Of a DNA stretch of 64,000 nt, positions 1 to 64,000 are shown one piece after another. How positions within the stretch are numbered: position 1 is the first letter of the stretch; each line of letters begins with the position of its first letter. The notes under the pieces are model-generated. The model did no database searches. It had not been told where the DNA came from and saw only the letters and a program-made list of their open reading frames with translations. The translations under genes were made by a program, and so were the position numbers. Origin of the DNA: an uncultured Alphaproteobacteria bacterium (GTDB lineage: Bacteria; Pseudomonadota; Alphaproteobacteria; Caulobacterales; Hyphomonadaceae); NCBI GenBank assembly GCA_903831255.1, contig CAIKWZ010000047.1, forward strand, positions 62,001-126,000. The letters run 5' to 3'.

Positions 1-24
1 TCGATCCAATTCAGGCATTGCGAC

Positions 25-1476
25 ATGATTGATTCGACACTGACACGTGGGTCTGCACTCGGAGTCCTCGCCGCCATGCTGTCGGCGTGCGGACATTTAC
101 CGGTAGCCCCTCCAGCCTTTGAGGAAATGGCCGTTCAGAGAACGGGACTGCCTGCGGACTGGACGTTGGCGCCGATGTCAGGAGACGCCTCGGGGGTCAT
201 TGCCGACTATTCGGTCTTTGGGGACACCCAGCTGACTGGGTTCCTGAAAGAGGCCCTCGACAACAACCGTTCGCTGAAGGCGGCGCTTGAAAGCGTTCGT
301 CAGTCAGAAGCCTTTCTCAAGCAGACGCGATCAGGACTTTGGCCGTCGCTTAGAGCCAGCGCAGGCGTGCGGTCATCATCTTTGACCGACGACCTGAGCT
401 TTGACAGCGAGGCTTACTCATTTGATGTTGCCGGCGCTTACTCGCTCGACATCATGGGAGACTTGTCTGCGTCAATTCAGGCGTCGACAGCGGGCCTGCG
501 CTCGACAGAAGCCACCTACGAGCTTGCTCGCCGACAGCTTGGGGCGCAGGTGGCGCGGGCATATTTCGCGGTGATTGAACAACAGCTTCAGCTGGAGCTG
601 GATCGTCGGGCCCTCGCACGGGCCGTAGACACCTACCGTATCACACAGACACGATTCGATGCGGGATCCGCAGCGCGAGACGAGCTGGTCCTTGGGCAAT
701 CCACCCTTGCCTCAAGCGAAGACAATGTGATCGCATCTGAAGCGTCGGTGAGAACTGCGATAAGAGCGCTGGAGATCCTCCTTGGACGTTTTCCGACCAA
801 CGCCCTGAAGATCGGCGCCGCGCTACCCGAGCCTCCCAAGGCGCCGCCTCTGGGTATGACGGAGCTGACCATCAGATCACGTCCTGATGTTGTGGCGGCT
901 GAGTTCAATCTCATTCAGGCCTTCGCCAACACACAGGTGGCCAAGCTGTCTCGCTGGCCTCAGCTCGATGCAAGCGTCGGCCTCGGTCTTGCGAACCGCA
1001 CCATCGATACGACAGAGAACCTCTTCGATTTTGACAATCTTGCAATGACGCTTGGGCTGTCTCTGGCGCAATCAATCTTCGACGGCGGCGCGATATCGGG
1101 CCGTATCGAAGCCGCCGAAGCCTCTAAGCGCGCTGCGCTTCAGCGATACGGACAAACCGTGATCGATGCCTACGGATCGATCGTCAATGCTGTCGATCAG
1201 TTTAACACCCTCCAGTCGCGTTCAAAGAGTCTCCAGACCGCTTCCGATGCGGCGCGAGAGACGGTTCGACTTAGCGAACTCAGATACAATGAAGGCAGCC
1301 AGAACCTTCTTGACCTGATCAACGTCCGCGAGCGAGCAGACCTTCAGGAATCTATTCTCATCTCAAACAGACGCGCTCGTATCGATCAGTGGATTGTTCT
1401 TCATCAGGCTCTCGGGGGCGACCCTTCCAAGACCACACCCGTCGCGACGCAGGCGGACACGGCGGAGGGAAGCTAA
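25..1476 (+). CDS. RND efflux outer-membrane factor lipoprotein (TolC/NodT family)
   Basis: This is the outer-membrane channel of a tripartite efflux pump, which would carry substrates from an inner-membrane RND transporter and periplasmic adaptor to the outside. The 483-residue product starts with a lipoprotein signal ending in a lipobox (LSAC, Cys near residue 22). It then shows two similar alpha-helical halves rich in Ala, Gln and Leu, typical of the duplicated OEP domain; the second repeat ends in the NodT-like 'GSQNLLDLINVRERADLQES' segment. Length fits the family (450-500). The adaptor and pump genes normally precede it and would lie left of the window, so it is probably the last gene of that operon. 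The upstream Shine-Dalgarno is weak and the true start could lie outside the window. Family assignment is secure; the substrate is unknown. Confidence 0.9.
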   Translation: MIDSTLTRGSALGVLAAMLSACGHLPVAPPAFEEMAVQRTGLPADWTLAPMSGDASGVIADYSVFGDTQLTGFLKEALDNNRSLKAALESVRQSEAFLKQTRSGLWPSLRASAGVRSSSLTDDLSFDSEAYSFDVAGAYSLDIMGDLSASIQASTAGLRSTEATYELARRQLGAQVARAYFAVIEQQLQLELDRRALARAVDTYRITQTRFDAGSAARDELVLGQSTLASSEDNVIASEASVRTAIRALEILLGRFPTNALKIGAALPEPPKAPPLGMTELTIRSRPDVVAAEFNLIQAFANTQVAKLSRWPQLDASVGLGLANRTIDTTENLFDFDNLAMTLGLSLAQSIFDGGAISGRIEAAEASKRAALQRYGQTVIDAYGSIVNAVDQFNTLQSRSKSLQTASDAARETVRLSELRYNEGSQNLLDLINVRERADLQESILISNRRARIDQWIVLHQALGGDPSKTTPVATQADTAEGS

Positions 1477-1618
1477 AAGACCGCTGAAGCCGGGGAAGGT
1501 CTCGACGGTCGACTTCATTGGAGGCCTGTATCTCTCCTCCGGTCATGTTGACCCCTTTATCAGAAGAACTAAGGTCAGCGCATCCGCGCCTGTCCGCGTT
1601 CTCGACTGAGGGGTGACC

Positions 1619-3415
1619 ATGAAGGGCTTCCTGGCTTGCGGCGTGTCCGCTATTTGTATGCTCCTTGCAGGCTGTGATGACGGCGCGAAGGCGAAGTCTG
1701 CAGCCGACGCGGCGATTTTTCTGGAAGCTGCGGAGCAGGAGCTCGCCGAGCACAGCGAGTTCGCCGCTCGAACAGAATGGGCTCAACAGACGAACATCAG
1801 TTACGACACGGACTGGCTTCTCTCTCGGGCAAGCGCAATTGGGACCGAGCTCGTCGTACGCCTCGCGAATGAAACAAAAGCGTTCGAGGGTTTAGACCTT
1901 CCGCCTGAGCAGGCCCGGAAGATGGCCTTCCTTCGATCGGGCATCGTTATGCCCGCCCCGTCGCGTGAGGGAGCGGCAGCTGAGCTGGCCGAAATCACGA
2001 CCCGCTTGTCCAGCACCTATTCGACCGGCAAGTACGAGATGAAGGGCAAAGCGCTCAATCTCGATGAGTTGTCGACGATCATCGAACAGTCCCGCGACCC
2101 CAATGAACTAAAGGAAGCATGGGAGGGCTGGAGAACGGTTTCCCCCTCAATGGCGGGGGACTATGCGCGCATGGTCGAGATAGCCAACGAAGGCGCGCGT
2201 GAGTTAGGCTTCAGCAACCTCGCGGATATGTGGCTTTCGAACTACGACATGGCCCCCGAAGCAATGCAGGAGGAAGCCGATCGCCTCTGGGGTCAGGTTG
2301 AGCCTCTGTACCGGGAATTGCATTGCCACGTCCGAGCTCAGCTTCACGATCAATATGGAGACGCAGTTCAGTCGACGTCCGGCCCCATCAGAGCCGACCT
2401 TCTCGGCAACATGTGGGCTCAGCAATGGAGCACGCTCTATCCATTAGTGGCGCCCAGGGCGGCTGACCCGGGATACGACCTCACAGAGGCCCTTAAACAG
2501 AAGAAGTATGATCCTGTTCGCATGGTGAAAGCCGGAGAAGCTTTCTTCTCATCTCTGGGTTTCGACCCGCTTCCCGCGACATTCTGGGAGCGCTCGATGA
2601 TCACCCGCCCCAAGGACAGGGAGGTGGTATGCCATGCCTCCGCCTGGGACCTCGACAATGTCGACGACATTCGCATCAAGATGTGCACGGAAGTGAATGC
2701 GGAGGACTTCCAGACTGTTCATCACGAGCTGGGCCACAATTACTATCAACGCGCCTACAACAAGCAGGACATCCTGTTCAGGACAGGGGCGCACGATGGT
2801 TTCCATGAAGCCATCGGCGACTTCGTGGCTCTGTCGATCACCCCGGAGTATCTCAAGCAGATCGGACTGATTGACACGCTCCCCTCACCGGAAGCCGATC
2901 TAGGCCTTCTGATGGACCGGGCGCTTGAGAAAATTGCATTTCTGCCATTCGGCCTGATGGTCGACAAATGGCGTTGGGGAGTGTTTCGCGGGGAAACGAC
3001 CCCCGAGACATACAACGCGGCCTGGTGGGAGCTCGCTAAGCGTTATCAGGGCATCGCACCTCCGGGCCCAAGACCGGAAAATGCGTTCGATCCTGGTGCA
3101 AAATACCATATTCCAGGAAACACACCGTATCTGCGCTATTTCCTGTCCTTCGTCATGCAGTTCCAGTTCCACAAGGCCGCCTGCGAACAGGCCGGATGGA
3201 CTGGTCCCCTTCATCGATGCTCGATTTACGGCAATAAGGCCGTTGGAGAAAAGTTCAACGCGATGATGACGGCGGGCGCCTCTCAGCCCTGGCCGGATAC
3301 ACTTCAACTATTCACGGGCGGCCGGGAGATGGACGCATCAGCGATGGTCGAATACTTCGACCCTCTCATGGGATGGCTGAAAGACCAGAACAAGGATCGC
3401 GCCTGCGGCTGGTAG
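1619..3415 (+). CDS. M2-family zinc dipeptidyl carboxypeptidase (ACE-like) lipoprotein
   Basis: Bacterial peptidyl-dipeptidase of the angiotensin-converting-enzyme family, which removes C-terminal dipeptides from peptides in the envelope. The zinc motif HELGH is at about residues 369-373, and the downstream HEAIGD segment supplies the third ligand (Glu) expected in the M2 gluzincin fold. Length (598 aa) fits bacterial M2 enzymes. I chose ATG 1619 over GTG 1613 because a GAGGGG Shine-Dalgarno sits about 7 bases upstream of it. From that start the N-terminus is a compact lipoprotein signal ending LLAGC at Cys19. The reading frame is intact. It is followed on the same strand by the PHP-domain lipoprotein, so both may be part of a run of exported hydrolases. 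Substrate not predictable. Confidence 0.93.
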   Translation: MKGFLACGVSAICMLLAGCDDGAKAKSAADAAIFLEAAEQELAEHSEFAARTEWAQQTNISYDTDWLLSRASAIGTELVVRLANETKAFEGLDLPPEQARKMAFLRSGIVMPAPSREGAAAELAEITTRLSSTYSTGKYEMKGKALNLDELSTIIEQSRDPNELKEAWEGWRTVSPSMAGDYARMVEIANEGARELGFSNLADMWLSNYDMAPEAMQEEADRLWGQVEPLYRELHCHVRAQLHDQYGDAVQSTSGPIRADLLGNMWAQQWSTLYPLVAPRAADPGYDLTEALKQKKYDPVRMVKAGEAFFSSLGFDPLPATFWERSMITRPKDREVVCHASAWDLDNVDDIRIKMCTEVNAEDFQTVHHELGHNYYQRAYNKQDILFRTGAHDGFHEAIGDFVALSITPEYLKQIGLIDTLPSPEADLGLLMDRALEKIAFLPFGLMVDKWRWGVFRGETTPETYNAAWWELAKRYQGIAPPGPRPENAFDPGAKYHIPGNTPYLRYFLSFVMQFQFHKAACEQAGWTGPLHRCSIYGNKAVGEKFNAMMTAGASQPWPDTLQLFTGGREMDASAMVEYFDPLMGWLKDQNKDRACGW

Positions 3416-3492
3416 AGAGCCAATGCACAGTTCGCAAGAGAGTGCGTAACGGCAGCGAACAGCGCTTATGCCGGTTTGAAGGATTACGGATC

Positions 3493-5007
3493 ATGAGACT
3501 GGGAGCGCTGGCGGCGGTCGTCGTGATTCTGGTCGGGTGCGTGTCTCCTCTTCCGTCGCCGCCGAACGAGGCTCCCACTTCTGACGGGAGCAATGAGATC
3601 GTTCTTTCGGCCTCCCTGACTCGTGACGACCATCAGACCTATCGGGAGCTGCCTTTCACGGTTCCATCGGGGGTCCAAAGGATGACCTTGGTCCTGACCT
3701 ATTCGGGTCGAGACAAGAAGACAGTTGTCGATTTGGGGGTCCGCGACCCACAAGGCGTCAGAGGATGGAGCGGAGGGGCCAAGCAGACGATCGAAATCGC
3801 CGAAACGTTTGCGACGCCCTCTTATCGCGCCGGCCCACTGACGCCAGGCCGCTGGTCGGTGATCCTCGGAATTCCCAACATCCGCGAACGAGAAACGTCA
3901 GAAGTGGTGGTGAGGATCGCCTTTCACTCAGCCGCGCAGATCGGCGCCAAACAGCTCAACTCAGACGATTCGACGGAGGAGAAGGGTCGCTGGCGGCGCG
4001 GCGATCTCCACATGCACACAGGTCATAGCGATGGAAGCTGCGCCAACGTCCATGGTTTGCGGATCCCCTGCCCCGTTCACAAGACAGTCGAGGCGGCTGC
4101 GGCGGCGAGACTCGATTTCATCGCCATAACCGACCACAACACGCTGTCTCAGGGGCCCTTTATAAGCGAGCTCCAGCCCGCCTTCCCGGATCTGCTGATT
4201 GTTCCGGGGATGGAGATAACAACATTTTTCGGCCATGCGAACGCGCTGGGCCTCCAGGCCCCGATCCCCTTTCAGCTCGGGCATCAAGGACTAAAGGACA
4301 TCGGGGCGCTTCTCGACGCGACTGAAAATCAGGGAGCGCTTCTGTCAATCAACCATCCCCGACAACCCTCAGGCGAAGCATGCATGGGTTGCGGATGGAC
4401 TCTTGAATCAACACCCTGGACACGGGTGTCAGCCATCGAAGTGGTGAACGGGGGCAGTCTTCGTTTGGGAGGTGCGGAAGGGGCGATGTCCGGTATCCCA
4501 TTCTGGACAGCGCTTCTGGAAGAGGGCCATCGGGTTACAGCGATCGGCGGCAGCGACAATCATGACCCGACAGACACCTTGGGACTGAAGCAGTCGCCCG
4601 TCGGCGTCCCGACCACCTATGTTTGGATGAATAGCCTCACCCAAAGAGGGCTGCTTGAAGGGATCACGTCTGGCCGCGTATTCATCGATCTGAAGCCCGG
4701 CCCTGAAAAGGCCCTGAGCCTGACTGTAAGCAGCTCCTTCGGTCGTTCAGAGATGGGTCAGGAAGCGATCCTCGCGCCCGGAGAAACTGCAGTCGCTGCG
4801 GCGACCTTTGAGGGCATGGAAACCGGACAGGCGGAATTTATCAGCGGCGGCCTCGATGTGACAGTAACCGAAGGGATCGCGAATACAGCAAGGATAAGCT
4901 TGAAGGGCGGCGCTGCAAGGGGTTGGATCAGAGTGAACATCCGCTCTGCCGATGGCGATTTGATCCTGATCGGAAATCCGATCTACATCACTGAAAAAAG
5001 CAACTGA
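3493..5007 (+). CDS. PHP-domain metal-dependent phosphoesterase lipoprotein (CehA/McbA-like)
   Basis: Predicted exported hydrolase of the PHP superfamily, which uses a multi-metal centre to hydrolyse phospho- or carbamate-type esters. The first PHP motif, DLHMH, is at about residues 171-175, followed by TDHN, an 'INHP' His motif and a late 'GSDNHD' motif; together these supply the usual His/Asp ligands. Two Cys pairs (near SDGSCANVHGLRIPC and CMGCG) may form disulfides in the periplasm. The start at ATG 3493 gives a clean lipoprotein signal (MRLGALAAVVVILVGC). The longer frame beginning at 3373 would overlap the M2 gene and bury this signal. Residues 30-160 form an extra N-terminal beta-rich domain. 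The fold is clear; the substrate is unknown. Confidence 0.85.
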   Translation: MRLGALAAVVVILVGCVSPLPSPPNEAPTSDGSNEIVLSASLTRDDHQTYRELPFTVPSGVQRMTLVLTYSGRDKKTVVDLGVRDPQGVRGWSGGAKQTIEIAETFATPSYRAGPLTPGRWSVILGIPNIRERETSEVVVRIAFHSAAQIGAKQLNSDDSTEEKGRWRRGDLHMHTGHSDGSCANVHGLRIPCPVHKTVEAAAAARLDFIAITDHNTLSQGPFISELQPAFPDLLIVPGMEITTFFGHANALGLQAPIPFQLGHQGLKDIGALLDATENQGALLSINHPRQPSGEACMGCGWTLESTPWTRVSAIEVVNGGSLRLGGAEGAMSGIPFWTALLEEGHRVTAIGGSDNHDPTDTLGLKQSPVGVPTTYVWMNSLTQRGLLEGITSGRVFIDLKPGPEKALSLTVSSSFGRSEMGQEAILAPGETAVAAATFEGMETGQAEFISGGLDVTVTEGIANTARISLKGGAARGWIRVNIRSADGDLILIGNPIYITEKSN

Positions 5008-5111
5008 CCGCGACCCCGCTTAACGCCTCCGGAACCCGCAGGATGCTGGTGGACGTGCGATCGGGAGCTCGGTACCTTTGCTGCAACTCATAATCAAAGA
5101 GGAGACCACAC

Positions 5112-5816
5112 ATGAAGCGACTTCTTTTGACCGCAGCGACTGTCATAACCTTGGGCGCCGGCGCCGCATCCGGCCAGACACTCGCCAGCCTCAACCAGCA
5201 GGGTCTGGATCCCGCCTCCGGCAAGGCCCCGGCGCAGCTTGTAGTCTTCTTCCACGGATACGGCCAGAAAGGCGAAGCCATGAAGCCCTTGGCCGCTGCA
5301 CTCGCAGCGCGTCTTCCGAATGCTGCATTCGTATTCAACAATGCGCCGCTCACTCAAGGAAACGGCTTCAGCTGGTATGATTTCGCAGGAGAGAAGGCCG
5401 CAGCAACGCGCCAGTCTGCTCAGGAGACCTCCGCCGCTCTCGTCGCCTCTCTCAGCAAGACCTACAATGTCTCAGCTCAGAATATCGTGACGGTCGGTTT
5501 CAGTCAGGGAGGAGGTGTTGCGGTCATGGCAGGGACATGCGGCGGCCCCGACGTGAAAGCGATTGTCTCTCTGGCTGGCGTAGTCCCAGTTGCCTGCAAC
5601 AAGGAGGGCGCGGCCCCGGCATCGAATGTGTTCATCGCCTGGAACGAAGGGGATCCAACCGTGAAACGCGAGAGGATAGATGCAGGCATCGCCACCATGA
5701 AAACGGCAGGCTATGAGCCCGCTCTCGAAGTCTTCCAGGGAACGACGCATTGGCCGGCGGAGGCAGGACTAAAGGCCGCCGAAAACTTCATTGTCGCTCA
5801 GCTCGGCGGGAAATAA
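5112..5816 (+). CDS. Secreted phospholipase/carboxylesterase-type alpha/beta hydrolase
   Basis: A 234-residue alpha/beta hydrolase of the small carboxylesterase (YpfH/acyl-protein thioesterase) family, predicted to cleave short acyl esters. Visible elements are a Sec signal peptide with cleavage near ASG-QT, the HGYGQ oxyanion region, the nucleophile elbow GFSQGG near residues 128-133, and a C-terminal THW that supplies the catalytic His. A Cys pair around 'GTCGGPD' and 'VACN' could form a disulfide, which fits periplasmic location. A GAGGAG Shine-Dalgarno lies just upstream of ATG 5112. Most members of this family are cytosolic, so the signal peptide is slightly unusual. It is convergent with the M14 carboxypeptidase gene. 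Confidence 0.87.
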   Translation: MKRLLLTAATVITLGAGAASGQTLASLNQQGLDPASGKAPAQLVVFFHGYGQKGEAMKPLAAALAARLPNAAFVFNNAPLTQGNGFSWYDFAGEKAAATRQSAQETSAALVASLSKTYNVSAQNIVTVGFSQGGGVAVMAGTCGGPDVKAIVSLAGVVPVACNKEGAAPASNVFIAWNEGDPTVKRERIDAGIATMKTAGYEPALEVFQGTTHWPAEAGLKAAENFIVAQLGGK

Positions 5817-5823
5817 CGTTGAA

Positions 5824-5858
5824 CGGCTGCGTCACGGCCCAACGCCGGGACGCAGCCG
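5824..5858. terminator. Hairpin between convergent genes, probable bidirectional terminator
   Basis: A 10-bp perfect inverted repeat (CGGCTGCGTC at 5824-5833 with GACGCAGCCG at 5849-5858) encloses a further inner CGGC/GCCG pairing. It lies in the 55-base gap between the convergent esterase and carboxypeptidase genes. There is no strong U-tract on either strand, so the terminator role is inferred from position and stem strength. Confidence 0.5.
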
Positions 5859-5871
5859 CTTCCGGACTCAA

Positions 5872-7062
5872 TCACGGCGCGGAATAGGACATGACAGCCT
5901 CAGCGGCTACCGAGCCGACGGAGCGTGCGACGTCCGGGGAAATCTGATCCCATAGCTCCAATGTGATGCCGGGCGCCTTGAGAACGTCAAGCGCCCAGGC
6001 CTTCGAGGTTCCACCCTCTGGATTGTGAGAATAGCTCCACGCCGGCGGGGGCTGGACGTCCGCATCAAACCGCATCTTCATGTGAGCCAGCAATCCGATA
6101 AACTTGGAAGGCGCATCGACAGGCGGCGCATAGACGACTGTTCGATTCGTGGAATGGAAATCAATAAAGGCTGCGACAGGCCTTCCGCCCGTCTCCTGAA
6201 GTATCCAGGACGCCAGAGAGGCCGTCTCGGGTTGGGAGAAACGACCCCAATCGCGATTGAGATCAATGCCTCCCGAATTGAGCCTCCAGTGCCCTCCATC
6301 GACACCATCGGGATTAGGCATCGGCGCAAGAATAATCCTGTAACGCCGTCGAAACGCGTCTGCAGACAGGTCATTGGCGGAGGCCAGACGCGCGATGAAG
6401 GCCTGAAACGCATCTTGCCCGGTCGTCTCAGGCGGATGCTGGCGAGTGACGGCGACGACCGACAGCTCCGCATTCTCATTCCCAAAGACGAAACCCACCA
6501 ACGGGCGCCCCTCGCGGGACAATCCATAGCGGACTTCACGTGACGTATGCCCCGCGAGGATCTTACGAACGAACGCCAGCCCATCCTCGGCGGATGAGAC
6601 AGGCTGAGCCGCAACGAAGGTCTCTCCCTCGCCGACGCTGACCGAAAGTTTCGCCTGACTGCGATCATCTGACAGGACCACCTTATCGGCGCTGAGACGC
6701 TCCCAGGGCTTGGGCCCAACCTTTACCCAGGGCGGATAGCGATGGGCCTGCCCTCTGTAATCCAGCGTCACATTCAGGCTGCGGGGTGTATCGCTCGTGA
6801 TACGAAAGGCGAACCACGGGCTTGGATTGATATCCCCAGAGTCAGACGGCTCATGAACGATCCGTAGACGGAAATCGCCATCCCCACCCTGCCGACAGTC
6901 ATGAAGTCCTGCGCCTGGGAAGTCCATATCGACCTCAACCCCATCGCTGGAGCAAACCGCGCCAAAGCCGCCGGGCGACGTCGAGACGCAGGCGCCAAGG
7001 CCGAAAAGGTTCGCAGCGACGATCGCTGAAATCACTCTCAAACGATGGGGACGTTGCGCCAT
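5872..7062 (-). CDS. M14 zinc carboxypeptidase lipoprotein (cytosolic-carboxypeptidase-like subfamily)
   Basis: Metallocarboxypeptidase of the M14 family, in the subgroup with an N-terminal beta-sandwich (Pepdidase_M14_N) ahead of the catalytic domain. The first zinc motif is HPPET, the third ligand sits in DFHSTN, and the substrate-binding segment is PNPDGVDGG followed by DLNRDW. The late ITLELW supplies the catalytic Glu. The N-terminus is a lipoprotein signal (LGACVS), so the enzyme probably acts in the periplasm although its closest eukaryotic relatives are cytosolic. A conserved Cys pair lies in the N-terminal domain (CSSDG / HDCRQ). Length 396 aa. Convergent with the upstream esterase. 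All catalytic residues appear present. Confidence 0.88.
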   Translation of the reverse strand: MAQRPHRLRVISAIVAANLFGLGACVSTSPGGFGAVCSSDGVEVDMDFPGAGLHDCRQGGDGDFRLRIVHEPSDSGDINPSPWFAFRITSDTPRSLNVTLDYRGQAHRYPPWVKVGPKPWERLSADKVVLSDDRSQAKLSVSVGEGETFVAAQPVSSAEDGLAFVRKILAGHTSREVRYGLSREGRPLVGFVFGNENAELSVVAVTRQHPPETTGQDAFQAFIARLASANDLSADAFRRRYRIILAPMPNPDGVDGGHWRLNSGGIDLNRDWGRFSQPETASLASWILQETGGRPVAAFIDFHSTNRTVVYAPPVDAPSKFIGLLAHMKMRFDADVQPPPAWSYSHNPEGGTSKAWALDVLKAPGITLELWDQISPDVARSVGSVAAEAVMSYSAP

Positions 7063-7180
7063 GACGATTTACCCGAACAAAGTCGGCCGGGAGAAAGCTT
7101 CTCTGGCCCGCCAGAAGACAGCGGGCGCAGGATCGACAACCGACCCCGCGCCCGCCTGACCGATCGATTTAAGCGGCCGT

Positions 7181-8452
7181 CTATTTCTTCAGAGCGTCAT
7201 AAATCCATGCCCTGTTCTTGCGCTGGTACTCCGCCAGCAAAGCACGATCCTGAATAAGGAAAATCATGAAGAGATCGTTCTTGGGATCGACCCAGAATTC
7301 AGTCCCGGCGATACCGTTCCAGGAAAACGTTCCATTTCCGGGACGCTGTCGGGTGTCATCAAGCACAAGGCTGAAGCCGAGCCCAAAGCCCATTCCGGGA
7401 CCCGGGAAGAAAAGTCCCTTTCCGCGTATCGCTGGGTCTGTCTGATCCACACGCATGGCGGCCAGCGTCTCCGGCTTAATGATGCGCACACCCTGGTACT
7501 CGCCATCTCCGGCAAGCATCAGAGTAAAGCGGAGATAATCCTCAGCGGTCGACGAGAGACCGCCGCCGCCGGACAGGAAGGGGGTCGCAGCGGCATAATC
7601 GTAGTATAAGCCGTCCTTGGTCTTCGACTCTGCGAAACGAGCGCGGTTGGCTTCGGGCTGAAAGAAAGCCGTATCCGTCATGCCCAATGGCCCCGTCACG
7701 CGCTCGCGTATCGCGACATCAAGCGATTGACCGCTCGCAACCTCAATCACCGCGCCGAGGATATCGGTCGAACGGGAGTAGTTCCACGCAACTCCCGGAT
7801 CCGCCTTCAGCGGCAGCGCCCCGATCAATTTGGCGTAATCCCGCGGGGAAAGATCCGATCGGTTCTCGCCACCCGCCGCATAAGCCTTGCCCAGGGCCGA
7901 TGCCGGCTCGATAAAGCCATAAATCAGACCCGAAGTATGGCTCATCAGATGACGAACGAGCATCGGCGAGGTGGACGGACGTTCGGATCCGTCGGCCTGA
8001 CGAACGCGCAAGTTCGAAAATTCAGGAAGATACTTCGAGACCGGATCATCGACGCTGAGCTTGCCTTCCTCAACCAGCGTCATGGCCGTCACGCTGACGA
8101 TCGGCTTGGTCATCGAGAAGATGCGAAAAATAGTCTCCTCAGTCATCGGGGTGGTCTGCCCGGGCCCCTGGACGCCGAAGCCTTTCTGGTACGCGACTTG
8201 CCCGTTTCGCCCGACGAGAAGGTACGCGCCGGGAATCTTGCCGCTCGCCACATCGCCTTCAAGAGCAGTCGTGATCTGACCAAGCTTGGCGGGGTCGAAC
8301 CCCAATGCGGCCGGATCGCCATTGACAATCGACGACTGAGCAGGATTGAGCCCAGGCTGAACAGAGGTCAACGCGCAACCGGAGAATGAGAGCGCGATAA
8401 CGAACGCCGTTCCTCCTGTCAGAAGCTGTCTGATCATTCGGTTCCCCGCCAT
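7181..8452 (-). CDS. Beta-lactamase-fold serine hydrolase (class C / esterase-like)
   Basis: Serine hydrolase of the beta-lactamase (PF00144) superfamily, a group that includes esterases, D-aminopeptidases and AmpC-like enzymes. The catalytic SxxK is SMTK at residues 113-116; the usual YxN position reads YSRS, as in many esterase-type members. A lipoprotein signal ends at FSGC. The start at 8452 is preceded by GGAGAG with good spacing; a longer frame to 8545 has no support and would spoil the signal. Length about 423 aa. Family membership does not imply antibiotic resistance, and the lack of a canonical YxN argues for esterase or peptidase activity. It diverges from the cytochrome gene at 8868 across a 415-base gap. 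Confidence 0.85.
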   Translation of the reverse strand: MAGNRMIRQLLTGGTAFVIALSFSGCALTSVQPGLNPAQSSIVNGDPAALGFDPAKLGQITTALEGDVASGKIPGAYLLVGRNGQVAYQKGFGVQGPGQTTPMTEETIFRIFSMTKPIVSVTAMTLVEEGKLSVDDPVSKYLPEFSNLRVRQADGSERPSTSPMLVRHLMSHTSGLIYGFIEPASALGKAYAAGGENRSDLSPRDYAKLIGALPLKADPGVAWNYSRSTDILGAVIEVASGQSLDVAIRERVTGPLGMTDTAFFQPEANRARFAESKTKDGLYYDYAAATPFLSGGGGLSSTAEDYLRFTLMLAGDGEYQGVRIIKPETLAAMRVDQTDPAIRGKGLFFPGPGMGFGLGFSLVLDDTRQRPGNGTFSWNGIAGTEFWVDPKNDLFMIFLIQDRALLAEYQRKNRAWIYDALKK

Positions 8453-8867
8453 GGTGTCTCTCCCTGATTCTCTTATTCGCGTCGGCGACAAAGACTCGCC
8501 CCACCCTGATAGTCCATCTCGAAGCGCCTCGCCAGTTGAACGCAAACGGGAGAAGACAGGCTAGGACCGAAGCGGAGGCCGAGTGAGCATGGCTGATGGA
8601 ACCGTGATCTGGATCAAGAGCGCTCCGCCCCCGAGCGGCGAGCACCGGATATTGCAAGTGTCAGCGGACATGGACCGCACCGAGGACCCAGCGTGCTCTT
8701 CAAGACGGTGAGATCTGGTCAAGTCCCTGTGACGGAAAAGAAGCGCTCTTGCGCCTGTCGACAAGAGGATTAGCCTTCCAGAAAGCGAAATGTCGTCAGG
8801 GAGAGCGATGAGGCTCGATTTTAGCCGATAGGCTCGCCGATCCGGCGATCAGAATGGGAAAAACACC
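8453..8867. other. Divergent intergenic region without a recognised gene
   Basis: A 415-base gap between the start of the beta-lactamase-fold gene (minus) and the cytochrome lipoprotein gene (plus). It must carry promoters for both directions. I see no convincing -35/-10 pair, operator palindrome, RNA gene or repeat; short open frames here lack a credible ribosome site. Confidence 0.5.
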
Positions 8868-9392
8868 ATGATAAAAGGCCGAACGAGGGTCGCACTGCTG
8901 GCGTCGGCGTTGATCGGGGGCGCTCTCAGCGGATGTGCTCCGTCGACTGAACCGCAGAAAGAAGACACTGCGCCGGCGGCTGGGGCTGAAGGCGCCTACC
9001 GCACTGAGCTGTCGATGGCTGAGCTTATGGCGCACGTTCTGGACCACGCAGCCGATGGGGTCTGGCTAAACCAGGGCTGGGTTGTTGACGATAAGGGAGA
9101 AAGAGAGCTCTTCCCGACGACCGAAGCAGGCTGGCTGGCTGCCGAGAACTCCGCGGCGACAGTTGCGGAAACCGCGAACCTTCTCCTCCTGCCGGGCCGG
9201 CGGGTGGACGATGAGCATTGGACCGATCACGCGCACGCCCTTCACAAAGCCTCTCTGGAGGCCATGAAAGCAGCAGAAGCACGGGACAAACAGGCTTTTT
9301 TTGACGCTGGCGGCGCGATGTACGTCGCCTGTCGGGACTGCCACCAGGAATACATTCTCGGTGAAGAACCGATGAGCGGGCCGCAACGCTGA
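8868..9392 (+). CDS. C-terminal-heme cytochrome c lipoprotein (class II-like)
   Basis: Small electron-transfer protein with one covalent heme. It has a lipoprotein signal ending SGC near residue 22, a helical body of about 120 residues and a single CxxCH (CRDCH, Cys155-His159) close to the C-terminus of the 174-residue chain. A C-terminal heme motif after an alpha-helical domain is the arrangement of class II cytochromes (c', c556), where the axial ligand Met would come from helix 1; Met residues at 'SMAELMAHVL' could serve. It heads a same-strand group with two membrane proteins (9545, 10256), which suggests it passes electrons to or from a membrane complex. That link is inferred from context only. 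Confidence 0.8.
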   Translation: MIKGRTRVALLASALIGGALSGCAPSTEPQKEDTAPAAGAEGAYRTELSMAELMAHVLDHAADGVWLNQGWVVDDKGERELFPTTEAGWLAAENSAATVAETANLLLLPGRRVDDEHWTDHAHALHKASLEAMKAAEARDKQAFFDAGGAMYVACRDCHQEYILGEEPMSGPQR

Positions 9393-9544
9393 GGGGAAAC
9401 CAACGACAGGAGACCCTCTATCCGGTTGAATTCTGGGGCGATCCTGTCGCATTGCCCCAGCGTTCTAGGGGGGCTTACCGTTACGATACGAATGAAGCTG
9501 ACGGGTAAACAATTGCCGCAGCGCCGCAGGGGAGGCTTGTAGAC

Positions 9545-10252
9545 GTGTTCCACGAATTTTTCAGATGGCTGCAGGAGGACCTCGGCTTCGACCCCGATCA
9601 GGGAGCCTCCTGGAGTCAGCAGTTTCTCGGATCATTCAATCTCTGGTCGATCCTTGAGGGAACGCATGTTCTGACCCTCATGCTGTTTGCCGGAACGATC
9701 TGGATTGTCGACCTGAGAATGCTTGGGGTGGCGTTCAAAAACGTCCCGTTCTCCAAGATCAACGAAAAGGTCCTGCCCTACACTGCGGTCGGCTTCGCCG
9801 CGATGCTCATTACGGGCTTCATCCTCTTCCTTGCCAAGCCGATGGACTACTATCACAACGTGTGGTTCAGGGCGAAAATCATCTTCCTCATCATCGCCTC
9901 GATCAACATCTTCTGGTTTCACCATAAGGTTCAGAAGAACCAGGAAGAATGGGACGCTAATCCCAACCCTCCCCTACCCGTGAAATTGTCTGCGGTCATT
10001 TCGATGACATCGTGGATTCTCATCATCATCTTTGGACGCTTTATCGCCTACAACTGGTTCGAGTGCGGCAAGCCTCAGCCGGCTTTCGTGAACGTTTTCG
10101 CGGAGTGCGCAACAACGTCATCTGGGATTGTCCGCGCAGACGCCATTCTCGAAGAAGGGCCAATTGAGAGCGCGCCTCTCGAAGCGGAGGCTCCATCCAC
10201 TGAGGAGGATGCCGAAAACGCGCCCGCCGCAGCTTCGGAAGAGGGGAATTGA
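9545..10252 (+). CDS. DUF6644-like multi-pass inner-membrane protein
   Basis: Integral membrane protein of unknown function. The segment 'EGTHVLTLMLFAGTIWIVDL' followed by RMLG matches the conserved first helix of DUF6644-type proteins (E/H pair followed by DLRLLG). Four or five hydrophobic helices are visible, with polar His residues near their ends (YYH, FHHK) that could bind heme or metal. The last 50 residues are acidic, Ala/Pro-rich and probably disordered. It precedes another protein of the same kind by three bases, so the two are translationally coupled and may form a heterodimer. The cytochrome lipoprotein gene lies just upstream. Role in electron transfer is an inference from the His residues and context. 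Confidence 0.7.
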   Translation: MFHEFFRWLQEDLGFDPDQGASWSQQFLGSFNLWSILEGTHVLTLMLFAGTIWIVDLRMLGVAFKNVPFSKINEKVLPYTAVGFAAMLITGFILFLAKPMDYYHNVWFRAKIIFLIIASINIFWFHHKVQKNQEEWDANPNPPLPVKLSAVISMTSWILIIIFGRFIAYNWFECGKPQPAFVNVFAECATTSSGIVRADAILEEGPIESAPLEAEAPSTEEDAENAPAAASEEGN

Positions 10253-10255
10253 ACC

Positions 10256-11089
10256 ATGGATTTCTATACGCTTTTTCCCAATCTCGAACCCTGGGTTCAG
10301 AACCTCGCCGGCGTCTGGCCGGCGTCAGTCATCAAACCATCAATCTGGATGTTTGCAGCGATTGAGGCCGTGCACTTGTTGACGCTGGGCCTCCTCGGAG
10401 GCTGCGTCATACTTCTCAATTTCAGGCTTCTGGGTATCGGTCTGACGAGCGAACCGGTGTCTGTCGTCGAGAAGAACCTGCGTCTCTGGCTCTGGGTCGG
10501 CGTCGGAGGAGTTCTTCTGACGGGCGTCGCCATCGGCATGTCGAACGCCGAAAAACTCTACACCAGCCCGGCCTTCTTCGTGAAAATGATCAGCCTTGCC
10601 GGAGGCCTTATCTTCTCCTTCGGCGTAACCAATGCGATCGCCCGATCTGAAGGCGCAATCTCCACCGGGACCAAAGTCGCAGCTGTCATAGCTTTCGTGC
10701 TTTGGCTTGCTTCGATCGGTGTTTTCGGCGCGGCGAACGGCGCGAACCCTGGCACGGTGCATCTCGTCTGCGCAGGCTACGCAATACTCTTCGCCTTCGG
10801 AACGAAGACGCCTAAGATCATCGCTGCAGCCTCCCTCGCCTGCCTCGTACTTGTCGGCTGGATTCTGACCTATGGTGTCTGGAACGTCTGGGACAATTAT
10901 GAGACCGTCACTCAGATCAATATCTGGTTTGTCAGGGCAGCCGCCGTCATTCTCGTCGGACTTCTGGGATTTGAAATCTTCACATCCCGCTCGACGGAGA
11001 CTTCGCCGGTCGTAAAGCTCGTAGCTCTGTTCTCGATCCTGTCCTGGGTCACGATCGCAGCTGCAGGCAGGTGGATCGGTCTGAGCTGA
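10256..11089 (+). CDS. Second DUF6644-like membrane protein
   Basis: A 277-residue membrane protein with about seven hydrophobic helices. Its first conserved helix (AIEAVHLLTLGLLGG followed by NFRLLG) aligns with that of the preceding gene, including the Glu-x-x-His pair, so the two are diverged paralogs. It lacks the acidic tail of its neighbour and is longer by two to three helices. It starts three bases after the neighbour's stop codon and is followed by a strong intrinsic terminator, so the cytochrome and the two membrane proteins form one transcription unit. Function unknown; a two-subunit membrane complex receiving electrons from the cytochrome is plausible but unproven. Confidence 0.7.
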   Translation: MDFYTLFPNLEPWVQNLAGVWPASVIKPSIWMFAAIEAVHLLTLGLLGGCVILLNFRLLGIGLTSEPVSVVEKNLRLWLWVGVGGVLLTGVAIGMSNAEKLYTSPAFFVKMISLAGGLIFSFGVTNAIARSEGAISTGTKVAAVIAFVLWLASIGVFGAANGANPGTVHLVCAGYAILFAFGTKTPKIIAAASLACLVLVGWILTYGVWNVWDNYETVTQINIWFVRAAAVILVGLLGFEIFTSRSTETSPVVKLVALFSILSWVTIAAAGRWIGLS

Positions 11090-11116
11090 ACGAACTCACT
11101 TTTCTTCCCAGCAAGA

Positions 11117-11149
11117 AGCCCCTCCCGGTGAACCGGGAGGGGCTTTTTT
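11117..11149 (+). terminator. Rho-independent terminator
   Basis: A perfect 12-bp GC-rich stem (11117-11128 with 11133-11144) closes a four-base TGAA loop and is followed by a run of six T. It lies 28 bases after the stop of the second DUF6644-like gene and ends the cytochrome operon. Confidence 0.92.
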
Positions 11150-11176
11150 GACGACCACGTATGGATGTCTGGGATG

Positions 11177-12205
11177 CTATTCCGCATCACCCGCGACAAC
11201 AGTTTTTCGTCCCAGGCGCTCGTCCTGCCGGGCCCCTGCGAGGATGCCGGGAAGCGAGTAATTGCCTTCATGACAGGCATACTCATAGATCTTGGCCGGA
11301 GTTGCGTTGAGAGACATCTCGGCTCGCCACGGTTGCGTGAAAGCGGTCGGATCCTCGACAGTAAACTCGTAATGGATCGTTCCTTCGGCAACGCGCGTAA
11401 AACGTTCAACAACCTTGGCCCGGTCTCCGAGAAAAAACGACTGATCCATGTTCGGTCGAAGAGCGATATCGGGATGAAAGTTGACCGTCTCGACGACGAG
11501 AGTATCGCCCTCCCACCAACCGATGGAGTCTCCAAGCCACTTCCGAAACGAGTCCGGCGCGTGCTTGCCGTTGATGGGAATGACCCTCGCGTCGTGGTTC
11601 ATCTCGACCATGATGACGACATGATCGGGCGTCTGAACAATCTGATAGTGATTGTTATAAAGGACGTTGACCATTGGCGGCCCACCGGTTGAACCGAATC
11701 CGACAATGCAGCGTTCGCCTTGTGGTCGGATCTCGGGACCATCGAACGTTCCCCGCACCCGTGCCAGCCGCGCATCGTAGGTCTTGCGACCAGTTTCTGA
11801 GTAAGGGATGCGTCCATCCTGAGGCTCGACGATCCACGAGGTGCGACGCTCACCCTTCACAAGTCCGTAGGTCGTACCGGGGTCGATCCAGAACGCATTA
11901 TAACCACCGACATCCTGCCCAGCCCGAGGCGCGCCGTCTGTGGGATTAGTGGCGCTGTTCTGGGCAGCCATCATCCGTGCGCGTTGCCCTTCAGCCCGAA
12001 GGGCCTGTTCTTCAGAGATAACGGGACCCTTGACCGAGCGCGGCCGCTCAAGCGGCGTGAGGCTGGCGTTGGTCCAGACGCCTTGAAGATCCGGACGCCC
12101 ATCAGGGGTGCGGGGAGGCGCATATGTGGCCTGAGCCTGAACGCTGCCGAGACAAACAGAGAAGGCAAGGCCCGTCAGAACGCACCCAAATAGATTCATC
12201 TTCAT
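11177..12205 (-). CDS. Exported 'PDLxGVW' family protein, function unknown
   Basis: A secreted protein with a Sec signal peptide (cleavage near VQA-QA) and the hallmark RTPDGRPDLQGVW at the mature N-terminus. Its most conserved block is GFGSTGGPPM...NNHYQIVQTPDHVVI and EMNHDARVIPI, followed by GWWEGDTLVVET and VERFTR; this block looks beta-rich. I know such proteins only as hypothetical proteins in proteobacteria and acidobacteria, with no characterised member. ATG 12205 was chosen for the AGGAGAG site upstream; the frame extends to 12262 without such support. The neighbouring gene at 12272 is a close paralog (tandem duplication) and a more distant one lies at 14352. The single late Cys pair (GERC, EYACHEG) is conserved in the paralog. 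Confidence 0.75.
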   Translation of the reverse strand: MKMNLFGCVLTGLAFSVCLGSVQAQATYAPPRTPDGRPDLQGVWTNASLTPLERPRSVKGPVISEEQALRAEGQRARMMAAQNSATNPTDGAPRAGQDVGGYNAFWIDPGTTYGLVKGERRTSWIVEPQDGRIPYSETGRKTYDARLARVRGTFDGPEIRPQGERCIVGFGSTGGPPMVNVLYNNHYQIVQTPDHVVIMVEMNHDARVIPINGKHAPDSFRKWLGDSIGWWEGDTLVVETVNFHPDIALRPNMDQSFFLGDRAKVVERFTRVAEGTIHYEFTVEDPTAFTQPWRAEMSLNATPAKIYEYACHEGNYSLPGILAGARQDERLGRKTVVAGDAE

Positions 12206-12271
12206 TCTCTCTCTCCTCATCCTCGTCTCGATACAGCCCCGAACAATCGGCATCAGCGACACCTGAAAGCG

Positions 12272-13330
12272 TTACTCTCCATCGCTGTCGACCCGGGTTA
12301 GAACGCCTCGCCGTTCGTCGGCTCGCGCACCCGCCAGAATTCCCGGAAGAGAATAGTTCCCTTCATGGCAGGCGTACTCGTAAACCGCTCCCGAGGCTCG
12401 GGTCATGACCATCTCAGCCCGCCAGACGCGAGAGAAGATCTTAGGATCGTCGACAGAGAACTCATAAAGGATCTCTCCGTCCGCCACGCGCGTAAAACGC
12501 TCGGTAATCCGAGCGTCCGGAGAGATATAAAACGTGATCCCCGTGTTGGTGCGAAGACTCTCCTGAGGATGCATGTTCACCGTCTCGACCACGAGGGTCT
12601 CCCCCTCCCACCACCCTATGGAGTCTCCCATCCACGGCCGGATTGCATCACTGCGATGGGCGCGACCTATAGGGATCACCCTCGCGTCGTGATTCATCTC
12701 CACGAGGATCACCACATGGTCAGGCGTCTGAACGATCTGGTAGTGGTTATTGTAAAGGACGTTCATCATCGGAGGACCGCCGGTAGAACCAAAACCGACA
12801 ACGCACCGTTCTCCGAGAGGACGGATTTCCGGCCCGTCGAACGTGGTGCGACGTCTCGTAAGATCCGCCTCATAGATCGCCCGCCCCTCCGGGGTGTAAG
12901 GGAGACGCCCATCGGGCGGATCGACCACCCACGATGTCCGGATTTCGCCTTTAACAACAGCCATTCTGGATCCGCTGTCGATGTAGACATTGTTGTAACC
13001 GCCCACATCCCGTCCTTTAGGCGGAGCCCCGGTTGTCGGATCGGTCGGCCGCGCTCCGGCCGCGGTTCTCTCGGCCGTGCGCCTGGCGATGGAGTCCGCC
13101 TCTTCGGGGGTGAGCGTCGCCCCCTTGAACTGAGAGCCCCTTTCAAGGGTTGTGAGCGAGGTATTGGTCCATACCCCTTGAAGATCTGGGCGGCCATCGG
13201 GCGTTCGAGGCGCCGTCCATGAGGAAGCACCCTGCGCATGGGAGGAAAGCCCCCCCGTAGCAACGCTCATCAGACACGCTAAAGCAGTCATTGCCCGAGC
13301 TACCGCCCCGGTTCGCAGCATCTTGATCAT
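12272..13330 (-). CDS. Exported 'PDLxGVW' family protein, tandem paralog
   Basis: A 352-residue secreted protein that aligns end to end with the product of 11177-12205. It shares RTPDGRPDLQGVWTN, the GFGSTGGPPM/NNHYQIVQTPDHVVI core, GWWEGETLVVETVN and the C-terminal YEYACHEGNYSLPGILAGAR. A signal peptide with cleavage near SHA-QG precedes the family domain. A GGGGAGGAG site lies upstream of 13330. It precedes its paralog by 66 bases on the same strand, so they are probably co-transcribed. Divergence is spread along the protein and concentrated before the core, which fits an old duplication. No enzyme motif is recognised; the conserved His, Asp and Arg residues in the core could form an active site. 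Confidence 0.75.
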   Translation of the reverse strand: MIKMLRTGAVARAMTALACLMSVATGGLSSHAQGASSWTAPRTPDGRPDLQGVWTNTSLTTLERGSQFKGATLTPEEADSIARRTAERTAAGARPTDPTTGAPPKGRDVGGYNNVYIDSGSRMAVVKGEIRTSWVVDPPDGRLPYTPEGRAIYEADLTRRRTTFDGPEIRPLGERCVVGFGSTGGPPMMNVLYNNHYQIVQTPDHVVILVEMNHDARVIPIGRAHRSDAIRPWMGDSIGWWEGETLVVETVNMHPQESLRTNTGITFYISPDARITERFTRVADGEILYEFSVDDPKIFSRVWRAEMVMTRASGAVYEYACHEGNYSLPGILAGARADERRGVLTRVDSDGE

Positions 13331-13416
13331 GATAGGCGCTCCTCCCCTGATCGCGCGGATACTTCGACCCTTAGCGATCGTAAGGCTCCGGTGTCTGAAG
13401 GAACCCCGAACCCTTT

Positions 13417-13452
13417 AAAAAAAACCGCCGCCTGCAATCCTGCAGGCGGCGG
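13417..13452 (-). terminator. Rho-independent terminator of the DUF6152 gene
   Basis: On the minus strand, a 12-bp perfect GC-rich stem (13425-13436 with 13441-13452) with a four-base loop is followed by eight T residues. It lies 40 bases beyond the stop of the DUF6152 gene and separates it from the PDLxGVW pair. Confidence 0.92.
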
Positions 13453-13492
13453 TCCTGTTCCACAGTCACTGGACCTGATGAGGTCAAAGACC

Positions 13493-14020
13493 TCAGGCCG
13501 CGCCAGCCGCGCACTTGGAGGCCTGACCGCCTTCAGAGGAGTCAGAACCATCGCGCGGAGCGCCAGTTCCCGACGAGCCGACGAAGAGCTTACAGCCGTT
13601 GGGGAACGTCACGTCTCGCCCATTGGCCTTGCAGGTCTTCACTTTCGTCTTGGCGTGGGTCTCGCAAAGAGCGTCCTTGGACTGATAACCGCGCACAACG
13701 ACTTCAGTTCCGACAGGCAGCGAGGACTTGTTGATGCCGGTCCGCAGGAGAGTGTTAGGCGTGCCGCCCTCCACAGCCCAGTTGAACATCGTTCCCTGAG
13801 CAGCCTTGCCCTTTGCGTCTGTATTCGGAACGTTGATGTGGATCCAGGTATGCGGATTAACCCACTCAACGGTCACCACTTTTCCCTTGAGAAGCACCGG
13901 AGCGTTCGCATCGAACTCCGCCGCGAAGGCATGGTGCGCATACGCTGCAGACCCCACGCCCACTGCCCCCACCAGGGGAAGAACCGCCGCCATCAAGGCG
14001 AAACGCATTTTCTTGTTCAT
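13493..14020 (-). CDS. DUF6152 family secreted protein
   Basis: A 175-residue exported protein with a signal peptide ending AYA, directly followed by the family signature HHAFAAEFD. The rest follows the DUF6152 pattern: a small beta-barrel-like domain with LKGKVVTVEWVNPHTWIHINV, a Trp-x-Val-Glu strand, and PVGTEVVVRGYQS. The N-terminal His-His of the mature chain could bind metal. This member has a Cys-containing C-terminal extension of about 45 residues (CETH, KTCKAN, NGCKL, SKCAAG) that would form disulfides outside the cytoplasm. An AGGAGGA site supports ATG 14020. It has its own terminator. DUF6152 genes have no assigned function; here it sits among the PDLxGVW paralogs. Confidence 0.8.
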   Translation of the reverse strand: MNKKMRFALMAAVLPLVGAVGVGSAAYAHHAFAAEFDANAPVLLKGKVVTVEWVNPHTWIHINVPNTDAKGKAAQGTMFNWAVEGGTPNTLLRTGINKSSLPVGTEVVVRGYQSKDALCETHAKTKVKTCKANGRDVTFPNGCKLFVGSSGTGAPRDGSDSSEGGQASKCAAGAA

Positions 14021-14310
14021 CTGACTTCCTCCTGCACTCGCCAGGGGTGCCCCTCTGACGCCGCTGATTGCCGACCTCTCCCTACCCGGGTTCAAACCCG
14101 AATGCCGGGAGGCCTTTTCCTGCTACTTAATAATCAAGAGATCCCGATATCAAGTAGACCACCTCATCAAACTTCAGTCTTTGTCCCGCCCGGTTGAGTG
14201 CCTGAGATGGCGCTCTTCCAAGTATCAGACTAGCCGAGCCCCAGACTTCCTTCGATCCGCAAAAAACAGTCAGGAAGGTCACGACTTCGTCAAGTCGACG
14301 GGTTCCAAGC
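14021..14310. other. Intergenic region without a recognised gene
   Basis: About 290 bases upstream of the DUF6152 gene (minus). It is AT-richer than its surroundings around 14120-14160 and should hold that gene's promoter. I see no RNA gene or clear repeat. Confidence 0.4.
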
Positions 14311-14342
14311 AAAACCGCCAGGCCGGTTACCCGACCTGGCGG
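14311..14342 (-). terminator. Probable rho-independent terminator
   Basis: On the minus strand an 8-bp stem (CCGCCAGG at 14315-14322 pairing with CCTGGCGG at 14335-14342) with a 12-base loop, itself partly self-complementary, is followed by TTTTGCTT. It begins 9 bases beyond the stop of the lipoprotein gene ending at 14352. Confidence 0.75.
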
Positions 14343-14351
14343 ATCGCCTCG

Positions 14352-15272
14352 TTATTCAAGCGGCTGCTTGCTCTTTTCGAGCGCAGGCCCGGGAAGAGGG
14401 CTCGCCCGCAGGTGCCCGTACATCAGTTCCTCAACGAACTCGACGCACTTGAACTGCTGAAGCTGGGCGTCTTCTCCCACACGACGATAGAGATTATAGG
14501 CGATTTTCCAGGGCTTCGTGTAGGTTTCCGGATCCTCGATGGTCGCCTCGTACCGCATCGTATTCGCGCTGGTAGGCGTGTAGCGTTCCACCACTTTTGT
14601 GGTCGAACCATGATGGTTGCCCGCCCGGTCCAGCCAGGTGTCCGACAACAGTCCGGTCACTTCGACAACAAACGTATCGCCTTCCCAGCGACCGAAAGAC
14701 TGCCCCATCCAGCTGTCGATCGGAGCCTCACCCGGATCATCCAGGAAGACGTTCCGAACAGCGCCCGCATATTCGTAGGCGAAGAACACAGCCTTATCAG
14801 AATGGAAGATCTGGAAGGGGTAGGGCATGTAATTGGCGCGCGGAACGCCCGGAAGGTAGCACTTGATTTCAGGATCGCGATTGATCCAGTCGGCCTTGTT
14901 TTCATCACGCAGAGCCAGAGCCTCGGCGGTATACGGGATCTTCCCGTCGCCCTGAACGATGCCAACGCCGGCCGGGACCGCCCCGACGGCGCCCAAAGCC
15001 ACGACGCGGGCGTCAGGAACCGGAACATAGGGACCAGGGCGCAGCTGCATGGCCGCGCTCGCAGGATGAGCCTCAATATTGAAATTAGCGGTGTTGAGCA
15101 CCTGCCAGACCCCGTTCAGGTCCGGGTGCTTGCCGTCAGGCCCCCTGGGGGCGACATACGCCGCAGCTGCAGCGGGAGCTGCAGCAGCCTGAGTGGCCGC
15201 TCCTTCAGTCGGCGCGGTCTGACACCCCGCCAGCGCGACTCCCAGAACCAGTGTAGAAACAAGCTTCTTCAT
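14352..15272 (-). CDS. PDLxGVW-family lipoprotein, distant paralog
   Basis: A 306-residue lipoprotein (signal MKKLVSTLVLGVALAGC) followed by an Ala-rich linker and the family motif RGPDGKHPDLNGVW. It keeps the overall layout of the 11177 and 12272 proteins: a beta-rich core with YPFQIFHSDKAVFFAYEY, SFGRWEGDTFVVEVTGL, KVVERYTP, and a C-terminal FKCVEFVEE in place of YACHEGNY. Sequence identity to them is low outside these motifs. ATG 15272 has a GGGGAGGAG site immediately upstream; the frame continues to 15296 without need. It is a single-gene unit with a terminator on its 3' side. Function unknown. Confidence 0.72.
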   Translation of the reverse strand: MKKLVSTLVLGVALAGCQTAPTEGAATQAAAAPAAAAAYVAPRGPDGKHPDLNGVWQVLNTANFNIEAHPASAAMQLRPGPYVPVPDARVVALGAVGAVPAGVGIVQGDGKIPYTAEALALRDENKADWINRDPEIKCYLPGVPRANYMPYPFQIFHSDKAVFFAYEYAGAVRNVFLDDPGEAPIDSWMGQSFGRWEGDTFVVEVTGLLSDTWLDRAGNHHGSTTKVVERYTPTSANTMRYEATIEDPETYTKPWKIAYNLYRRVGEDAQLQQFKCVEFVEELMYGHLRASPLPGPALEKSKQPLE

Positions 15273-15415
15273 AACTCCTCCCCGTACGCCCAACACTTAT
15301 GACCTGTCCCCGTTCTAGGACCTACCGCTGCCGCCTTCTGATTTGCTTGGCGGCGAGCGATACGAACGGGATGAAGCGCGAAGGGCCGACGCTGCGGTAA
15401 GGAACATACCGACCT

Positions 15416-17962
15416 TCAGGCTGAGCGCAAGACGTGAGCGGGCCGATGGGACAAAGTCGCCCAACCGACCGCTAGGCCACCCAAAGCCGCGGAAGCCACG
15501 GAAATCGAAGAAACAACCAGGACTGGCCCCCACGCGAAGCGCCACTGAGCCTCGAACACGTTTATCACAATCGGGTGAGAAGCCGCGATCCCCAGACCGG
15601 CCCCAAGCGCCACGGCGACGCTCCCCGCCAGCGCAAACTCGACCGCATAGAGCCCCAATATCGCACCGCGAGACGCCCCAAAAGTTTTGAGAAGGGCGGA
15701 ATCCTGCCGACGCCGTCGCGCCGCCGCTGCAAACGCCCCAAACAGAACCAGCACTCCAGCCAGGGTGACGACGCTGGCGAGAACCGTCACGATCAATGAG
15801 ACCTCGTCAAAAAGGTCCGCTGCCGTCTCAAGCGTTCGCCTTAACTGGAAGACCAGCACCCCCGGCCACCGATCAGCGATAGCGGTCATGACCTCGGTCT
15901 CGCGTGATGGGTCCAGTCTGACGATCGCGGTGTGGAAGGGCCGAGCCGCCTCAAGCACCCCCGGAGAAAGTATAAAGGCCATATTGGCGCCGAACCCTCC
16001 CCAATCGACCTTCCGGATGGAGGCGACCTTCGCCTCGAGATCTCGACCGAAGATCCGGAAGCCGATCCGATCCCCGACTGTCAGGCTCAGTCCTTGAGCC
16101 GCCCCCTCCTCGACGGACACCAGAAGAGGCCCCGAATAGTCTTCCTTCCACCAGGCGCCTGACTTGAGGCGAAGATCCTGCGGCGGCGCCGCCATGAAAC
16201 TCATGGCGGTTTCACCTCGAACAACCCAACGCTCTTCAGGGGCGACAGCTTCCTCTTGAAGCGTTTCGCCATCGATCGTCGTGACGCGCCCGAGGATGAA
16301 CGGAGCGCGCTGATAAACTCGACCATTCGCGACATCAACGCCCTCAGCCTTCATCAGGTCATCAAAGGCGGCGACATCCTCGTGCGGAATCTGCCGAATG
16401 ATCAACGCCGGCGCGTTGGCGGGGGCCGTATCGCGTATCTGACCGAGCAGATTGGTCTGAACGACGGCAACCAGCGTCAGGAGCGACAATCCCAGCCCCA
16501 GAGCCGGCGCAAGGGTCGGCGCAAGCGATCCGGGTCCGCCCAGATTAGCCAGCACAAGGCGCATAAATCCTCGGGATCGGCCTGCGAGGCGCAATGACAG
16601 CCTCCGGATCAGCTGCGCCGCGCCCGCCATGATCAGATAAACGCCCGCAGCGCCCGCCAGCAATGACAGAGTGACAAGCGGCCTGACGGAGCCCAGGACG
16701 GCCAGAAGGGTCAACACAGCCGCCGCCGATGCGGAGACAAAGAGCTCCTGCGTGGGCACAGGTCCGGACAATCCCTCCCCTGCGCGCCTGAAGAGACGGG
16801 CGGGCGGGGTCGAGCGGGCGCGACCAAGCGCGGGAGCGGCGAAGACGATCGCAGCGAGCACGCCCAGAACGAACCCCTTGGCCAACGGCCACGGAAAAAC
16901 CCCCAGACTCGACGGCAGAGGTATTCTGTCGCCAGCCAGAGCTGTCAGAACCCAGGGCGAAGCTGCGCCAGCCAGCGTTCCGACCCCGGACCCGAGCATG
17001 GCTAAAGCTCCCAGCTGCAGGGCGTACGCTGCACGGATATGGCCGGCATCTGCGCCAAGCGCCTTGAGCGCTGCTATGGAATCCACTCGGGATTCGAGGA
17101 ATGAGATGGTAGCCTGCGCAACGCCGACGCCGCCGGCGACAAGCGCCGCAATGCCAATGACGGTCATGAACGTATCGAGCATATCCAGAAGATCGCGCAG
17201 CCCGTCGACAGCGTCGTCCGGACCGCGATATCGTATCCCAACATCAGGCCAGTCCGTTTCGATTTCGGCTTCAATGTCGCGACTGGAAGACGGCTCAAGA
17301 AGAAGGCGATAAGACGTCCGGAACAAACGACCGGGATCAAGCTCCCCCACCTCCCGCAGCGCCTCGACGGCCATCAGCACGCTTGGCTGAAAGGCTCCAG
17401 GAACCCCCAGACGATCGGGCTGCGACAAGATCACCGCACGAATCTGAAACGTATTCCCCCCCAGCTCGACGGTATCGCCGACTGACAATCCCAAGGCGTC
17501 AAGAAAGGACTGGCTAACCGCCAGCCCCCTCATCCCGCCCGCCGACCCGACAACTTGCGATAACGCGACATCCGGAGCCAGGCTGACCCGCCCCAGAAGG
17601 GGATAGGCCCCGTCGATGCCCCGTACATCCGCCTGCCGCACCACATCGCCGGACCGCGCCATCATGTCGACGTCCGCCATCTGGGAGACGCGACCGCGAG
17701 CCGCCATCCAGTCAAGCTCAGCCTGGCTCGCCTCTCGTTGTGAAAATCCGAGCTGCGCATCCCCCCCGAGAAGGGTTCGCGACTGTTCGGAAAGTCCCCG
17801 TGAAAAAGTCTCCGTGACAGACCCGGACGCCGAGATCGCCCAGGCGCCCAGGGCGAGGCAGGCGAAATAAATCCAGAAACCGCCAACTCCGCCCGACAGC
17901 TCGCGCAGAGCGATCTTTATCCACACGCCTGCAGAAATGGATTTTTTGGGAGGCTGGCTCAT
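15416..17962 (-). CDS. FtsX/MacB-type ABC transporter permease (YbbP family)
   Basis: Large 848-residue permease with two FtsX domains. The N-terminal helix (residues 27-45) is followed by a periplasmic MacB-like domain of about 200 residues, then three helices (about 260-380), a pair of helices around 430-480, another helix with a second periplasmic domain, and three C-terminal helices. This layout is that of YbbP, partner of the YbbA ATPase. The start ATG overlaps the ATPase stop by four bases (17959-17962), so the two are translationally coupled. Members of this family act as mechanotransmission or lipoprotein/lipid-handling ABC systems rather than classical importers. The tesA-like gene diverging upstream is the family's usual neighbour. 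Confidence 0.88.
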   Translation of the reverse strand: MSQPPKKSISAGVWIKIALRELSGGVGGFWIYFACLALGAWAISASGSVTETFSRGLSEQSRTLLGGDAQLGFSQREASQAELDWMAARGRVSQMADVDMMARSGDVVRQADVRGIDGAYPLLGRVSLAPDVALSQVVGSAGGMRGLAVSQSFLDALGLSVGDTVELGGNTFQIRAVILSQPDRLGVPGAFQPSVLMAVEALREVGELDPGRLFRTSYRLLLEPSSSRDIEAEIETDWPDVGIRYRGPDDAVDGLRDLLDMLDTFMTVIGIAALVAGGVGVAQATISFLESRVDSIAALKALGADAGHIRAAYALQLGALAMLGSGVGTLAGAASPWVLTALAGDRIPLPSSLGVFPWPLAKGFVLGVLAAIVFAAPALGRARSTPPARLFRRAGEGLSGPVPTQELFVSASAAAVLTLLAVLGSVRPLVTLSLLAGAAGVYLIMAGAAQLIRRLSLRLAGRSRGFMRLVLANLGGPGSLAPTLAPALGLGLSLLTLVAVVQTNLLGQIRDTAPANAPALIIRQIPHEDVAAFDDLMKAEGVDVANGRVYQRAPFILGRVTTIDGETLQEEAVAPEERWVVRGETAMSFMAAPPQDLRLKSGAWWKEDYSGPLLVSVEEGAAQGLSLTVGDRIGFRIFGRDLEAKVASIRKVDWGGFGANMAFILSPGVLEAARPFHTAIVRLDPSRETEVMTAIADRWPGVLVFQLRRTLETAADLFDEVSLIVTVLASVVTLAGVLVLFGAFAAAARRRRQDSALLKTFGASRGAILGLYAVEFALAGSVAVALGAGLGIAASHPIVINVFEAQWRFAWGPVLVVSSISVASAALGGLAVGWATLSHRPAHVLRSA

Positions 17963-18624
17963 ACGATAAGGCCGTCAGACATTTCGATGATGCGGTCAGC
18001 GCGCCTCGCAAGGTCGAGATCGTGGGTCACCACCACAAGGCTTGCGCCTCGCTCCCGTGCGATCGAAAACAGCATGTCAGCGACCAGCAGTCCGGACGCC
18101 CGGTCCAGGTTTCCAGTCGGTTCATCGGCAAACACCAGGCTCGGGCGGCTTGCCAGTGCGCGTGCGACCGCTACCCTTTGCCTTTCTCCTCCCGACAGCT
18201 GCCCCGGATAATGATCGGTTCGACCCGCGAGGCCCACCGCAGCAAGGGCGGAACGGGCGAGTTCGTCGACGTCCTCAAGCCCGGCGATTTCGAGAGGAAT
18301 GCGAACATTGTCGAGCGCCGACATTGTCTGCAGAAGATGAAAGGACTGAAACACGAGACTGACCCGTCCGCGCCGCAGACGAGCAAGGGCGTCTTCGTCG
18401 AGACCCGTCAGCGACTTGCCAAGAAGGCGAACCTCGCCGCTGGTGGCCGCCTCGATACCGGAAGCAACCCCAATGAGGGAGGATTTCCCGGATCCGGATG
18501 GCCCGATAACCGCCACGCATTCGGCGGGTGCAACAGTGAAGGAGACGCCTTTGAGAATCTCGACCGGACCTGAGGACGCGGGAAGAGTGAGACGAACGTC
18601 GCTAAGCTCAAGGGCTGCTTCCAC
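17959..18624 (-). CDS. ABC transporter ATP-binding protein (YbbA/LolD type)
   Basis: The nucleotide-binding subunit of the permease encoded downstream. It has a full set of ABC motifs: Walker A GPSGSGKSS near residue 40, Q-loop LVFQSFHLL, signature LSGGERQRVAVARAL, Walker B LVFADEPTGNLD, and the switch His in VVTHD. At 221 residues it is the compact LolD/MacB-type ATPase without accessory domain. The gene is the first of a two-gene operon with a four-base overlap to the permease, and it diverges from the TesA-like esterase gene, the order known from E. coli ybbA-tesA. Confidence 0.92.
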   Translation of the reverse strand: MEAALELSDVRLTLPASSGPVEILKGVSFTVAPAECVAVIGPSGSGKSSLIGVASGIEAATSGEVRLLGKSLTGLDEDALARLRRGRVSLVFQSFHLLQTMSALDNVRIPLEIAGLEDVDELARSALAAVGLAGRTDHYPGQLSGGERQRVAVARALASRPSLVFADEPTGNLDRASGLLVADMLFSIARERGASLVVVTHDLDLARRADRIIEMSDGLIV

Positions 18625-18760
18625 AATCGACCTCGTAACGACGAAAACCTGTCACTATTGATAACTCTTCGAGATTTCTACGATAGACTGGACTAATCGG
18701 CTCACTCAGGGCGGCCCGGACAGGTTCGATGCGCCCTGATCGGCAGAGGACGGCCAGGAT

Positions 18761-19522
18761 ATGTTCAAAAATCACGACGGCAGGACCAACGGCTCACACG
18801 CGCTGATCGCAGCGGCTTTGCTTTTCATTATCGGATGCACGCCTGCCGGTTCCGATCGTGACATACCGTCTCAGCCATCCAATGCGCCCGGCTCCCCGGC
18901 GACCGATGTCGGCCAGGACACGCAACGGTCGACCACTGTGGTCATGCTCGGCGACAGCCTGACGGCAGGATATCGGCTTGCGCCGGACGAGGCGCTTCCC
19001 TCTGCATTGGAACGTCGGTTGCGAGAGCAGGGCCTGTCAGTCACGATGGTGAATGCCGGAGTATCGGGGGACACCACGACCGACGCCCTCAATCGCTATG
19101 AATTCAGTGTCGCGGCGTTGAACCCGGATCTGCTGGTGATCGCAATCGGCGCGAACGATTTTCTGAATGGACTGGATCCGGACAAGGCCCGTTCGAACAT
19201 CGCCAAGCTATTGGAAAACGCCAGAGAAGACGGCATTCCGGCCGCGCTCGTCGGACTGACGCCCCCGCAGAAATCTGAACCATCCCCAGATGTTTCACAG
19301 GATTTCGCCTATGGTGAAATCTATCCTGATCTGGCCCGCTCGTACGGAGCGCCTCTATTCCCCAACCTTCTGTCTCGGGTGGCCGGCCGGCCTGAACTTC
19401 TTCAGGACGACGGCCTTCATCCGACCGCGGAGGGGGTTGAGGCGATTGCCGAGGACCTGACGCCGTTTCTCGCGCCGCTGGTGAAGGCGGCCGACGCTTC
19501 GCAAACCAGCGCCGCGGACTGA
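18761..19522 (+). CDS. TesA-like GDSL esterase/lysophospholipase lipoprotein
   Basis: SGNH-fold multifunctional esterase related to E. coli TesA (thioesterase I / protease I / lysophospholipase L1). All four blocks are present: LGDSLTAGY (catalytic Ser), VSGDTT (Gly), GANDFL (Asn) and DGLHPT (Asp-x-x-His). Unlike E. coli TesA, the N-terminus is a lipoprotein signal (LLFIIGC) followed by a short Pro/Ser linker, so the enzyme is probably membrane-anchored in the envelope. It is divergent from the ybbA/ybbP-like operon, with a 136-base shared promoter region. An acyl-chain clean-up role alongside the ABC system is an inference from this conserved pairing. Confidence 0.88.
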   Translation: MFKNHDGRTNGSHALIAAALLFIIGCTPAGSDRDIPSQPSNAPGSPATDVGQDTQRSTTVVMLGDSLTAGYRLAPDEALPSALERRLREQGLSVTMVNAGVSGDTTTDALNRYEFSVAALNPDLLVIAIGANDFLNGLDPDKARSNIAKLLENAREDGIPAALVGLTPPQKSEPSPDVSQDFAYGEIYPDLARSYGAPLFPNLLSRVAGRPELLQDDGLHPTAEGVEAIAEDLTPFLAPLVKAADASQTSAAD

Positions 19523-19625
19523 GACGCGATGTGATCAGCCAACGGGCTTTTTCATTTGCCTCAGACATCCCGGACCCTAGAAATGAAGCATTCTGAACTT
19601 CCGTCCAGTTGAGGGGCCGACGCTC

Positions 19626-21029
19626 ATGAGAACAGCTCTCGTCATCGCAGGCCTTGTATCCAGTCTGACTGGGGTTTCCTGGGGTCAAGGTATCGGGGAC
19701 GCGAATTCCGATGCGAATTCTGAGGACGGACGATTCATAAGCTGGAGAGAACACATCATCGACGATCGTCTCGCCGACGGCACGCCTTTATCAGGAGGCG
19801 ACGGCCTGATCATGGTCGATCTCGACCTCGACGGATTTGAAGATATCGTGTCAGTCCATGAATCGGATGTCGTTTACGACGGCGAACCGGACGGTTTCGT
19901 CCGCGTCGCGTTTGGAACCGGGGATCCTGACCGATGGGTCAATGTCACCCTGGTCGAGGGCCTTGAAGCAGGCGCTCCGGAGGACGCTGCGGCGGCGGAC
20001 GTGAACGGCGATGGGTATCCCGACATTATGATTGCGAGTGAGCTCGCCCACCTTCTTTATCTCCAGAACCCAGGCCGTGACGCCAGAAAGACGCCGTGGA
20101 GGCGGGCCCTTCTTGCAGAAACGGTGAACCGCGGATCCTTCATTCGTGTCTTTCTCGGAGACCTCGACGGCGATGGCCGCCCAGAGGCGACAGCCGCGAA
20201 CAAGGGCGTTCAGGAGCCGCCCCCTGGATGGAACAGGATGACCCCGGTTTCGGTGTTCAAGCCGGGGCAAGATCCTCTCGACGGAGCCGCGTGGCGAGAA
20301 ACAGTTCTGATGACCGCGATCATCCCCCAGAACGCCCAGATGGTCGACATCGACAAGGACGGAGATATCGATGTCATCGCCGGAGAGAGAACACGCGCCC
20401 GTCTGACTTTGTTTGAAAACACTGACGGCAAAGGACAATTGAGGGGTGAAGAGATCACGATCGACGGAGCCCGTGCCGGAGGGTTCAATCTCGACTACGC
20501 CGACTTCAACGATGACGGCAGGCTCGACATTGTCGCGGCGACTGACAAGGGCCTGGGCTGGCTTGAACAACCGGTTTCGATCCGGAATAGCTGGCGATTT
20601 CACGCAATCGGAGACTTCGGGCCGGATGCGCTGACCGGCATATCCCTGGCTGATATAGACGGCGACGGCGATACTGACGTGATCTCAGGGGGGTACAGTC
20701 GTGGCGATCGAGCAACGGATACGAGTATGCCTGTTTCCGGATCCCTCGGACGCCTGGGGTGGTTCGCCAATCCCGGAAGGGTCGACAGCCCGTGGGTCCG
20801 GCATGATATCTCTCGGCGGGTCCGCGGCATGTTCGACAAATTCATTCCCCGAGACATGGATGGGGACGGGGATGTGGATTTCGCCGGAACTCGGGGCAAC
20901 AGCACACCCTTTGACGGCGTCTTCTGGTTAGAGCAGGTGCGTGGCGAGCAGCCCCAGCCACGCTTCAGGCGCGCCCGCGAGCTGGACAGCCCAGAGGTGG
21001 GCCTCCCCCCCGCCTCGAACCAGAACTAG
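19626..21029 (+). CDS. Secreted FG-GAP/VCBS repeat protein
   Basis: A 467-residue exported protein with a signal peptide ending SWG-QG and a beta-propeller made of FG-GAP/VCBS repeats. At least seven calcium-loop motifs of type DxDxDGxxD are visible: DLDLDGFED, DVNGDGYPD, DLDGDGRPE, DIDKDGDID, DFNDDGRLD, DIDGDGDTD and DMDGDGDVD. These point to a seven-bladed propeller that occupies most of the mature chain. No catalytic domain is attached. Such proteins serve as binding or scaffold modules at the cell surface or in the periplasm. It lies 104 bases after the TesA-like gene on the same strand; whether they share a transcript is unclear. Confidence 0.85.
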   Translation: MRTALVIAGLVSSLTGVSWGQGIGDANSDANSEDGRFISWREHIIDDRLADGTPLSGGDGLIMVDLDLDGFEDIVSVHESDVVYDGEPDGFVRVAFGTGDPDRWVNVTLVEGLEAGAPEDAAAADVNGDGYPDIMIASELAHLLYLQNPGRDARKTPWRRALLAETVNRGSFIRVFLGDLDGDGRPEATAANKGVQEPPPGWNRMTPVSVFKPGQDPLDGAAWRETVLMTAIIPQNAQMVDIDKDGDIDVIAGERTRARLTLFENTDGKGQLRGEEITIDGARAGGFNLDYADFNDDGRLDIVAATDKGLGWLEQPVSIRNSWRFHAIGDFGPDALTGISLADIDGDGDTDVISGGYSRGDRATDTSMPVSGSLGRLGWFANPGRVDSPWVRHDISRRVRGMFDKFIPRDMDGDGDVDFAGTRGNSTPFDGVFWLEQVRGEQPQPRFRRARELDSPEVGLPPASNQN

Positions 21030-21101
21030 TTTTAGAACCACTGCTCAGACCCTTGAGATCGCCATAACCGTTCTCCCCACACTCGGAGAGAAAGCCCCGG
21101 A

Positions 21102-21752
21102 TCAGCTGACAGGGAACATACGACCGCCGCCAGCAGGCGAATCGACGGAGCCGCTGGCGGCGCGGGATCGGGCTCGGCCGGAAATGTCTTTGATCTGGTG
21201 CTCCTCGAGGAGCCGTCGCCCCATTCCAGGGGTCAGCCAGGCGCCTCGCCCGATCGTCGGCAGAGGCAGTCCCATCGCGGCCACCAGGGTTGCGAAAGCG
21301 GAATTGGAATTGAGACCGAGCCCAAGAAACGGATAGGGCGCCCCTCCTCCGCCGGCCGGACCAGGGCTGCGGGAGTTGATCCGCCTCATGGCCTCTCTTG
21401 CGGCCGAGATGAATGATTCCAGAGCGGAGGTGTCGAGTTTCTCGGCGATGATCGCCGCCTCGCCCTTTTTGACGACCTCCAAAAGCCCAGACCCGCCTCT
21501 CGTCGCACCATGGATTGCGAGAGCCGTGTAGGGGTGATCGGCGGTATCGTAAATTCTCAGCCGGTCCGACGGCAGGAAACCGATGGGCTTACATCGCCAG
21601 TCTCCACCGTCAGGATCAAGGCTCGAAGCCAGACCGTTGAACTGTCGGACGCATCGCCCCAGACCGTCCGCCACGGCGAGCACGCGATGAGCGGCGATAG
21701 CCGTCCCGCTCGGAAGTCGGTGCTCAGCCCCAATGATCATCCAGTCCGACAT
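21102..21752 (-). CDS. Hypothetical protein with NSNS motif
   Basis: I do not recognise this 216-residue protein. It has no signal peptide or membrane segment. The N-terminal half has a strand-like HRVLAVADGLGRCVRQFNGLA segment; the C-terminal half contains GLGLNSNSAFATLVAAMGL and GAWLTPGMGR, a layout loosely like the Asn-Ser-Asn motif seen in some papain-like or DUF3750-type proteins. The tail after residue 195 is Gly/Ser/Arg-rich and probably disordered. The frame has normal codon-position bias on the minus strand and lies between convergent and divergent neighbours without overlap, so I take it as real. It stands alone, diverging from the first PQQ dehydrogenase gene. Confidence 0.6.
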   Translation of the reverse strand: MSDWMIIGAEHRLPSGTAIAAHRVLAVADGLGRCVRQFNGLASSLDPDGGDWRCKPIGFLPSDRLRIYDTADHPYTALAIHGATRGGSGLLEVVKKGEAAIIAEKLDTSALESFISAAREAMRRINSRSPGPAGGGGAPYPFLGLGLNSNSAFATLVAAMGLPLPTIGRGAWLTPGMGRRLLEEHQIKDISGRARSRAASGSVDSPAGGGRMFPVS

Positions 21753-21903
21753 ACAGAAGAGATATCTCCATCAACAGCAAAGAAGAAGGACAGGTTGACC
21801 AAGAAAGCTTTCCATTGACGCTTCATTAGGGCAGGTTCGGCGATGTCACGATTAAAGAGATCGGACGGCCGCAACGAATGCGGCATCACGGGGAGTTGAA
21901 CGA

Positions 21904-23910
21904 ATGGCTTCAGAATTGGCGATGTCCGCGACGCGATCGACGCTTGGTGCGCTCATGATGGCGGCTACGGCTCTGAGCCTTTCAGCCTGCCAATCGCCCG
22001 ATAGCGCTGCTCTAGGCGCCCCTCCCTCGCAGGTGGCCGCGGCTGAACCCGCCCCCCGTCCAGCCGAACCCGTTTCAGTTTCATTGTCTGACACGCCTCA
22101 CCCGGGCGAGGCGATTTACAACACGAACTGCGCCGCATGCCATGATAACGCAGAAGCCACTCGCTCTCCGTCCAGAGAAACGCTGGGCAAGATGAGCTTC
22201 CAGTTGATCAATTACGCACTCACCATGGGAAAGATGCAGGTTCAGGGACAGGCCCTGAGTGACGACAAGCGTGCGACCCTCATCAACTATCTGATTGGTC
22301 GAAGCGCGTCGGCGGGCGACGGCTGGACTCAGTCGATGATGTGCCCGTCCGGACGCAGGAAGATTTCTCTCGACGGCGGCGCGAAAGTATCGACCTTCGG
22401 CTTCGACAGATCGAACACTCGCTCCCTCACAGAAGCGCAGGCGGGATTGTCGCGTTCTCAGCTCGCCAATCTGGAGCTCGCATGGTCGCTCGCCATCCCG
22501 GACGCCACCACTATGAGATCGCAGGGCGCGATTGTCGGAAATACTCTTTTCCTGCCAGTGGCGGACGCCTCGGCGATGTACGCCATCGATATCTCCGGGC
22601 GTCAGCCGTGCATCCAGTGGATTTACCGGACACCCGGCGGAGCTCCCCTCCGAACCAGCGCCGCCTATGGCGTGATCGCAGACGGGACGCCCCTTTTGGT
22701 CTTCTCCGGCCTCGATTCAACTGTTCATGCCGTTGATGCAAGAACAGGCAAGGCAGTGTGGACAAAAGGTGTCGGCAGCTTCCGCTTTTCCCTGACAACC
22801 GGGACGCCGACAGTGTTGCGGGATCGGATCATCGTGCCCGTCGCACAATACGAGATCTCTGTCGCAGCGGCCAATGAGGAGCTTTGCTGCACCAATCATG
22901 GCTATGTTCTGTCCCTTGATGCAAAAACGGGAGAGCAGACATGGCGCTACGACACGATGTCAGATGCAATGCCTGTCAGAGACCGCGGAGACGGAAAAAT
23001 GCTCTGGGGCCCATCAGGCGCCCCCATCTGGAACTCTCCGGTCGTGGATGAGAAGCGACGACTGGTCTACTTCGGAACCGGCGAAGCAAACTCCGCCCCG
23101 ACGCACCGAAACACCAACGCCATCATCGCCATTCATCTGGACACCGGTCGCGAAGTCTGGAGCCATCAGGCGACCGACCGCGATATCTTCCTTTCTGGAT
23201 GTGGACCGCGCCCCGGTCCGGACAAGCTCAACTGCGAAACTGACACGGTCTACCGGGATGTAGACTTCGGAGCGTCGGTCATACTCGGAAAGCTGAAATC
23301 CGGACGGGAGGTTCTGTTCGCAGGACAGAAATCCGGCACCGTCTGGGCGCTGGAGCCGGACACTGGAAAAGTGATCTTTCAGCGAGACATCGGAACGGGC
23401 GGACCGCTGGGCGGCATTCACTGGGGTATCGCATTCGCTGACGATACGATTTACGCGCCGATCAGCAATCCGGGCCGCTCGCTTCCGGGACAACCGCCCC
23501 TCGACCCAAGCATCAAAGCTGGCGTCTATGCGGTGGATGCGGAGACAGGCGCCATCAAGTGGAGATTCACCCCGACGCCAGAGTGCGGCGGACTGTCGCC
23601 TGCCGAAGCACGGGTGTGCGCACGTGGCGCAGCCTTCTCAGGCGCGCCCACGGTCATTGGCGAAACGCTGGTGTCAGGAACCCTCAACGGCGATCTTTAT
23701 GTTCTGGACCGAAAGACCGGCGAGCCGATCTGGAAGACAAGCACGATGAAATCCTACACGGCCACCAACGGAATAAACGGTCAGGGGGGCGCAATCGACG
23801 GAGCCTCGATTGTGGCCTCAAACGGACTGCTTTTTGTTAACTCTGGATACGGGATGTTCGGTCAGCAGGCCGGGAACATGATCCTGGCATTCAGACCGGC
23901 CCCAAACTGA
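21904..23910 (+). CDS. PQQ-dependent quinoprotein dehydrogenase with N-terminal cytochrome c (PVA-dehydrogenase-like), lipoprotein
   Basis: Predicted periplasmic oxidoreductase that oxidises an alcohol with PQQ and passes electrons to its own heme. Residues 1-29 are a lipoprotein signal (LSAC). A cytochrome c domain follows with CAACH (Cys76-His80), then a PQQ beta-propeller from about residue 170. PQQ-site features include a vicinal cysteine pair (ELCCTNHG), WGPSGAPIWNSP and repeated Trp-docking strands such as DAKTGEQTWRYD and DRKTGEPIWK. The order cytochrome then propeller is that of polyvinyl-alcohol dehydrogenase and opposite to type II quinohemoprotein alcohol dehydrogenases. A GGGGAG site precedes ATG 21904. 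The next gene encodes a paralog. No PQQ biosynthesis gene lies in the window. Substrate unknown. Confidence 0.85.
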   Translation: MASELAMSATRSTLGALMMAATALSLSACQSPDSAALGAPPSQVAAAEPAPRPAEPVSVSLSDTPHPGEAIYNTNCAACHDNAEATRSPSRETLGKMSFQLINYALTMGKMQVQGQALSDDKRATLINYLIGRSASAGDGWTQSMMCPSGRRKISLDGGAKVSTFGFDRSNTRSLTEAQAGLSRSQLANLELAWSLAIPDATTMRSQGAIVGNTLFLPVADASAMYAIDISGRQPCIQWIYRTPGGAPLRTSAAYGVIADGTPLLVFSGLDSTVHAVDARTGKAVWTKGVGSFRFSLTTGTPTVLRDRIIVPVAQYEISVAAANEELCCTNHGYVLSLDAKTGEQTWRYDTMSDAMPVRDRGDGKMLWGPSGAPIWNSPVVDEKRRLVYFGTGEANSAPTHRNTNAIIAIHLDTGREVWSHQATDRDIFLSGCGPRPGPDKLNCETDTVYRDVDFGASVILGKLKSGREVLFAGQKSGTVWALEPDTGKVIFQRDIGTGGPLGGIHWGIAFADDTIYAPISNPGRSLPGQPPLDPSIKAGVYAVDAETGAIKWRFTPTPECGGLSPAEARVCARGAAFSGAPTVIGETLVSGTLNGDLYVLDRKTGEPIWKTSTMKSYTATNGINGQGGAIDGASIVASNGLLFVNSGYGMFGQQAGNMILAFRPAPN

Positions 23911-24056
23911 GCCGCTCAACTTGACGTGAACAGGGTCTGAAGAGCTGACCTAGGGGCATGAGTTGACGTTTGCGTCAGGTAGGGTTGACTATACTTCTGA
24001 AGATACGGGCGCCCCGACACGAAACGACGGGGAAAAGACACGAAGGAGAAGCGACG

Positions 24057-26030
24057 ATGCGGCGACATAACCAGCGTGACCGATCCACCCTGAGGTCCGA
24101 AACGAAGCGCCCTGGCGTAGCTGCGATCTTCGCGATGGCTGCGGGCTTCGCCCTTGCCGGGTGTTCGACAAGCGACGCGCCCGCCCAACAGGCCGCAACG
24201 ACGGTTGCAGCCACAACGCCTCAGCCCCACCCGGGCGAAGCCGTCTACAAGGCGAGCTGCGCGAGCTGCCACGACAACGCGGAACTGACCAAGGCGCCGA
24301 CCCTCGAAAGTCTCGCCCGCCTCAATTCAGGCCAGATCGTGAACACGCTGATTACTGGCAGGATGGCCCCTCAGGCAGCGAGCCTGACCTCAGAGCAGGT
24401 GACGTTCGTCGCCGACTATCTCTCAAAAGCCGAAGAAGTCGACGACAGCTGGGTGTCGGCGATGATGTGCCCGAGCAACCGTCGCACCCCAAAGCTGGCA
24501 TCCGCGCCGACTGTGTCGACCTTTGGGTTCGATCTCAAGAACTCTCGCCGCCTGACCTACGCTCAGGCTGGTCTCGACGTGACGGACATGACCAATCTGG
24601 AAGTCGCGTGGGTTGTCGGTTTCCCCGACGCAATCACGATGAGATCCCAGGCGGCGGTCGCCGGATCGACTATTTTCCTGCCTGTTGGCGAACATAAGAA
24701 CCGCCTGTTCGCATTCGATATTTCTTCCGAAAAGCCTTGCATACAGTGGATCTACGAAGCCGAACGCACGCTTCGCACCAGCGCTGGATTTGGAACCCTT
24801 CCCGACGGCCGGAAGGCGGTCGTAGTCGGCGACCTCGGCGCTTACGTCCACATGATCGATGCAAAGACGGGCAAGCGTATCTGGGCCTCGCACATGGGGC
24901 TCTTCCCTGCCTCGGTTTCAACGGCGACACCCGTCATCGTGGGAGACAAGGTATTCGCGCCCTCTTCCCAGTACGAGATCATGATGGGCTCGGTCGACAG
25001 CCATGTCTGCTGCAAGACCCATGGCGGCGTCGTCGCTCTTGACGCCATGACCGGAAAGCGGGTGTGGGAAGGCCACACGATGGAAGACGCCAAGCCGGTC
25101 CGCGATCGGGGCGACGGCCAGATGATATGGGGCCCCTCTGGAGCGCCGATCTGGAATTCCCCCTCGATCGACCTGAAGCGCAACCGCCTTTATGTCGGAA
25201 CAGGGGAAGCAACCTCTCCGCCTGCACACAAGAACTCGGACGCCCTGATGGCGTTCGATCTCTCCGACGGGTCGGTGAAGTGGGCCCATCAGGCGACCGC
25301 GAATGATATCTTCGTCGTCGGCTGTCAGCCCGGATCTAAAGGCAAGAACTGCGTCTCGGCATCGGAGACAGTCTATCGCGACGTAGACTTCGGAGCCTCG
25401 ACGATCCTCGCATCGACCCCTGCCGGCCGCGACCTTGTGCTTGCGGGCCAGAAATCAGGAACGGTGTGGGCGATGGATCCGGACAGCGGATCGGTCGTAT
25501 GGCGAACCGATATCGGTACGGGCGGCCCGAATGGTGGCATTCACTGGGGCATTGCTGCCGATGATACGCACGTCTTTGCCCCCATCAGCTATGCGGGCCG
25601 ATCAATTCCGGGCCAGGCCGTCCCCGAGACCATCAAACCGGGACTTTACGCCCTCGATCTGAATGACGGATCCATCGACTGGTCCTTCCACGCGACCCAG
25701 GACTGTACGGACGCCCGTAAGAAGTTTGTGCCGCGCTGCAACTCGCTCTTTGGTCTGTCGGGAGCGCCCACGATTATCGGGGATCACGTTGTGACCGGAG
25801 GGCTCGACGGACGAGTTTACATGTTCGAGCGAAAAACCGGTAAACTGGTCTGGCAATTCGACACCGCGCAGGACTTCACGACCGTCAACGGCGTCAAGGC
25901 CAATGGGGCTTCGGTCGACAACGCTTCGATCATCGCCACGAACGGACTGCTCATCATGAATTCAGGCTATGGCCTCTTCGGTCAGGGTGCTGGAAACGTG
26001 ATGATCGCCTTCAGGCCTCGCAAGAACTGA
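24057..26030 (+). CDS. Second PQQ quinoprotein with N-terminal cytochrome c, lipoprotein paralog
   Basis: A 657-residue paralog of the 21904-23910 product with the same plan. It has a lipoprotein signal after a basic start (ALAGC), a cytochrome c domain with CASCH (Cys68-His72), a MMCPSNRR linker also seen in the paralog (MMCPSGRR), and a PQQ propeller with vicinal cysteines (SHVCCKTHGG), WGPSGAPIWNSP and GTGGPNGGIHWGIA. ATG 24057 was chosen for its GAAGGAGAA ribosome site; the frame opens at 23970 but the extension has none. The 146-base gap from the first gene allows an internal promoter, so the two may be expressed separately. Two copies suggest different substrate ranges or a heterodimer. 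Confidence 0.85.
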   Translation: MRRHNQRDRSTLRSETKRPGVAAIFAMAAGFALAGCSTSDAPAQQAATTVAATTPQPHPGEAVYKASCASCHDNAELTKAPTLESLARLNSGQIVNTLITGRMAPQAASLTSEQVTFVADYLSKAEEVDDSWVSAMMCPSNRRTPKLASAPTVSTFGFDLKNSRRLTYAQAGLDVTDMTNLEVAWVVGFPDAITMRSQAAVAGSTIFLPVGEHKNRLFAFDISSEKPCIQWIYEAERTLRTSAGFGTLPDGRKAVVVGDLGAYVHMIDAKTGKRIWASHMGLFPASVSTATPVIVGDKVFAPSSQYEIMMGSVDSHVCCKTHGGVVALDAMTGKRVWEGHTMEDAKPVRDRGDGQMIWGPSGAPIWNSPSIDLKRNRLYVGTGEATSPPAHKNSDALMAFDLSDGSVKWAHQATANDIFVVGCQPGSKGKNCVSASETVYRDVDFGASTILASTPAGRDLVLAGQKSGTVWAMDPDSGSVVWRTDIGTGGPNGGIHWGIAADDTHVFAPISYAGRSIPGQAVPETIKPGLYALDLNDGSIDWSFHATQDCTDARKKFVPRCNSLFGLSGAPTIIGDHVVTGGLDGRVYMFERKTGKLVWQFDTAQDFTTVNGVKANGASVDNASIIATNGLLIMNSGYGLFGQGAGNVMIAFRPRKN

Positions 26031-26047
26031 GGCCTGCATCTCCTGAT

Positions 26048-26087
26048 GCCTCGCCCTTGCGTCCCGACGAGGACGCGAGGGCGAGGC
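26048..26087. terminator. Long GC-rich hairpin after the PQQ gene pair
   Basis: A 17-bp stem with a single G-T pair (26048-26064 with 26071-26087) and a six-base loop begins 18 bases after the second quinoprotein stop codon. No T-run follows on either strand. It probably protects the 3' end of the transcript or stops transcription inefficiently. Confidence 0.5.
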
Positions 26088-26181
26088 TCAACAGGTAACT
26101 TCTCTCGACCGCGAACGAGGACAGGGCGGAGCTGATCCGTCCTATGGGCCCGCAGCGGGGCCATACGCGGAAGCAGTCTCC

Positions 26182-27195
26182 ATGTCCGATAGCGACGACA
26201 AGCTTGTCAGACCCCAACCCACCGAACAGACACCGGAGCGCGGACCGCTGGCGCCCTACGCGGGAGCGAAGCCCCCGGCGCCCGAATGGTTCGAGCGGGC
26301 GGTCGCAGCGCCGGCGCAAACTGGCTACGCCTTATGCGAGGGGGCCCGCATTCATTACCGGAGCTGGGGAGATCCCTCGAAGCCCGGCCTCCTGATGGTT
26401 CACGGAAATGGCGCGCATGCCCACTGGTGGGACTTCGTGGCTCCCTACATGACCGCAGACCATCATGTCGTCGCCATGACGTTTTCAGGTATGGGCGATT
26501 CGGATTGGCGCAACGGTTATACGATGGACCTGTTTGCGCGGGAGCAGCTCGCCGTTTTCGAGGCCTCGGGCCTGTTCGATAACGAAACGCGCCCGATCAT
26601 CGTCGCGCATTCCTTTGGAGGGTTTGTCACTGTCCTCACAGGGGCCGAATACGGTGACAGATTTGAGGGTGTGGTGATCGTCGATTCGCCCATCAACCCT
26701 CCGGACCGGCACACAGACCGTCCGCCGACCAAGCGAGGCGGGCGGGTCTATCCGACGCTTGAGGCCGCCCTGGCGCGTTTTCGACTGGCGCCGCCGCAGA
26801 CCTGCGACAATCACTACATTCTGGATTACATCGCGCGACACAGTCTACGCCGCCGCCCTTTGCCCGACGGATCCGGCGAGGGCTGGAGCTGGAAGTTCGA
26901 CCCGGACATATGGCGTCATTTCGACGTCCGGCGCCCTTCTCAGGACCTGTTGCGGGAGATCCGATGCCGGATCGCCCTCTTCAAGGGGGCGGAATCTGTT
27001 CTGTGGGACGATGACGTGGCCGATTACATGCGAGACCTGCTCAACCGTCAGGTGCCGTTTATAGAGATCCCCGAGGCGCGGCATCACATCATGCTGGATC
27101 AGCCGCTGGCTTTTGTCGCAGCGTTGCGAACACTGCTCCAGGAATGGCGCTACTCCGCCCCCCTTCGACCTCGCTGGGCCGGCGAAACAGCCTGA
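26182..27195 (+). CDS. Alpha/beta hydrolase (epoxide-hydrolase/esterase-like)
   Basis: Cytoplasmic alpha/beta hydrolase of 337 residues. Visible elements are the oxyanion strand MVHGNGAHAHWW, the TFSGMGDS segment after strand 4, the nucleophile elbow AHSFGG (Ser144), and the catalytic His in ARHHIML. A Ser nucleophile argues for an esterase or C-C hydrolase rather than an epoxide hydrolase, which would have Asp. The first 60 residues are a charged, Pro-rich extension without signal peptide. A lid domain of about 80 residues lies between the elbow and the acid residue. The gene sits between the PQQ gene pair and the oxidase subunit IV gene with its own upstream gap; no pathway link is evident. 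Confidence 0.85.
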   Translation: MSDSDDKLVRPQPTEQTPERGPLAPYAGAKPPAPEWFERAVAAPAQTGYALCEGARIHYRSWGDPSKPGLLMVHGNGAHAHWWDFVAPYMTADHHVVAMTFSGMGDSDWRNGYTMDLFAREQLAVFEASGLFDNETRPIIVAHSFGGFVTVLTGAEYGDRFEGVVIVDSPINPPDRHTDRPPTKRGGRVYPTLEAALARFRLAPPQTCDNHYILDYIARHSLRRRPLPDGSGEGWSWKFDPDIWRHFDVRRPSQDLLREIRCRIALFKGAESVLWDDDVADYMRDLLNRQVPFIEIPEARHHIMLDQPLAFVAALRTLLQEWRYSAPLRPRWAGETA

Positions 27196-27316
27196 TCCGC
27201 CCGGCCGCCAGCCTCAATTTGTCCAAATGCGGCCTTCTGCGCGCTTTTCATCGCAGCCCGCACCAGCTAGGAATCATGGGTCTCTTTCCATCCCTCGCAT
27301 TTAGGGAGCCTTGATC

Positions 27317-27655
27317 ATGGCCAGCCACGCGGAGGCCCCCAAAGGGCCGGTTGAAACGCCCCCTCCTCACACGGACGCCTACATGGACATGGAGGCCCGG
27401 CGCGCCATGTGGCAGGGCTTCGGCAAGAATATACAGTGGCAGTCGATGATCCTGATGATCGTGCTGGGATATGCGACCTTCACTCTGACCATGGGCGTGC
27501 CCTGGATCGGAGCGATGATCGGCTTCGCCGCCTTCGGCATCATCGGCGGCCTTCTGATGAATATGGGCGGCGCCTGGATCGCCACGGTCGTGGGCTTGTG
27601 CGTGTTAGGCCTGATCATCCAGGCCCTGATCTGGCTCGGCTCAGCATTTATGTAG
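27317..27655 (+). CDS. aa3-type cytochrome c oxidase subunit IV-like membrane protein
   Basis: A 112-residue membrane protein. After a 25-residue Pro-rich head it has the segment MDMEARRAMWQGFGKNIQW, which resembles the short alphaproteobacterial aa3 oxidase subunit IV motif (Met-Asp, Arg-x-x-Trp-x-Gly-Phe) immediately before a transmembrane helix. Two or three further hydrophobic segments make it longer than the classical single-helix subunit. ATG 27317 is preferred to TTG 27311 because GGGAG lies eight bases upstream. It ends seven bases before pntAA; a subunit IV gene at this position ahead of the transhydrogenase is a familiar arrangement in this bacterial group and supports the call. The exact role remains uncertain. 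Confidence 0.65.
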   Translation: MASHAEAPKGPVETPPPHTDAYMDMEARRAMWQGFGKNIQWQSMILMIVLGYATFTLTMGVPWIGAMIGFAAFGIIGGLLMNMGGAWIATVVGLCVLGLIIQALIWLGSAFM

Positions 27656-27662
27656 GTATCCG

Positions 27663-28793
27663 ATGCGAATCGCCATTCTCAAAGAACGCAAGGTCGGAGA
27701 TATGAGAGTGGCGGCTACGCCGGACACTGTCCGGCGAATGATCGCTCTCGGACATACGGTGACGGTCGAAACCGGGGCTGGCGTCGGAGCTGGCGTGAGG
27801 GATGCGGACTATGCGTCCGCCGGCGCGCTGGTGGCGGAGGATGTCGTCTCGACCCTCAGGCAAGCGGCGCTTATCCTGAAAGTCCGTGCTCCGGGAGAGG
27901 ATGAGCTCAGGGCTTGCCCGTCTGGGGCCGGTTTGGTCGGCCTGCTTGAACCCTATGCGGATCGCGCCTCAGCTTTGGCCTTCGCCGGGGCGGGTCTCAC
28001 GGCTTTCGCAATGGAGTTCATTCCGCGCATAACGCGGGCCCAGTCGATGGATGCACTCTCCTCCCAGGCCAATCTGGCGGGCTATCGGTCAGTGATCGAA
28101 GGCGCGGCCCTCTATGGCCGCGTCCTACCGATGATGATGACCGCAGCCGGTACGGTCGCTGCTGCGAAAGTGTTCGTGATGGGGGCCGGGGTCGCCGGCC
28201 TGCAGGCGATCGCCACAGCCCGCCGGCTGGGAGGAGTGGTCTCCGCCACCGATGTCCGACCGGCGTCAAAGGAACAGGTAGCGTCCCTGGGCGCAAAGTT
28301 CATCGCCGTAGAGGACGATGAATTCAAGGCGGCCGAGACGGCGGCGGGATACGCCAAACCGATGTCGGTCGAGTATCAGGCCAAGCAGGCTGAACTGATC
28401 GCATCACATATCGTCAAGCAGGACATCGTGATCACCACCGCTCTCATACCGGGTCGGCCCGCGCCGACCCTGGTGACAGAAGCGATGGTTCGATCCATGC
28501 GCCCCGGATCTGTTGTCGTCGATCTTGCCTCGGCTCAGGGGGGAAACTGTCCCCTTTCAAAGCCCGACGAAGTGGTCGAGATCGACGGGGTCAAGGTTGT
28601 AGGCTTCACCAACCTTCCAAGTCGCGTTGCAGCGGACGCATCCGCCCTTTACGCCAAGAACATTCTCGCTCTGCTGCCGCTGTTAACCGGCGACGGAGCG
28701 ACGTTTCAGCCCAAATGGGATGATGAAATCGTCAAGGCGGCTGCTTTGACGCATCAGGGAGCCGTCATTCATCCCTCCCTCAAGGACGCATGA
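27663..28793 (+). CDS. pntAA: NAD(P) transhydrogenase subunit alpha, part 1
   Basis: The soluble NAD(H)-binding component (domain I) of the proton-translocating transhydrogenase, which drives hydride transfer from NADH to NADP+ with the proton gradient. The 376-residue chain has the AlaDH/PNT N-terminal domain (MRIAILKERKVGDMRVAATP), the Rossmann motif GAGVAGLQAIATARRLG, the DVRPASKEQVASLGAKF segment and the mobile-loop region near YAKPMSVEYQAKQ. It ends after domain I, so the alpha chain is split as in Rhodospirillum and most alphaproteobacteria; the membrane part follows in pntAB. The ribosome site overlaps the end of the upstream gene, suggesting coupling. Confidence 0.95.
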   Translation: MRIAILKERKVGDMRVAATPDTVRRMIALGHTVTVETGAGVGAGVRDADYASAGALVAEDVVSTLRQAALILKVRAPGEDELRACPSGAGLVGLLEPYADRASALAFAGAGLTAFAMEFIPRITRAQSMDALSSQANLAGYRSVIEGAALYGRVLPMMMTAAGTVAAAKVFVMGAGVAGLQAIATARRLGGVVSATDVRPASKEQVASLGAKFIAVEDDEFKAAETAAGYAKPMSVEYQAKQAELIASHIVKQDIVITTALIPGRPAPTLVTEAMVRSMRPGSVVVDLASAQGGNCPLSKPDEVVEIDGVKVVGFTNLPSRVAADASALYAKNILALLPLLTGDGATFQPKWDDEIVKAAALTHQGAVIHPSLKDA

Positions 28794-28872
28794 GCGTCAG
28801 CGGTTCTGGGGCGATCGCCTGCCGGTCGCCGCGGGGTCGCGCCTGGGCGCTCTGGAAGTGAGGAGGAGCTGA

Positions 28873-29364
28873 ATGGTTGGAACGGTTGAAGGTCGAACGA
28901 CTGCGAGGTCTAAGCGGATCGTTCGCAACATGAGGGCGGGTACCATGCTGAAGCGCTCGGCACTGATGTTTGGAGCAGGTCTTTTGCTGGCCCCGTTGGC
29001 GCACGCCTCTGGCGCCGGCGAGGCGGCGGCTGATCCGCTGATCTTCAGGCTGGCAATCTTCGTTCTTGCCGTTTTTGTCGGCTATTACGTGGTCTGGAGC
29101 GTAACCCCGGCGCTGCATACGCCGCTCATGGCGGTCACCAACGCGATCTCGTCAGTCATTATCGTGGGAGCGCTGGTCGCAGCGGCGGCGGGAGCTGAAG
29201 CCGAGCTGACGCCGGAGCTCATCGCCTCGAAAAGCTTCGGAGGCGTCGCAGTGCTGTTAGCTGCAGTCAACATATTCGGCGGCTTCCTCGTCACCTCGCG
29301 AATGCTCGCCATGTACAAGAAGAAAGACCGCGCTCCTCCCAAGAGTGCGCCCACCAAGAGCTGA
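28873..29364 (+). CDS. pntAB: NAD(P) transhydrogenase subunit alpha, part 2
   Basis: The first membrane component of the split transhydrogenase (alpha-chain part of domain II). Three hydrophobic helices are visible in the family core [36 protein letters not shown] and [19 protein letters not shown], ending in a basic tail with KKKDRAPP. The protein is longer at the N-terminus than usual: 39 residues including a hydrophobic stretch [15 protein letters not shown] that looks like a cleavable signal. An AGGAGGAGCTGA site supports ATG 28873; an internal ATG at 28945 is an alternative. It is the middle gene of pntAA-pntAB-pntB. Confidence 0.93.
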
Positions 29365-29415
29365 CCGACGTTCGCCCAAGCCCTGAAACAAGATTCTGGC
29401 GCCGGAACCCTCGAC

Positions 29416-30822
29416 ATGAACTCCAACATCGCCGCCCTCCTCTATCTTGCCTCCGGCGTCCTGTTCATTCTGTCCCTCCGCGGCCTGTCCAGTCCGGAGA
29501 CTTCGAGGGCCGGTGCTCGCAATGGCATGATCGGAATGACGATCGCGATCCTGACCACCCTCTGGTTGTTGTGGCCGCTCGATGGTCTGACGCTGGCAAT
29601 CATAGGGGGCGGCTTGGGGGCCGGCGCTGCGATTGGAGCGGTGATCGCGAAGCGCATTCCGATGACTGCCATGCCGCAGCTCGTGGCGTTCTTCCATTCT
29701 CTGGTCGGCCTAGCGGCGGTTCTCGTGGCGGCGGCGGCGCTTTATGCGCCCGAGAGTTACAATATCGGCGCTCCGGGGGACATTCATACCGCATCCCTGA
29801 TTGAACTCTCGCTGGGCTCTGCCATCGGGGCAATCACCTTCACAGGGTCTCTCATCGCGTTTGCAAAGCTGAACGGAAACATGTCCGGAGCGCCGATCCT
29901 GCTCCCCGGCAGACATCTACTGAACATCGCCTTGGGGCTGGGCATCCTGGTCCTTATCATCCTGATGATCCAGACGCGCGGAGCGGAACCCTGGATGTTC
30001 CTGCTCCTGACCGGACTGGCCCTGATCCTCGGCATCACCCTGATCATCCCGATCGGAGGCGCCGACATGCCCGTCGTCGTCTCGATGCTCAACTCCTATT
30101 CGGGGTGGGCGGCGGCCGCTCTCGGTTTCACGCTCGAGAACAACGCCCTGATCATCACAGGCTCGCTTGTCGGATCCTCAGGTGCGATTCTTTCCTACAT
30201 CATGTGCAAAGCCATGAACCGCAGCTTCATCTCGGTGATCCTTGGCGGATTTGGGGGCGACACGGCAGCAGCTGCAGCCGGCGCCTCGGGCGGCGCCCGG
30301 CCGGTCAAGATCGGATCGGCAGATGATGCGGCCTTCATCATGAAGAACGCCTCGAAGGTCATCATTGTTCCAGGATATGGAATGGCGGTAGCCCAGGCTC
30401 AGCATGCCCTTAAGGAAATGGGAGAGAAGCTCAAGGCCGAAGGCGTTGAGGTCAGTTACGCCATCCATCCGGTCGCGGGACGCATGCCGGGTCATATGAA
30501 CGTTCTGCTGGCGGAAGCCCAGGTTCCGTATGATGAGGTTCATGAGCTGGAGGACATCAATTCATCCTTCGCCCAGGCCGACGTCGCGTTCGTCATCGGG
30601 GCTAACGACGTCACCAATCCTGACGCCGAGACGAATCCCGCCTCTCCTATTTACGGTATGCCGGTTCTGAAGGTCTGGAACGCCAAGACGGTTTTCTTTA
30701 TCAAACGATCTCTGGCGTCGGGGTATGCAGGTGTGGAAAATCCGCTCTTCTATCGCGACAACACCATGATGCTTCTCGCGGATGCGAAGAAAATGGTCGA
30801 GGACATCGTCAAGTCTCTCTGA
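29416..30822 (+). CDS. pntB: NAD(P) transhydrogenase subunit beta
   Basis: The 468-residue beta chain carries the rest of the membrane domain II (about eight helices over residues 1-270) and the NADP(H)-binding domain III. The domain III Rossmann motif is IIVPGYGMAVAQAQHA, followed by AIHPVAGRMPGHMNVLLAEA and VIGANDVTNPDA, the loop that contacts NADP. PMPVVVSMLNSYSGWAAAALG-type residues in the membrane domain match the proton channel region. The gene closes the pnt operon; nothing resembling a terminator follows before the convergent C13 peptidase gene 45 bases away. Confidence 0.95.
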   Translation: MNSNIAALLYLASGVLFILSLRGLSSPETSRAGARNGMIGMTIAILTTLWLLWPLDGLTLAIIGGGLGAGAAIGAVIAKRIPMTAMPQLVAFFHSLVGLAAVLVAAAALYAPESYNIGAPGDIHTASLIELSLGSAIGAITFTGSLIAFAKLNGNMSGAPILLPGRHLLNIALGLGILVLIILMIQTRGAEPWMFLLLTGLALILGITLIIPIGGADMPVVVSMLNSYSGWAAAALGFTLENNALIITGSLVGSSGAILSYIMCKAMNRSFISVILGGFGGDTAAAAAGASGGARPVKIGSADDAAFIMKNASKVIIVPGYGMAVAQAQHALKEMGEKLKAEGVEVSYAIHPVAGRMPGHMNVLLAEAQVPYDEVHELEDINSSFAQADVAFVIGANDVTNPDAETNPASPIYGMPVLKVWNAKTVFFIKRSLASGYAGVENPLFYRDNTMMLLADAKKMVEDIVKSL

Positions 30823-30867
30823 GCCGGCGCTCGTCTCAAACGGATAGCCCTGATGCCGCCATCAGGA

Positions 30868-32058
30868 TCATCCCGTGGTCGGATTAAAGCTCATGCATTT
30901 ATCGGCATGGACGGCGAGCTGTTCCGACTGCTTGCCAGCAACAGCCAGCAGGGCGGCGCTGGACGCCGAAATCGCGCGAGCCACATCCTGAGGCGTCTTG
31001 TTGACAGCAGAGGCCAGCTGGACGGCGCGCGCTTCCAGATCAGAGCGCGCCGTCTGGATGCGTTGAGCGTCGGCAAGCCCTTTGAGCGGCCTTCCTGCAC
31101 GGGCCCGGTCAAACGCGACTGATAGATTTCCAGCACAGCTTACCGCGCGTCCAAACGGCTCGATCTTCGCGAGGAGCTCAGCGACCGCCTCTCCCACATG
31201 CTTTTGAGGATTGGACGGCTCAGGCCGACGTTCAGCATCCTTACGCGACGCAGGAAGCGCATCGTACTGAGCACGCAGATCGGCCTCCCATTTGGAGATA
31301 AGGCCAAGGGATTCATCGTAGGCGCTCACAAGCCCTGAACCGCCTCGCAGGGCGTTATTGAACAAGGCGTCCCCGAAATAAGTCCAGTCCCTTGAGGGCT
31401 CGCAGCCGAAGGACGTCTTGTCAGCGGCCGCAGCGGTCAGAACGACCGTGTTGGGATCCGAGAATGGCAGGATGAAATGTCCGGAGAAGCAGGCCGAAAT
31501 AATCACCACCTTAGTCCGGATACCGGCCGCGGCGAGCGAGGCGCGCAAATGCTCGGGTCGAAGGCGACCGCCCATGCGACCCGTCTCCTGAATAGCCATC
31601 GCACCGTCCGGTGCGCCATGTGACGTCATGAAGACAACAACAAGATCCTCCAGCGGATTGATGGTCCGCCCGATCTTTCCGAGGGCAGCCTGTATGTTGT
31701 TGGGGGTCGCTGAGGGAAATGACCGCGACCCGCCGCCTTTCCCCGCAGACAAAACCAGCGTTCGGTCGGCGGCGTCAAAATGGCGGGCCAGGATCACGCT
31801 CGCCTCGCGCGCCTCGCTTTCAAATACAGGGTCGTTCCACAGCGACACTGACAACACATAGGTATCCACGACGCCGGGGCGCTGCGCCGCCAGTGCATTC
31901 AGGTTGGAGGAAAGCATCTCGGCCTGCTGCAGGGCTTCAACCGGAGACATGGCCGCTTCAATCGCACCGAAAGCCCCGCCGAGGGGATCCGCACCCTGAG
32001 CAAACGCGTCAGCAGACGCCGTCAAAGCGCTCAACGCAAGAAAGAGCCCCTTCCACAT
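30868..32058 (-). CDS. C13-family (legumain/caspase-like) cysteine peptidase, secreted
   Basis: Exported cysteine peptidase of clan CD. A signal peptide (MWKGLFLALSALTASADAFA) is followed by the C13 core. It has the catalytic His in FMTSHGAPDG and the catalytic Cys in VIISACFSG, with the strand and spacing expected for legumain/GPI8-type enzymes. The following FGCEPSRDWTYFGDAL segment is usual for bacterial C13 proteins. The C-terminal 100 residues are helical. ATG 32058 is chosen for the GGAGG site and the signal; a longer frame to 32181 has neither. Bacterial C13 peptidases are mostly uncharacterised, and cleavage after Asn or Asp is known only for eukaryotic relatives. It is downstream of a small conserved hypothetical gene on the same strand. 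Confidence 0.82.
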   Translation of the reverse strand: MWKGLFLALSALTASADAFAQGADPLGGAFGAIEAAMSPVEALQQAEMLSSNLNALAAQRPGVVDTYVLSVSLWNDPVFESEAREASVILARHFDAADRTLVLSAGKGGGSRSFPSATPNNIQAALGKIGRTINPLEDLVVVFMTSHGAPDGAMAIQETGRMGGRLRPEHLRASLAAAGIRTKVVIISACFSGHFILPFSDPNTVVLTAAAADKTSFGCEPSRDWTYFGDALFNNALRGGSGLVSAYDESLGLISKWEADLRAQYDALPASRKDAERRPEPSNPQKHVGEAVAELLAKIEPFGRAVSCAGNLSVAFDRARAGRPLKGLADAQRIQTARSDLEARAVQLASAVNKTPQDVARAISASSAALLAVAGKQSEQLAVHADKCMSFNPTTG

Positions 32059-32177
32059 GGCCGCCTGCCTCCCGATCGCGTCTCCAGCAGCTAGCTTCCT
32101 GCGGCGCGGGATCCATGGCAAGACGGCGGAAGCGGGAAAAGAGCGCCCCTCAAGCCCCCCGGAAGTCCCAAGGGCGA

Positions 32178-32696
32178 TCACTTTTCCTGAGCAGCGCCGC
32201 CGACAATCAGACGAAGACCAGCGCGTCTCTGGTCCGGCGTGGCAGGAGCAGCGGGGGACGCCGGCGTCTCGGCCTCCGCCTCAGACTCGCGGGGATCAGC
32301 CAAGGAACGCCTGACTGGCCGCTTAGAGCGCATTCTGCCTTTCAATTTAGCCTGTCGCGAACCGTGGTCGATCGTCTCGGCAGTCTCAGCACCTGAAACC
32401 TCGCCCACCTCGCCTTCCGCAGCCACTGGCCCAATGCGCTCCTTCTTCTTTCGCGCCTTGCGATCAATGGCTCGAACGATTTCAATTTGACGCAACGACA
32501 ATGCATCATCGAGCCGCCCCTTCCCTGGATCTCGGAATGCCGATCCATAGGTCTCAAGGCGCTGGCTGACGCCTTCGACAAAGTCTTTTTCCCAATCACT
32601 GAGACCGGGGCCGTCAGGCCCAGCAGCCAGATCGGCCGCACGCTTCAGCTTCCGCAGCGCCTTTCGGGTCTTTTTCTTGTCAATCTGACGGGGCAT
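32178..32696 (-). CDS. Conserved hypothetical basic protein
   Basis: A 172-residue cytoplasmic protein without recognised domain. The N-terminal 90 residues are highly charged and helical, with the segment LSDWEKDFVEGVSQRLETYG and GRLDDALSLRQIEIVRAID. I associate this pattern with hypothetical proteins of Caulobacterales-type bacteria, but I cannot name a family. The C-terminal 80 residues are low-complexity, rich in Glu, Ala, Pro and Lys, and probably disordered. The run of Lys/Arg at the start (DKKKTRKALRKLKR) could bind nucleic acid. It lies between gapR and the C13 peptidase gene on the same strand. Confidence 0.6.
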   Translation of the reverse strand: MPRQIDKKKTRKALRKLKRAADLAAGPDGPGLSDWEKDFVEGVSQRLETYGSAFRDPGKGRLDDALSLRQIEIVRAIDRKARKKKERIGPVAAEGEVGEVSGAETAETIDHGSRQAKLKGRMRSKRPVRRSLADPRESEAEAETPASPAAPATPDQRRAGLRLIVGGAAQEK

Positions 32697-32770
32697 GACC
32701 TGATCATCCGGGAATCGGTTAACGATACCGATAACTGATCCTGGTCGCCATGCGCGAGATTTAGATGAGA

Positions 32771-33034
32771 TCAGATCTCGCCGAGGGCCAGCAGATAAAC
32801 GTCCAGAATGGACTGCTGTTCTTCGCGTTCCTGACGATCCTGTCGTCTCAGCCGAACGACCGCCCTGAGGGCCTTGGTATCATAGCCCATCGACTTGGCC
32901 TCGCCGTAGGCATCCTTGATCTGTGCAGCGATCTCTCGCTTTTCCTCTTCAAGGCGTTCGATCTTCGCGACGACCTGCTTGAGTTTGTCTTTAGCTGCTT
33001 CCGTCAGAGCAATCGCAGCGGCGCCGTCGTCCAT
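32771..33034 (-). CDS. gapR: GapR nucleoid-associated protein (DUF2312/UPF0335)
   Basis: An 87-residue DNA-binding protein of the GapR family, which in Caulobacter binds overtwisted, AT-rich DNA ahead of the replication fork and stimulates topoisomerases. The family core is plain: [20 protein letters not shown], a continuous coiled coil through [19 protein letters not shown], then [19 protein letters not shown]. It ends in the acidic [18 protein letters not shown]. Length and sequence are full. GGAGATTG precedes ATG 33034. Its presence supports an alphaproteobacterial host. Confidence 0.95.
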
Positions 33035-33194
33035 CGCTCAATCTCCGCACTGGTGCATCGCAGGCCCCCTTGTACGACCTCCCTCGCGCGTCTCCAACGC
33101 ACGCAGCCCCAAGGATCGATAATCTCTGTGCATACCTGAATGAAATACAGAGAGCGAACGCCCCTCTCCCCGTAACCCAGGAGAGCGACATCAA

Positions 33195-33731
33195 TTAAAA
33201 GGATCGTCCTTCCGTGCGAGGGATCAGACGCTTGACCGCTTCCTTCGCAGCAGAGGCGAAAGGATGGATCTCGACCGCCTTGCGGTACGCATGCAAAGCC
33301 GCGTCCGGCTGATCCAACGACTCAAATATCATCGCCAGACTGATCCACGCCCCGAAGTGCCGCGGTTCATGACGCAGGACGGCCTCGAGGTCGGCTATCG
33401 CCTCATCGTACTTACCATCCTTGAAGAACAGCAGCGCCCGACGGTTCCAAGCCTCGGCATACTGCGGCCTGATCAGTATCGCCCGATCATACATATCACG
33501 CGCGAGGTCCAGATCCTCGCCAGCCTCAGCGATCTCCGCGCGCTGCATGAGAAGATCGACCGTTGGACTGCCGGAGAACATCCAGGCGTCCCAGACATCC
33601 TCTTCCAAAGCGGCCGCCTCGGCCTCTCCGGTAGCTTTTCCAAGCTTGTCGAGCGCTTCCTGAGCCGCGCCGGGCGTAGCGACGCCGGCGACAAACAGAC
33701 TCAACACCCCTATCAGGACATGACTGATCAT
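33195..33731 (-). CDS. Secreted TPR-repeat protein
   Basis: A 178-residue exported protein with a signal peptide (cleavage near GAA-QE) and three to four tetratricopeptide repeats spanning about residues 55-165. The clearest are DLDLARDMYDRAILIRPQYA, KYDEAIADLEAVLRHEPRHF and QPDAALHAYRKAVEIHPFAS. Such small periplasmic TPR proteins act as protein-binding scaffolds. No catalytic domain. The gene lies between rpmJ and gapR on the same strand with gaps above 100 bases on each side, so it is probably transcribed alone. Confidence 0.82.
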   Translation of the reverse strand: MISHVLIGVLSLFVAGVATPGAAQEALDKLGKATGEAEAAALEEDVWDAWMFSGSPTVDLLMQRAEIAEAGEDLDLARDMYDRAILIRPQYAEAWNRRALLFFKDGKYDEAIADLEAVLRHEPRHFGAWISLAMIFESLDQPDAALHAYRKAVEIHPFASAAKEAVKRLIPRTEGRSF

Positions 33732-33842
33732 TCGCCGACTATCATCTGACGCCTTAGAATCGGCAAGACGCCTGTTCAGGTCGTTGAAGCGGAAGGTGCG
33801 GGACCGGAGCGCAGGACGGACCTGACGCTCAGGATAAAAGAC

Positions 33843-33968
33843 CTAACCCTGTTTCGCCTTGAAGCGAGGGTCGGTCTTATTGATCACATAGGTACGTCCC
33901 TTCCGACGGACGACCTTGCAGTCGCGGTGGCGACCCTTGAGTGATTTCAGAGAGCTTCTGACTTTCAT
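33843..33968 (-). CDS. rpmJ: 50S ribosomal protein L36
   Basis: A 41-residue ribosomal protein L36 of the type found across alphaproteobacteria ([41 protein letters not shown]). It keeps only one Cys (RDCKVV), so it is the form without the zinc knuckle. ATG 33968 gives exactly the family length; the longer frame to 34037 is an artefact. It is isolated from other ribosomal genes, which is normal for this gene in the group. Confidence 0.95.
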
Positions 33969-34179
33969 GACGTTTAGGCCGCATCTGGTCGGAAAATTGG
34001 GAGCGCAGGCTCTACCGGCGCAGCTCCTGTATGTCAATCACAGGAAAGCCTCAGAAGAGACTTGACGACCGGATCACTTGAGCCGGCCGTCCTCCTCGCA
34101 TGTTCTGAAGTGCCTGACGGCGCAAGGATATCCATGGTAAACAGCATCGTTAATGGAGATCCTCTCAGGAACGCTCGCT

Positions 34180-35544
34180 ATGCCCGCCGACCCTCATCGA
34201 CAGACGCGCCCCAGCCCGCACCCTCCGAAGAGGCACATTTTCATTAATACTTACAGACACTTGATTATGCTTCTGTGCCTGGGGCCACTGACCCTTGCCG
34301 CCTGCGAGAGCCTCCCCGAACCCAGTTCCTCTCCCTCGGGCGTCGTGATTCACCCGCCGCCGGCTTCGCCATCCCAACCGTCCCTGACCTTTGACTCATC
34401 CGGCAATCTCGAATTCGACGCATGGCGAATGGACTTCGCACGGCGGGCCGAGGCGGAGGGTCGAAAGAGAGAAACCATCCTCTCGGTTCTGGGCGGGCTC
34501 ACGCCCATGGAGCAGATGGTGCAAACGGCGGCCTTTGAACAGGCTGAGTTCGTCAAGCCGGTCTGGGATTATGCAAAATCGGCGGCGTCACCGACGCGGA
34601 TCACCAACGGCCGGAAGAAGCTTGATGAGAATCTCACGCTGTTTGAACGCATTGAGCAAACCTACGCAGCGCCCCGGGAAATCGTCACGGCGATCTGGGG
34701 AATGGAAACGAGCTATGGGGGCTACATAGGAGATTTCGACGCGCCGCGCGCACTGGCGACCCAGGCTGCGATTGGTCGACGTAAAGCGTTCAATGAAGGC
34801 GAACTTATTGCAATCATGAAGCTGATCGAAGGAGGCGCCGCGACACGCGATCAGTTCAGGAAAAGCTCATGGGCAGGCGCCGTCGGGCAAACGCAATTCA
34901 TGCCATCGACGTTCCTGGCCCACGGACAGGATTTCGATCGCGACGGTCGCAAGGACCTTTGGTCAAATCCCGGTGACGCGCTCGCCTCCGCGGCCTATTA
35001 CCTGGGCGTTTCAGGATGGAAGCGAGGCGAACCCTGGGCGGTCGAAACAGTCCTTCCGGAGAACTTCGACTACTCCCTCGGCGATGGCGTCAAGCGACCT
35101 GTTTCGACGTGGATCGACATGGGTCTCGCCCCCGCTGCAGCGACCGAGTTTGCGCCGTCCGCTGATCTCAAGGCCGAGCTTTTCCTTCCGGCCGGTTCCT
35201 ATGGACCGGCATTTCTCCTTTTCGACAATTTCTCGGTGATCAAACGTTACAACAATGCAGACAGCTACGCCCTCGCTGTCGGGCTGCTCGCCGACCGGCT
35301 CGCCGGCCGAGCGGATCTTGTGCGCCCATGGCCCACCGACATCCGCCTTCTGACATCGGCGCAGGCAAAGGAACTGCAATCCGCTCTCACCCGTCTCGGA
35401 TACAGTCCCGGACCTGTGGACGGCGTCATCGGACGCAACACACGCAAGGCGCTTCAGGCGTTTCAGAAAGATCGGCAGCTGATAGCTGACGGCTTCCCGA
35501 CCGCAGAGATGCTGGAAACGGTTCTCATCGCCGCCAACGGCTAA
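34180..35544 (+). CDS. MltB-type lytic murein transglycosylase with peptidoglycan-binding domain
   Basis: Cell-wall enzyme that cleaves the MurNAc-GlcNAc bond with formation of 1,6-anhydro-MurNAc. The SLT_2 domain spans about residues 65-360, with catalytic Glu in IWGMETSYGGYIGDFD and the characteristic GAVGQTQFMPSTFL and NPGDALASAAYYLGVSGW blocks. A PG_binding_1 domain closes the protein (AKELQSALTRLGYSPGPVDG, GRNTRKALQAFQ). The lipobox LAAC follows a hydrophobic stretch near residues 30-42. The start is uncertain: ATG 34180 has an AGGAA site but gives a long N-region; ATG 34267 would give a compact lipoprotein signal without a visible ribosome site; ATG 34153 has none. Confidence 0.9.
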   Translation: MPADPHRQTRPSPHPPKRHIFINTYRHLIMLLCLGPLTLAACESLPEPSSSPSGVVIHPPPASPSQPSLTFDSSGNLEFDAWRMDFARRAEAEGRKRETILSVLGGLTPMEQMVQTAAFEQAEFVKPVWDYAKSAASPTRITNGRKKLDENLTLFERIEQTYAAPREIVTAIWGMETSYGGYIGDFDAPRALATQAAIGRRKAFNEGELIAIMKLIEGGAATRDQFRKSSWAGAVGQTQFMPSTFLAHGQDFDRDGRKDLWSNPGDALASAAYYLGVSGWKRGEPWAVETVLPENFDYSLGDGVKRPVSTWIDMGLAPAAATEFAPSADLKAELFLPAGSYGPAFLLFDNFSVIKRYNNADSYALAVGLLADRLAGRADLVRPWPTDIRLLTSAQAKELQSALTRLGYSPGPVDGVIGRNTRKALQAFQKDRQLIADGFPTAEMLETVLIAANG

Positions 35545-35554
35545 GATCAGCCGG

Positions 35555-36901
35555 TCAGTCGTTGTGGATGTCCGAGACCACTCTGCTCTCGTCATCGGCC
35601 GAACGAACACGCGTTCGGACGAGTGCATAACCGGCCATGAGAGCGGCGAGGCAAGCGACAAAGATGAAGGGCGATGACCCGGAGACATTCTCGTACATCC
35701 AAAGACCGAAAAGCGGCGACACCACAAACCCCATTCCGTTGGCGGCGGTCACCAATCCGGCAATATCGCCCTGCTGCTCCTTAGACGCTGCGAGGGAAGC
35801 TCCTGCCGAAAATCCAGGGCGGGCGAAACCTTGTCCGAGCCCGAACAAGACCTGACCAAAGGCGAACAGAGCGAAGTTTCCTGCCCAGATCATGACCGCG
35901 GAGGCTGCAAGCAGCATCACGGCGCCATATACCATCAGTGCGCGTATGGAGAGCCGAAGCCGAGGTATCAGGACCAGCTGTGAGATCAGGGTCGCCATGG
36001 CGCCCATCGTCATCGCAGGCCCGGTGAACTGGGCAGAGGCTGCTCCTTCCACACCCATCCGGTCCATGATCGCATAGGGAAATGTCTGGCTGAGCACCCC
36101 GGTCGCCAGAGAAAGCCCGACAGCGTAGACGAGATAAGGAAGAATTGCGCGGCTGCGCCAAAGCGCGCGATGATCTCCCGACTGAGGGGCGAGAACGGGG
36201 CTCGCCGCCTGGCTCTCGGGCAGACGCGACAGGAGAAGCCACCCGATGATGGCGGCGATGATCGTTATCACGACCACTGGAGCCAGAAATCCGACAGCCG
36301 GTGAAAGCGCGCCTCCGGCGGTGATCAGGACGGCCGCAGCGGCAGGACCCGCCATCTGACCTAGGGTGAACCCAGAGTTCAAGGTCGCCAGCTCCTCGGT
36401 TCTCTCCTCACGACCGGTACGGTCGGCGACATAAGCCTGAGCCGCAGGATTAGTCGCGGAACCAAAGACCCCAAACAATGTGCGAGCCGACAGCAGAAGA
36501 ACAAAGACAAGCACCCAACCGGAAATCCAGCCAAGCAATGCCGCCATCGAAGTCACGGCGAAGAAGAACATCGAAGCAGCAAAGCCAAACATGCCGACGG
36601 CTGCGACAGGCCGTCGTCCCCATTTGTTGGACCTCCTCCCCCAATAGGGAGCCGTAACCACCCACACGGCAGCAGAGAGCGAGAAGATGGCGCCAGCTGT
36701 CCAGTCCGGAAGCTCAAGCGCGCGAGTCAGAGGAGGAAGCACAGCCGCGGTCAGCATGGTGTTGCCGGCGCCGACCGCGAGGAGCGCAGCGAACAGCAAA
36801 AGGAACGCCCCCCGGCGCTCCCTGTCAGGGAAACGCTCAGGACCGTCGGGTGGAGGCAAGTTATCGATCATCCTGGTGCGATAGGCCTCGGAGGGATTCA
36901 T
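35555..36901 (-). CDS. MFS transporter (drug-efflux type)
   Basis: Twelve-helix major facilitator transporter of 448 residues. The loop 2-3 signature is present as YWGRRSNKWGRRPVAAVG, and motif C-like Gly/Pro residues occur in helix 5 (LNSGFTLGQMAGPAAAAVLI), which favours an antiporter exporting small molecules. A 30-residue charged N-terminal tail precedes the first helix. ATG 36901 is used; TTG 36907 is the frame limit and ATG 36871 is a further possibility, none with a strong ribosome site. It is convergent with the transglycosylase (10 bases apart) and divergent from the DPP4-like peptidase gene. No substrate can be inferred. Confidence 0.87.
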   Translation of the reverse strand: MNPSEAYRTRMIDNLPPPDGPERFPDRERRGAFLLLFAALLAVGAGNTMLTAAVLPPLTRALELPDWTAGAIFSLSAAVWVVTAPYWGRRSNKWGRRPVAAVGMFGFAASMFFFAVTSMAALLGWISGWVLVFVLLLSARTLFGVFGSATNPAAQAYVADRTGREERTEELATLNSGFTLGQMAGPAAAAVLITAGGALSPAVGFLAPVVVITIIAAIIGWLLLSRLPESQAASPVLAPQSGDHRALWRSRAILPYLVYAVGLSLATGVLSQTFPYAIMDRMGVEGAASAQFTGPAMTMGAMATLISQLVLIPRLRLSIRALMVYGAVMLLAASAVMIWAGNFALFAFGQVLFGLGQGFARPGFSAGASLAASKEQQGDIAGLVTAANGMGFVVSPLFGLWMYENVSGSSPFIFVACLAALMAGYALVRTRVRSADDESRVVSDIHND

Positions 36902-37063
36902 CGTCAAGCACGCCGATCCCCGCTTGGACGAAGATAAAAGGGCGTGATGGAAGCTGGGATTCGCAAATCCCTCGACCCGGTTCAGAATTCGGACATAAGT
37001 GAAAGCTGAACCATCCGGGGCGGAGCCTGTTGATGGAGACGGTGGCGAAGACGGGTGCAGGCC

Positions 37064-39190
37064 ATGGCGAAACGGCTCTCATCACACCTTAGGTCTTTCC
37101 TTCTCATCGGCCTGGCGCTGATGACGATACCCACTGCCGTGGCTCAGGGGCGCATCGCATCCATGCCCGGTTACGAAAGGTGGGAAAGGCTTGCTCCCCT
37201 CATACCTGAAAGCTTCAAGACCGGCGCAATTACTCCAGCTTGGTCGGAAGACTCACGAAGCTTCGACTTCAGCGCCGCCGGGGCGCGATGGCGATACCGG
37301 ATTGCCGGCGGACGCCTCTCGCGAATTGGAGACGGATCCCCAGCTCGTACGCCGCCCCTGACGCCCTCCCCGATGACGCCGGAGACGCTGGTGCTCGCCC
37401 GCGGCCGAGGCGTGGACGCCGATGTTCTCTCCCCCGATGGCTCTCATCGGGCCTACACGAAAGACTATAACCTTTGGATCGCATCAACGACGGCCTCAGA
37501 CGCCCCGGTGCGGATCACGAGTGACGGGGGAGACATCGCCCGCATTCGTCACGGCGTGGGCAGTTACCTCTACCTTGAAGAGTTCGGCGTCGTTTCTCCG
37601 GTGTGGTGGTCCCCGGACGGCCGGAAGCTGGCTTGGATGCGCTACGACGAGACGGGTGTGGACACCTACAACCTGACGCTGGATCAGGCGCAGACGCTGA
37701 ACAGGACAATTTCCCAAGCCTATCCTCACGCGGGCGGGAAAAACCCCGCAGCCGATCTCCTGGTCTACGACCTTGATGAAAAGACCACGACCGTGATGGA
37801 TGTTCGGGCGGGCGCGGCGCCGACCGAAGGGGGCGTAGGCCATTATGCATGGGCCGGACAGTGGAGCTCAGACGGACGGGAGATCCTGATTCGGCGCGCC
37901 GATCGTCTTCAGAAGATAATTGAGCTTGCCGCGTGCTTACCGCAAACCGGCGTCTGCCGCACGGTGGCGCGCGAAGCGCGCCCCCAGACATGGGCGTCTG
38001 TCTCCGCACCGACATTCCTGAAAGACGGCGAGCGTTTCATCTGGGCCTCTGAGGCCAGCGACCATCGTAACCTCTATCTTCGTCGCCTGGACGGAGAGCT
38101 GATTACACCTCTCACCCGTCACGCGTTTGACGTGATCGATGTGCTCAAAGTCGACGAAAAGAGAGGGTATGTCTGGTATACGGCCAGATCAGGGGACAAC
38201 TATCTTAAGGCCCAGCTCCACCGGGTCCGGCTCGACGGAACGGGGGATATCCGCCTGACGGATCCCTCGCTCCACCATCGGGCGTTCATATCTCCAAACG
38301 GACGCTACGTCGTCGCCGTCTCGCAGTCTCATAACAATCCTCCCGTCTCCATTCTGCTCAATGACAGGGGCGATGTCCTCGACACGCTGTCGATCAGCGA
38401 CCTGTCTGTCTACAAAAACCTGGAGCTCAGACCTTCCGAGCTCTTCACCTTTCTTTCCGCAGATGGAACGACCGAGCTTCATGGCCTGATTCAATATCCC
38501 TCCGACTTCGATCCGACGAAGAGCTATCCGGTGCTTCTGAATGTGTATGGAGGGCCGGGATCCAACAGCCTGAGCGAGACGTTCACCACGCCCAGCCCTC
38601 TCACTGAGTTCGGGTTCGTGGTGGTAAGACTGGATGCGCGCACAGCAGGAGGCCGGGGCCGGCGCAGTCTCGACACCGTCTATAAGAAGCTGGGCGTCGC
38701 GGAGGTGGACGACTTTGCGGCGGGACTGAGGTCGCTCAGGTCGCGCGACTGGTTCGATCCGGATCGCGTGGGGGTCTTCGGCGTCTCCTATGGCGGAACG
38801 GTCGCAGCGCTTCTCGTCATGAGATATCCTGACCTTGTTCAGGCCGCCGTGAGCAACTCCCCGGTGGCGGACTATCGCCTCTACGACACGGCCTATTCCG
38901 AACGCTATCTCGGGCTGCCTGAGGAGAACCCCCCAGCTTACAATCAGGCCTCTCCCCTGCACTATGCAGGCGCGCTGAAAGGGCGCCTGATGATCTATTT
39001 CGGCACCGCGGACGACAATGTTCACCCCAAGAACGCTCTTCAGCTGATCAACCGCTTGCGAGCCGAAGGAAAGTCTTTCGAGGTTCAGGTCGGGCCAGAC
39101 CGGGGGCACACGGCCGTCGATCAGATGCGCATGATGGAGTTTTTCATCGAAACCCTGGTTGTTAACCCTAGTTCAAACGGCAAAGGTTGA
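37064..39190 (+). CDS. S9B prolyl peptidase (dipeptidyl-peptidase IV-like), secreted
   Basis: Exported serine peptidase that removes X-Pro or X-Ala dipeptides from peptide N-termini. After a signal peptide (MAKRLSSHLRSFLLIGLALM... ending AVAQG) comes the DPPIV beta-propeller with the substrate-anchoring Glu-Glu in YLYLEEFGVVSPVWWSPDG. The alpha/beta-hydrolase domain has GVSYGG (nucleophile), GTADDNVHP (Asp) and DRGHTAV (His). Length of about 708 residues is standard. GTG 37055 is an in-frame alternative start. The stop codon overlaps the frame of the next gene, whose likely start is 90 bases on, so the two may be co-transcribed. Confidence 0.92.
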   Translation: MAKRLSSHLRSFLLIGLALMTIPTAVAQGRIASMPGYERWERLAPLIPESFKTGAITPAWSEDSRSFDFSAAGARWRYRIAGGRLSRIGDGSPARTPPLTPSPMTPETLVLARGRGVDADVLSPDGSHRAYTKDYNLWIASTTASDAPVRITSDGGDIARIRHGVGSYLYLEEFGVVSPVWWSPDGRKLAWMRYDETGVDTYNLTLDQAQTLNRTISQAYPHAGGKNPAADLLVYDLDEKTTTVMDVRAGAAPTEGGVGHYAWAGQWSSDGREILIRRADRLQKIIELAACLPQTGVCRTVAREARPQTWASVSAPTFLKDGERFIWASEASDHRNLYLRRLDGELITPLTRHAFDVIDVLKVDEKRGYVWYTARSGDNYLKAQLHRVRLDGTGDIRLTDPSLHHRAFISPNGRYVVAVSQSHNNPPVSILLNDRGDVLDTLSISDLSVYKNLELRPSELFTFLSADGTTELHGLIQYPSDFDPTKSYPVLLNVYGGPGSNSLSETFTTPSPLTEFGFVVVRLDARTAGGRGRRSLDTVYKKLGVAEVDDFAAGLRSLRSRDWFDPDRVGVFGVSYGGTVAALLVMRYPDLVQAAVSNSPVADYRLYDTAYSERYLGLPEENPPAYNQASPLHYAGALKGRLMIYFGTADDNVHPKNALQLINRLRAEGKSFEVQVGPDRGHTAVDQMRMMEFFIETLVVNPSSNGKG

Positions 39191-39279
39191 TCCGAAGACG
39201 AATTGAAGGGCCGCCCTTCAGGCGAGTTCTCTCGACCTGCTCACGCAGTGGGGTTAGTGATCTTGGAGCCGTCGGACCG

Positions 39280-42200
39280 ATGACGGCTCTCCTTGCGGAA
39301 AATCGCATGTCCGAACTGTCCCCTCAGCCACACGATCAGCCCTCGACCTGGATTCTAAGGCGAATCCTCGAGACCTTTCTGTCTCTCGGACTGTCCCAGG
39401 CCGACGCCGTCTCCCGCCTTCCGGCGGAGGAGGACATCAGCGTCCTGAGATCGGCATTCGCTCAACGCCCTCCAGAAAAGATTCTAGGGGTCGGAGCCGG
39501 CCCGGGCGCCTTTCACATCGCCCTGGCCCTGGCGTTTCCCGACGCTCGCCTTCATCTGATCGATCTGAATGGAATGCCGTCGGATGAACAAACGACTTCG
39601 CCCGCCCTGCCCGCCTTCAGCTCCCATCCCCCATCCCCGCTCGCCTTATCGGCGGCGGCAGCGCGTAAAATGGGCCTGGATCAGAGAATGACCCTGTCGA
39701 CAGGCGTGTTCGCGGCGCTCGATCAGGCTGGCGGTCCACCGGCTCTGACAAGAGACAAGCCTCGCCTCCTTGGGCCTGAAATCTGTTCGTCGGAGGGCCC
39801 GTTCGACCTGATTATCATCGGCGGATCACGATCCGCCGAAGCAAGAGCGGCTGACCTGCGTCTGGCGGTCAGCGCGCTTGCCCCTGAGGGAGTCGTCGCC
39901 AACCTAGGCTCAATGGGAGCAGACGGAGCGCCAGCGCGCGCCGGCATATTTGATCTCCTGCGTTACAACAAAGACCTTTACTATCTGCATGCGCCGCTTC
40001 GAGAGGGTCGGGGCGGGGCAGGACTTCTGAGGCAGAGATCCGCGGGCTGGTTTCCGGGCGCACCCCATCCAAGCCCCTCGACTGGCGAGGGAGAGACGCA
40101 GGAGGCCCGAGAGGCTCTGGCGCGCCTTGCTGCAGCAACCTTTGGCGACCGTCCAGTTCTCGAGATTGCCGCCGGCGCACCTGTCCTGGGTGCAAGCTTT
40201 CGCGCGATCGGAGGGGCCACCCGCACGGTTCGGCTGGCGACAGCGGATTGGGAAGCCAGATTTTTCGACCCCCTCCTGGATCAGATCATAACCGCTCTCG
40301 ATCAGATGCCCGGAGCGGCGCTGTTCAGCGCTGACCTGTGCGACTTCGCGTCTGACGAATTCCTCGCCCGCCTTCTCTCGCGCGTGAGCGAACGAGGGGG
40401 ATGCATGATGGTATGCGTGACCCCTCCGGGTGAAGCAGGCATCGCCGGGGTCGCCTCCAGACCGGCGGCCCGTATTGTCGATATAGCAGCAAGCCAGGGC
40501 CTGAGGACCTTTTCCACCGCCAGCCTGGGAGCCGATTCAATCCTCGCCCAAGCGATCGGCGACAGCACCCGCTATGTGAGCCGCCTGCTCCTCGCGCCCG
40601 CCCCGGACTGGCGGGACGGCGCTGGACGACCACTTGAGGAGCTTACTCCCGTCATCGTCGCCCGTCGCGAACAGGGTGAGCTCCAGCGCCTTCACGCCAA
40701 CGCCTCGCTCAACGCGCGCCTTCGAAGCGAAGCTCAGGCGCGTACCGAAGCTGAGACCCTGAAGGATGCTCTTCGCGCGCGCCTGGAGGCGTTTCAGGAA
40801 GCCTCGGCACAGGAGGCTGCCCGGAAGGAGGCGGCGCTTGAGGGTCTGCGCGCGGAATGCGCTCGGCTCAGCGGCCTGAACCTCGCTCTGGCGGCCGCAC
40901 AGTCCCTGGCGGAGCAGTCGCTACAGGACGAGCGGATCTCATTTGACTCCAGATTTCGTGAGGAGAGGGCAAGATCTGAGGACCTGGCTGTCCGTCATCA
41001 GACAGCCCTCAGAGCGCTGAACGACGAAGCCGAACGACGGATCAATGAACTCCAAACCTCCCTCGCCGCCAGGGAATCGGCTCTGGGAGCGGCGCTTCAG
41101 GCCCGCGCGGATCTGGAGGTTTCCACAGGTCTCGACCGTGCAAGGCTGGACGCCGATCTTCGGGCGGAACGCCAGAAGGCCCTTGAAGCAATCGCCACCA
41201 TAGACGATCTGCAGCGTCTCGTTGCAATGCGAGAGACCGATCTGGGCGCTGCAGGCGCCCATCTTGCGACAGTGCTCCAGGAACTGGACGCCGAGAAAGC
41301 CGAAACGGCGCGACTGAATTCTGATCTGAAAGGAAAATCGGCTCAGATCGAAAGCGCTCACAGGACGCATCAGGAGCTTGAAGCGCGGGTTCAGGAATTG
41401 ACCGCTAAAGCTGCAGAGACCGACGGCCTGATCAACATGCTCGCGGATCAGGAGACGCAGGCGCATGAACGGATCGTGGCGCTGACGGAAGACAATAACA
41501 GACGCCTCCGCGACCATGAAACGCTGACCGCGGAACTGACAGAACTCCGTGTAAAGCTGGAGACATCAGGGGACAGGGCGGCGGCTGGACGAACCGAGCT
41601 TGAAGCAGCGCTGGCTGAGGCCGCAGAAACTGGCTGCGAAGTCCGCTCGCGGCTGGATGCCGCCAATCTCGAACTGATCGCCGCCTCCTGTAGGGAGGAA
41701 GATGCACGCCTCGCCCTGGACGGTCTGAGAGGTCACCTTGGCGTCATGCGCGCGGCGCTGGCTCAGTGGAGCCGAGCGCAGGAGACTTTCGAACCTGGAA
41801 AAATCTCTTTTCCAGAGACGCAGACATCGTCAGTGACTGACGAAACGTCAGAAACGGGTTTGCTGCCCGATGCGATCAGACGTCTGCATACGGACGCCGG
41901 GGACTTGTCCATGGACCTCGTCGCGCAGCTCGCAGCACTGGGCGTTCGAATGTCCGAAATCCGCGCCGAAGCGAACACGCTCCTTTCAGCAGGAGAAGCC
42001 GCGCACCAGGCGGGACTTCGCCGCGCGGAACAGGACTTCACAGACCGGTTGGGTCTTGTTGAAGCGGAACTTGCCGAAGTCGCCGAAGTTGTCCGTTCGA
42101 ACAGCGGCGTCATCAGAGCAATCGCAGAACTGGTCGATGCGAACGACAACGCCGATCTGAGAGGGGACGGGCAAACCCGGACCGAGGCTGGCGGCGAAGC

Positions 42201-42942
42201 GACGATTCGTGAGCGACTTCTCGATCAGGGTAAATCGCTAGGAAAGCTCCGCGAGGCTCTTGAGAAACGACAAGCCGCTATGCGGGCTCGGCCTCAGGAT
42301 CATCGCGATCCGGAGGTACGCCCTGAGCCTGATTTCTCGAGCGCCGCCTTCGTACGTCGGCCAAAACGCGACGGAGCGCTGGCGGCCGCCAGCGCCTTTG
42401 AGCCCCCGTCGAAGCGTCGCACGCGATCCGGGCCGAGGGATCTTCTTCGAGCCTACCTTGAGACCGTGCGTCTTCTCGACGCCCAGAGGAGACTGAGGCG
42501 CGAGCTAGCCCACCGGGGATTAAACCCGCTGGTGTTTGATGCGCTGCGATACCAGTCCCGTTACGACATCTCGCCTTACACGGACCCGCTGCGTCACTAC
42601 CTGCTTGTGGGAGAACGTCAGGGCTGTTCTCCGGTAGAAGGTTTCGAGCCGACCTACTACGGCGCCCACATGACAGAGGCGGCGGACTGGAAAGGATCTT
42701 TACTGTTGCACTTCCTGGAGGAGGGCGCACGAAAAGGTCTGTCGCCGAGCGCTGCCCTGCACCCGATCAGCGCGCTGGCCCGCGAGAGCGGAGTGAGCCC
42801 CCTCGAGTACTTCTTTCTGGCTCAGAAGGCCGGACGCGCCTCCGCCTCCCCCACAACCCGTTCTGAAACATCGACGAACGGATCTGAGACACCGGCGCCG
42901 CAAGGCGGTCAGGCCGAAGAAAACCTGCCCCTGCTACCCTGA
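39280..42942 (+). CDS. Large coiled-coil protein with methyltransferase-like and glycosyltransferase-associated modules
   Basis: A 1,220-residue cytoplasmic protein that I cannot assign to one family. Residues 50-220 resemble a SAM-methyltransferase Rossmann fold (KILGVGAGPGAFHIALALAF, then LHLIDLNG). A second Rossmann-like segment runs to about 440. Residues 450-850 are a long Ala/Glu/Arg/Leu-rich coiled coil. A further helical part follows, and the last 130 residues carry two copies of the short motif PLRHYLLVGERQGCSP / LLLHFLEEGARKGLSP next to FDALRYQSRYD and FEPTYYGAHM. That motif (HYL-x-x-G-x-x-E/Q-G) is common beside glycosyltransferase domains in large polysaccharide-biosynthesis proteins. 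No glycosyltransferase domain is seen. Start chosen at ATG 39280 (GGAG upstream); ATG 39307 is possible. Role in surface-glycan assembly is an inference. Confidence 0.65.
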   Translation: MTALLAENRMSELSPQPHDQPSTWILRRILETFLSLGLSQADAVSRLPAEEDISVLRSAFAQRPPEKILGVGAGPGAFHIALALAFPDARLHLIDLNGMPSDEQTTSPALPAFSSHPPSPLALSAAAARKMGLDQRMTLSTGVFAALDQAGGPPALTRDKPRLLGPEICSSEGPFDLIIIGGSRSAEARAADLRLAVSALAPEGVVANLGSMGADGAPARAGIFDLLRYNKDLYYLHAPLREGRGGAGLLRQRSAGWFPGAPHPSPSTGEGETQEAREALARLAAATFGDRPVLEIAAGAPVLGASFRAIGGATRTVRLATADWEARFFDPLLDQIITALDQMPGAALFSADLCDFASDEFLARLLSRVSERGGCMMVCVTPPGEAGIAGVASRPAARIVDIAASQGLRTFSTASLGADSILAQAIGDSTRYVSRLLLAPAPDWRDGAGRPLEELTPVIVARREQGELQRLHANASLNARLRSEAQARTEAETLKDALRARLEAFQEASAQEAARKEAALEGLRAECARLSGLNLALAAAQSLAEQSLQDERISFDSRFREERARSEDLAVRHQTALRALNDEAERRINELQTSLAARESALGAALQARADLEVSTGLDRARLDADLRAERQKALEAIATIDDLQRLVAMRETDLGAAGAHLATVLQELDAEKAETARLNSDLKGKSAQIESAHRTHQELEARVQELTAKAAETDGLINMLADQETQAHERIVALTEDNNRRLRDHETLTAELTELRVKLETSGDRAAAGRTELEAALAEAAETGCEVRSRLDAANLELIAASCREEDARLALDGLRGHLGVMRAALAQWSRAQETFEPGKISFPETQTSSVTDETSETGLLPDAIRRLHTDAGDLSMDLVAQLAALGVRMSEIRAEANTLLSAGEAAHQAGLRRAEQDFTDRLGLVEAELAEVAEVVRSNSGVIRAIAELVDANDNADLRGDGQTRTEAGGEATIRERLLDQGKSLGKLREALEKRQAAMRARPQDHRDPEVRPEPDFSSAAFVRRPKRDGALAAASAFEPPSKRRTRSGPRDLLRAYLETVRLLDAQRRLRRELAHRGLNPLVFDALRYQSRYDISPYTDPLRHYLLVGERQGCSPVEGFEPTYYGAHMTEAADWKGSLLLHFLEEGARKGLSPSAALHPISALARESGVSPLEYFFLAQKAGRASASPTTRSETSTNGSETPAPQGGQAEENLPLLP

Positions 42943-42968
42943 AGGCGCAGACACATGCCGGAGGGGTC

Positions 42969-44180
42969 TCAGGCGGCTCGCTCAAAGACAGCCGCGAGAC
43001 CCTGTCCTCCGCCGATGCACATCGTCTCGAGGCCATAACGGACCTCGCGGCGCTTCATCTCATACATGAGATTAGCGAGGATACGCCCGCCCGTGGCGCC
43101 GATCGGATGGCCAAGGGAGATGCCGGACCCATTCACATTCAGGCGATCCCTGTCATCCCATCCCCAGCCCTTGAGCACAGCGAGAACCTGAGGCGCGAAA
43201 GCCTCATTAAGCTCGACAAGATCGATGTCGCTCCAGCTGAGACCTGTTCTCTGAAAAAGTCTCGCAACCGCAGGAACGGGCCCTATGCCCATTCGGGACG
43301 GCTCGCAGCCTGCGGCGGCCCAGCCGACGAACCAGCCCATCGGCTCAAGCCCCAGCTCCTCAAGCTTGTCCTCAGCCACCACAAGACACGCCGCAGCCGC
43401 ATCGTTCTGCTGACTGGCGTTTCCGGCCGTGACCACACCGCCCTTTTCAATCGCTTTGAGGGCGCCGAGAGATTGGGGGGTGGCGTCTTCCCGAACGCCC
43501 TCGTCCTTCCGGAAGACGATCGGCTCGCCCTTTTTCTGGGGAACGGAGACCGGCACCAGCTCCTGTTCAAACTTTCCCTCACGCCAGGCCGCGGCCGCCC
43601 GCTGATGGCTTGCCGCAGCATACTCGTCGCACGCCTCGCGGGGAATCTGATAGTCGCGCGCCAGGTTTTCGGCTGTCTCGATCATCCCGGAGATCACTCC
43701 GAACCTGGATATCGGTTGAGACATGACGCGCCCACGGGTCAGGCGATCATGCATGGTCACAGAACCGGACCGAGCCCCGCTTCTCATATCGGTCGTATAG
43801 TACTCGACATTGCTCATGCTTTCGGCGCCGCCGGCCACCACGACATCAGCCGCGCCGGTCTGGATCATCATCGCCGCGTCAATCACCGACTGCAGACCGC
43901 TTCCGCATCGCCGATCGAGCTGATAGCCCGGAACCGTAATCGGAAGATCCGCCGCCAGAGCCGACCAGCGGGCCAGACACGGCGCCTCTCCATTCGCGTA
44001 ACCCTGAGCGAAGATAACGTCATCGATGCGCTCGGGATCGATCCGGGTCCTGTCGATAAGCGCCCTGAGAGCGACCGCGCCCAGGTCGCCCGCCTGCATC
44101 GAGGACAATCCCCCCTGAAACTTTCCAACAGCCGTGCGAAGCGGGCTGACGATGGCGGCTCGACGAAGAGAACGGGTCAT
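42969..44180 (-). CDS. Thiolase (acetyl-CoA acyltransferase type)
   Basis: Thiolase of 403 residues that cleaves 3-ketoacyl-CoA with CoA or condenses acyl-CoAs. All active-site blocks are present: the nucleophilic Cys in DRRCGSGLQSV, the NEAFAP block, the His in GSGISLGHPIGATGGR, and the second Cys in TMCIGGGQGLA. The degradative thiolase fold is complete. It diverges across 134 bases from the acyl-CoA dehydrogenase that heads the itaconate-like cluster and is convergent with the large coiled-coil gene. Co-regulation with the neighbouring catabolic genes is likely but a shared operator is not visible. Confidence 0.95.
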   Translation of the reverse strand: MTRSLRRAAIVSPLRTAVGKFQGGLSSMQAGDLGAVALRALIDRTRIDPERIDDVIFAQGYANGEAPCLARWSALAADLPITVPGYQLDRRCGSGLQSVIDAAMMIQTGAADVVVAGGAESMSNVEYYTTDMRSGARSGSVTMHDRLTRGRVMSQPISRFGVISGMIETAENLARDYQIPREACDEYAAASHQRAAAAWREGKFEQELVPVSVPQKKGEPIVFRKDEGVREDATPQSLGALKAIEKGGVVTAGNASQQNDAAAACLVVAEDKLEELGLEPMGWFVGWAAAGCEPSRMGIGPVPAVARLFQRTGLSWSDIDLVELNEAFAPQVLAVLKGWGWDDRDRLNVNGSGISLGHPIGATGGRILANLMYEMKRREVRYGLETMCIGGGQGLAAVFERAA

Positions 44181-44314
44181 ATGAATGTCTCAGCGATTAT
44201 GGCCGGATCGACATCGCCCGGACCGGAAATGAACCGCCCCACATTATCGCTCAAACGAGATGACGCCAGCCCCTGCTTGATGCAGATTGAACCCTGATCG
44301 CTCAGGGTGCCGTC

Positions 44315-45472
44315 ATGCCTCAGGAACCGTCCCATTCAGACATCCGCCACGCTGTGCGCCGCCTGTGCGCCCGGTTTCCCGGAGAGTACTGGCGACGGCT
44401 GGACCGGGACAGGATTTATCCGACCGAGTTCGTGCAGGCTCTGACTGAAGCGGGATATCTCTCTGTCCTGATCCCGGAGGCCTATGGCGGCGCCGGTCTG
44501 GGGCTGGGGGCCGCCTGCGCCGTGCTTGAGGAAATCCATCGATCAGGGGCCAATGGCGCCGCCTGTCACGCGCAGATGTACACAATGGGCACTCTTCTGC
44601 GACACGGCTCACCCGAACAGAAGGACGCGATCCTTCCGAAAGTCGCCTCGGGCGAATTGAGGCTTCAGGCATTCGGGGTGACCGAGCCGGGAAGCGGGAC
44701 CGACACGACACGCATCCAGACTTTCGCCAGGCGTCAGGGAGATCGGTACATCATCAACGGCCAGAAGATCTGGATCAGTCGGGCCGAGCACTCAGATCTT
44801 ATGATCCTTCTGTGCCGCACCGCCCCCCGGGACGACGCTGGAAAGGCGACGGACGGCATGAGTGTGCTGCTTATCGACATGCGGGAGGCGGTCGGCCGCG
44901 GCCTGACCGTTCGGCCGGTCAGGACCATGATCAATCACGCGACGACCGAATTGTTCTTCGACAATCTCGAGGTCCCGCTGTCCAGTCTCATCGGACGGGA
45001 GGGACACGGTTTCCGATACATCCTCGACGGCATGAACGCTGAACGCATACTCATAGCGGCCGAATGCATAGGCGATGGCCGGTTCTTCATTGATCGTGCG
45101 GCAGCCTACGCCCGCGACCGCTCCGTGTTCGGTCGTCCAATCGGAGAAAATCAGGGGGTCCAGTTTCCGATCGCGCGTGCGCATGTCCAGGTGACTGCGG
45201 CCAGCCTCATGGTCGAACGAGCAGCCGATCTGTTCGAGGCGGGAGAGCCATGCGGCTCTGAGGCCAACATGGCGAAGATGACAGCCTCCGAGGCGTCATG
45301 GATGGCGGCGGATGTCTGCCTTCAGACCCACGGCGGCTTCGGATTCGCCGAGGACTACGACATCGAACGCAAGTTTCGCGAGACACGCCTGTATCAGGTG
45401 GCTCCCATATCAACCAACCTTATCCTCAGTCACGTGGCCACTCACGTGCTGGGCCTGCCGAAGTCATTCTGA
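44315..45472 (+). CDS. Acyl-CoA dehydrogenase
   Basis: FAD-dependent acyl-CoA dehydrogenase of 385 residues. The FAD/substrate segments LQAFGVTEPGSGTDTTRIQT and NGQKIWISRAEHSD are standard, as are VQFPIARAHVQVTAASLMVERA and the C-terminal LQTHGGFGFAEDYDIERKFRETRLYQVAPIS. The Glu/Gly catalytic position near the C-terminus reads QVAPIS rather than YEGT, so the substrate may be branched or the base may lie elsewhere, as in isovaleryl-type enzymes. The gene is first in a four-gene operon; its TGA overlaps the ATG of the hydratase gene by one base. Acyl-CoA dehydrogenase genes also accompany the itaconate genes of Pseudomonas aeruginosa (PA0878-PA0883), from memory. Confidence 0.92.
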   Translation: MPQEPSHSDIRHAVRRLCARFPGEYWRRLDRDRIYPTEFVQALTEAGYLSVLIPEAYGGAGLGLGAACAVLEEIHRSGANGAACHAQMYTMGTLLRHGSPEQKDAILPKVASGELRLQAFGVTEPGSGTDTTRIQTFARRQGDRYIINGQKIWISRAEHSDLMILLCRTAPRDDAGKATDGMSVLLIDMREAVGRGLTVRPVRTMINHATTELFFDNLEVPLSSLIGREGHGFRYILDGMNAERILIAAECIGDGRFFIDRAAAYARDRSVFGRPIGENQGVQFPIARAHVQVTAASLMVERAADLFEAGEPCGSEANMAKMTASEASWMAADVCLQTHGGFGFAEDYDIERKFRETRLYQVAPISTNLILSHVATHVLGLPKSF

Positions 45473-46302
45473 TGAAAATACAGCCAGATGCATGGATCGG
45501 TCGTCAGGAAGTCCGGACCGAAAAAGTCGAGCGGGAGCCCTTCCGGCGGCTACGGGCGATGCTGGACCAGGACCCGGACGAAACCCGAGACATCATACCC
45601 CCGCTCGGGCACTGGCTGTGCTTCCTTCCGGATGCGCGACAATCGGCTCTGGGCCCGGACGGTCACCCTGGCAACGGAACCTTTCTGCCTGATTTTGGCC
45701 TGCCGATGAGAATGTGGGCGGGCAGCCGACTGACCTATTCGCACCCGATCCGGATCGGCGAGGAGATCACCCGCACCTCGACCCTCGTCAGCGTCGAGGA
45801 GAAGACCGGGCGTACAGGACCTCTGGCCTTCGTAACTGTCCGAAACGAGCTCCGCGCAGGAGATCAGGATCGTCTCACCGAAGAGCTCGACATCGTTTTC
45901 CGTGACCGCAGCGGACAGGGCCGGCTCCCTCCTGGTGAGCACAAAGCGCCCGGAGACCGGGTAAGGACAGTTCAGCCGGAAACATCCCTTCTGTTCCGAT
46001 ACTCTGCTCTGACGTTCAATTCCCATCGCATCCACTATGACCGAGACTACGCCGTCAAAGAGGAGGGATACCCGGGACTGGTCGTCCATGGCCCTCTCCT
46101 GGCGACGCTGCTGATGGATCACTTTATCTCGGCGAGACCAGACGACAGAATTCGAACATTCGAGTTTCGGGCGCGCAGGCCGATTTTCGATCAGGCCCCG
46201 TTCACCGTTCATCTGACCGCAAGGTCACAGGGAGCGGAACTCTGGGCTGCAGGACCTGACCAGTGTCCGGCGATGACGGCGGAGGTGACGACTTGTCGTT
46301 GA
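45472..46302 (+). CDS. MaoC/Meh-type enoyl-CoA hydratase (itaconyl-CoA or mesaconyl-C4-CoA hydratase family)
   Basis: A 276-residue double hot-dog hydratase of the HTD2/3-methylfumaryl-CoA hydratase family. The N-terminal half has the family's IPPLGHWLCFLPDARQS; the C-terminal half has FNSHRIHYDRDYAVKEEGYPG and VVHGPLLATLL, which contain the catalytic Asp/Tyr and His region. Known members hydrate mesaconyl-C4-CoA or itaconyl-CoA to citramalyl-CoA. ATG 45472 overlaps the preceding stop (TGATG), giving the correct family length; the frame opens at 45298 inside the dehydrogenase gene and that extension is not family sequence. The next two genes encode a CitE-type lyase and a CoA transferase, which favours the itaconyl-CoA reaction. 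Confidence 0.85.
   Translation: MKIQPDAWIGRQEVRTEKVEREPFRRLRAMLDQDPDETRDIIPPLGHWLCFLPDARQSALGPDGHPGNGTFLPDFGLPMRMWAGSRLTYSHPIRIGEEITRTSTLVSVEEKTGRTGPLAFVTVRNELRAGDQDRLTEELDIVFRDRSGQGRLPPGEHKAPGDRVRTVQPETSLLFRYSALTFNSHRIHYDRDYAVKEEGYPGLVVHGPLLATLLMDHFISARPDDRIRTFEFRARRPIFDQAPFTVHLTARSQGAELWAAGPDQCPAMTAEVTTCR
46281..46288 (+). promoter_or_regulatory. Strong Shine-Dalgarno (GGAGGTGA) setting a TTG start
   Basis: GGAGGTGA, a near-perfect anti-16S match, lies inside the end of the hydratase gene. TTG 46293 follows GGAGG by seven bases, the optimum. GTG 46263 lies upstream of this site and no in-frame ATG occurs nearby, so TTG is the likely start of the lyase gene. A second TTG at 46299 overlaps the hydratase stop as TTGA but has poorer spacing. 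Confidence 0.75.
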
Positions 46303-47150
46303 GGCCAGCCTGGAGATCTCTTCTCTTCGTTCCGGCCAATGCGCCGCGGAGATGGGAGAAGGCGCACCTGCGTGAAGCTGACGCTGTGATCATAGACCTC
46401 GAGGATTCGATCCAGCCGGAGGCGAAAACAGAGGCGCGGGAGTATGTGGCGCCGGCAATCGATCATCTGTCTCGTCAGGGAATGGCGACACTCGTTCGGA
46501 TCAATAACGAACCGCATCGGATCGAGGGCGATCTCGATGCGGCGGTGCGAGCCGGTCTCACGGCGCTCATGCTGCCCAAAGCATCTGGTCCAGAGCAGAT
46601 CCAATGGCTGGGACAGGCGATACGTCGCCGGGAAAGGGATCGCGGCCTCGTGAGCGGCCAGATCGGCGTGCTGGCCGTCATTGAGGACCCGCTGGCGCTC
46701 GAAGCAGCAGGCAGGATCGCAGCGTGCGAAGGGATCGTCGGGCTCGCCCTTGGCGGAGAGGATTTCGCCCTGGCTCTCGGTCGCGCTCCGACGCCGGCAT
46801 GCCTCAACCTGGCATGCTCCATGACGGCCTACGCGGCCCGGGCGCGCGGGCTCATGGCGATAGGCATGAGCTGCGGTATCGGAAACTATAAGGATCTGGA
46901 CGAGTGGAGTGCGCACGCACGGAACGCTTACGCGATGGGAATGACCGGCGCGCTCGCGATTCACCCAGACCAAATTCCGCCCCTGAACGCCGCCTTCGGA
47001 CCGACAGAGACGGAGCTGAGCGAGGCCGAGGACATCATCTCGGCCTGGGAGAAGCGGACATCCGACGTCTTCTCCCTCAACGGACGAATGATCGACCAGC
47101 CTATCGTAGAACGGGCCCGGCGATTGATCCGACAGCGTAATCCTGGATGA
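46293..47150 (+). CDS. HpcH/HpaI aldolase, CitE-like (S)-citramalyl-CoA lyase family
   Basis: A 285-residue lyase of the CitE/malyl-CoA lyase family, predicted to cleave citramalyl-CoA or a related beta-hydroxyacyl-CoA into acetyl-CoA and a 2-oxoacid such as pyruvate. Family features are RSLLFVPANAPRRWEKA, the DADAVIIDLEDSI-type segment (here EADAVIIDLEDSIQPE) with magnesium-binding acid, LVRINNE with the CoA-binding Arg, LMLPKASGPEQI, the IEDPLAL Glu and LGGEDFALALG (second metal Asp). Starts at TTG 46293, see the ribosome-site entry, and overlaps the hydratase gene by 10 bases. Its own stop overlaps the CoA transferase start by four bases, so all three are translationally coupled. Confidence 0.85.
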   Translation: MSLRPAWRSLLFVPANAPRRWEKAHLREADAVIIDLEDSIQPEAKTEAREYVAPAIDHLSRQGMATLVRINNEPHRIEGDLDAAVRAGLTALMLPKASGPEQIQWLGQAIRRRERDRGLVSGQIGVLAVIEDPLALEAAGRIAACEGIVGLALGGEDFALALGRAPTPACLNLACSMTAYAARARGLMAIGMSCGIGNYKDLDEWSAHARNAYAMGMTGALAIHPDQIPPLNAAFGPTETELSEAEDIISAWEKRTSDVFSLNGRMIDQPIVERARRLIRQRNPG

Positions 47151-48421
47151 AGTCGATCGCGCCAGACGAGGCGCTCTCCCTGCTGAAACCTGGCATGCGT
47201 ATCTTTCTCCAGGGCGCGACAGGCGAACCCGAAGCATTCTCGGAGGCGATCGAGCATTATCGGGAAACGCTCGAAGGCGTGGAGATCTGGGCCTGCCTGC
47301 TCCCGGGAATCAACACGTTTGACTACGGATCGACCCGCTCACTCGTGCGCCTGGTCACCTTTATGGCGAGCCCGAGCCTGCGGCGATCGGTAGAGAGTGG
47401 GCGGACCAGGGTCATTGAGCTTCCCTACTCCCAGATCGCACGGCGTTTGCAGGATGCTTCTTTTGATCTCGCCATCCTTCAGCTGTCCTCACCCGACCAT
47501 GAAGGACGATGCGGCTTCTCGATTTCGTGCGATTTCGGCCCCCTGGTCTGGAAGCAGGCCCGAAAGACCCTCGCGATTATCAATAGAGCCGCTCCGAGGC
47601 TCGCAAGAACGGCGTCCTTGCCAACTTCGGCAATCGACTACGTCTGGGATTACGACAGACCCATAAAGACATCGCGGTCCCAGCGCCCCAGGTCGCCTGA
47701 AATAGCAACGATCGGAGCGATTTGTGCAGGCCTGATCCCAGACGGGGCAACGGTGCAATCCGGGCTTGGAGAGGTCCCGGGCGCGGCGATCGCCGCCCTG
47801 AGAGACCACCGCAACCTGATTATCCATACCGGAATGATCACGCCGGAATATCGAGATCTCGCAGAGGCCGGAGCGCTGCACAGCGAAAGCCTGCACCGCG
47901 CAGGCATCGCGTGGGGGGACGATGCCTTCTACCGGTGGCTGGAGGCGACTGATATGGTCTCGTTTCACTCGGCGGATGTGACCCATGACGCCGCCCTGAT
48001 CGGGACTCTTCCTGCCTTCCACGCCGTCAACTCGGCGGTCGAGGTGGACCTGTTCGGACAGGCCAATCTTCAGTGGCGGGACGGTATTCGCGTCAGCAGC
48101 ATCGGCGGCGCTCCGGACTTCATGGCCGGATCCCGGATCTCCCCGGGAGGACGATCCATCATAGCTCTCCCATCGGAGACGGAGGCGGGAGCTTCCCGGA
48201 TCGTCTCGAAACTCTCCTGCCCGACCATATCGATCCCCGCTCACGAGACTGACACCATTATCACGGAGCATGGATACGCCCAGACAAGAGGGCTTGATCT
48301 CGAGGCCAGAGCGCGCGCCCTGATCGCGCTCGCCTCTCCACGACATAGAGAAACGCTCGAACGGGAATGGCGAGACATGACACGCCAAGGGGCCGCGGGC
48401 CTGCCTAGACAAATCCCTTAG
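47147..48421 (+). CDS. CoA transferase of the acetyl-CoA hydrolase/4-hydroxybutyrate CoA-transferase family (itaconate CoA-transferase candidate)
   Basis: A 424-residue class I-like CoA transferase that would activate a dicarboxylate such as itaconate with succinyl-CoA or acetyl-CoA. Conserved blocks are QSGLGEVPGAAIAALRDHRN followed by LIIHTGMITPEY, then AVEVDLFGQAN and GGAPDFMAGSRISPGGRSII, and finally DTIITEHGYAQTRGLDLEAR. The catalytic Glu of the family is in the ITEHG or VEVD region. Size and family match RipA/Ict of Yersinia and Pseudomonas. Last gene of the operon acyl-CoA dehydrogenase, hydratase, lyase, transferase. Its TAG overlaps the TAA of the convergent penicillin-acylase gene within four bases (48418-48421), leaving no room for a terminator between them. 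Confidence 0.82.
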   Translation: MKSIAPDEALSLLKPGMRIFLQGATGEPEAFSEAIEHYRETLEGVEIWACLLPGINTFDYGSTRSLVRLVTFMASPSLRRSVESGRTRVIELPYSQIARRLQDASFDLAILQLSSPDHEGRCGFSISCDFGPLVWKQARKTLAIINRAAPRLARTASLPTSAIDYVWDYDRPIKTSRSQRPRSPEIATIGAICAGLIPDGATVQSGLGEVPGAAIAALRDHRNLIIHTGMITPEYRDLAEAGALHSESLHRAGIAWGDDAFYRWLEATDMVSFHSADVTHDAALIGTLPAFHAVNSAVEVDLFGQANLQWRDGIRVSSIGGAPDFMAGSRISPGGRSIIALPSETEAGASRIVSKLSCPTISIPAHETDTIITEHGYAQTRGLDLEARARALIALASPRHRETLEREWRDMTRQGAAGLPRQIP

Positions 48422-50838
48422 GAGGCGGGAGACAAACTGATCACCCGCTCAGCATCACGTTCCACCGCCTCTCGCGAGAAACGAAGGGGCGCGTGGCCGC
48501 CCTCAGCCCAGAGGGGGAAGAGGTCCCGGTAATGGGAGCTGAACGGATCAAGAGACTGTCCCGGAGTGTTGACGAAGAGGGAATTGTCCCACGCACCTGC
48601 ATCCATCACCATGCGGACAGATGCCCCGGCCGTCACCTGAAAGTCAGAGGACCGATAGCTCTGGGCTCTGGGTGTTGAAGCAGATCCGGGAACCTGCAAG
48701 GGACCGACAGTCATCTGTTCGCGGAGTTGAGGGTCAGCCAGCGAAGCGACAGCCGGTTCAAAGAAAGCGCGATGCAGACGCCCCCACTTCCAGGTTTCCA
48801 TATCCTCTCCCAGACGATCACGCAGTTCAATGAGGGCGGAACGAAGGCTCTCGACGATCACGTCAGCCCGTGCGCCCGCAGGATCCTGACCCAGCCGCGT
48901 ATCGGGAGTTTCAAGATAGGAAAGAACGGCCTCGAGTTGCCCGGAACCGACAATTCCGCGGGCCGGCGCCGGCGTAACCCGTGAGACAACGGCACGCCCA
49001 AGGTGCTTGTTCGCCCAGACTTCATAGATCGCAGCGGGCACGCTCTCCACGGTCTGCGCACCGTTCCAGGCTTTGAGCCTGTCCAGCGCCCGGAGCACGT
49101 CTGGATCACTTGTGGTCACACCCTGAAGCAAAGCGACCAGACGCCTCGCCTGTGGGCTGACGATATCCACCTGAAGAGCGGCCGCCTCCCTCAGGCTGAC
49201 GGATGCGTCTCCCGCCAGAACTTCCTCAATGCGATCAATTCTCGAACGGTCGACCCACTCGAATGCGATCTTGTTCTGCTCGGCGGGATAGCCTGCGGGA
49301 AGGTTCATCTCGTTGGCGGTCGCAAAGTATCCCTGCTCAGGATTATAGAGCGACGGCAGAACGTCTTTGCCGTGAAATCCGGACCATTCATAACGTCCAT
49401 CTCCAGGCACCGGCATGAGACCGTCCCAGTTTCCCCGGACCGGCGTTCGCCCGGATGCGGACCAGCCGATGTTCCCTTTGATGTCTGCATAAACAAGGTT
49501 GAGAGGAGGAGCGCCCCAGGCCTGACTGGCCGCCCGAAAATCCTCCCACGTCTTCGCCTTCAAAAGACGGGACGATCCGAAGTAGCCGGACAGGCCCGGC
49601 TCGTTCCAAACTGTTCTTAAAGCGAACGCCTTACCTCCAGTACGGTCCGCCTTGAGCACGGGACCATGTCGCGTAAACGACAGATCCACGGTACGCGCTA
49701 CTTCACCCTTGACCTCGATGACCTCGCGCAGAACGCGCATCGGCTCCCATCGGCCCTTGTAGCGATAATGAGTATCGCCGCCCGGTTTGAGGTCATAGAC
49801 GTAGAGGTCCTCCTGATCGATGGCGAAAATGGTGATACCGAAGGCAATATCGTCGTTATGGCCGATCGAGACCCCAGGCAGAGCAGGTTCGCCGGCTCCG
49901 ATGATGTTCAGACCTGGAGCGTTCAGACCGACGACATATCTCAAGGACGGAACGCCAAGCGCGCGATGAGGGTCATTGGCGAGCATGGCGCGCCCGGTCT
50001 CCGTGCGACCCGGCGAGATCACCCAGTTGTTCGATCCCTGACCCAAACCGGTCTCCAGGGCCTCCGCCAGCTGAATCAGAGGAGCCATTTCCGCACGGCG
50101 CTGACGGACCAGAGAGTCAAATTCAACACTCTGGGTTGCGAGGAAATAGTCGCGCAGGACATCCTCAGGCACGTCACACGGATTAAGACCTTTCGGAATC
50201 ACCGTCTGATGGGTGGGTTCCAGCTTGCGGCGTAGCATGTCAGCCTCAAGACCGCCGACGCACGCCACGCGCGCGCGGGCCACCTCAGAGGTGATATTCG
50301 ACACCAGAGCATGGCTGCGGATACGCACGACATCTTCCGCGGTCCAGGTTTCCGGCAGGCTGTCAGTCAGAGTGAATTCAACCGGCAGATTGCGCCGGCC
50401 GGCTCGAACCTCGCCCACGAAGGTGTTCACGCCCTCGACGAAGGCCTCAACAGACACGCGGGCCTCCGGAGCGTAGGAGGTCCACTCGCGCTCCATATCG
50501 CCTCGATAAAGAAAAAGACGGGCGGCCCGATCCTGCTCGACATAGGCCGGCCCGAAAGAAGCGGCGAGACGACCGAGACCCCGCTTGCGCCAGAGATCGA
50601 TCTGCCAGAGACGGTCTCTGGCGGCGTTATAGCCCTGGAGAAAGTAGGCGTCCCGCTCGCTTTGGGCGAAGATGTGAGCCACACCCCAATGATCCACGAT
50701 CAGATCGGCCGGGGCCTCAAGTCCGCGGACGTCCCAGGTCTCTCTCACGACGCCTGGCGACTGGGCCGTCGCCTGAAGAGGTGCGCTCCCGATCGTCACA
50801 AGACAGACGAAAGCCGACAGGGCTGAAAGCACCCGCAT
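48418..50838 (-). CDS. Penicillin-acylase-family amide hydrolase (Ntn hydrolase), secreted
   Basis: Periplasmic Ntn-hydrolase of about 806 residues made as a precursor with signal peptide, alpha subunit, spacer and beta subunit. The autocatalytic processing site is GQG-SNNW, which makes Ser269 the N-terminal nucleophile of the beta chain. Other conserved parts are NDPHRALGVPSLRY, LPGVSIGHNDDIAFGITIF and YNPEQGYFATANEMN. The family includes penicillin G acylases and acyl-homoserine-lactone acylases (PvdQ, QuiP), so a quorum-quenching or N-acyl amino-acid hydrolysing role is possible; the sequence alone does not decide. ATG 50838 is backed by GGGGAG and begins the signal peptide. Convergent with the CoA transferase, divergent from the MFS carrier. 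Confidence 0.88.
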   Translation of the reverse strand: MRVLSALSAFVCLVTIGSAPLQATAQSPGVVRETWDVRGLEAPADLIVDHWGVAHIFAQSERDAYFLQGYNAARDRLWQIDLWRKRGLGRLAASFGPAYVEQDRAARLFLYRGDMEREWTSYAPEARVSVEAFVEGVNTFVGEVRAGRRNLPVEFTLTDSLPETWTAEDVVRIRSHALVSNITSEVARARVACVGGLEADMLRRKLEPTHQTVIPKGLNPCDVPEDVLRDYFLATQSVEFDSLVRQRRAEMAPLIQLAEALETGLGQGSNNWVISPGRTETGRAMLANDPHRALGVPSLRYVVGLNAPGLNIIGAGEPALPGVSIGHNDDIAFGITIFAIDQEDLYVYDLKPGGDTHYRYKGRWEPMRVLREVIEVKGEVARTVDLSFTRHGPVLKADRTGGKAFALRTVWNEPGLSGYFGSSRLLKAKTWEDFRAASQAWGAPPLNLVYADIKGNIGWSASGRTPVRGNWDGLMPVPGDGRYEWSGFHGKDVLPSLYNPEQGYFATANEMNLPAGYPAEQNKIAFEWVDRSRIDRIEEVLAGDASVSLREAAALQVDIVSPQARRLVALLQGVTTSDPDVLRALDRLKAWNGAQTVESVPAAIYEVWANKHLGRAVVSRVTPAPARGIVGSGQLEAVLSYLETPDTRLGQDPAGARADVIVESLRSALIELRDRLGEDMETWKWGRLHRAFFEPAVASLADPQLREQMTVGPLQVPGSASTPRAQSYRSSDFQVTAGASVRMVMDAGAWDNSLFVNTPGQSLDPFSSHYRDLFPLWAEGGHAPLRFSREAVERDAERVISLSPAS

Positions 50839-50998
50839 GATTCTCACTCCCCTGACCGTCAGCTCTTCTGACCACACCTAAGCATTGATCCTCCCTCGCC
50901 GCCTGTCAAAGGTCATCCTTGAACCCGTCTCGGGAACGCTTGTGACGACCGGCTCAGGCCTCTAAGGTGATCTCTGAAGGACTCGAGGGAAGCAGGAC

Positions 50999-52297
50999 AT
51001 GTCGACCACACCCGTCTCTCCCTACACGGCGGCAGACCGCATGCGCTGGGCCGCTCTAGCCCTGGTTTTCACGGCGGCGATGATTAACTACATCGACCGA
51101 CAGGCCATCGCGGTGCTCAAGCCCGTCCTCGAGACAGAATTCGGCTGGAGCGCTCAGGATTACGCCCATATCGTATCCGGTTTTCAACTTGCCACCATTG
51201 CATCGATCCTTGCCGTGGGATGGTTCGTGGACCGGGTAGGACTCCGTTCCGGTTATGCAATTGGGGTGGCGGCCTGGAGCCTCGCCGGGATGGCCCACGC
51301 TGTGGTCACAACGATCACCGGCTTCATCGGAGTACGGATCATTCTCGGCGTGACCGAAGCGGTCAACACGCCTGCAGCGGTCAAAACGGTCGCCACCTGG
51401 TTTCGGGGCAAGGATCGATCACTCGCACTGGGCATCATGAACACTGCGCCAAATATCGGTGCGGTGGCCACGCCCCTGCTCGTGCCCGCCATAGCCATCG
51501 CTCTGGGCTGGAAGATGGCTTTTATCATCACCGGCGCGCTGGGTTTTGTCTGGCTCGCCTTCTGGTTGCTTCTTCCGAAACCGCCGGCTGCATCGATTGA
51601 ACCTATAAGCATCCCGGTCGAAGAAGCGGCCGCTCCCAAAGCCGGGATCAAGGACCTGCTGCGAGATCGACGCGCATGGGCGATCGCGCTGGCGAAACTG
51701 ATGACCGACTTCGTCTTCGCATTCATGCTGTTCTGGGCGCCGGATCTGTTTGCACGACGCTACGGGCTCGACATGGCCGGGTTCGCCCTTCCGATCGCAA
51801 CGATATTCCTGATGGCTGCAGGCGGCTCTCTGTTCGGAGGCTGGCTATCGTCCGCACTTCTGCGACGGGGCCGCAGTCTGAACATCTCCCGAAAGGTCCC
51901 GATGTCGGTCTCCGCCATATGCGCCCTTCCCGCCCCCCTGGTCATGATCACCCCTGAACCCTGGGCGGCGGTCGCGCTCGTCGGACTGGTGCTTGCGGCG
52001 CATCAGTGCTTCTCAACAAATGTCTTTGGTCTGATCACGGACATCTTCCCAAGCCGGATGGTCGGCCTTGTGGCGGGTTTTGGAGCAACTTTTGGGGGTC
52101 TGAGCGGCCTCGCCATGCTCGAATTCACGGGCTTCGTGCTCGACACGACGGGCTCCTACCTCCCCATGCTCCTGCTCTGCGGCTTTGCATATGTGACAGC
52201 GCTGACGACGCTTCACCTGATGGTTCCAGATATCGATAGGGCGAAGGAAGGATCGTCAGAAACCTCGCCTCAGATTTCGGGAGAAAAGACCGGCTGA
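50999..52297 (+). CDS. MFS transporter, anion:cation symporter (ACS) family
   Basis: Twelve-helix importer of 432 residues related to hexuronate and aromatic-acid carriers. The first helix carries MINYIDRQAIAVLKPVLETE, the family's substrate-binding Asn-Tyr-x-Asp-Arg motif, and VGWFVDRVGLRSGYAIG gives motif A. VTEAVNTPAAVKTVATWFRGKDRSLALG is the classic ACS segment between helices 4 and 5. These proteins take up organic acids with protons. A GGGAAGCAGGA ribosome site precedes ATG 50999. It heads the second acyl-CoA gene group (52368-56539), so its substrate is probably the acid broken down there. Confidence 0.9.
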   Translation: MSTTPVSPYTAADRMRWAALALVFTAAMINYIDRQAIAVLKPVLETEFGWSAQDYAHIVSGFQLATIASILAVGWFVDRVGLRSGYAIGVAAWSLAGMAHAVVTTITGFIGVRIILGVTEAVNTPAAVKTVATWFRGKDRSLALGIMNTAPNIGAVATPLLVPAIAIALGWKMAFIITGALGFVWLAFWLLLPKPPAASIEPISIPVEEAAAPKAGIKDLLRDRRAWAIALAKLMTDFVFAFMLFWAPDLFARRYGLDMAGFALPIATIFLMAAGGSLFGGWLSSALLRRGRSLNISRKVPMSVSAICALPAPLVMITPEPWAAVALVGLVLAAHQCFSTNVFGLITDIFPSRMVGLVAGFGATFGGLSGLAMLEFTGFVLDTTGSYLPMLLLCGFAYVTALTTLHLMVPDIDRAKEGSSETSPQISGEKTG

Positions 52298-52367
52298 TCG
52301 CCCTGGAGAGGACCTGAGGATACTTCACAGACAGACGCTGCCTGACGCCCGCCTTTACCACCCCTCG

Positions 52368-53423
52368 TTGAAAGTTGACGCTCACGTGCCCCCTCGCCCA
52401 TCCGTAATCAGACGTATCGTCCTTGCCGCGCAGGCCGATGGGCTTCCCACAGTCGAGACCTTTCGTCTTGAGGAAGCCCCTGTGCCGGACCTTTCAGACG
52501 GACAGGTTCTGACCCGAACTCTGTGTTTTTCAGTCGACCCGGGCACGAGGTCGCGACTGTCATCCGGCGCCAGCTACGCCCCCCCGCTCAAAGTTGGCGA
52601 ACCCATCGACGGCTTCTGCATCGGTCAGGTGGTTGAAAGCCTGAACCCTCGGTTCTCTGAGGGAGATTTAGTCGCCATGGGCGGAGGCTGGGCGGATCAC
52701 TGCATCTTTTCCGGTCGCGGCTATATTCAGAAAATCCCTCATGATCGCCTCCCCCTATCCTACTGGATCGGAGTTCTGGGCGTCCCCGGCATGACCGCGT
52801 GGTTCGGCCTTCACCGGGTAGCCGGACTGAAGACGGGCGACCGCCTTCTGATCACTTCGGCGGCAGGCCCCGTCGGCGCCACAGCCGCTCAGATCGCACG
52901 CGTCAAAGGAGCCGGTCTCGTGGTGGGCCTCGCTCGGGGAGCCGAAAAAGCCCTGTGGCTGCGCTCTGAGGCGAGGCTCGACGCCGTGATCGACTACGCG
53001 CTCAGCCCCGATCTGACGGCGGACCTCAAGCATGCAGGACCCGAGGGATATGACTGTCTCTTCGACAATGTCGGACCTGAAATGATCGACCGGGTCATTC
53101 CGCTGATGCGACCTGGAGGCCGCATCGTCATTTCCGGGCAGCTCGCAGACTACAACGCCCGCCCTGGAGAAGCGCGAGGACTGATGAACTCGCGCTACTT
53201 TATTTCCTCACGTCTCAGAATGGAGGGCCTTGTGGTGTTCGACGATCTGCGCGGATTTCCAGCAGCGCAGAGCGAACTCTCAGGGATGATCGAAGCCGGC
53301 GACGTTCGCGTGCGAGAGATCCGTTATTCAGGCCTGGAGGCGGCCCCTGGGGCCTTCATCGATCTGTTCACCGGATCGGATTTTGGTCGACGGATCATCG
53401 ACATCGCTACGCCTTCTGTCTGA
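52368..53423 (+). CDS. MDR-family NADP-dependent oxidoreductase (LTB4 dehydrogenase/curcumin-reductase-like)
   Basis: Zinc-independent medium-chain reductase of about 351 residues that reduces activated C=C bonds with NADPH. The N-terminal domain has the family's EAPVPDLSDGQVLTRTLCFS and SVDPGTRSRL; the cofactor domain has LLITSAAGPVGATAAQIARVKGA as the AxxGxxG-type fingerprint and YDCLFDNVGPEMIDRVIPLM. It ends with the typical GxIDLFTGSDFGRRIIDI. The start is uncertain: TTG 52368 opens the frame and GTG 52386 is another choice; no ATG is available before the conserved part. Ten bases separate it from the crotonase gene, in one operon. It may remove a double bond from the substrate or an intermediate. 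Confidence 0.85.
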   Translation: MKVDAHVPPRPSVIRRIVLAAQADGLPTVETFRLEEAPVPDLSDGQVLTRTLCFSVDPGTRSRLSSGASYAPPLKVGEPIDGFCIGQVVESLNPRFSEGDLVAMGGGWADHCIFSGRGYIQKIPHDRLPLSYWIGVLGVPGMTAWFGLHRVAGLKTGDRLLITSAAGPVGATAAQIARVKGAGLVVGLARGAEKALWLRSEARLDAVIDYALSPDLTADLKHAGPEGYDCLFDNVGPEMIDRVIPLMRPGGRIVISGQLADYNARPGEARGLMNSRYFISSRLRMEGLVVFDDLRGFPAAQSELSGMIEAGDVRVREIRYSGLEAAPGAFIDLFTGSDFGRRIIDIATPSV

Positions 53424-53433
53424 GGACAAACTT

Positions 53434-54234
53434 ATGACACCTTCGTTTTCCGCCTATCAGAGACTGAAAGCGACGCGCTCAGGACGTATCCTGACCCTCA
53501 GCCTCACAGGTCCCACGCCCGTGAACGCCGTCGACGCACAGATGCATCACGAGCTCTCAAAAGTGTTTCTCGACGCACAGGACGATCCCGACAGCGATCT
53601 GATTGTTCTGACGGGCGAAGGAAAGGCCTTTTGCGGGGGCGGCGATGCGGCATGGTTCCGAACTCACATCGAGAACCCAGCCACCTTCAGGGCGATCGGT
53701 CCCGAGGCGAAGCGGATCATCACCTCGCTGCTTGAAATGGAAAAGCCAATCATCTGTCGTCTCAATGGAGCCGCTGCCGGTCTGGGGGCGACCATCGCCC
53801 TTCTCTGCGATGTAGTGATCGCCTCGGAGAAGGCGATCATCGGCGATCCACATGTAAAGGTAGGGCTTACCGCTGGCGACGGAGGCGCAGTCATCTGGCC
53901 CCAGCTGATCGGATTTGCCCGGGCCAAGGAGCTTCTGATGACTGGAGAGATCCTGACGGCTGAGCGCGCCTTATCGCTGGGCCTGGTCAACCACGTGGTT
54001 CCCCATGATGGGCTGGACGCCAAGGTAGCGGAGATTGCGGATCGTATCCTCGCCAATCCACGCTGGGCCGTGCGCTGGACCAAGACCTCCGTCAATATTC
54101 CGCTTCGAGCTCTCGCGGCGCAGATCAGCGACGCCGCCATGGCCTACGAAATGTTGTCCAATACGCTTGAAGACCGAAAGGAGGCGGTGAACGCCTTCAT
54201 CGACAAGCGCCCTCCCATTTTCACAGGCGAATAA
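53434..54234 (+). CDS. Enoyl-CoA hydratase/isomerase (crotonase family)
   Basis: A 266-residue crotonase-fold enzyme acting on an acyl-CoA. The oxyanion-hole segments are GEGKAFCGGGDAAW and NGAAAGLGATIALLCDVVIA, followed by DPHVKVGLTAGDGGAVIWPQLIG and the helix AKELLMTGEILTAERALSLGLVN. The GDGG-type active-site loop is common among the catabolic crotonases of actinobacteria and sphingomonads, where hydration, isomerisation or ring cleavage cannot be told apart from sequence. ATG 53434 has an AGGAC site; the frame opens upstream inside the reductase gene. Its TAA overlaps the next ATG by one base (TAATG). Confidence 0.88.
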   Translation: MTPSFSAYQRLKATRSGRILTLSLTGPTPVNAVDAQMHHELSKVFLDAQDDPDSDLIVLTGEGKAFCGGGDAAWFRTHIENPATFRAIGPEAKRIITSLLEMEKPIICRLNGAAAGLGATIALLCDVVIASEKAIIGDPHVKVGLTAGDGGAVIWPQLIGFARAKELLMTGEILTAERALSLGLVNHVVPHDGLDAKVAEIADRILANPRWAVRWTKTSVNIPLRALAAQISDAAMAYEMLSNTLEDRKEAVNAFIDKRPPIFTGE

Positions 54235-55403
54235 TGATCGAAACGACGCTTCCGGAAGCCGCACACATCTCTGAGCTGAGGCGACAGCTGAGACGGTTCG
54301 TGAACGAAAAAGCGCCTCGGGATCTGAGACGGGAGTGGGACAAAGCTCACACCTTTCCCCGAGATGTGTTTAGAGAACTGACTAGGATGGGGGTCTGCGG
54401 TCTCACAGTGCCTGAGGCCTATGGCGGCCTCGGTCAGGATATCGAAGCGGCGGTCGCGGTGATCGAAGAACTCTCCCGGGCCGGGCCCTTTCTCTCCGGA
54501 CCCTATATCCACTGCGCCTTCTATGGCGGCATGAACATCTCCGAAAACGGATCAGACGAGCAGAAGGAAAGTCTGCTTCCGGCACTGGCCAGGGGAGACA
54601 TGTTTCTCGCCTACGGCCTCTCGGAACCGGACGTCGGAGGCGACCTATCGAGCGTCCGCACTCGCGGACGCATCGAGGGAGATGAAATCGTCATCAACGG
54701 ATCGAAACGATGGTGCACAGGAGCGGACTGGTCAGACTACATTTACTGCCTGATCAATACGGCGCCCGATCAGCCCAAGCGCAACGCGCTCACTTTTGTG
54801 CTGATCCCAACCCGGGCGTCGGGCGTGTCGATGACGCCCATTGAACATTCCAATCTTCGCTACACCGCTTCATGCGATGTGCACTTCGATGATGTTCGCA
54901 TCCCTATGAGCGCCATCGTCGGCGGCCCGGCAATGCTCAACAAGGGCTGGAGCCTGCTGGCGGGTCGGGCTCTGGATGTAGAGAAACTTGAAGTCGCCGC
55001 CTGCACATTCGGCTTTGCTCAGGCTGCTGTAGAAGAAGCATGGACCTATGCTCAGGAGCGGGTTCAGTTTGGAAAGCCGATCGCAGGCCACCAGGCTGTC
55101 AGCCATAAACTGGTGACGGCGCGCACAAAGCTCGAAGCCTGCCGACACATGCTCTATCATGCCGCCAGGCTCGCTGGAGCCGGCAGCCCGTGCGCGATCG
55201 AGACCTCGATGGCTAAACTCTTCATCGCAGACGTCGGTGTCGAAATCGCCCTGGCCTGCCAGCAGGTGATGGGCGCCTACGCCCTTTCTGACGCCTACGA
55301 CATGAACCGGAATGTTCGGGACCTGTTGGGAATGCCCATTGTCGGCGGATCCTCCGACATGCAGCGCAACAATCTCGCTGGCCTGTGGAGACTTAAGGGA
55401 TGA
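54234..55403 (+). CDS. Acyl-CoA dehydrogenase
   Basis: FAD enzyme of 389 residues with full acyl-CoA dehydrogenase architecture: VPEAYGGLGQDIEAAVAVIEE, LAYGLSEPDVGGDLSSVRTR, INGSKRWCTGADWSDYIY and the C-terminal MGAYALSDAYDMNRNVRDLL. The last block ends GGSSDMQRNN where typical enzymes have GGTxEIQ, so the usual C-terminal catalytic Glu is replaced; the base may come from another position or the enzyme may act on a bulky substrate. ATG overlaps the crotonase stop, and the stop overlaps the next ATG by four bases (55400-55403). Together with the following gene it may form a heteromeric dehydrogenase, as known for steroid- and pimelate-degrading FadE pairs. Confidence 0.88.
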   Translation: MIETTLPEAAHISELRRQLRRFVNEKAPRDLRREWDKAHTFPRDVFRELTRMGVCGLTVPEAYGGLGQDIEAAVAVIEELSRAGPFLSGPYIHCAFYGGMNISENGSDEQKESLLPALARGDMFLAYGLSEPDVGGDLSSVRTRGRIEGDEIVINGSKRWCTGADWSDYIYCLINTAPDQPKRNALTFVLIPTRASGVSMTPIEHSNLRYTASCDVHFDDVRIPMSAIVGGPAMLNKGWSLLAGRALDVEKLEVAACTFGFAQAAVEEAWTYAQERVQFGKPIAGHQAVSHKLVTARTKLEACRHMLYHAARLAGAGSPCAIETSMAKLFIADVGVEIALACQQVMGAYALSDAYDMNRNVRDLLGMPIVGGSSDMQRNNLAGLWRLKG

Positions 55404-56539
55404 CGGGCGCGACGCAACGAGCCCACAGCCTCCGGTCGGAGATTCGGGCGGCTCGTGCAGGAATGGACGAGGCGCGACAATTACCTGCACACCTCGCCGA
55501 TCGATTTCGGGAAGAAGGACTGTTCCGTCTTTGTGTGCCCCGGGCCTATGGAGGGGAAGAGGTTGACCCCCTGACGCTTGTGTCCACGCTTGAGGCGCTT
55601 GCCGGCGCCGACGCCTCGGCGGCCTGGTGCGTCATGATCGCGGCGACCACTGGATCTCTGGCAGCCTACCTCCCCCCTGAAGAAGCCCGCACCATCTTCG
55701 ACGATCCAAATGCGGTGATGACAGGCGCCTACGCTCCGACAGGACGGGCGCGGGTCACGGCCAAGGGCTTCGAGGTCAGCGGGCGGTGGAAATGGAACAG
55801 CGCAGGTCGCAACTCAACCTGGCTTTGCGCGGGCTGCCTTCTGGATCCTCAGGAGAGCGATCCGCCGTCACAACCTCGAACCCGGCTGATGATCTTTCCG
55901 GCGACCGAGGCGTCATTCATAGACACGTGGAGAACCAGCGGCCTCAGAGGAACAGGCAGCGGGGACTTCGAAATCCATCAACTGAAAGTTCCTCTGGCCC
56001 GCTCCGTTTCGCTTGTGGAGGATGCGCCGGTCTGTCCAGGACCGCTCTATGCGTTTCCCATCTTCGGGCTGTTAGCCATGGGAATCGCGGCTGTGGCTTC
56101 AGGCAACGCGCTTGAGGCTCTGGAAGAATTTCGTGGCATCGCCCGGGCCAAGCGTCTCCCCGGGGGACGAACGCTCGCCGAGCGAAGCACGACGCAGGTC
56201 CTGTTTGCAGAGGCGTATGCGGAGGTTCACAGCGCACGTGCTTTATTCCTTAAGGAGATCGGAGGCGGCTGGTCCTCAGCAAGCGCAGGCGAACCTATTT
56301 CGACAGACCAGAGAGCCCGAATTCGCCTCTCAGCAACGCATCTCGTGCGCACAGCGGCTCAGGTCTGCAGACGTCTTCAGGACGGGGCAGGCGGCGGAAG
56401 CGTATTTCTCGACGATCCGCTGAACCGTCGATCTCTCGACGCCCAGACCATGACTGCCCATATCATGACAGCACCAGCCACATATGAGCTGACCGGGCGG
56501 GCGCTGATGGGATTGCCTGTCTCGACCATGGAACTCTGA
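55400..56539 (+). CDS. Acyl-CoA dehydrogenase-fold flavoprotein (HsaA/HpaH-like group)
   Basis: A 379-residue protein with acyl-CoA dehydrogenase fold but closer to the group containing flavin-dependent hydroxylases (Acyl-CoA_dh_2 C-terminal domain). Landmarks are LCVPRAYGGEEVDPLTLVST, ADASAAWCVMIAATTG, FEVSGRWKWNSAGRNSTWL, TSGLRGTGSGDFEI and the C-terminal DGAGGGSVFLDDPLNRRSLD. The SGRGSG-like TGSGD segment is where monooxygenase members bind reduced flavin. Whether it dehydrogenates or hydroxylates cannot be decided here; a separate flavin reductase would be needed for hydroxylation and none is seen nearby. Last gene of the 50999-56539 group. Confidence 0.82.
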   Translation: MTGATQRAHSLRSEIRAARAGMDEARQLPAHLADRFREEGLFRLCVPRAYGGEEVDPLTLVSTLEALAGADASAAWCVMIAATTGSLAAYLPPEEARTIFDDPNAVMTGAYAPTGRARVTAKGFEVSGRWKWNSAGRNSTWLCAGCLLDPQESDPPSQPRTRLMIFPATEASFIDTWRTSGLRGTGSGDFEIHQLKVPLARSVSLVEDAPVCPGPLYAFPIFGLLAMGIAAVASGNALEALEEFRGIARAKRLPGGRTLAERSTTQVLFAEAYAEVHSARALFLKEIGGGWSSASAGEPISTDQRARIRLSATHLVRTAAQVCRRLQDGAGGGSVFLDDPLNRRSLDAQTMTAHIMTAPATYELTGRALMGLPVSTMEL

Positions 56540-56593
56540 ACCCATCGCCGCTGAAGGTCTCGCCCGAACAAAACAGACGGCGACAGCTTAGGA

Positions 56594-57037
56594 TTAGGGT
56601 GTCTCCCCCATCTTCAGGGCATTGCGGGCGATGAGCTCCCGAACATGCGGCGGCGCAGCATCACCCTCCTTCATGCGGGTGACGCCGGACAGGTCAAAAT
56701 ACTCACGGAGCGCGATGATGAGACCGTCCTTGAAGAGCACCACGCCTGCATAGGGCGCAGAGACCAGACGTCCCTCGCTGGACACATACTCGTCGACCCC
56801 CTCGACAAACAGGGTCTCATCGCGTTCGGCGTAATCGAATATCCGCCAGCGAACTTCGCCGATGCCGGGTGCAAGACTTTCCAGAAGTCGTCTGGCCTTG
56901 GCGCGACCGATCACAGGCGGAGCAATCGCGGCGGCGTAATGCCAGACGATATCCTCATGCATGACGGACAGGACGCCATCGATATTCCGGTCCTTCCAGA
57001 ACTCGATGAGAGACAGAAGCGTATCGAGGCGGGTCAT
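56594..57037 (-). CDS. SnoaL/limonene-epoxide-hydrolase-like protein (NTF2 fold)
   Basis: A 147-residue protein with the cone-shaped NTF2-like fold. The N-terminal helix TLLSLIEFWKDRNIDGVLS, the strand VMHEDIVWHYAAAIAPPVIG and the tail ALREYFDLSGV are typical of SnoaL_2 and limonene-1,2-epoxide hydrolase groups. The Arg-Tyr-Asp residues near REYFD and DIVWHY could form the active site, but the epoxide-hydrolase triad cannot be confirmed. A GGGGGAA ribosome site precedes ATG 57037. It is convergent with the flavoprotein gene and may act on the same substrate class; that is inference. Confidence 0.75.
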   Translation of the reverse strand: MTRLDTLLSLIEFWKDRNIDGVLSVMHEDIVWHYAAAIAPPVIGRAKARRLLESLAPGIGEVRWRIFDYAERDETLFVEGVDEYVSSEGRLVSAPYAGVVLFKDGLIIALREYFDLSGVTRMKEGDAAPPHVRELIARNALKMGETP

Positions 57038-57067
57038 AAGCGTTCCCCCGAGTTCATGTTGAACGGA

Positions 57068-58072
57068 TCAGCGCGAGGATCGGCTGACAGTCCGGAAACC
57101 GATATGAGACGATCCGGTGTCCGGCGGACCGGACTGGCGGGCGGAGGGGCGATAACGGAGACAGAAGTTATCAGCGCAGAGGAAAGATCCGCCTTTGATC
57201 AGCCGCCCCTCGCCTGGTGTCGCTCCAGGAACCTCGCCGCTGGTCCACTCCCAGACATTTCCTGTCATGTCGAACAGACCGTATCCGTTAGCCTCATAAC
57301 AGCCCACCTGCGCTGTTCGCGCCCTGTATCCGTCAGACCCGAGATCAACTGCGGGAAATAGCCCCTGCCAGGTATTCGCCCGCGGGGCATTTGCGGACGG
57401 CGGGGCGTCTCCCCATTCGAACCTTTGGTTATCGAGACCGCCACGCGCGGCAAACTCCCACTCCTCTTCAGTGGGAAGGTCACGTCCACGCCAACGAGCG
57501 TAAGCCAGAGCGTCTTCAAAGGCCACCTGAACGACCGGATGTCGCTCTCGTCCCTCCAGATGGCTGCCAGGGCCCTCCGGATGACGCCAGCTGGCGCCGT
57601 CGACCACACGCCACCACCCCGCCGGATCGCCGGACCCGAGGCCGGCGGCGCCGACAAAGACAAGAGAGGAGGGTTTGAGCAGCTCCGCAGGCACACCAGG
57701 ATAAAGGGCCGGATCAGGGGCTCGCTCCGCGAGGGTCACATACCCTGTGGCGTCGACAAACTCAGCAAACTGGAGGTTCGTTACCTCAGTCTTGTCAATG
57801 GTGAACGGCTTGACCACAACGCGACGCGGCGGGCCTTCCTCTGGATTTTCCGGCTTCGCGCCAAGAATATAATCCCCCCCCTCAAGCTGTATCTCATCTT
57901 GAACCAGATCCGGGCAACTGCGAGCGACATCTTTGGAGGAGAGATCGCCGGGGGCCACCGGGCCCTCCTTGGGTTCACAACCGCTCATGACGACCAGCGA
58001 CAGGCCCGCCAGCATCCGTGAAAACAAACGGACGTCGGAAATAGAACCGTCAGCCTGAGTCATCTTAACCAT
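57068..58072 (-). CDS. Formylglycine-generating enzyme (sulfatase-maturating), lipoprotein
   Basis: FGE-sulfatase family protein of 334 residues. Unlike many relatives in bacteria it keeps both copper-binding catalytic cysteines, CADNFC (Cys299 and Cys304, spacing five as in human SUMF1), within GGSFLCADNFCLRYRPSAR. Other family blocks are FTIDKTEVTNLQFAEFVDAT, HPVVQVAFEDALAYARWRG, LPTEEEWEFAARGG and GLFDMTGNVWEW. The N-terminus carries a hydrophobic stretch ending in a lipobox (LVVMSGC), so it should act in the periplasm, converting a sulfatase Cys to formylglycine with oxygen. The start at 58072 is one of several (58063, 58015). No sulfatase gene lies in the window. Confidence 0.87.
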   Translation of the reverse strand: MVKMTQADGSISDVRLFSRMLAGLSLVVMSGCEPKEGPVAPGDLSSKDVARSCPDLVQDEIQLEGGDYILGAKPENPEEGPPRRVVVKPFTIDKTEVTNLQFAEFVDATGYVTLAERAPDPALYPGVPAELLKPSSLVFVGAAGLGSGDPAGWWRVVDGASWRHPEGPGSHLEGRERHPVVQVAFEDALAYARWRGRDLPTEEEWEFAARGGLDNQRFEWGDAPPSANAPRANTWQGLFPAVDLGSDGYRARTAQVGCYEANGYGLFDMTGNVWEWTSGEVPGATPGEGRLIKGGSFLCADNFCLRYRPSARQSGPPDTGSSHIGFRTVSRSSR

Positions 58073-58402
58073 ACGTTCGACCCGTCCCGATCCGAAACGA
58101 CCGCTGTGAGGTGTTCAATCGGAATGGTTACCGCGACACGATGCTGACGGCCAGCCCAGGCGACACTGGGCCTAAACATCCCCGATCTCGGACAACCGGC
58201 AGCCGGGACAGGCAGGGTGCTAACTCTCGGTCAGCGCCAGCTCTGTTAGGCATATCTGGTCCGATACTTGCTGGGAAAAGACGAAGCCACCATGCGGCCC
58301 GTTAACAATGCCGACCCCACTTTCAAAAGGTAGAGGCTCGGTTGCGAGCAACTGGCCTGAGAGTTGCAGGAATTGAAACGACAGGTTCAAGCGAGTTTGA
58401 AT
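58073..58402. other. Divergent intergenic region between FGE and hfaA
   Basis: A 330-base region with the promoters for the FGE gene (minus) and for hfaA (plus). A short open frame extends hfaA upstream to TTG 58364 but lacks signal-peptide logic. I found no CtrA box (TTAA-N7-TTAA), RNA gene or terminator. Confidence 0.4.
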
Positions 58403-58846
58403 ATGGCACGTCCCTTCGCCCTTCGTTCGATGATCGCCGGCTTCATCGCCCTCTTCGGGGCTCTGAACCTGGCTTCACCGGCCTTCGCCTGGGAGAGCCT
58501 TTCCTCACGTATGGACCAGGCCCCGTCGTGGAGCAGCCAGCCCTACGGATCAACCCCGGGCGACTATCAGACCCCCTACTCCGCGCCGCAGCGCGACCAG
58601 TACAATAACCGTCTTGTGGTGAATGGCCGTGTCGTCGACCTTGGCGACTCCAACCATCCTTCACCCTCAAGCCGCGCAGCGTTCAGCTCCGGCGTGTCCG
58701 CAGGCTCCGGCATGCTCCGCGGCCCTTCGCTGACCGCCATGAGCGTCGGCAACAGCATCGAACTCACCGCTGTATCAAACTCAACCATCTTCATCACTCA
58801 GCACAATAACGGCCGCCAGGACGCAAGGATCGGCGCCGCTCAGTGA
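58403..58846 (+). CDS. hfaA: Holdfast-anchoring protein HfaA-like, curlin-type repeat
   Basis: A 147-residue exported protein with signal peptide (cleavage near AFA-WES), a Ser/Gln/Tyr-rich middle that is probably disordered, and a C-terminal motif AMSVGNSIELTAVSNSTIF followed by TQHNNG. That GNS...TQxN unit, with 15 residues between the Ser of GNS118 and Gln133, is curlin-like and recurs six times in the secreted protein at 61288-62286. In Caulobacter, HfaA is an outer-surface, polymer-forming subunit that fixes the adhesive holdfast to the stalk pole. The next gene encodes the CsgG-like HfaB, the partner that exports it. The start is ATG 58403; TTG 58364 is possible. The assignment rests on size, motif and neighbour. 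Confidence 0.75.
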   Translation: MARPFALRSMIAGFIALFGALNLASPAFAWESLSSRMDQAPSWSSQPYGSTPGDYQTPYSAPQRDQYNNRLVVNGRVVDLGDSNHPSPSSRAAFSSGVSAGSGMLRGPSLTAMSVGNSIELTAVSNSTIFITQHNNGRQDARIGAAQ

Positions 58847-58905
58847 AACCACCGCTTAAGTTCGACTTGATAAGATCGCAGCAAGTGACTTCAGGAAGTC
58901 CTCCC

Positions 58906-59901
58906 ATGTCGACCCTTAAAGTCTCAGCCGTCGTCATGGCCCTTCTCATGGGAGGGTGCGCGACCACGCCAGCCAGTCTCGAACCGGTAGCGCCAATCAA
59001 GGGCAGCCCGAGCGAAGAAGTCGATACGGATTACTCACCCGCCCTAGAATGCCTCGCCAGCTATGCTCGCTCGCAGGCCTACCCGGCTCCGCGTGTCGCG
59101 ATCGGTCACATCATGGATCTGACCGGAGCGCAGGACTCCTTCCTTGGGAAAAGACTGACCCAGGGTGCGACACTCATGGCGATCACCGCTGTCTCAAAAG
59201 CGGGCATGCGGGTCGTCGAGCGTTTCGACATGGGCGTGGTGCAGGTTGAGCTGGACTACGCCAACAAAGGCCTGGTCCGCGACGCGCCGACCCGCCTCAG
59301 AGACAATGTACAGGGCCAGATCGAGGGAACCGACCTTTACCTTGTCGGCGGCATCACAGAATTTAACCCGAACATCCGCTCTTCAGGCGGCAATCTCTAC
59401 ATTGGCGGCAATGGATCGGCAGACGCCGCCGCCGCTCTCAGCAAGAGCAGCTATGTATTTGACGTCGGTCTGGATCTCAGACTTATCGATGTTAAGTCGA
59501 CCGAAGTGATCGCAGTGAAATCCCTGCGCAAGCAGCTCCGCGGGTATGAATACGAAGCGGGCGTCTTTGGCTTCATGAGCAACTCGCTGATCGACGCCGG
59601 CGGCGGCGCTCGCGGTATCGAACCGACCCAATCGGCCGTTCGCAACATGATCGAGCGCGCGGTCTTTGAATTCATGAGCAATCTTTACAACCTGTCGGAA
59701 GGCTCCTGCCTGACGAAGGCTCCAACCGAACGAGCAGCCGCGATCGTTGAAGAACCCTCCTCGTCATCGGCCCCCGCAGATGGCGCCGTTCAGCCTCCAG
59801 CGGCCCAGTCCTCCGGACCGCTCGCGCCTCCGATTGGAGATCAGGGTGGACCGACTGTCGCCAAAGCCCCAGTGGCCATTCGCGGCCGTTCCCTGAGCTG
59901 A
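58906..59901 (+). CDS. hfaB: HfaB, CsgG-family outer-membrane export lipoprotein
   Basis: A 331-residue lipoprotein (MSTLKVSAVVMALLMGGC) of the CsgG/HfaB family, predicted to form the outer-membrane pore that secretes HfaA and HfaD and anchors the holdfast. CsgG landmarks include RVAIGHIMDLTGAQDSF, GATLMAITAVSKAGMRVVER, DLYLVGGITEFNPNI, YVFDVGLDLRLIDVKSTEVI and the trans-barrel region. The last 60 residues are Pro/Ala/Ser-rich and disordered. ATG 58906 has an AGGAAG site and gives a compact lipoprotein signal; GTG 58843, overlapping the hfaA stop as GTGA, is less likely. Co-transcribed with hfaA. Confidence 0.87.
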   Translation: MSTLKVSAVVMALLMGGCATTPASLEPVAPIKGSPSEEVDTDYSPALECLASYARSQAYPAPRVAIGHIMDLTGAQDSFLGKRLTQGATLMAITAVSKAGMRVVERFDMGVVQVELDYANKGLVRDAPTRLRDNVQGQIEGTDLYLVGGITEFNPNIRSSGGNLYIGGNGSADAAAALSKSSYVFDVGLDLRLIDVKSTEVIAVKSLRKQLRGYEYEAGVFGFMSNSLIDAGGGARGIEPTQSAVRNMIERAVFEFMSNLYNLSEGSCLTKAPTERAAAIVEEPSSSSAPADGAVQPPAAQSSGPLAPPIGDQGGPTVAKAPVAIRGRSLS

Positions 59902-61210
59902 CAGAGCCAAACTCCGCATCATACTGCGGGAGGCGACATCAGAGAACACGTCAGCTCGATCGAGTGGAAGCATTAAAGAAGTTCGCCTGGAAGCCCCGAT
60001 GACGGAACGCCTCTCAAGGGTCTCTCCAGATCAGTATCCAGATTGAAATGTTGCAGCTGACGGAGGGGGCCCGCCGCTCAACACTCCGAAATCCAATTCA
60101 AGACGATAAGTCTCATCCATCGCCATGGATAGGAAACGTCTGCCAAAGTACATGGCGCTTCGAATAGTCGGAATAGAGCCCGCCATACCGGGGCAAAAGA
60201 GTCTTTTCCAGCAGAGGCTCCCTAGTCTCAAGGTACCTGCCGCTCCGCGACGATAAACTCCGGGAACAACTAAAGACCACGGCCCCGGCAATGAAAACGG
60301 AACAATCCGAGAGCATCGGATGAGGACATTCGCAGCCACGTTGCGGGCGAGCGTCGTGAGACCAGGTCTCAAGCCGGCGCCGCGACGTCCTGCATCTGCA
60401 GTTTACAACCAACTATCTCTGGGTCCGGTATGCAGTCCCTCTCACAATGAATGCGCCAGTCTCAGTGATCCGGAACCAACGATCTGATCCCGACCATTCC
60501 AGGTCACTGACCTACGCGCCGCACAGGCTGAACCCAGGCCAAAGTTCAGGGTAAGTCCAAGATGCCACAACCCCGATCCAGGTATCGCCCGGCAATTGCA
60601 TGAGATCTGGACGAACCGATTTTACTTGTTCCAAGCGCGCCAGAGTTACGTTGACGAGAAAGCCGTCGAAGAGAAAGGCGTCAATCCCCTGACGCACTCA
60701 GAAACGAGAGACGCTGAGAAAATCCCACGAGCAACGACGACCCGCAGCATCTCCGGATCGGCATCAGAACTGGACGAAATCCCGATCAAACCGAGCCTTC
60801 ATCAACACAATTCTGACTACCTCGGGAAGTCCCAAAACTGTGCGCGTTTGGTACGCGTCGGACATTCGACGATCCCCGCTTCCGAGCGCATGAAAACGAC
60901 GGGGAATTGCTCCACAACAGGCGCGACAGATCCCAGACGGTGAAACATTACCCATTGCGACAGGCCCCTCCTTACGATCGGACGTCATGTCGCATGAGAT
61001 CAGAGGCAGGATGGACTCAGAGGGCGCGCCACCTGTCTAGTCGGGAGATCGACGCCAGGCGGCCTCAAAGATGGAACCTCTCCAATCACCCTAATGACGT
61101 GTCTTCAAAAGGCCGCGCATAGGGGAGACCAGAACAAGAGGCATCGACGAACCAAGGGTCGTCGCGAGGCTAGACGAATTGGCTTTCCAAAATTGCAGGT
61201 CAGAAAAGGA
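59902..61210. other. Gene-poor region, possible decayed coding sequence
   Basis: No open frame here has a credible start, ribosome site and protein-like composition; the longest are about 115 codons and overlap on opposite strands. On the minus strand, short protein-like stretches occur in changing frames: MRQGIDAFLFDGFLVNVTLA and VRPDLMQLPGDTWIGVVAS (60512-60697), YLETREPLLEKTLLPRYGGL then YSDYSKRHVLW (60113-60240), and LGLPEVVRIVLMKARFDRDF (60764-60840). They could be remnants of one gene broken by frameshifts, but I cannot name a family. In the related genera hfaD follows hfaB; nothing resembling it is found in this gap. Confidence 0.35.
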
Positions 61211-61243
61211 AACGGCCCCGGATCTGAAAAATCCGGGGCCGTT
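61201..61243 (-). terminator. Rho-independent terminator of the GNS-repeat gene
   Basis: On the minus strand a 13-bp perfect stem (61211-61223 with 61231-61243) with a seven-base loop is followed by TCCTTTTCTG. It lies 44 bases beyond the stop at 61288. Confidence 0.85.
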
Positions 61244-61287
61244 CCTGATCGAAGTTTGGAGCAGAGATAATCCGCCCCTCTCTAAAA

Positions 61288-62286
61288 TCAGAGCTTCGGC
61301 AGGTTGTTGATCGAGACAGAGTTTCCGATCGCAGCAGCCGTCGCCGAGACCGAACCGGTCACGTCGCCGAGGTGAATGTTGGCGGTCGCCTCGGTGTAGG
61401 CGCCGTTCATTTGCGTCGTGTTGACGTTGAGCGAAGCCGTGGCGGGCAGCGTCGAAACGCTGAGTGAGTTGGCGATCGCAGCCGTCGTGGAGTTCACGTC
61501 GCCGGTCACTTTACCCATCTGCAGGTTGGTCAGAGCGGTCGGGTCATAAGACATGAACTGCGTGTTGTTGATGTTGACCGTCTTGGAGTCGGTGGTCTCG
61601 AAAGAAGCCGAGTTACCGATCGCCGCCGAGGTCAGCGTCACGTCGCCGACGACATCGTTGACCTTCGCATTGAGCACCGAGCGAACGTCGCCGTTGAAGC
61701 GCTGGAAGTTGTTGGCGTTGAGGTCGCCCTTGACGTTGACCGACAGGGAGTTCGCGATTGCCGCCGAGGTAGCGGAAATGGCGGTGACGGAGTCAGATCC
61801 GGGAGCCTTCACGCCCGAGATGTTGGACGCATCAACGTTGAGGTCGGACTTGATGACCTGGGTCGTAGCGCCAGTCAGCTGGGTGGAGTTGACGAGCGAA
61901 TTGCCGCTCGTGCTTCCGCCGGCGAGGGCGTCGATTTCCACCGAAGCGGAGTTACCGATGGCGGCGGCGGTCATGGTGAGCGAGCCGACCGTGTCGCTGG
62001 CCTTGACGTTGAGGTTGGCGAGAGCGTTTGACACGTTGGTCTGCGAGGAATTGACCGTGGAGTTGCCGCCGAGCGAAGCGGAGAAGGAGTTGCCGATGGA
62101 GGCCGACGTCATCGCCACGTCTTCAGTGACTTTCGACACCTGGGCGTTGATCGTCGCACGGGTCTCAGCCCAGTTCTGCTGATTGTTGTTGACCGTGTTC
62201 ACTTTGGCCTGGGCGAACGCCGCAGGAGCGCAGGAAAGCAGGAGAACGGTGGCGAGGCCGACAAATTTAGGAGTAGAGGAGCGCAT
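61288..62286 (-). CDS. hfaD: Secreted six-repeat curlin-like protein, probable holdfast anchor HfaD
   Basis: A 332-residue exported protein with signal peptide (AFA-QA). It contains six copies of the A-x-I-G/A-N-S motif at residues 63-67, 109-113, 176-180, 222-226, 270-274 and 319-323. Spacing is 46-49 residues with one of 67, and the first five copies are followed 15-23 residues later by a Gln in N/S-x-x-Q-type strands (NSTQ, NNTQ, NTTQ). Between repeats sits a V-x-G-D/S-V strand. This regular Asn/Gln/Ser/Thr ladder is the hallmark of beta-helical, amyloid-like curlin relatives. HfaA carries one copy of the same unit, and HfaB is the matching export pore. I call it HfaD on these grounds. ATG 62286 has a GGACAGG site. 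It is convergent with hfaAB rather than downstream of it. Confidence 0.6.
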   Translation of the reverse strand: MRSSTPKFVGLATVLLLSCAPAAFAQAKVNTVNNNQQNWAETRATINAQVSKVTEDVAMTSASIGNSFSASLGGNSTVNSSQTNVSNALANLNVKASDTVGSLTMTAAAIGNSASVEIDALAGGSTSGNSLVNSTQLTGATTQVIKSDLNVDASNISGVKAPGSDSVTAISATSAAIANSLSVNVKGDLNANNFQRFNGDVRSVLNAKVNDVVGDVTLTSAAIGNSASFETTDSKTVNINNTQFMSYDPTALTNLQMGKVTGDVNSTTAAIANSLSVSTLPATASLNVNTTQMNGAYTEATANIHLGDVTGSVSATAAAIGNSVSINNLPKL

Positions 62287-62714
62287 AGGACCTGTCCTTT
62301 TTGAAAGATCCGGGATCCCCTTGACCTCCGGACCGCACCCCACGGCGGGGCGAGCTCCTCCATCAAAGCAGGAACGGCGCCACGATCGCGCTCCCCGGAC
62401 AAGACAAAAAACATAATTACATCAGAGCAATGGGAATCACGGGATTTCAGTTCCGGCCCGGGGCGAACCTTAACTCAGACGAATGACCTTCGTCTGACAG
62501 GAGAAGCGAAGGACATCCTGTCCCGTGTCGAGACACATCGCGCCCCGAATAGAGCATAGAGACCCGTCAGATGAGGCGGATAAATCAGAGGCGCGCCTCT
62601 TAAGCTGCCCGTCAGACGCAAGGCCGCCCACTCAACACTAAGACCTCATCGAGCGGAGGGACGTCTTAAATCAGCGCGATTTGCAGAAAGCGACGGAACC
62701 GGGCCCCAACGACG
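62287..62714. other. Intergenic region upstream of the GNS-repeat gene
   Basis: About 430 bases between the repeat-protein start and the response-regulator stop, both on the minus strand. An AT-rich stretch at 62405-62420 (minus strand TAATTATG) could belong to the repeat gene's promoter. I recognise no RNA gene, terminator or repeat. Confidence 0.4.
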
Positions 62715-63098
62715 TCAGGCGGTCTTTCGGGCTTTGGCTGCCATATGGGTCCCCATCGTCTTGAACAACGCCTTCATGGCGACGGGCTTCATCAGAAGAT
62801 CATCGGCCCCTTTTGAGAGACACTCCGCGCGAAGATCGAGAGACGTATCAGCCGTAACCACAATGATGGGAAGCCTGGACTTATCATCATCCCGCTGCCG
62901 GATCTTTCCGATGGCGGTCAATCCATCCATACCGGGCATTCTGAGGTCCATGAGGACGAGCGAGTACTCACCGGCGCCGACCATGGAGACCCCAGTCTCC
63001 CCGTCAGCAGCCTCGTCCAGCTCGACCCCGGCGACCTGCAACATGTCGCGAACGACACGGCGGTTCATGGCGTCATCGTCGACGAAGAGCACCTTCAT
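62715..63098 (-). CDS. Single-domain response regulator (receiver only)
   Basis: A 127-residue stand-alone receiver domain, CheY-like, without an output domain. It has the acidic pair VDDD, the phospho-acceptor Asp in LVLMDLRMPGMDG, the Thr in IIVVTADTS and the Lys in LMKPVAM, so phosphotransfer should be intact. A basic helical tail of about 15 residues ends the protein. ATG 63098 has AGGA at good spacing; GTG 63113 is the frame limit. It follows the hybrid kinase gene by 39 bases on the same strand and is the likely phosphate receiver of that kinase. Confidence 0.9.
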   Translation of the reverse strand: MKVLFVDDDAMNRRVVRDMLQVAGVELDEAADGETGVSMVGAGEYSLVLMDLRMPGMDGLTAIGKIRQRDDDKSRLPIIVVTADTSLDLRAECLSKGADDLLMKPVAMKALFKTMGTHMAAKARKTA

Positions 63099-63137
63099 GT
63101 TCACGTCCTGCACACCATTCGATAGGCCTAGGTCGGA

Positions 63138-64000
63138 TCAAAAACCCATCGTCCCGTTAGCTCTATCGCCAAATCCTTGATATTCCGTAGAGACAGGAGG
63201 TTCATTTAAGACGCACGCAAGAGCGCTTTCGGGGTCGAAGTCACCCTCAAGTACATCGTCTGCGCCGCAAAGCCTCACCATCGGAGCGGTTAATAAGCGC
63301 GCCTCGTCTAACCACACGATCAGCCTCGCCTCCCCTGAGAGCTCCCGCAACTCCATGAGCCGCTCCATGGCCTCCCCTGGATCAGCCCCTAATACGGACG
63401 CGACAACCAACAAACCCGCAGCGGGCCGGATGGCCATTGCGCTCACAGCATCCGCCATTGAATCGACAAGATCAAAATCAACATCCCTCATGGCAAGAGG
63501 GATCTGTAATGACGCAGAGACCACTGCATCATCACTGACAATCAACAATCGGCTTAAATTGAGGTCAGAAGACGTATCACCAGCAGCGCCGGCGAGGTTC
63601 CGTCCCGCCTCCTCTGCAAGCCTAAGCGGAAGACGCAGAACAAACGTCGACCCCGCACCAAGTCGGCTCGAGACACTGACTGTTCCTCCAAGAGCAACCG
63701 CGAGGTTCTGGCAAATTGAAAGTCCCAGCCCGGTTCCGCCGTGCCGTCGCGTTTTGCCTCCATCAACCTGATGGAACGGCGCAAATATGCGATCCAGCTC
63801 ATCTTCAGGGATCCCGCAACCTGTGTCGGAGACCTCTATGATCAGAGCTCCCTCTCTATCGCGATCAACATCAGCCCGCAGACTGACGAGACCCTCATCC
63901 GTGAACTTAACCGCATTGGACAAGAGGTTATAAACGATCTGCCGAAGGCGCTTTTCATCGCCCATGATAAAGGACGGCGAGGACCCAAGTTCAGCAGAAA
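63138..64000 (-). CDS. Hybrid sensor histidine kinase, 3' part, with degenerate receiver domain (partial)
   Basis: C-terminal part of a sensor kinase; the frame stays open to the window edge, so the sensor and dimerisation (phospho-His) regions are outside. The ATP-binding domain is complete: N-box NLLSNAVKFT, G1 DTGCGI, F-box FAPFHQ and G2 GGTGLGLSI. A second domain of about 125 residues after a short linker looks like a receiver (LLIVSDDAVV) but lacks the phospho-acceptor Asp (strand 3 reads LLVVASVLGADP) and the conserved Lys. It is therefore a pseudo-receiver. It is transcribed with the single-domain response regulator downstream. Confidence 0.87.
   Translation of the reverse strand, partial: SAELGSSPSFIMGDEKRLRQIVYNLLSNAVKFTDEGLVSLRADVDRDREGALIIEVSDTGCGIPEDELDRIFAPFHQVDGGKTRRHGGTGLGLSICQNLAVALGGTVSVSSRLGAGSTFVLRLPLRLAEEAGRNLAGAAGDTSSDLNLSRLLIVSDDAVVSASLQIPLAMRDVDFDLVDSMADAVSAMAIRPAAGLLVVASVLGADPGEAMERLMELRELSGEARLIVWLDEARLLTAPMVRLCGADDVLEGDFDPESALACVLNEPPVSTEYQGFGDRANGTMGF

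Follow-up and report, generated by a model that had tools for sequence, protein, structure and literature searches.

The question raised by this locus is whether seven consecutive genes for envelope proteins, found at 8868-15296 of the 64,000-nucleotide stretch of DNA analysed here (the window), form a system and, if so, what that system might do. The ORF list and domain searches place seven ORFs in the interval, and each protein has a lipobox, a signal-like hydrophobic start (judged by eye) or transmembrane segments, so that the seven exported or membrane proteins proposed in an earlier, sequence-only reading are in place. These genes, together with others of interest in the window, are as follows.

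8868..9392, + strand: C, a lipoprotein assigned by sequence to the class II (c'-like) cytochromes; CxxCH at 9330-9344; PF01322 E 0.0018, below the cut-off
9545..10252, + strand: M1, a DUF6644 membrane protein; PF20349 E 8e-12; four hydrophobic segments; invariant His41 (9665-9667) and His126
10256..11089, + strand: M2, a DUF6644 membrane protein; PF20349 E 9e-18 in two stretches; invariant His40 (10373-10375)
11177..12262, - strand: P-A, an exported PDLxGVW protein of the long subfamily, putatively a barrel; family alignment and model
12272..13330, - strand: P-B, an exported PDLxGVW protein of the long subfamily, putatively a barrel; AlphaFold2 pLDDT 87.9; FABP-like matches
13493..14020, - strand: D, a DUF6152 protein; PF19649 E 6e-29; predicted mature His1-His2 at 13936-13931; Pro-His29 codon at 13852-13850; likely start Met at 14020, chosen by eye in an ORF that opens at 14095
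14352..15296, - strand: P-C, a lipoprotein (weak signal) of the short PDLxGVW subfamily, from sequence comparison
21904..23910, + strand: Q1, a quinohemoprotein with an N-terminal cytochrome c domain and a PQQ-type propeller, of a family that adjoins the module elsewhere
23970..26030, + strand: Q2, a second quinohemoprotein of the same family (47% identity to Q1)
7181..8545, - strand: a beta-lactamase-fold serine hydrolase (PF00144 E 1e-71), not part of the core

The seven genes lie in two convergent sets, C, M1 and M2 on the + strand and P-C, D, P-B and P-A on the - strand, and a single operon of all seven was rejected on account of this arrangement. The Pfam cut-off of 27 bits is exceeded by DUF6152 (100.6) and by both DUF6644 matches (46 and 65.3). 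A sequence scan found no sigma-70-like promoters (2.0 expected); terminator-like sites number 15 (6.6 expected), the longest stem being at 14342-14315 on the - strand. D and P-C are overlain in the window by longer antisense frames.

The seven genes are part of a module that is met again in bacteria only distantly related to one another. Of 61 genomes surveyed in the family, 25 carry both P and M, neither being found in any other, and 26 carry D, namely these 25 and one more; D lies less than 4 kb from M in 20 of the 25. In an independent phylum sample, D is present in all ten genomes with M, and M or P lies within 1.5 kb of D at 20 of 23 places. The family survey and these 23 places are the independent tests of association, and they bear out the supposition that the three families belong together. 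Independent events are few, because co-occurrence in the family follows genera. The block is also found, with other gene orders, in SAR86, where the short P subfamily (that of P-C) opens it, and in one acidobacterial MAG. In one genome (G034), the sole carrier in its sampled genus, the whole block is isolated.

The neighbourhood counts come from 45 D-bearing loci that form a biased set, 24 having been collected with P and 20 by D-M position, with the window added; the presence of P in 45 of 45 is for that reason no evidence. Frequent neighbours include a PF00144 serine hydrolase (13/45) and a HupE/UreJ_2 permease (12/45); HupE is absent from the window's own module. An FtsX-type permease adjoins the block in 8/45 loci, one instance of the further synteny shared within genus g1. 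Seven loci (L261-L267) are bare D-M units with no Q, C or P; because several genomes have the pair by itself, its role goes beyond that of a quinoprotein accessory. The genome from which the window comes carries one more DUF6644 gene, its third (L040), and the 17 kb examined around it showed no D. Matches in plasmid records were weak and few, three for P and three for D, all from sphingomonads. An open-access literature search found no publications on either DUF6152 or DUF6644.

The N-terminus of D was overlooked in the sequence-only reading. Residues H1, H2, P28 and H29 are invariant in all 71 unique D sequences, and in every one of these position -1 is A, S or G, preceded by a hydrophobic stretch. 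With the cleavage site predicted by sequence rules, the mature chain most likely starts His-His, and this invariant mature N-terminus points to metal binding. Together with the invariant Pro-His, it would constitute the signature of N-terminal-histidine metalloproteins. The structure model, of modest pLDDT (71.8), has an OB-type fold with H1/H2 and H29 at opposite ends of a long first strand. Its matches are to OB-type domains (PriB, SSB, tRNA synthetase domains and superantigen N-domains), which we take to indicate a probable common fold and not a function. There are no CopC or LPMO chains among the matches listed for D, which excludes nothing, and a PDB sequence search with D returned chance-level matches only.

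The membrane pair M1 and M2 had been credited with a shared Glu-x-x-His first helix. The motif is present in both window proteins, but across homologues the His alone is invariant (24/24 for M1 and 24/24 for M2), and some M2 homologues, for example that of L073, have Gln in place of Glu. Compared with M1, M2 has additional hydrophobic segments, and DUF6644 matches it a second time, in part. In profile comparisons, M aligns with HemJ at an hhalign probability of 81%, against 0.2% for a HupE control and about 15-25% for CopD; a Pfam search gave no match of M to CopD (PF05425). The best UPF0093 match of any M, that of the L066 M1, reaches 21.3 bits, below the 34.2 cut-off. Judged from profiles, M is a remote HemJ-like membrane family, and HemJ itself is encoded separately in the genome, apart from M. 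The second conserved His of M1 follows TM3, on the opposite face from the first if the positive-inside rule holds.

The three P proteins of the interval are mutually related. Their supposed expansion by duplication applies to P-A and P-B, a tandem pair of 59% identity, but not to P-C, which belongs to a distant, shorter subfamily (25% identity to P-B) and is no local duplicate. Likewise, the GGPPM/HYQIVQTPDHVV core ascribed to all three is found in P-A and P-B, while P-C reads GVPR...PFQIFHSDKAV; the WEGDTxVVE strand is indeed common to all of them, P-B having E in place of D. The P proteins match no Pfam or NCBIfam domain, P-C giving sub-threshold hits only, to a TrbH model and to a lipoprotein signal; a PDB sequence search gave nothing for P at E<=1, and a viral structure library no match at E<=0.001. 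The AlphaFold2 model of P-B is an antiparallel up-and-down barrel with a GxW first strand, and it superposes on FABP-type structures with Z 9.0 and an rmsd of 3.0 over 115 residues; the best Foldseek E value is 2e-3, with a TM by target below 0.5. Across the 58 rows of the P alignment, G16 is conserved in 100% and W18 in 94%. From the model, P appears to be a fatty-acid-binding-protein-like (calycin/FABP) barrel with a putative lipophilic ligand. The nearest relatives are in Phenylobacterium MAGs, and genomes of genus g1 have 15-39 P matches each, a number that suggests a variety of ligands.

C on its own scores 19.7 bits against PF01322, below the 26.5 cut-off, and the profile built from 12 homologues finds solved cytochromes c' with a best E of 8e-5. 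Met54, C155, C158 and H159 (A5 numbering) are invariant in these homologues. The N-terminal Met has a role in class II cytochromes c, and with its C-terminal CxxCH on a c'-like helix and its N-terminal Met, C is by sequence a member of that class. It is the one heme protein of the interval, as had been claimed, but the quinoproteins at 21904-26030 also have cytochrome domains. The link drawn earlier to these quinoproteins holds: the same family adjoins the module in SAR86 (L073, L078, L091) and at L051, L122, L129, L134, L141, L273 and L274, and Q is present in 19/45 D-bearing loci, some low-scoring propellers being counted. Asp452 and Asp454, a candidate for the Asp-x-Asp that lanthanide-type PQQ dehydrogenases have at their catalytic and metal site, are found in 26 of 28 Q homologues, with gaps in the other two; they were set on XoxF Asp299 and Asp301 by hand, the profile alignment ending before that site. 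A periplasmic redox or substrate-processing role, as first suggested, fits the module's parts.

Our preferred reading, which we hold tentatively, is that D captures a metal which M relays at the membrane, and that the pair serves oxidation by a quinoprotein/cytochrome system. The interval would be one form of an envelope module that is conserved and moves laterally, with D and M as its most persistent core. Secreted D would hold a transition metal, copper being the likeliest, through the free amine and imidazoles of His-His, possibly with Pro-His, and M1 and M2 might take or hold it at the membrane through the first-helix His. In larger versions of the module the pair would serve a periplasmic oxidation system in which the P barrels may bind a lipophilic substrate or product, Q would oxidise the bound compound, and electrons would leave through Q's own heme and then C. 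Against the metal reading, the OB-type model of D differs from the beta-sandwich fold of the N-terminal-His copper proteins known so far, the likeness of M to CopD is 15%, HupE is missing from the window's module and L040 stands without D.

M1 and M2 might instead bind heme b by the first-helix His and shuttle electrons between Q or C and the quinone pool, D being an accessory or stabilising subunit. The invariance of that His in 48/48 M sequences, the kinship to HemJ, which reportedly contains heme b, and the adjoining heme proteins C and Q would all suit such a role. We keep it as a serious rival, though a less likely one than the metal reading, given the placing of the second M1 His, the bare D-M units with no adjoining cytochrome or quinoprotein, and the His-His start of D, which it leaves unexplained. 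We give less credence still to a plain oxidation cluster in which Q, C and P oxidise or carry a lipophilic compound and D and M are quinoprotein assembly or sensing factors with no transition-metal role. The frequency of Q at D-bearing loci and the FABP-like, numerous P proteins speak for it; the occurrence of D-M without Q, C or P and the invariant mature His-His of D speak against it.

That D itself is a copper redox enzyme of the histidine-brace type, drawing electrons from Q and C and acting on a substrate held by P, we regard as very improbable. It has an N-terminal His and a further invariant His, and a PQQ dehydrogenase with a cytochrome domain feeds LPMOs according to PMC6472588; its modelled fold is unlike that of LPMOs, bare D-M units have no electron donor, and related N-terminal-His proteins are described in PMC12537917 as having little activity. 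Just as improbable is the fuller proposal that DUF6152 is the founding member of a new class of N-terminal-histidine copper proteins on an OB-type fold, acting as a redox enzyme with electrons from the quinohemoprotein and cytochrome and substrate on the PDLxGVW barrels, DUF6644 supplying copper or electrons. That unrelated envelope genes lie together here by chance, or as a purely local arrangement, is scarcely credible: the wider synteny within g1, including the FtsX-type permease, would favour it, but across classes and phyla the same gene set recurs with its order and orientation changed, and the block is isolated in G034.

The analysis joins three families, DUF6152, DUF6644 and a large exported P family that neither Pfam nor NCBIfam models, as components of a single system open to testing, which ranges over alphaproteobacteria, acidobacteria, SAR86 and other gammaproteobacteria. 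Should the mature N-terminus of DUF6152 bind copper, the DUF6152-DUF6644 pair would represent a new way of acquiring metal, or of metalation, in the periplasm, on a fold for which no such role is known, and the P family, if the reading is true, a large new group of barrels that act as binding proteins in the periplasm.

Comparison with known systems places D closest to the N-terminal-histidine metalloproteins DUF4198, DUF6702 and HupE/UreJ-2 'anglerases' described in PMC12537917, where N-terminal-His domains on HupE/UreJ-2 permeases bind Cu; DUF6152 is not named in the sections consulted. Both are secreted chains with an invariant His predicted first after the signal peptide and a membrane permease as partner, and HupE/UreJ_2 itself joins the D module, these permeases beginning with His in 12/12 cases. 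D differs in that it stands by itself as a soluble protein, has His-His and gives an OB-type model where the others are beta-sandwiches, and in having DUF6644 as main partner and links to quinoproteins, a cytochrome and P barrels. The D-M arrangement also resembles copper uptake by CopC-CopD and YcnI-YcnJ, which pair a periplasmic N-terminal-His copper protein with a multi-helix membrane protein (PMC12362106), although the predicted fold of D is another one. M is remote from CopD and nearer to HemJ (UPF0093, PgdH2), a four-helix membrane protein whose invariant first-helix His aligns with that of M; M falls under the UPF0093 cut-off and sits in an envelope module, whereas the HemJ gene lies elsewhere. 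P shares with fatty-acid-binding proteins and other calycins an antiparallel barrel opened by a GxW strand, but it is exported, has about 300 residues with long insertions and two invariant Cys, and has no PDB sequence match. Q differs from quinohemoprotein alcohol dehydrogenases and XoxF in its N-terminal heme domain, in vicinal Cys placed elsewhere and, by hand alignment, in a metal-site Asn that is not kept; with them it shares a cytochrome domain joined to a PQQ-type propeller, and the Glu or Asp, the Lys and the Asp-x-Asp, this last as aligned by hand, are kept in most Q homologues.

The interval 8868-15296 of the window holds seven genes, which make up two convergent sets and no single operon:

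Plus strand: C, a 174 aa lipoprotein with CxxCH
Plus strand: M1 and M2, DUF6644 proteins (M)
Minus strand, in transcription order: P-C, D (DUF6152), P-B and P-A, the P genes encoding PDLxGVW proteins

On its sequence, C is assigned to the class II cytochromes. M2 (10256-11089) is enlarged, at 277 aa versus 157-160 aa in SAR86, with about seven hydrophobic segments and a second, partial DUF6644 match. The adjoining P-A and P-B share 59% identity, and P-C is their short, distant relative; none of the Pfam and NCBIfam domain models searched matched the family. P is strongly amplified in the source genome (3.3 Mb; 19 genes, L009-L025 among them, from 20 matches of which two are pieces of one frame), and genomes of its genus give 15-39 matches each, versus 2-6 in genome G034 and genus g3.

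Separate searches of one set of 61 family genomes for DUF6152, DUF6644 and P gave 26, 25 and 25 positives, respectively. P and M occur in exactly the same genomes, and the D set adds only G059, whose match is weak. Fisher tests ignoring the relatedness of the genomes gave 3e-16 for D with M and 1e-17 for P with M. Presence tracks genera (g1 15/15, g3 7/7), which leaves far fewer independent events. In 20 of 25 genomes D and M share a contig at a spacing of 273-3707 bp, convergently in 19 and divergently in one (G014); in G021, G045, G051, G057 and G060 they lie on separate contigs. In G034, the sole sampled g4 member with P and M, a single place holds the genome's full set of exactly two P genes, one D gene and two M genes, in a block that also includes a quinohemoprotein (Q), C, X (a small membrane protein) and a gene for a HupE/UreJ-like permease. 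From this single placement and its isolation within g4, we read the whole block as acquired.

Among 80 named loci collected by P search, an arrangement of a short P, a long P, D, C and two consecutive M genes is shared by the SAR86-type loci L066, L068, L070 (where the contig end cuts the last M), L071, L073, L078, L086 and L091. It is found with M and C inverted in L115, from an acidobacterial MAG, and other loci have different layouts. In a phylum sample drawn separately (150 genomes), 15 had D, and the ten with M were all among these. The association of these families put forward in the sequence-only reading is thus upheld, both by co-occurrence in the 61 family genomes and by 23 D places outside the source genome, of which 20 have M (11) or P (10) within 1.5 kb and three (L166, L182 and L185) have neither. 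In 7 of 16 stretches (L261-L267) D and M stand as a pair on their own, flanked by varying genes; in L259, L260 and L268 gene calling did not resolve both. A counter-example to the D-M association is the third DUF6644 gene of the source genome (C33:119108-119497; L040), with no D within the 17 kb read.

In D, His-His directly follows the Ala, Ser or Gly that closes the hydrophobic stretch in 79/79 matches. Over the 71 unique sequences, which take in distant HHGW and HHS subfamilies, this preceding residue is A in 60, G in 7 and S in 4, and only H1, H2, P28 and H29 are fully invariant. Such a pattern marks proteins that start with His once mature. The window D is modelled as an OB-like barrel (pLDDT 71.8). 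A HupE/UreJ_2 permease, assigned from a Pfam match in L050 and from similarity elsewhere, occurs in 12 of 45 D-bearing loci, with X alongside every time:

L122:6811-7542, L134:8044-8793 and ten more: HupE/UreJ-type permease, predicted mature N-terminal His (12/12) 25 residues ahead of GAKHM
L122:7514-8104, L050:5850-6482 and ten more: X, small membrane-anchored protein, no Pfam match

The 25-residue His tail of these permeases comes without a separate anglerase-like domain, and X by eye keeps DMH and GxHG motifs. L050, L053 and L087 have the permease and no M in the partial stretches read; to judge from these three, HupE and M may be exchangeable partners of D.

The chief rival to a role for M alongside D in metal handling is heme b binding by M. 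The M1 and M2 sequences compared (24/24 of each) keep an invariant His early in the first helix, and M1 has an additional His past TM3 (95%). Positive residues come after TM1, so that the positive-inside rule, if it applies, would place the invariant His close to the outer face. Profile comparison gave 81% for M-HemJ (17-77% against an earlier, narrower HemJ set), 65% for HemJ-CopD, 15-25% for M-CopD and 0.2% for an M-HupE control. The remote likeness of M to HemJ is moderate; on testing, M belonged to neither HemJ nor CopD.

The link to quinoproteins proposed earlier also stands. Both window quinoproteins (at 21904 and 23970) combine an N-terminal cytochrome domain with a PQQ-type propeller, resembling, we presume, polyvinyl alcohol dehydrogenase. 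Q lies 6.6 kb from P-C in the window and occurs in 19 of 45 D-bearing loci, some low-scoring propellers counted; it directly adjoins C or M in eight (L051, L073, L078, L091, L122, L129, L134 and L141) and in L273 and L274 it has P on one side and M on the other. Both window proteins have a vicinal Cys pair in an unusual place. Window 21102-21752 is a 216 aa ORF without a Pfam match at E<=0.001, with relatives near four further D-bearing loci of the genus, and L051:10277-12439, beside a module, encodes one protein that unites a redoxin with a CxxCH domain and has a sub-threshold match to copper type II monooxygenases.

The analysis establishes the association of the genes, the His-His start predicted for mature D, the folds of the models and the remote likeness. 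These are best accounted for if D and M, at times with HupE, act as a metal-capture and membrane-relay pair. In large modules this pair would be attached to a periplasmic oxidation system made up of quinoprotein and cytochrome, along with barrels for lipophilic ligands; the metal, its transfer, the substrate and the electron order we infer. The new elements are the metal signature and a D-M core separable from the rest of the module.

P-B is modelled as an antiparallel barrel (pLDDT 87.9) that fatty-acid-binding proteins match best in structure (best Foldseek E 2e-3, with nothing below 0.001; VIA Z 9.0 and rmsd 3.0 across 115 residues), and two Cys are invariant in a 58-row P alignment. PDLxGVW maps to the first strand of this barrel, as the GxW of calycins does in theirs. 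The Asp-x-Asp of both window quinoproteins (21904-26030) falls, by hand alignment, on the Asp residues that serve catalysis and lanthanide binding in XoxF, among them the ligand Asp301 (PMC11845868); these may be lanthanide-type enzymes, a lead only because the Asn ligand of XoxF is not kept. A 2025 paper (PMC12537917) reports a set of N-terminal-His proteins with Cu or Ni binding, of which two kinds are fused to HupE/UreJ-2 permeases; the available text of that paper names DUF4198, DUF6702, Ang-1 and Ang-2 and not DUF6152.

Follow-up and report, generated by a model that had tools for sequence, protein, structure and literature searches.

The window, by which we mean the whole 64,000-nucleotide stretch of DNA analysed here from an uncultured Alphaproteobacteria bacterium (GCA_903831255.1, CAIKWZ010000047.1:62001-126000), appears to encode a divergent HfaA-HfaB-HfaD surface system in a species whose standard holdfast pathway is eroded, and this system would hold another exopolysaccharide or act as a protein adhesin; we put the probability of this reading at roughly 0.65. 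The locus most likely specifies a surface structure of HfaA and HfaD exported by HfaB, curli-like in logic but not in family, which was retained after the loss of the standard holdfast pathway. Since most of the holdfast-making genes seem to have been lost, the anchor proteins may have a different surface job in this species.

Three open reading frames, namely hfaA (start codon ATG 58403), hfaB and a repeat gene on the opposite strand, were found where an earlier note on this DNA had placed them (Table 1). The start of hfaB was moved from GTG 58843 to the in-frame ATG 58906, which has AGGAAG upstream and yields a lipoprotein signal. The description of HfaB as CsgG-like in that note was borne out by Pfam CsgG (E = 4.8e-20, 72 bits, cut-off 20.8) and by solved CsgG chains (E = 6e-8), and the protein matched NCBIfam HfaB (NF037935) at E = 2e-80 (269.7 bits, under the cut-off of 300). 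HfaA was matched by NCBIfam HfaA (NF037934) at E = 1.3e-7 (32 bits, below the cut-off of 50) and was alignable with 19 HfaA proteins, Caulobacter included, and the repeat protein was matched by NCBIfam HfaD (NF037936) at E = 6.8e-9 (35.5 bits, below the cut-off of 100). The profile scores of hfaA, hfaB and hfaD are all under the curated NCBIfam cut-offs.

Table 1. Features of the hfa locus; positions are counted from the first nucleotide of the window.
Feature	Position	Strand	Remarks
hfaA-like gene	58403..58846	+	147 aa; Sec signal peptide; core PYG...RDxxxNR...NG conserved; NCBIfam HfaA profile
HfaA C-terminal repeat unit, single	58748..58822	+	SVGNSIEL..STIFITQHNNG; residues ~116-140
hfaB-like gene	58906..59901	+	CsgG-family outer-membrane export pore lipoprotein; Pfam CsgG, NCBIfam HfaB
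Convergent hfaB-hfaD spacer	59902..61287	.	Conserved against the sister genome only next to hfaD
Strong intrinsic-terminator-like hairpin	61209..61245	-	17 pairs; closes the repeat gene
Divergent hfaD (hfaD1)	61288..62286	-	332 aa; signal peptide; predicted beta-solenoid; NCBIfam HfaD and hhalign
HfaD unit 1	62029..62151	-	GNS at 65; residues 46-86; unit HMM
HfaD unit 2	61864..62013	-	GNS at 111, then long 67-residue spacing; residues 92-141
HfaD unit 3	61678..61797	-	ANS at 178; residues 164-203
HfaD unit 4	61534..61674	-	GNS at 224; residues 205-251
HfaD unit 5	61387..61530	-	ANS at 272; residues 253-300
HfaD unit 6	61306..61380	-	GNS at 321; C-terminal half unit; residues 303-327

Regarding the repeat protein, which had been proposed to be separate from hfaD and a curlin-like polymer, its gene is itself hfaD. 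By sequence, the protein is a divergent HfaD and not a new protein, because its family aligned with six canonical HfaD proteins in hhalign at 98.4% (E = 5.2e-15, 306 columns; this and the other hhalign E-values are of single pairwise comparisons, not of database searches), a match by which an unrelated family was ruled out. The profiles show hfaA, hfaB and hfaD to be members of their respective families. GNS/ANS units begin at residues 65, 111, 178, 224, 272 and 321, and the proposed count of six units therefore stands, whereas the proposed period of 46-49 residues is interrupted once, the spacings being 46, 67, 46, 48 and 49 residues. When 72 units of other species, with the window and its sister genome excluded, were used to train a unit HMM, the model recovered the six units and, weakly, half a unit at the N-terminus; it scored 228.7 bits, as against 5.6 for the highest of 200 shuffles. 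A genuine hfaD elsewhere in the genome was to count against the reading in the earlier note; a second HfaD, 76-77% identical, does exist on another contig in both the window genome (G000) and the sister (G014), but as a paralogue. A plasmid search with the repeat protein gave no match.

A single C-terminal unit is general among HfaA proteins, that of Caulobacter included, as judged from the alignment. The HfaA and HfaD unit profiles aligned in hhalign at 91.5% (pairwise E = 8.6e-7), full-length HfaD aligned with HfaA profiles at 63.9% (pairwise E = 6.6e-5) with the alignment falling on the shared unit, and the HfaA-unit HMM gave the window repeat protein a score of 17.5 bits, against 8.1 for the highest-scoring shuffle. 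The unit that the two proteins were said to share is upheld at the family level, but the window HfaA alone scored 2 bits against the HfaD-unit HMM. The relationship between the sequences of the two units is real but weak, and significant at the family level only. The AlphaFold2 monomer of HfaA had a pLDDT of 51, too low to be informative.

In Caulobacter, HfaA forms SDS- and heat-resistant multimers and requires HfaD, and how HfaA, HfaB and HfaD tie the holdfast polysaccharide to the cell is described as unresolved (PMC6707917). The sharing of a unit between HfaA and HfaD suggests a physical reason for this requirement. The HfaABD system of Caulobacter crescentus (PMC6707917) resembles that of the window in its three homologous proteins, with a CsgG-like HfaB and secreted HfaA and HfaD, and in having one unit in HfaA and profile-related repeats in HfaD. 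It differs in that the window proteins all lie below the NCBIfam cut-offs, the window HfaB belongs to a separate divergent clade, hfaD is displaced, inverted and duplicated, and hfsD, hfsC, hfsG and hfsH were not found. By analogy with Caulobacter, HfaB would be a CsgG-like outer-membrane pore exporting HfaA and HfaD, both of which would stay on the cell surface. HfaD, encoded by two paralogues, is predicted to form a beta-solenoid in which six units, mostly 46-49 residues long, are stacked, and the single HfaA unit, being of the HfaD kind, could add onto an end of it; co-assembly of the two proteins would likewise follow the Caulobacter example.

Relatives with a canonical hfaB carry hfsD-A-B-C, with hfsE, hfsG and hfsH nearby. 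In the window genome and its sister, the hfsA-hfsB pair alone is left at the ancestral hfs site, which was recognised by its neighbours (a D-Cys desulfhydrase, an Asp racemase, a SEL1 protein and an oxygenase); on one flank hfsD is missing, and on the opposite flank hfsC together with the remaining hfs genes. Loss of all hfs genes was ruled out, as the HfsA profile found this pair at the ancestral site (157 + 111 bits in the window genome, 162 + 112 bits in the sister). HfsD was not found in either genome, where hfsA and hfsB represent hfsDAB. A joint query for HfsC, HfsG, HfsH and part of HfsE in the window genome, a draft of 76 contigs, returned a sugar transferase at 101 bits and, for HfsC, an unlinked Wzy-like protein at 57 bits; HfsG stayed under 19 bits, and nothing was returned for HfsH. 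The holdfast assumed in the earlier note is accordingly represented by hfsA-hfsB and lacks HfsD, HfsC, HfsG and HfsH in the window genome as in its sister, and the gene content suggests that the standard pathway is eroded in both genomes, not wholly absent. Each genome has a single Wza with 25% likeness to HfsD; a porin, a 757-aa Wzz kinase (Wzc) and a sugar transferase belong to the same locus, which in the window genome lies 24 kb from hfsAB on one contig.

The kept hfsA and hfsB could mean that some holdfast-like export persists with replaced parts, which counts against our main reading. Taken further, HfaABD would be an ordinary holdfast anchor as in Caulobacter, with hfsA-hfsB at work and the Wza and other glycosyltransferases from the nearby locus standing in for hfsD, hfsC, hfsE, hfsG and hfsH. 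Purifying selection on the pair (dN/dS 0.20 for hfsA and 0.08 for hfsB, window versus sister) and the presence of Wza, porin, Wzz kinase and sugar transferase on the same contig are consistent with this. So is the association of HfaABD with HfsA in relatives: Aquidulcibacter, Phycosocius and most relatives of the Maricaulis type have an HfsA alongside the divergent HfaABD, those of their hfs loci that were read were full, and the divergent HfaABD is therefore probably an ordinary holdfast anchor in that HfsA-bearing clade. In the window species we nevertheless consider an ordinary anchor rather doubtful, considering that the Wza has just 25% likeness to HfsD, that a separate Wzc is encoded in its locus, and that the genome has no HfsH, no HfsG and no close HfsC. 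Because only hfsA-hfsB is left of the hfs locus, the window system would most likely either hold another exopolysaccharide, a Wza/Wzc/porin/sugar-transferase locus being near hfsAB, or be a protein adhesin itself.

The suggestion that the repeat protein is a beta-helix was confirmed as far as prediction goes. AlphaFold2, supplied with a 16-sequence alignment, returned an all-strand model for residues 30-327 (pLDDT 87.4, pTM 0.83), and HfaD is thus predicted to fold as a solenoid of stacked beta arcs. In a structural comparison made with VIA-align, the model matched generic beta-solenoids, such as the SufD beta-helix (Z 10.8) and the autotransporter UpaB (Z 8.7); CsgA and CsgB were not among the matches listed, which is not evidence of their absence. 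Foldseek matched the model to no PDB entry at E<=0.001, and a sequence-profile search of the PDB found no solved relative. Aquisalinus HfaD has nine units, as would be expected if the solenoid is modular.

The curli-like reading of HfaAB is already in the literature. In curli, as in the window, a CsgG-family pore accompanies secreted Asn/Gln/Ser-rich repeat proteins of a beta-solenoid type, whereas the window unit is about twice as long and the window has neither the curlin repeat family nor its motif. The minimal curli repeat has been defined (PMC3521004). The likening of the unit to curlins did not survive either the family search or the motif test, by which curlin membership was ruled out: a search of the whole genome for Curlin_rpt (PF07012) gave no match at E<=10, and the QxGxxN motif (X6QxGxxNx10) is in neither HfaD nor HfaA of the window. 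A true curli-like amyloid fibre, in which HfaD polymerises, HfaA nucleates or caps and no polysaccharide partner is involved, would fit the CsgG-like pore, the solenoid repeats, the unit shared with HfaA and the presence of two hfaD genes. Codon usage is strongly biased in hfaA, hfaD1 and hfaD2 (ENC 34.7-40.7, against a median of 49.1 for the window), which is suggestive of high expression and would also suit a fibre, but repeat composition can cause such bias as well. We judge this fibre to be unlikely, given the lack of a curlin repeat by family and by motif and the report of HfaA as the multimer-former (PMC6707917); that report has the reverse of a nucleating HfaA with a polymeric repeat protein and lends this assignment no support.

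The four hfa genes are under strong purifying selection as estimated from two species, with dN/dS of 0.04-0.06 for hfaA, hfaB, hfaD1 and hfaD2 (0.05 for hfaA and 0.04 for hfaB) over dS of 0.18-0.71. It is therefore very improbable that HfaA, HfaB, HfaD and HfsAB are decaying leftovers heading to loss, as the disappearance of most hfs genes and the separation of hfaD from hfaAB might suggest, since the frames are also unbroken and the duplicate hfaD is kept in both species.

With the divergent profile, 79 HfaB-bearing genomes were fetched as the best-scoring ones; many are draft metagenome genomes, which makes the proportions rough. The HfsA profile was bimodal over HfaB-bearing genomes: one group scored about 200-760 bits with a frame at least about 500 aa long, the other 85 bits or less, mostly in matches to kinases of about 750 aa. 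HfsA was present in 34 of the 79 genomes and absent in 45, the isolates without it including Rhizomicrobium electricum, Tepidicaulis marinus and Parvibaculum sedimenti. HfaA lay beside HfaB in all 34 genomes with HfsA and in 30 of the 45 without it, and an HfaD-like gene did so in 33 and 27, respectively. We found no report of HfaABD in genomes without hfs genes, although the subscription literature was mostly uncovered and novelty is thus unproven. We tentatively propose, at somewhat less than even odds, that HfaA-HfaB-HfaD is a widespread alphaproteobacterial system for the export and assembly of beta-solenoid surface proteins, of which holdfast anchoring in Caulobacter is one use, and that it persists in the window species after the loss of the standard pathway. 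Where anchor proteins stay under selection but the standard genes for making a holdfast are lacking, functions have been separated naturally. Such genomes permit testing of whether the anchor alone serves as a protein adhesin or a fibre, and their simpler HfaD solenoids lend themselves to structural study.

In an HfaB tree of 110 sequences, the window falls in a divergent 19-row clade (support 100/99), outside which lie 90 other sequences, among them Caulobacter and most genomes of the window's own genus; G005, of the same genus, carries both the divergent and the canonical HfaB. Aquidulcibacter, Ca. Phycosocius, Maricaulis-type MAGs and Aquisalinus share the clade and the same HfaD unit, with HfaD about 38-50% identical, and differ from the window in gene order (A-B-D, B-D-A or D divergent); HfsA is kept in the first three and absent in Aquisalinus. 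Four hfa gene orders occur in the clade: colinear hfaA-hfaB-hfaD in Aquidulcibacter and Phycosocius types, colinear hfaB-hfaD-hfaA in Aquisalinus, in Maricaulis types a divergent hfaD placed upstream of hfaA, and a convergent hfaD downstream in the window and its sister. In the window, hfaD stands beside hfaA-hfaB at a distance of 1.4 kb. The fluid gene order of this clade would account for the inverted downstream hfaD. Conservation of the convergent placement in relatives, which had been raised as a check, was found in the sister genome and in G005, in which HfaD is cut at the contig end. No hfaD remnant was traced by tblastn in the hfaB-hfaD spacer, and a leftover gene there was ruled out. 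In one Maricaulis genome (L113), hfaAB occurs twice, each pair preceded by an inverted hfaD, and we infer that loss of the outer genes from such a tandem would leave the window arrangement. The low dS of hfaD1 (0.18) was dropped as a sign of high expression, since two unrelated genes close by have even lower values (0.06 and 0.14) and local recombination is a possible cause.

The window genome carries a second copy of hfaD, which stands alone at 76-77% identity and for which the effective codon number, 34.7, was the lowest among the genes compared. A Wzy-like gene and a glycosyltransferase gene are located approximately 3 kb away. Two contigs of the same-genus genome G005 each terminate in an hfaD 3' end, and since these ends are near-identical, their sequences suggest that hfaD is likewise present in two copies in G005.

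Additional sets were observed in other genomes: two hfaA-hfaB pairs are present in a Maricaulis MAG, and G017 possesses a very long-branched HfaA-like/HfaB/HfaD set alongside canonical hfaABD. At the Parvibaculum loci (L152, L163, L183, and others), an HfaB homologue was found, and an adjacent HfaA or HfaD-like gene was not detected.

Features at the hfa loci and their surroundings
Feature	Location	Remarks
FGE-sulfatase domain lipoprotein	window 57068-58072	upstream of hfaA, divergent; kept in sister genome
Receiver-domain protein and histidine kinase	window 62715-63965	upstream of hfaD1, same strand; TPR part of kinase lies outside window
Second hfaD	G000:C32:35349-36323 (L056 7338-8330)	
Transposase-like gene	L049 4577-5692 (G005)	between hfaB and hfaD end
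Two hfaA-hfaB pairs	L113 6092-12192	inverted hfaD ahead of each
Long-branched set	L053 6145-8325 (G017)	
HfaD-like repeat protein	L058 460-1230	Aquidulcibacter-type genome

Short, distant HfaD-like repeat proteins without linkage to hfaB are encoded at L058 and by frames of ~260 aa in the Aquidulcibacter-type genomes G072, G073, and G075; such proteins of Aquidulcibacter-type genomes may possibly be additional substrates of HfaB.
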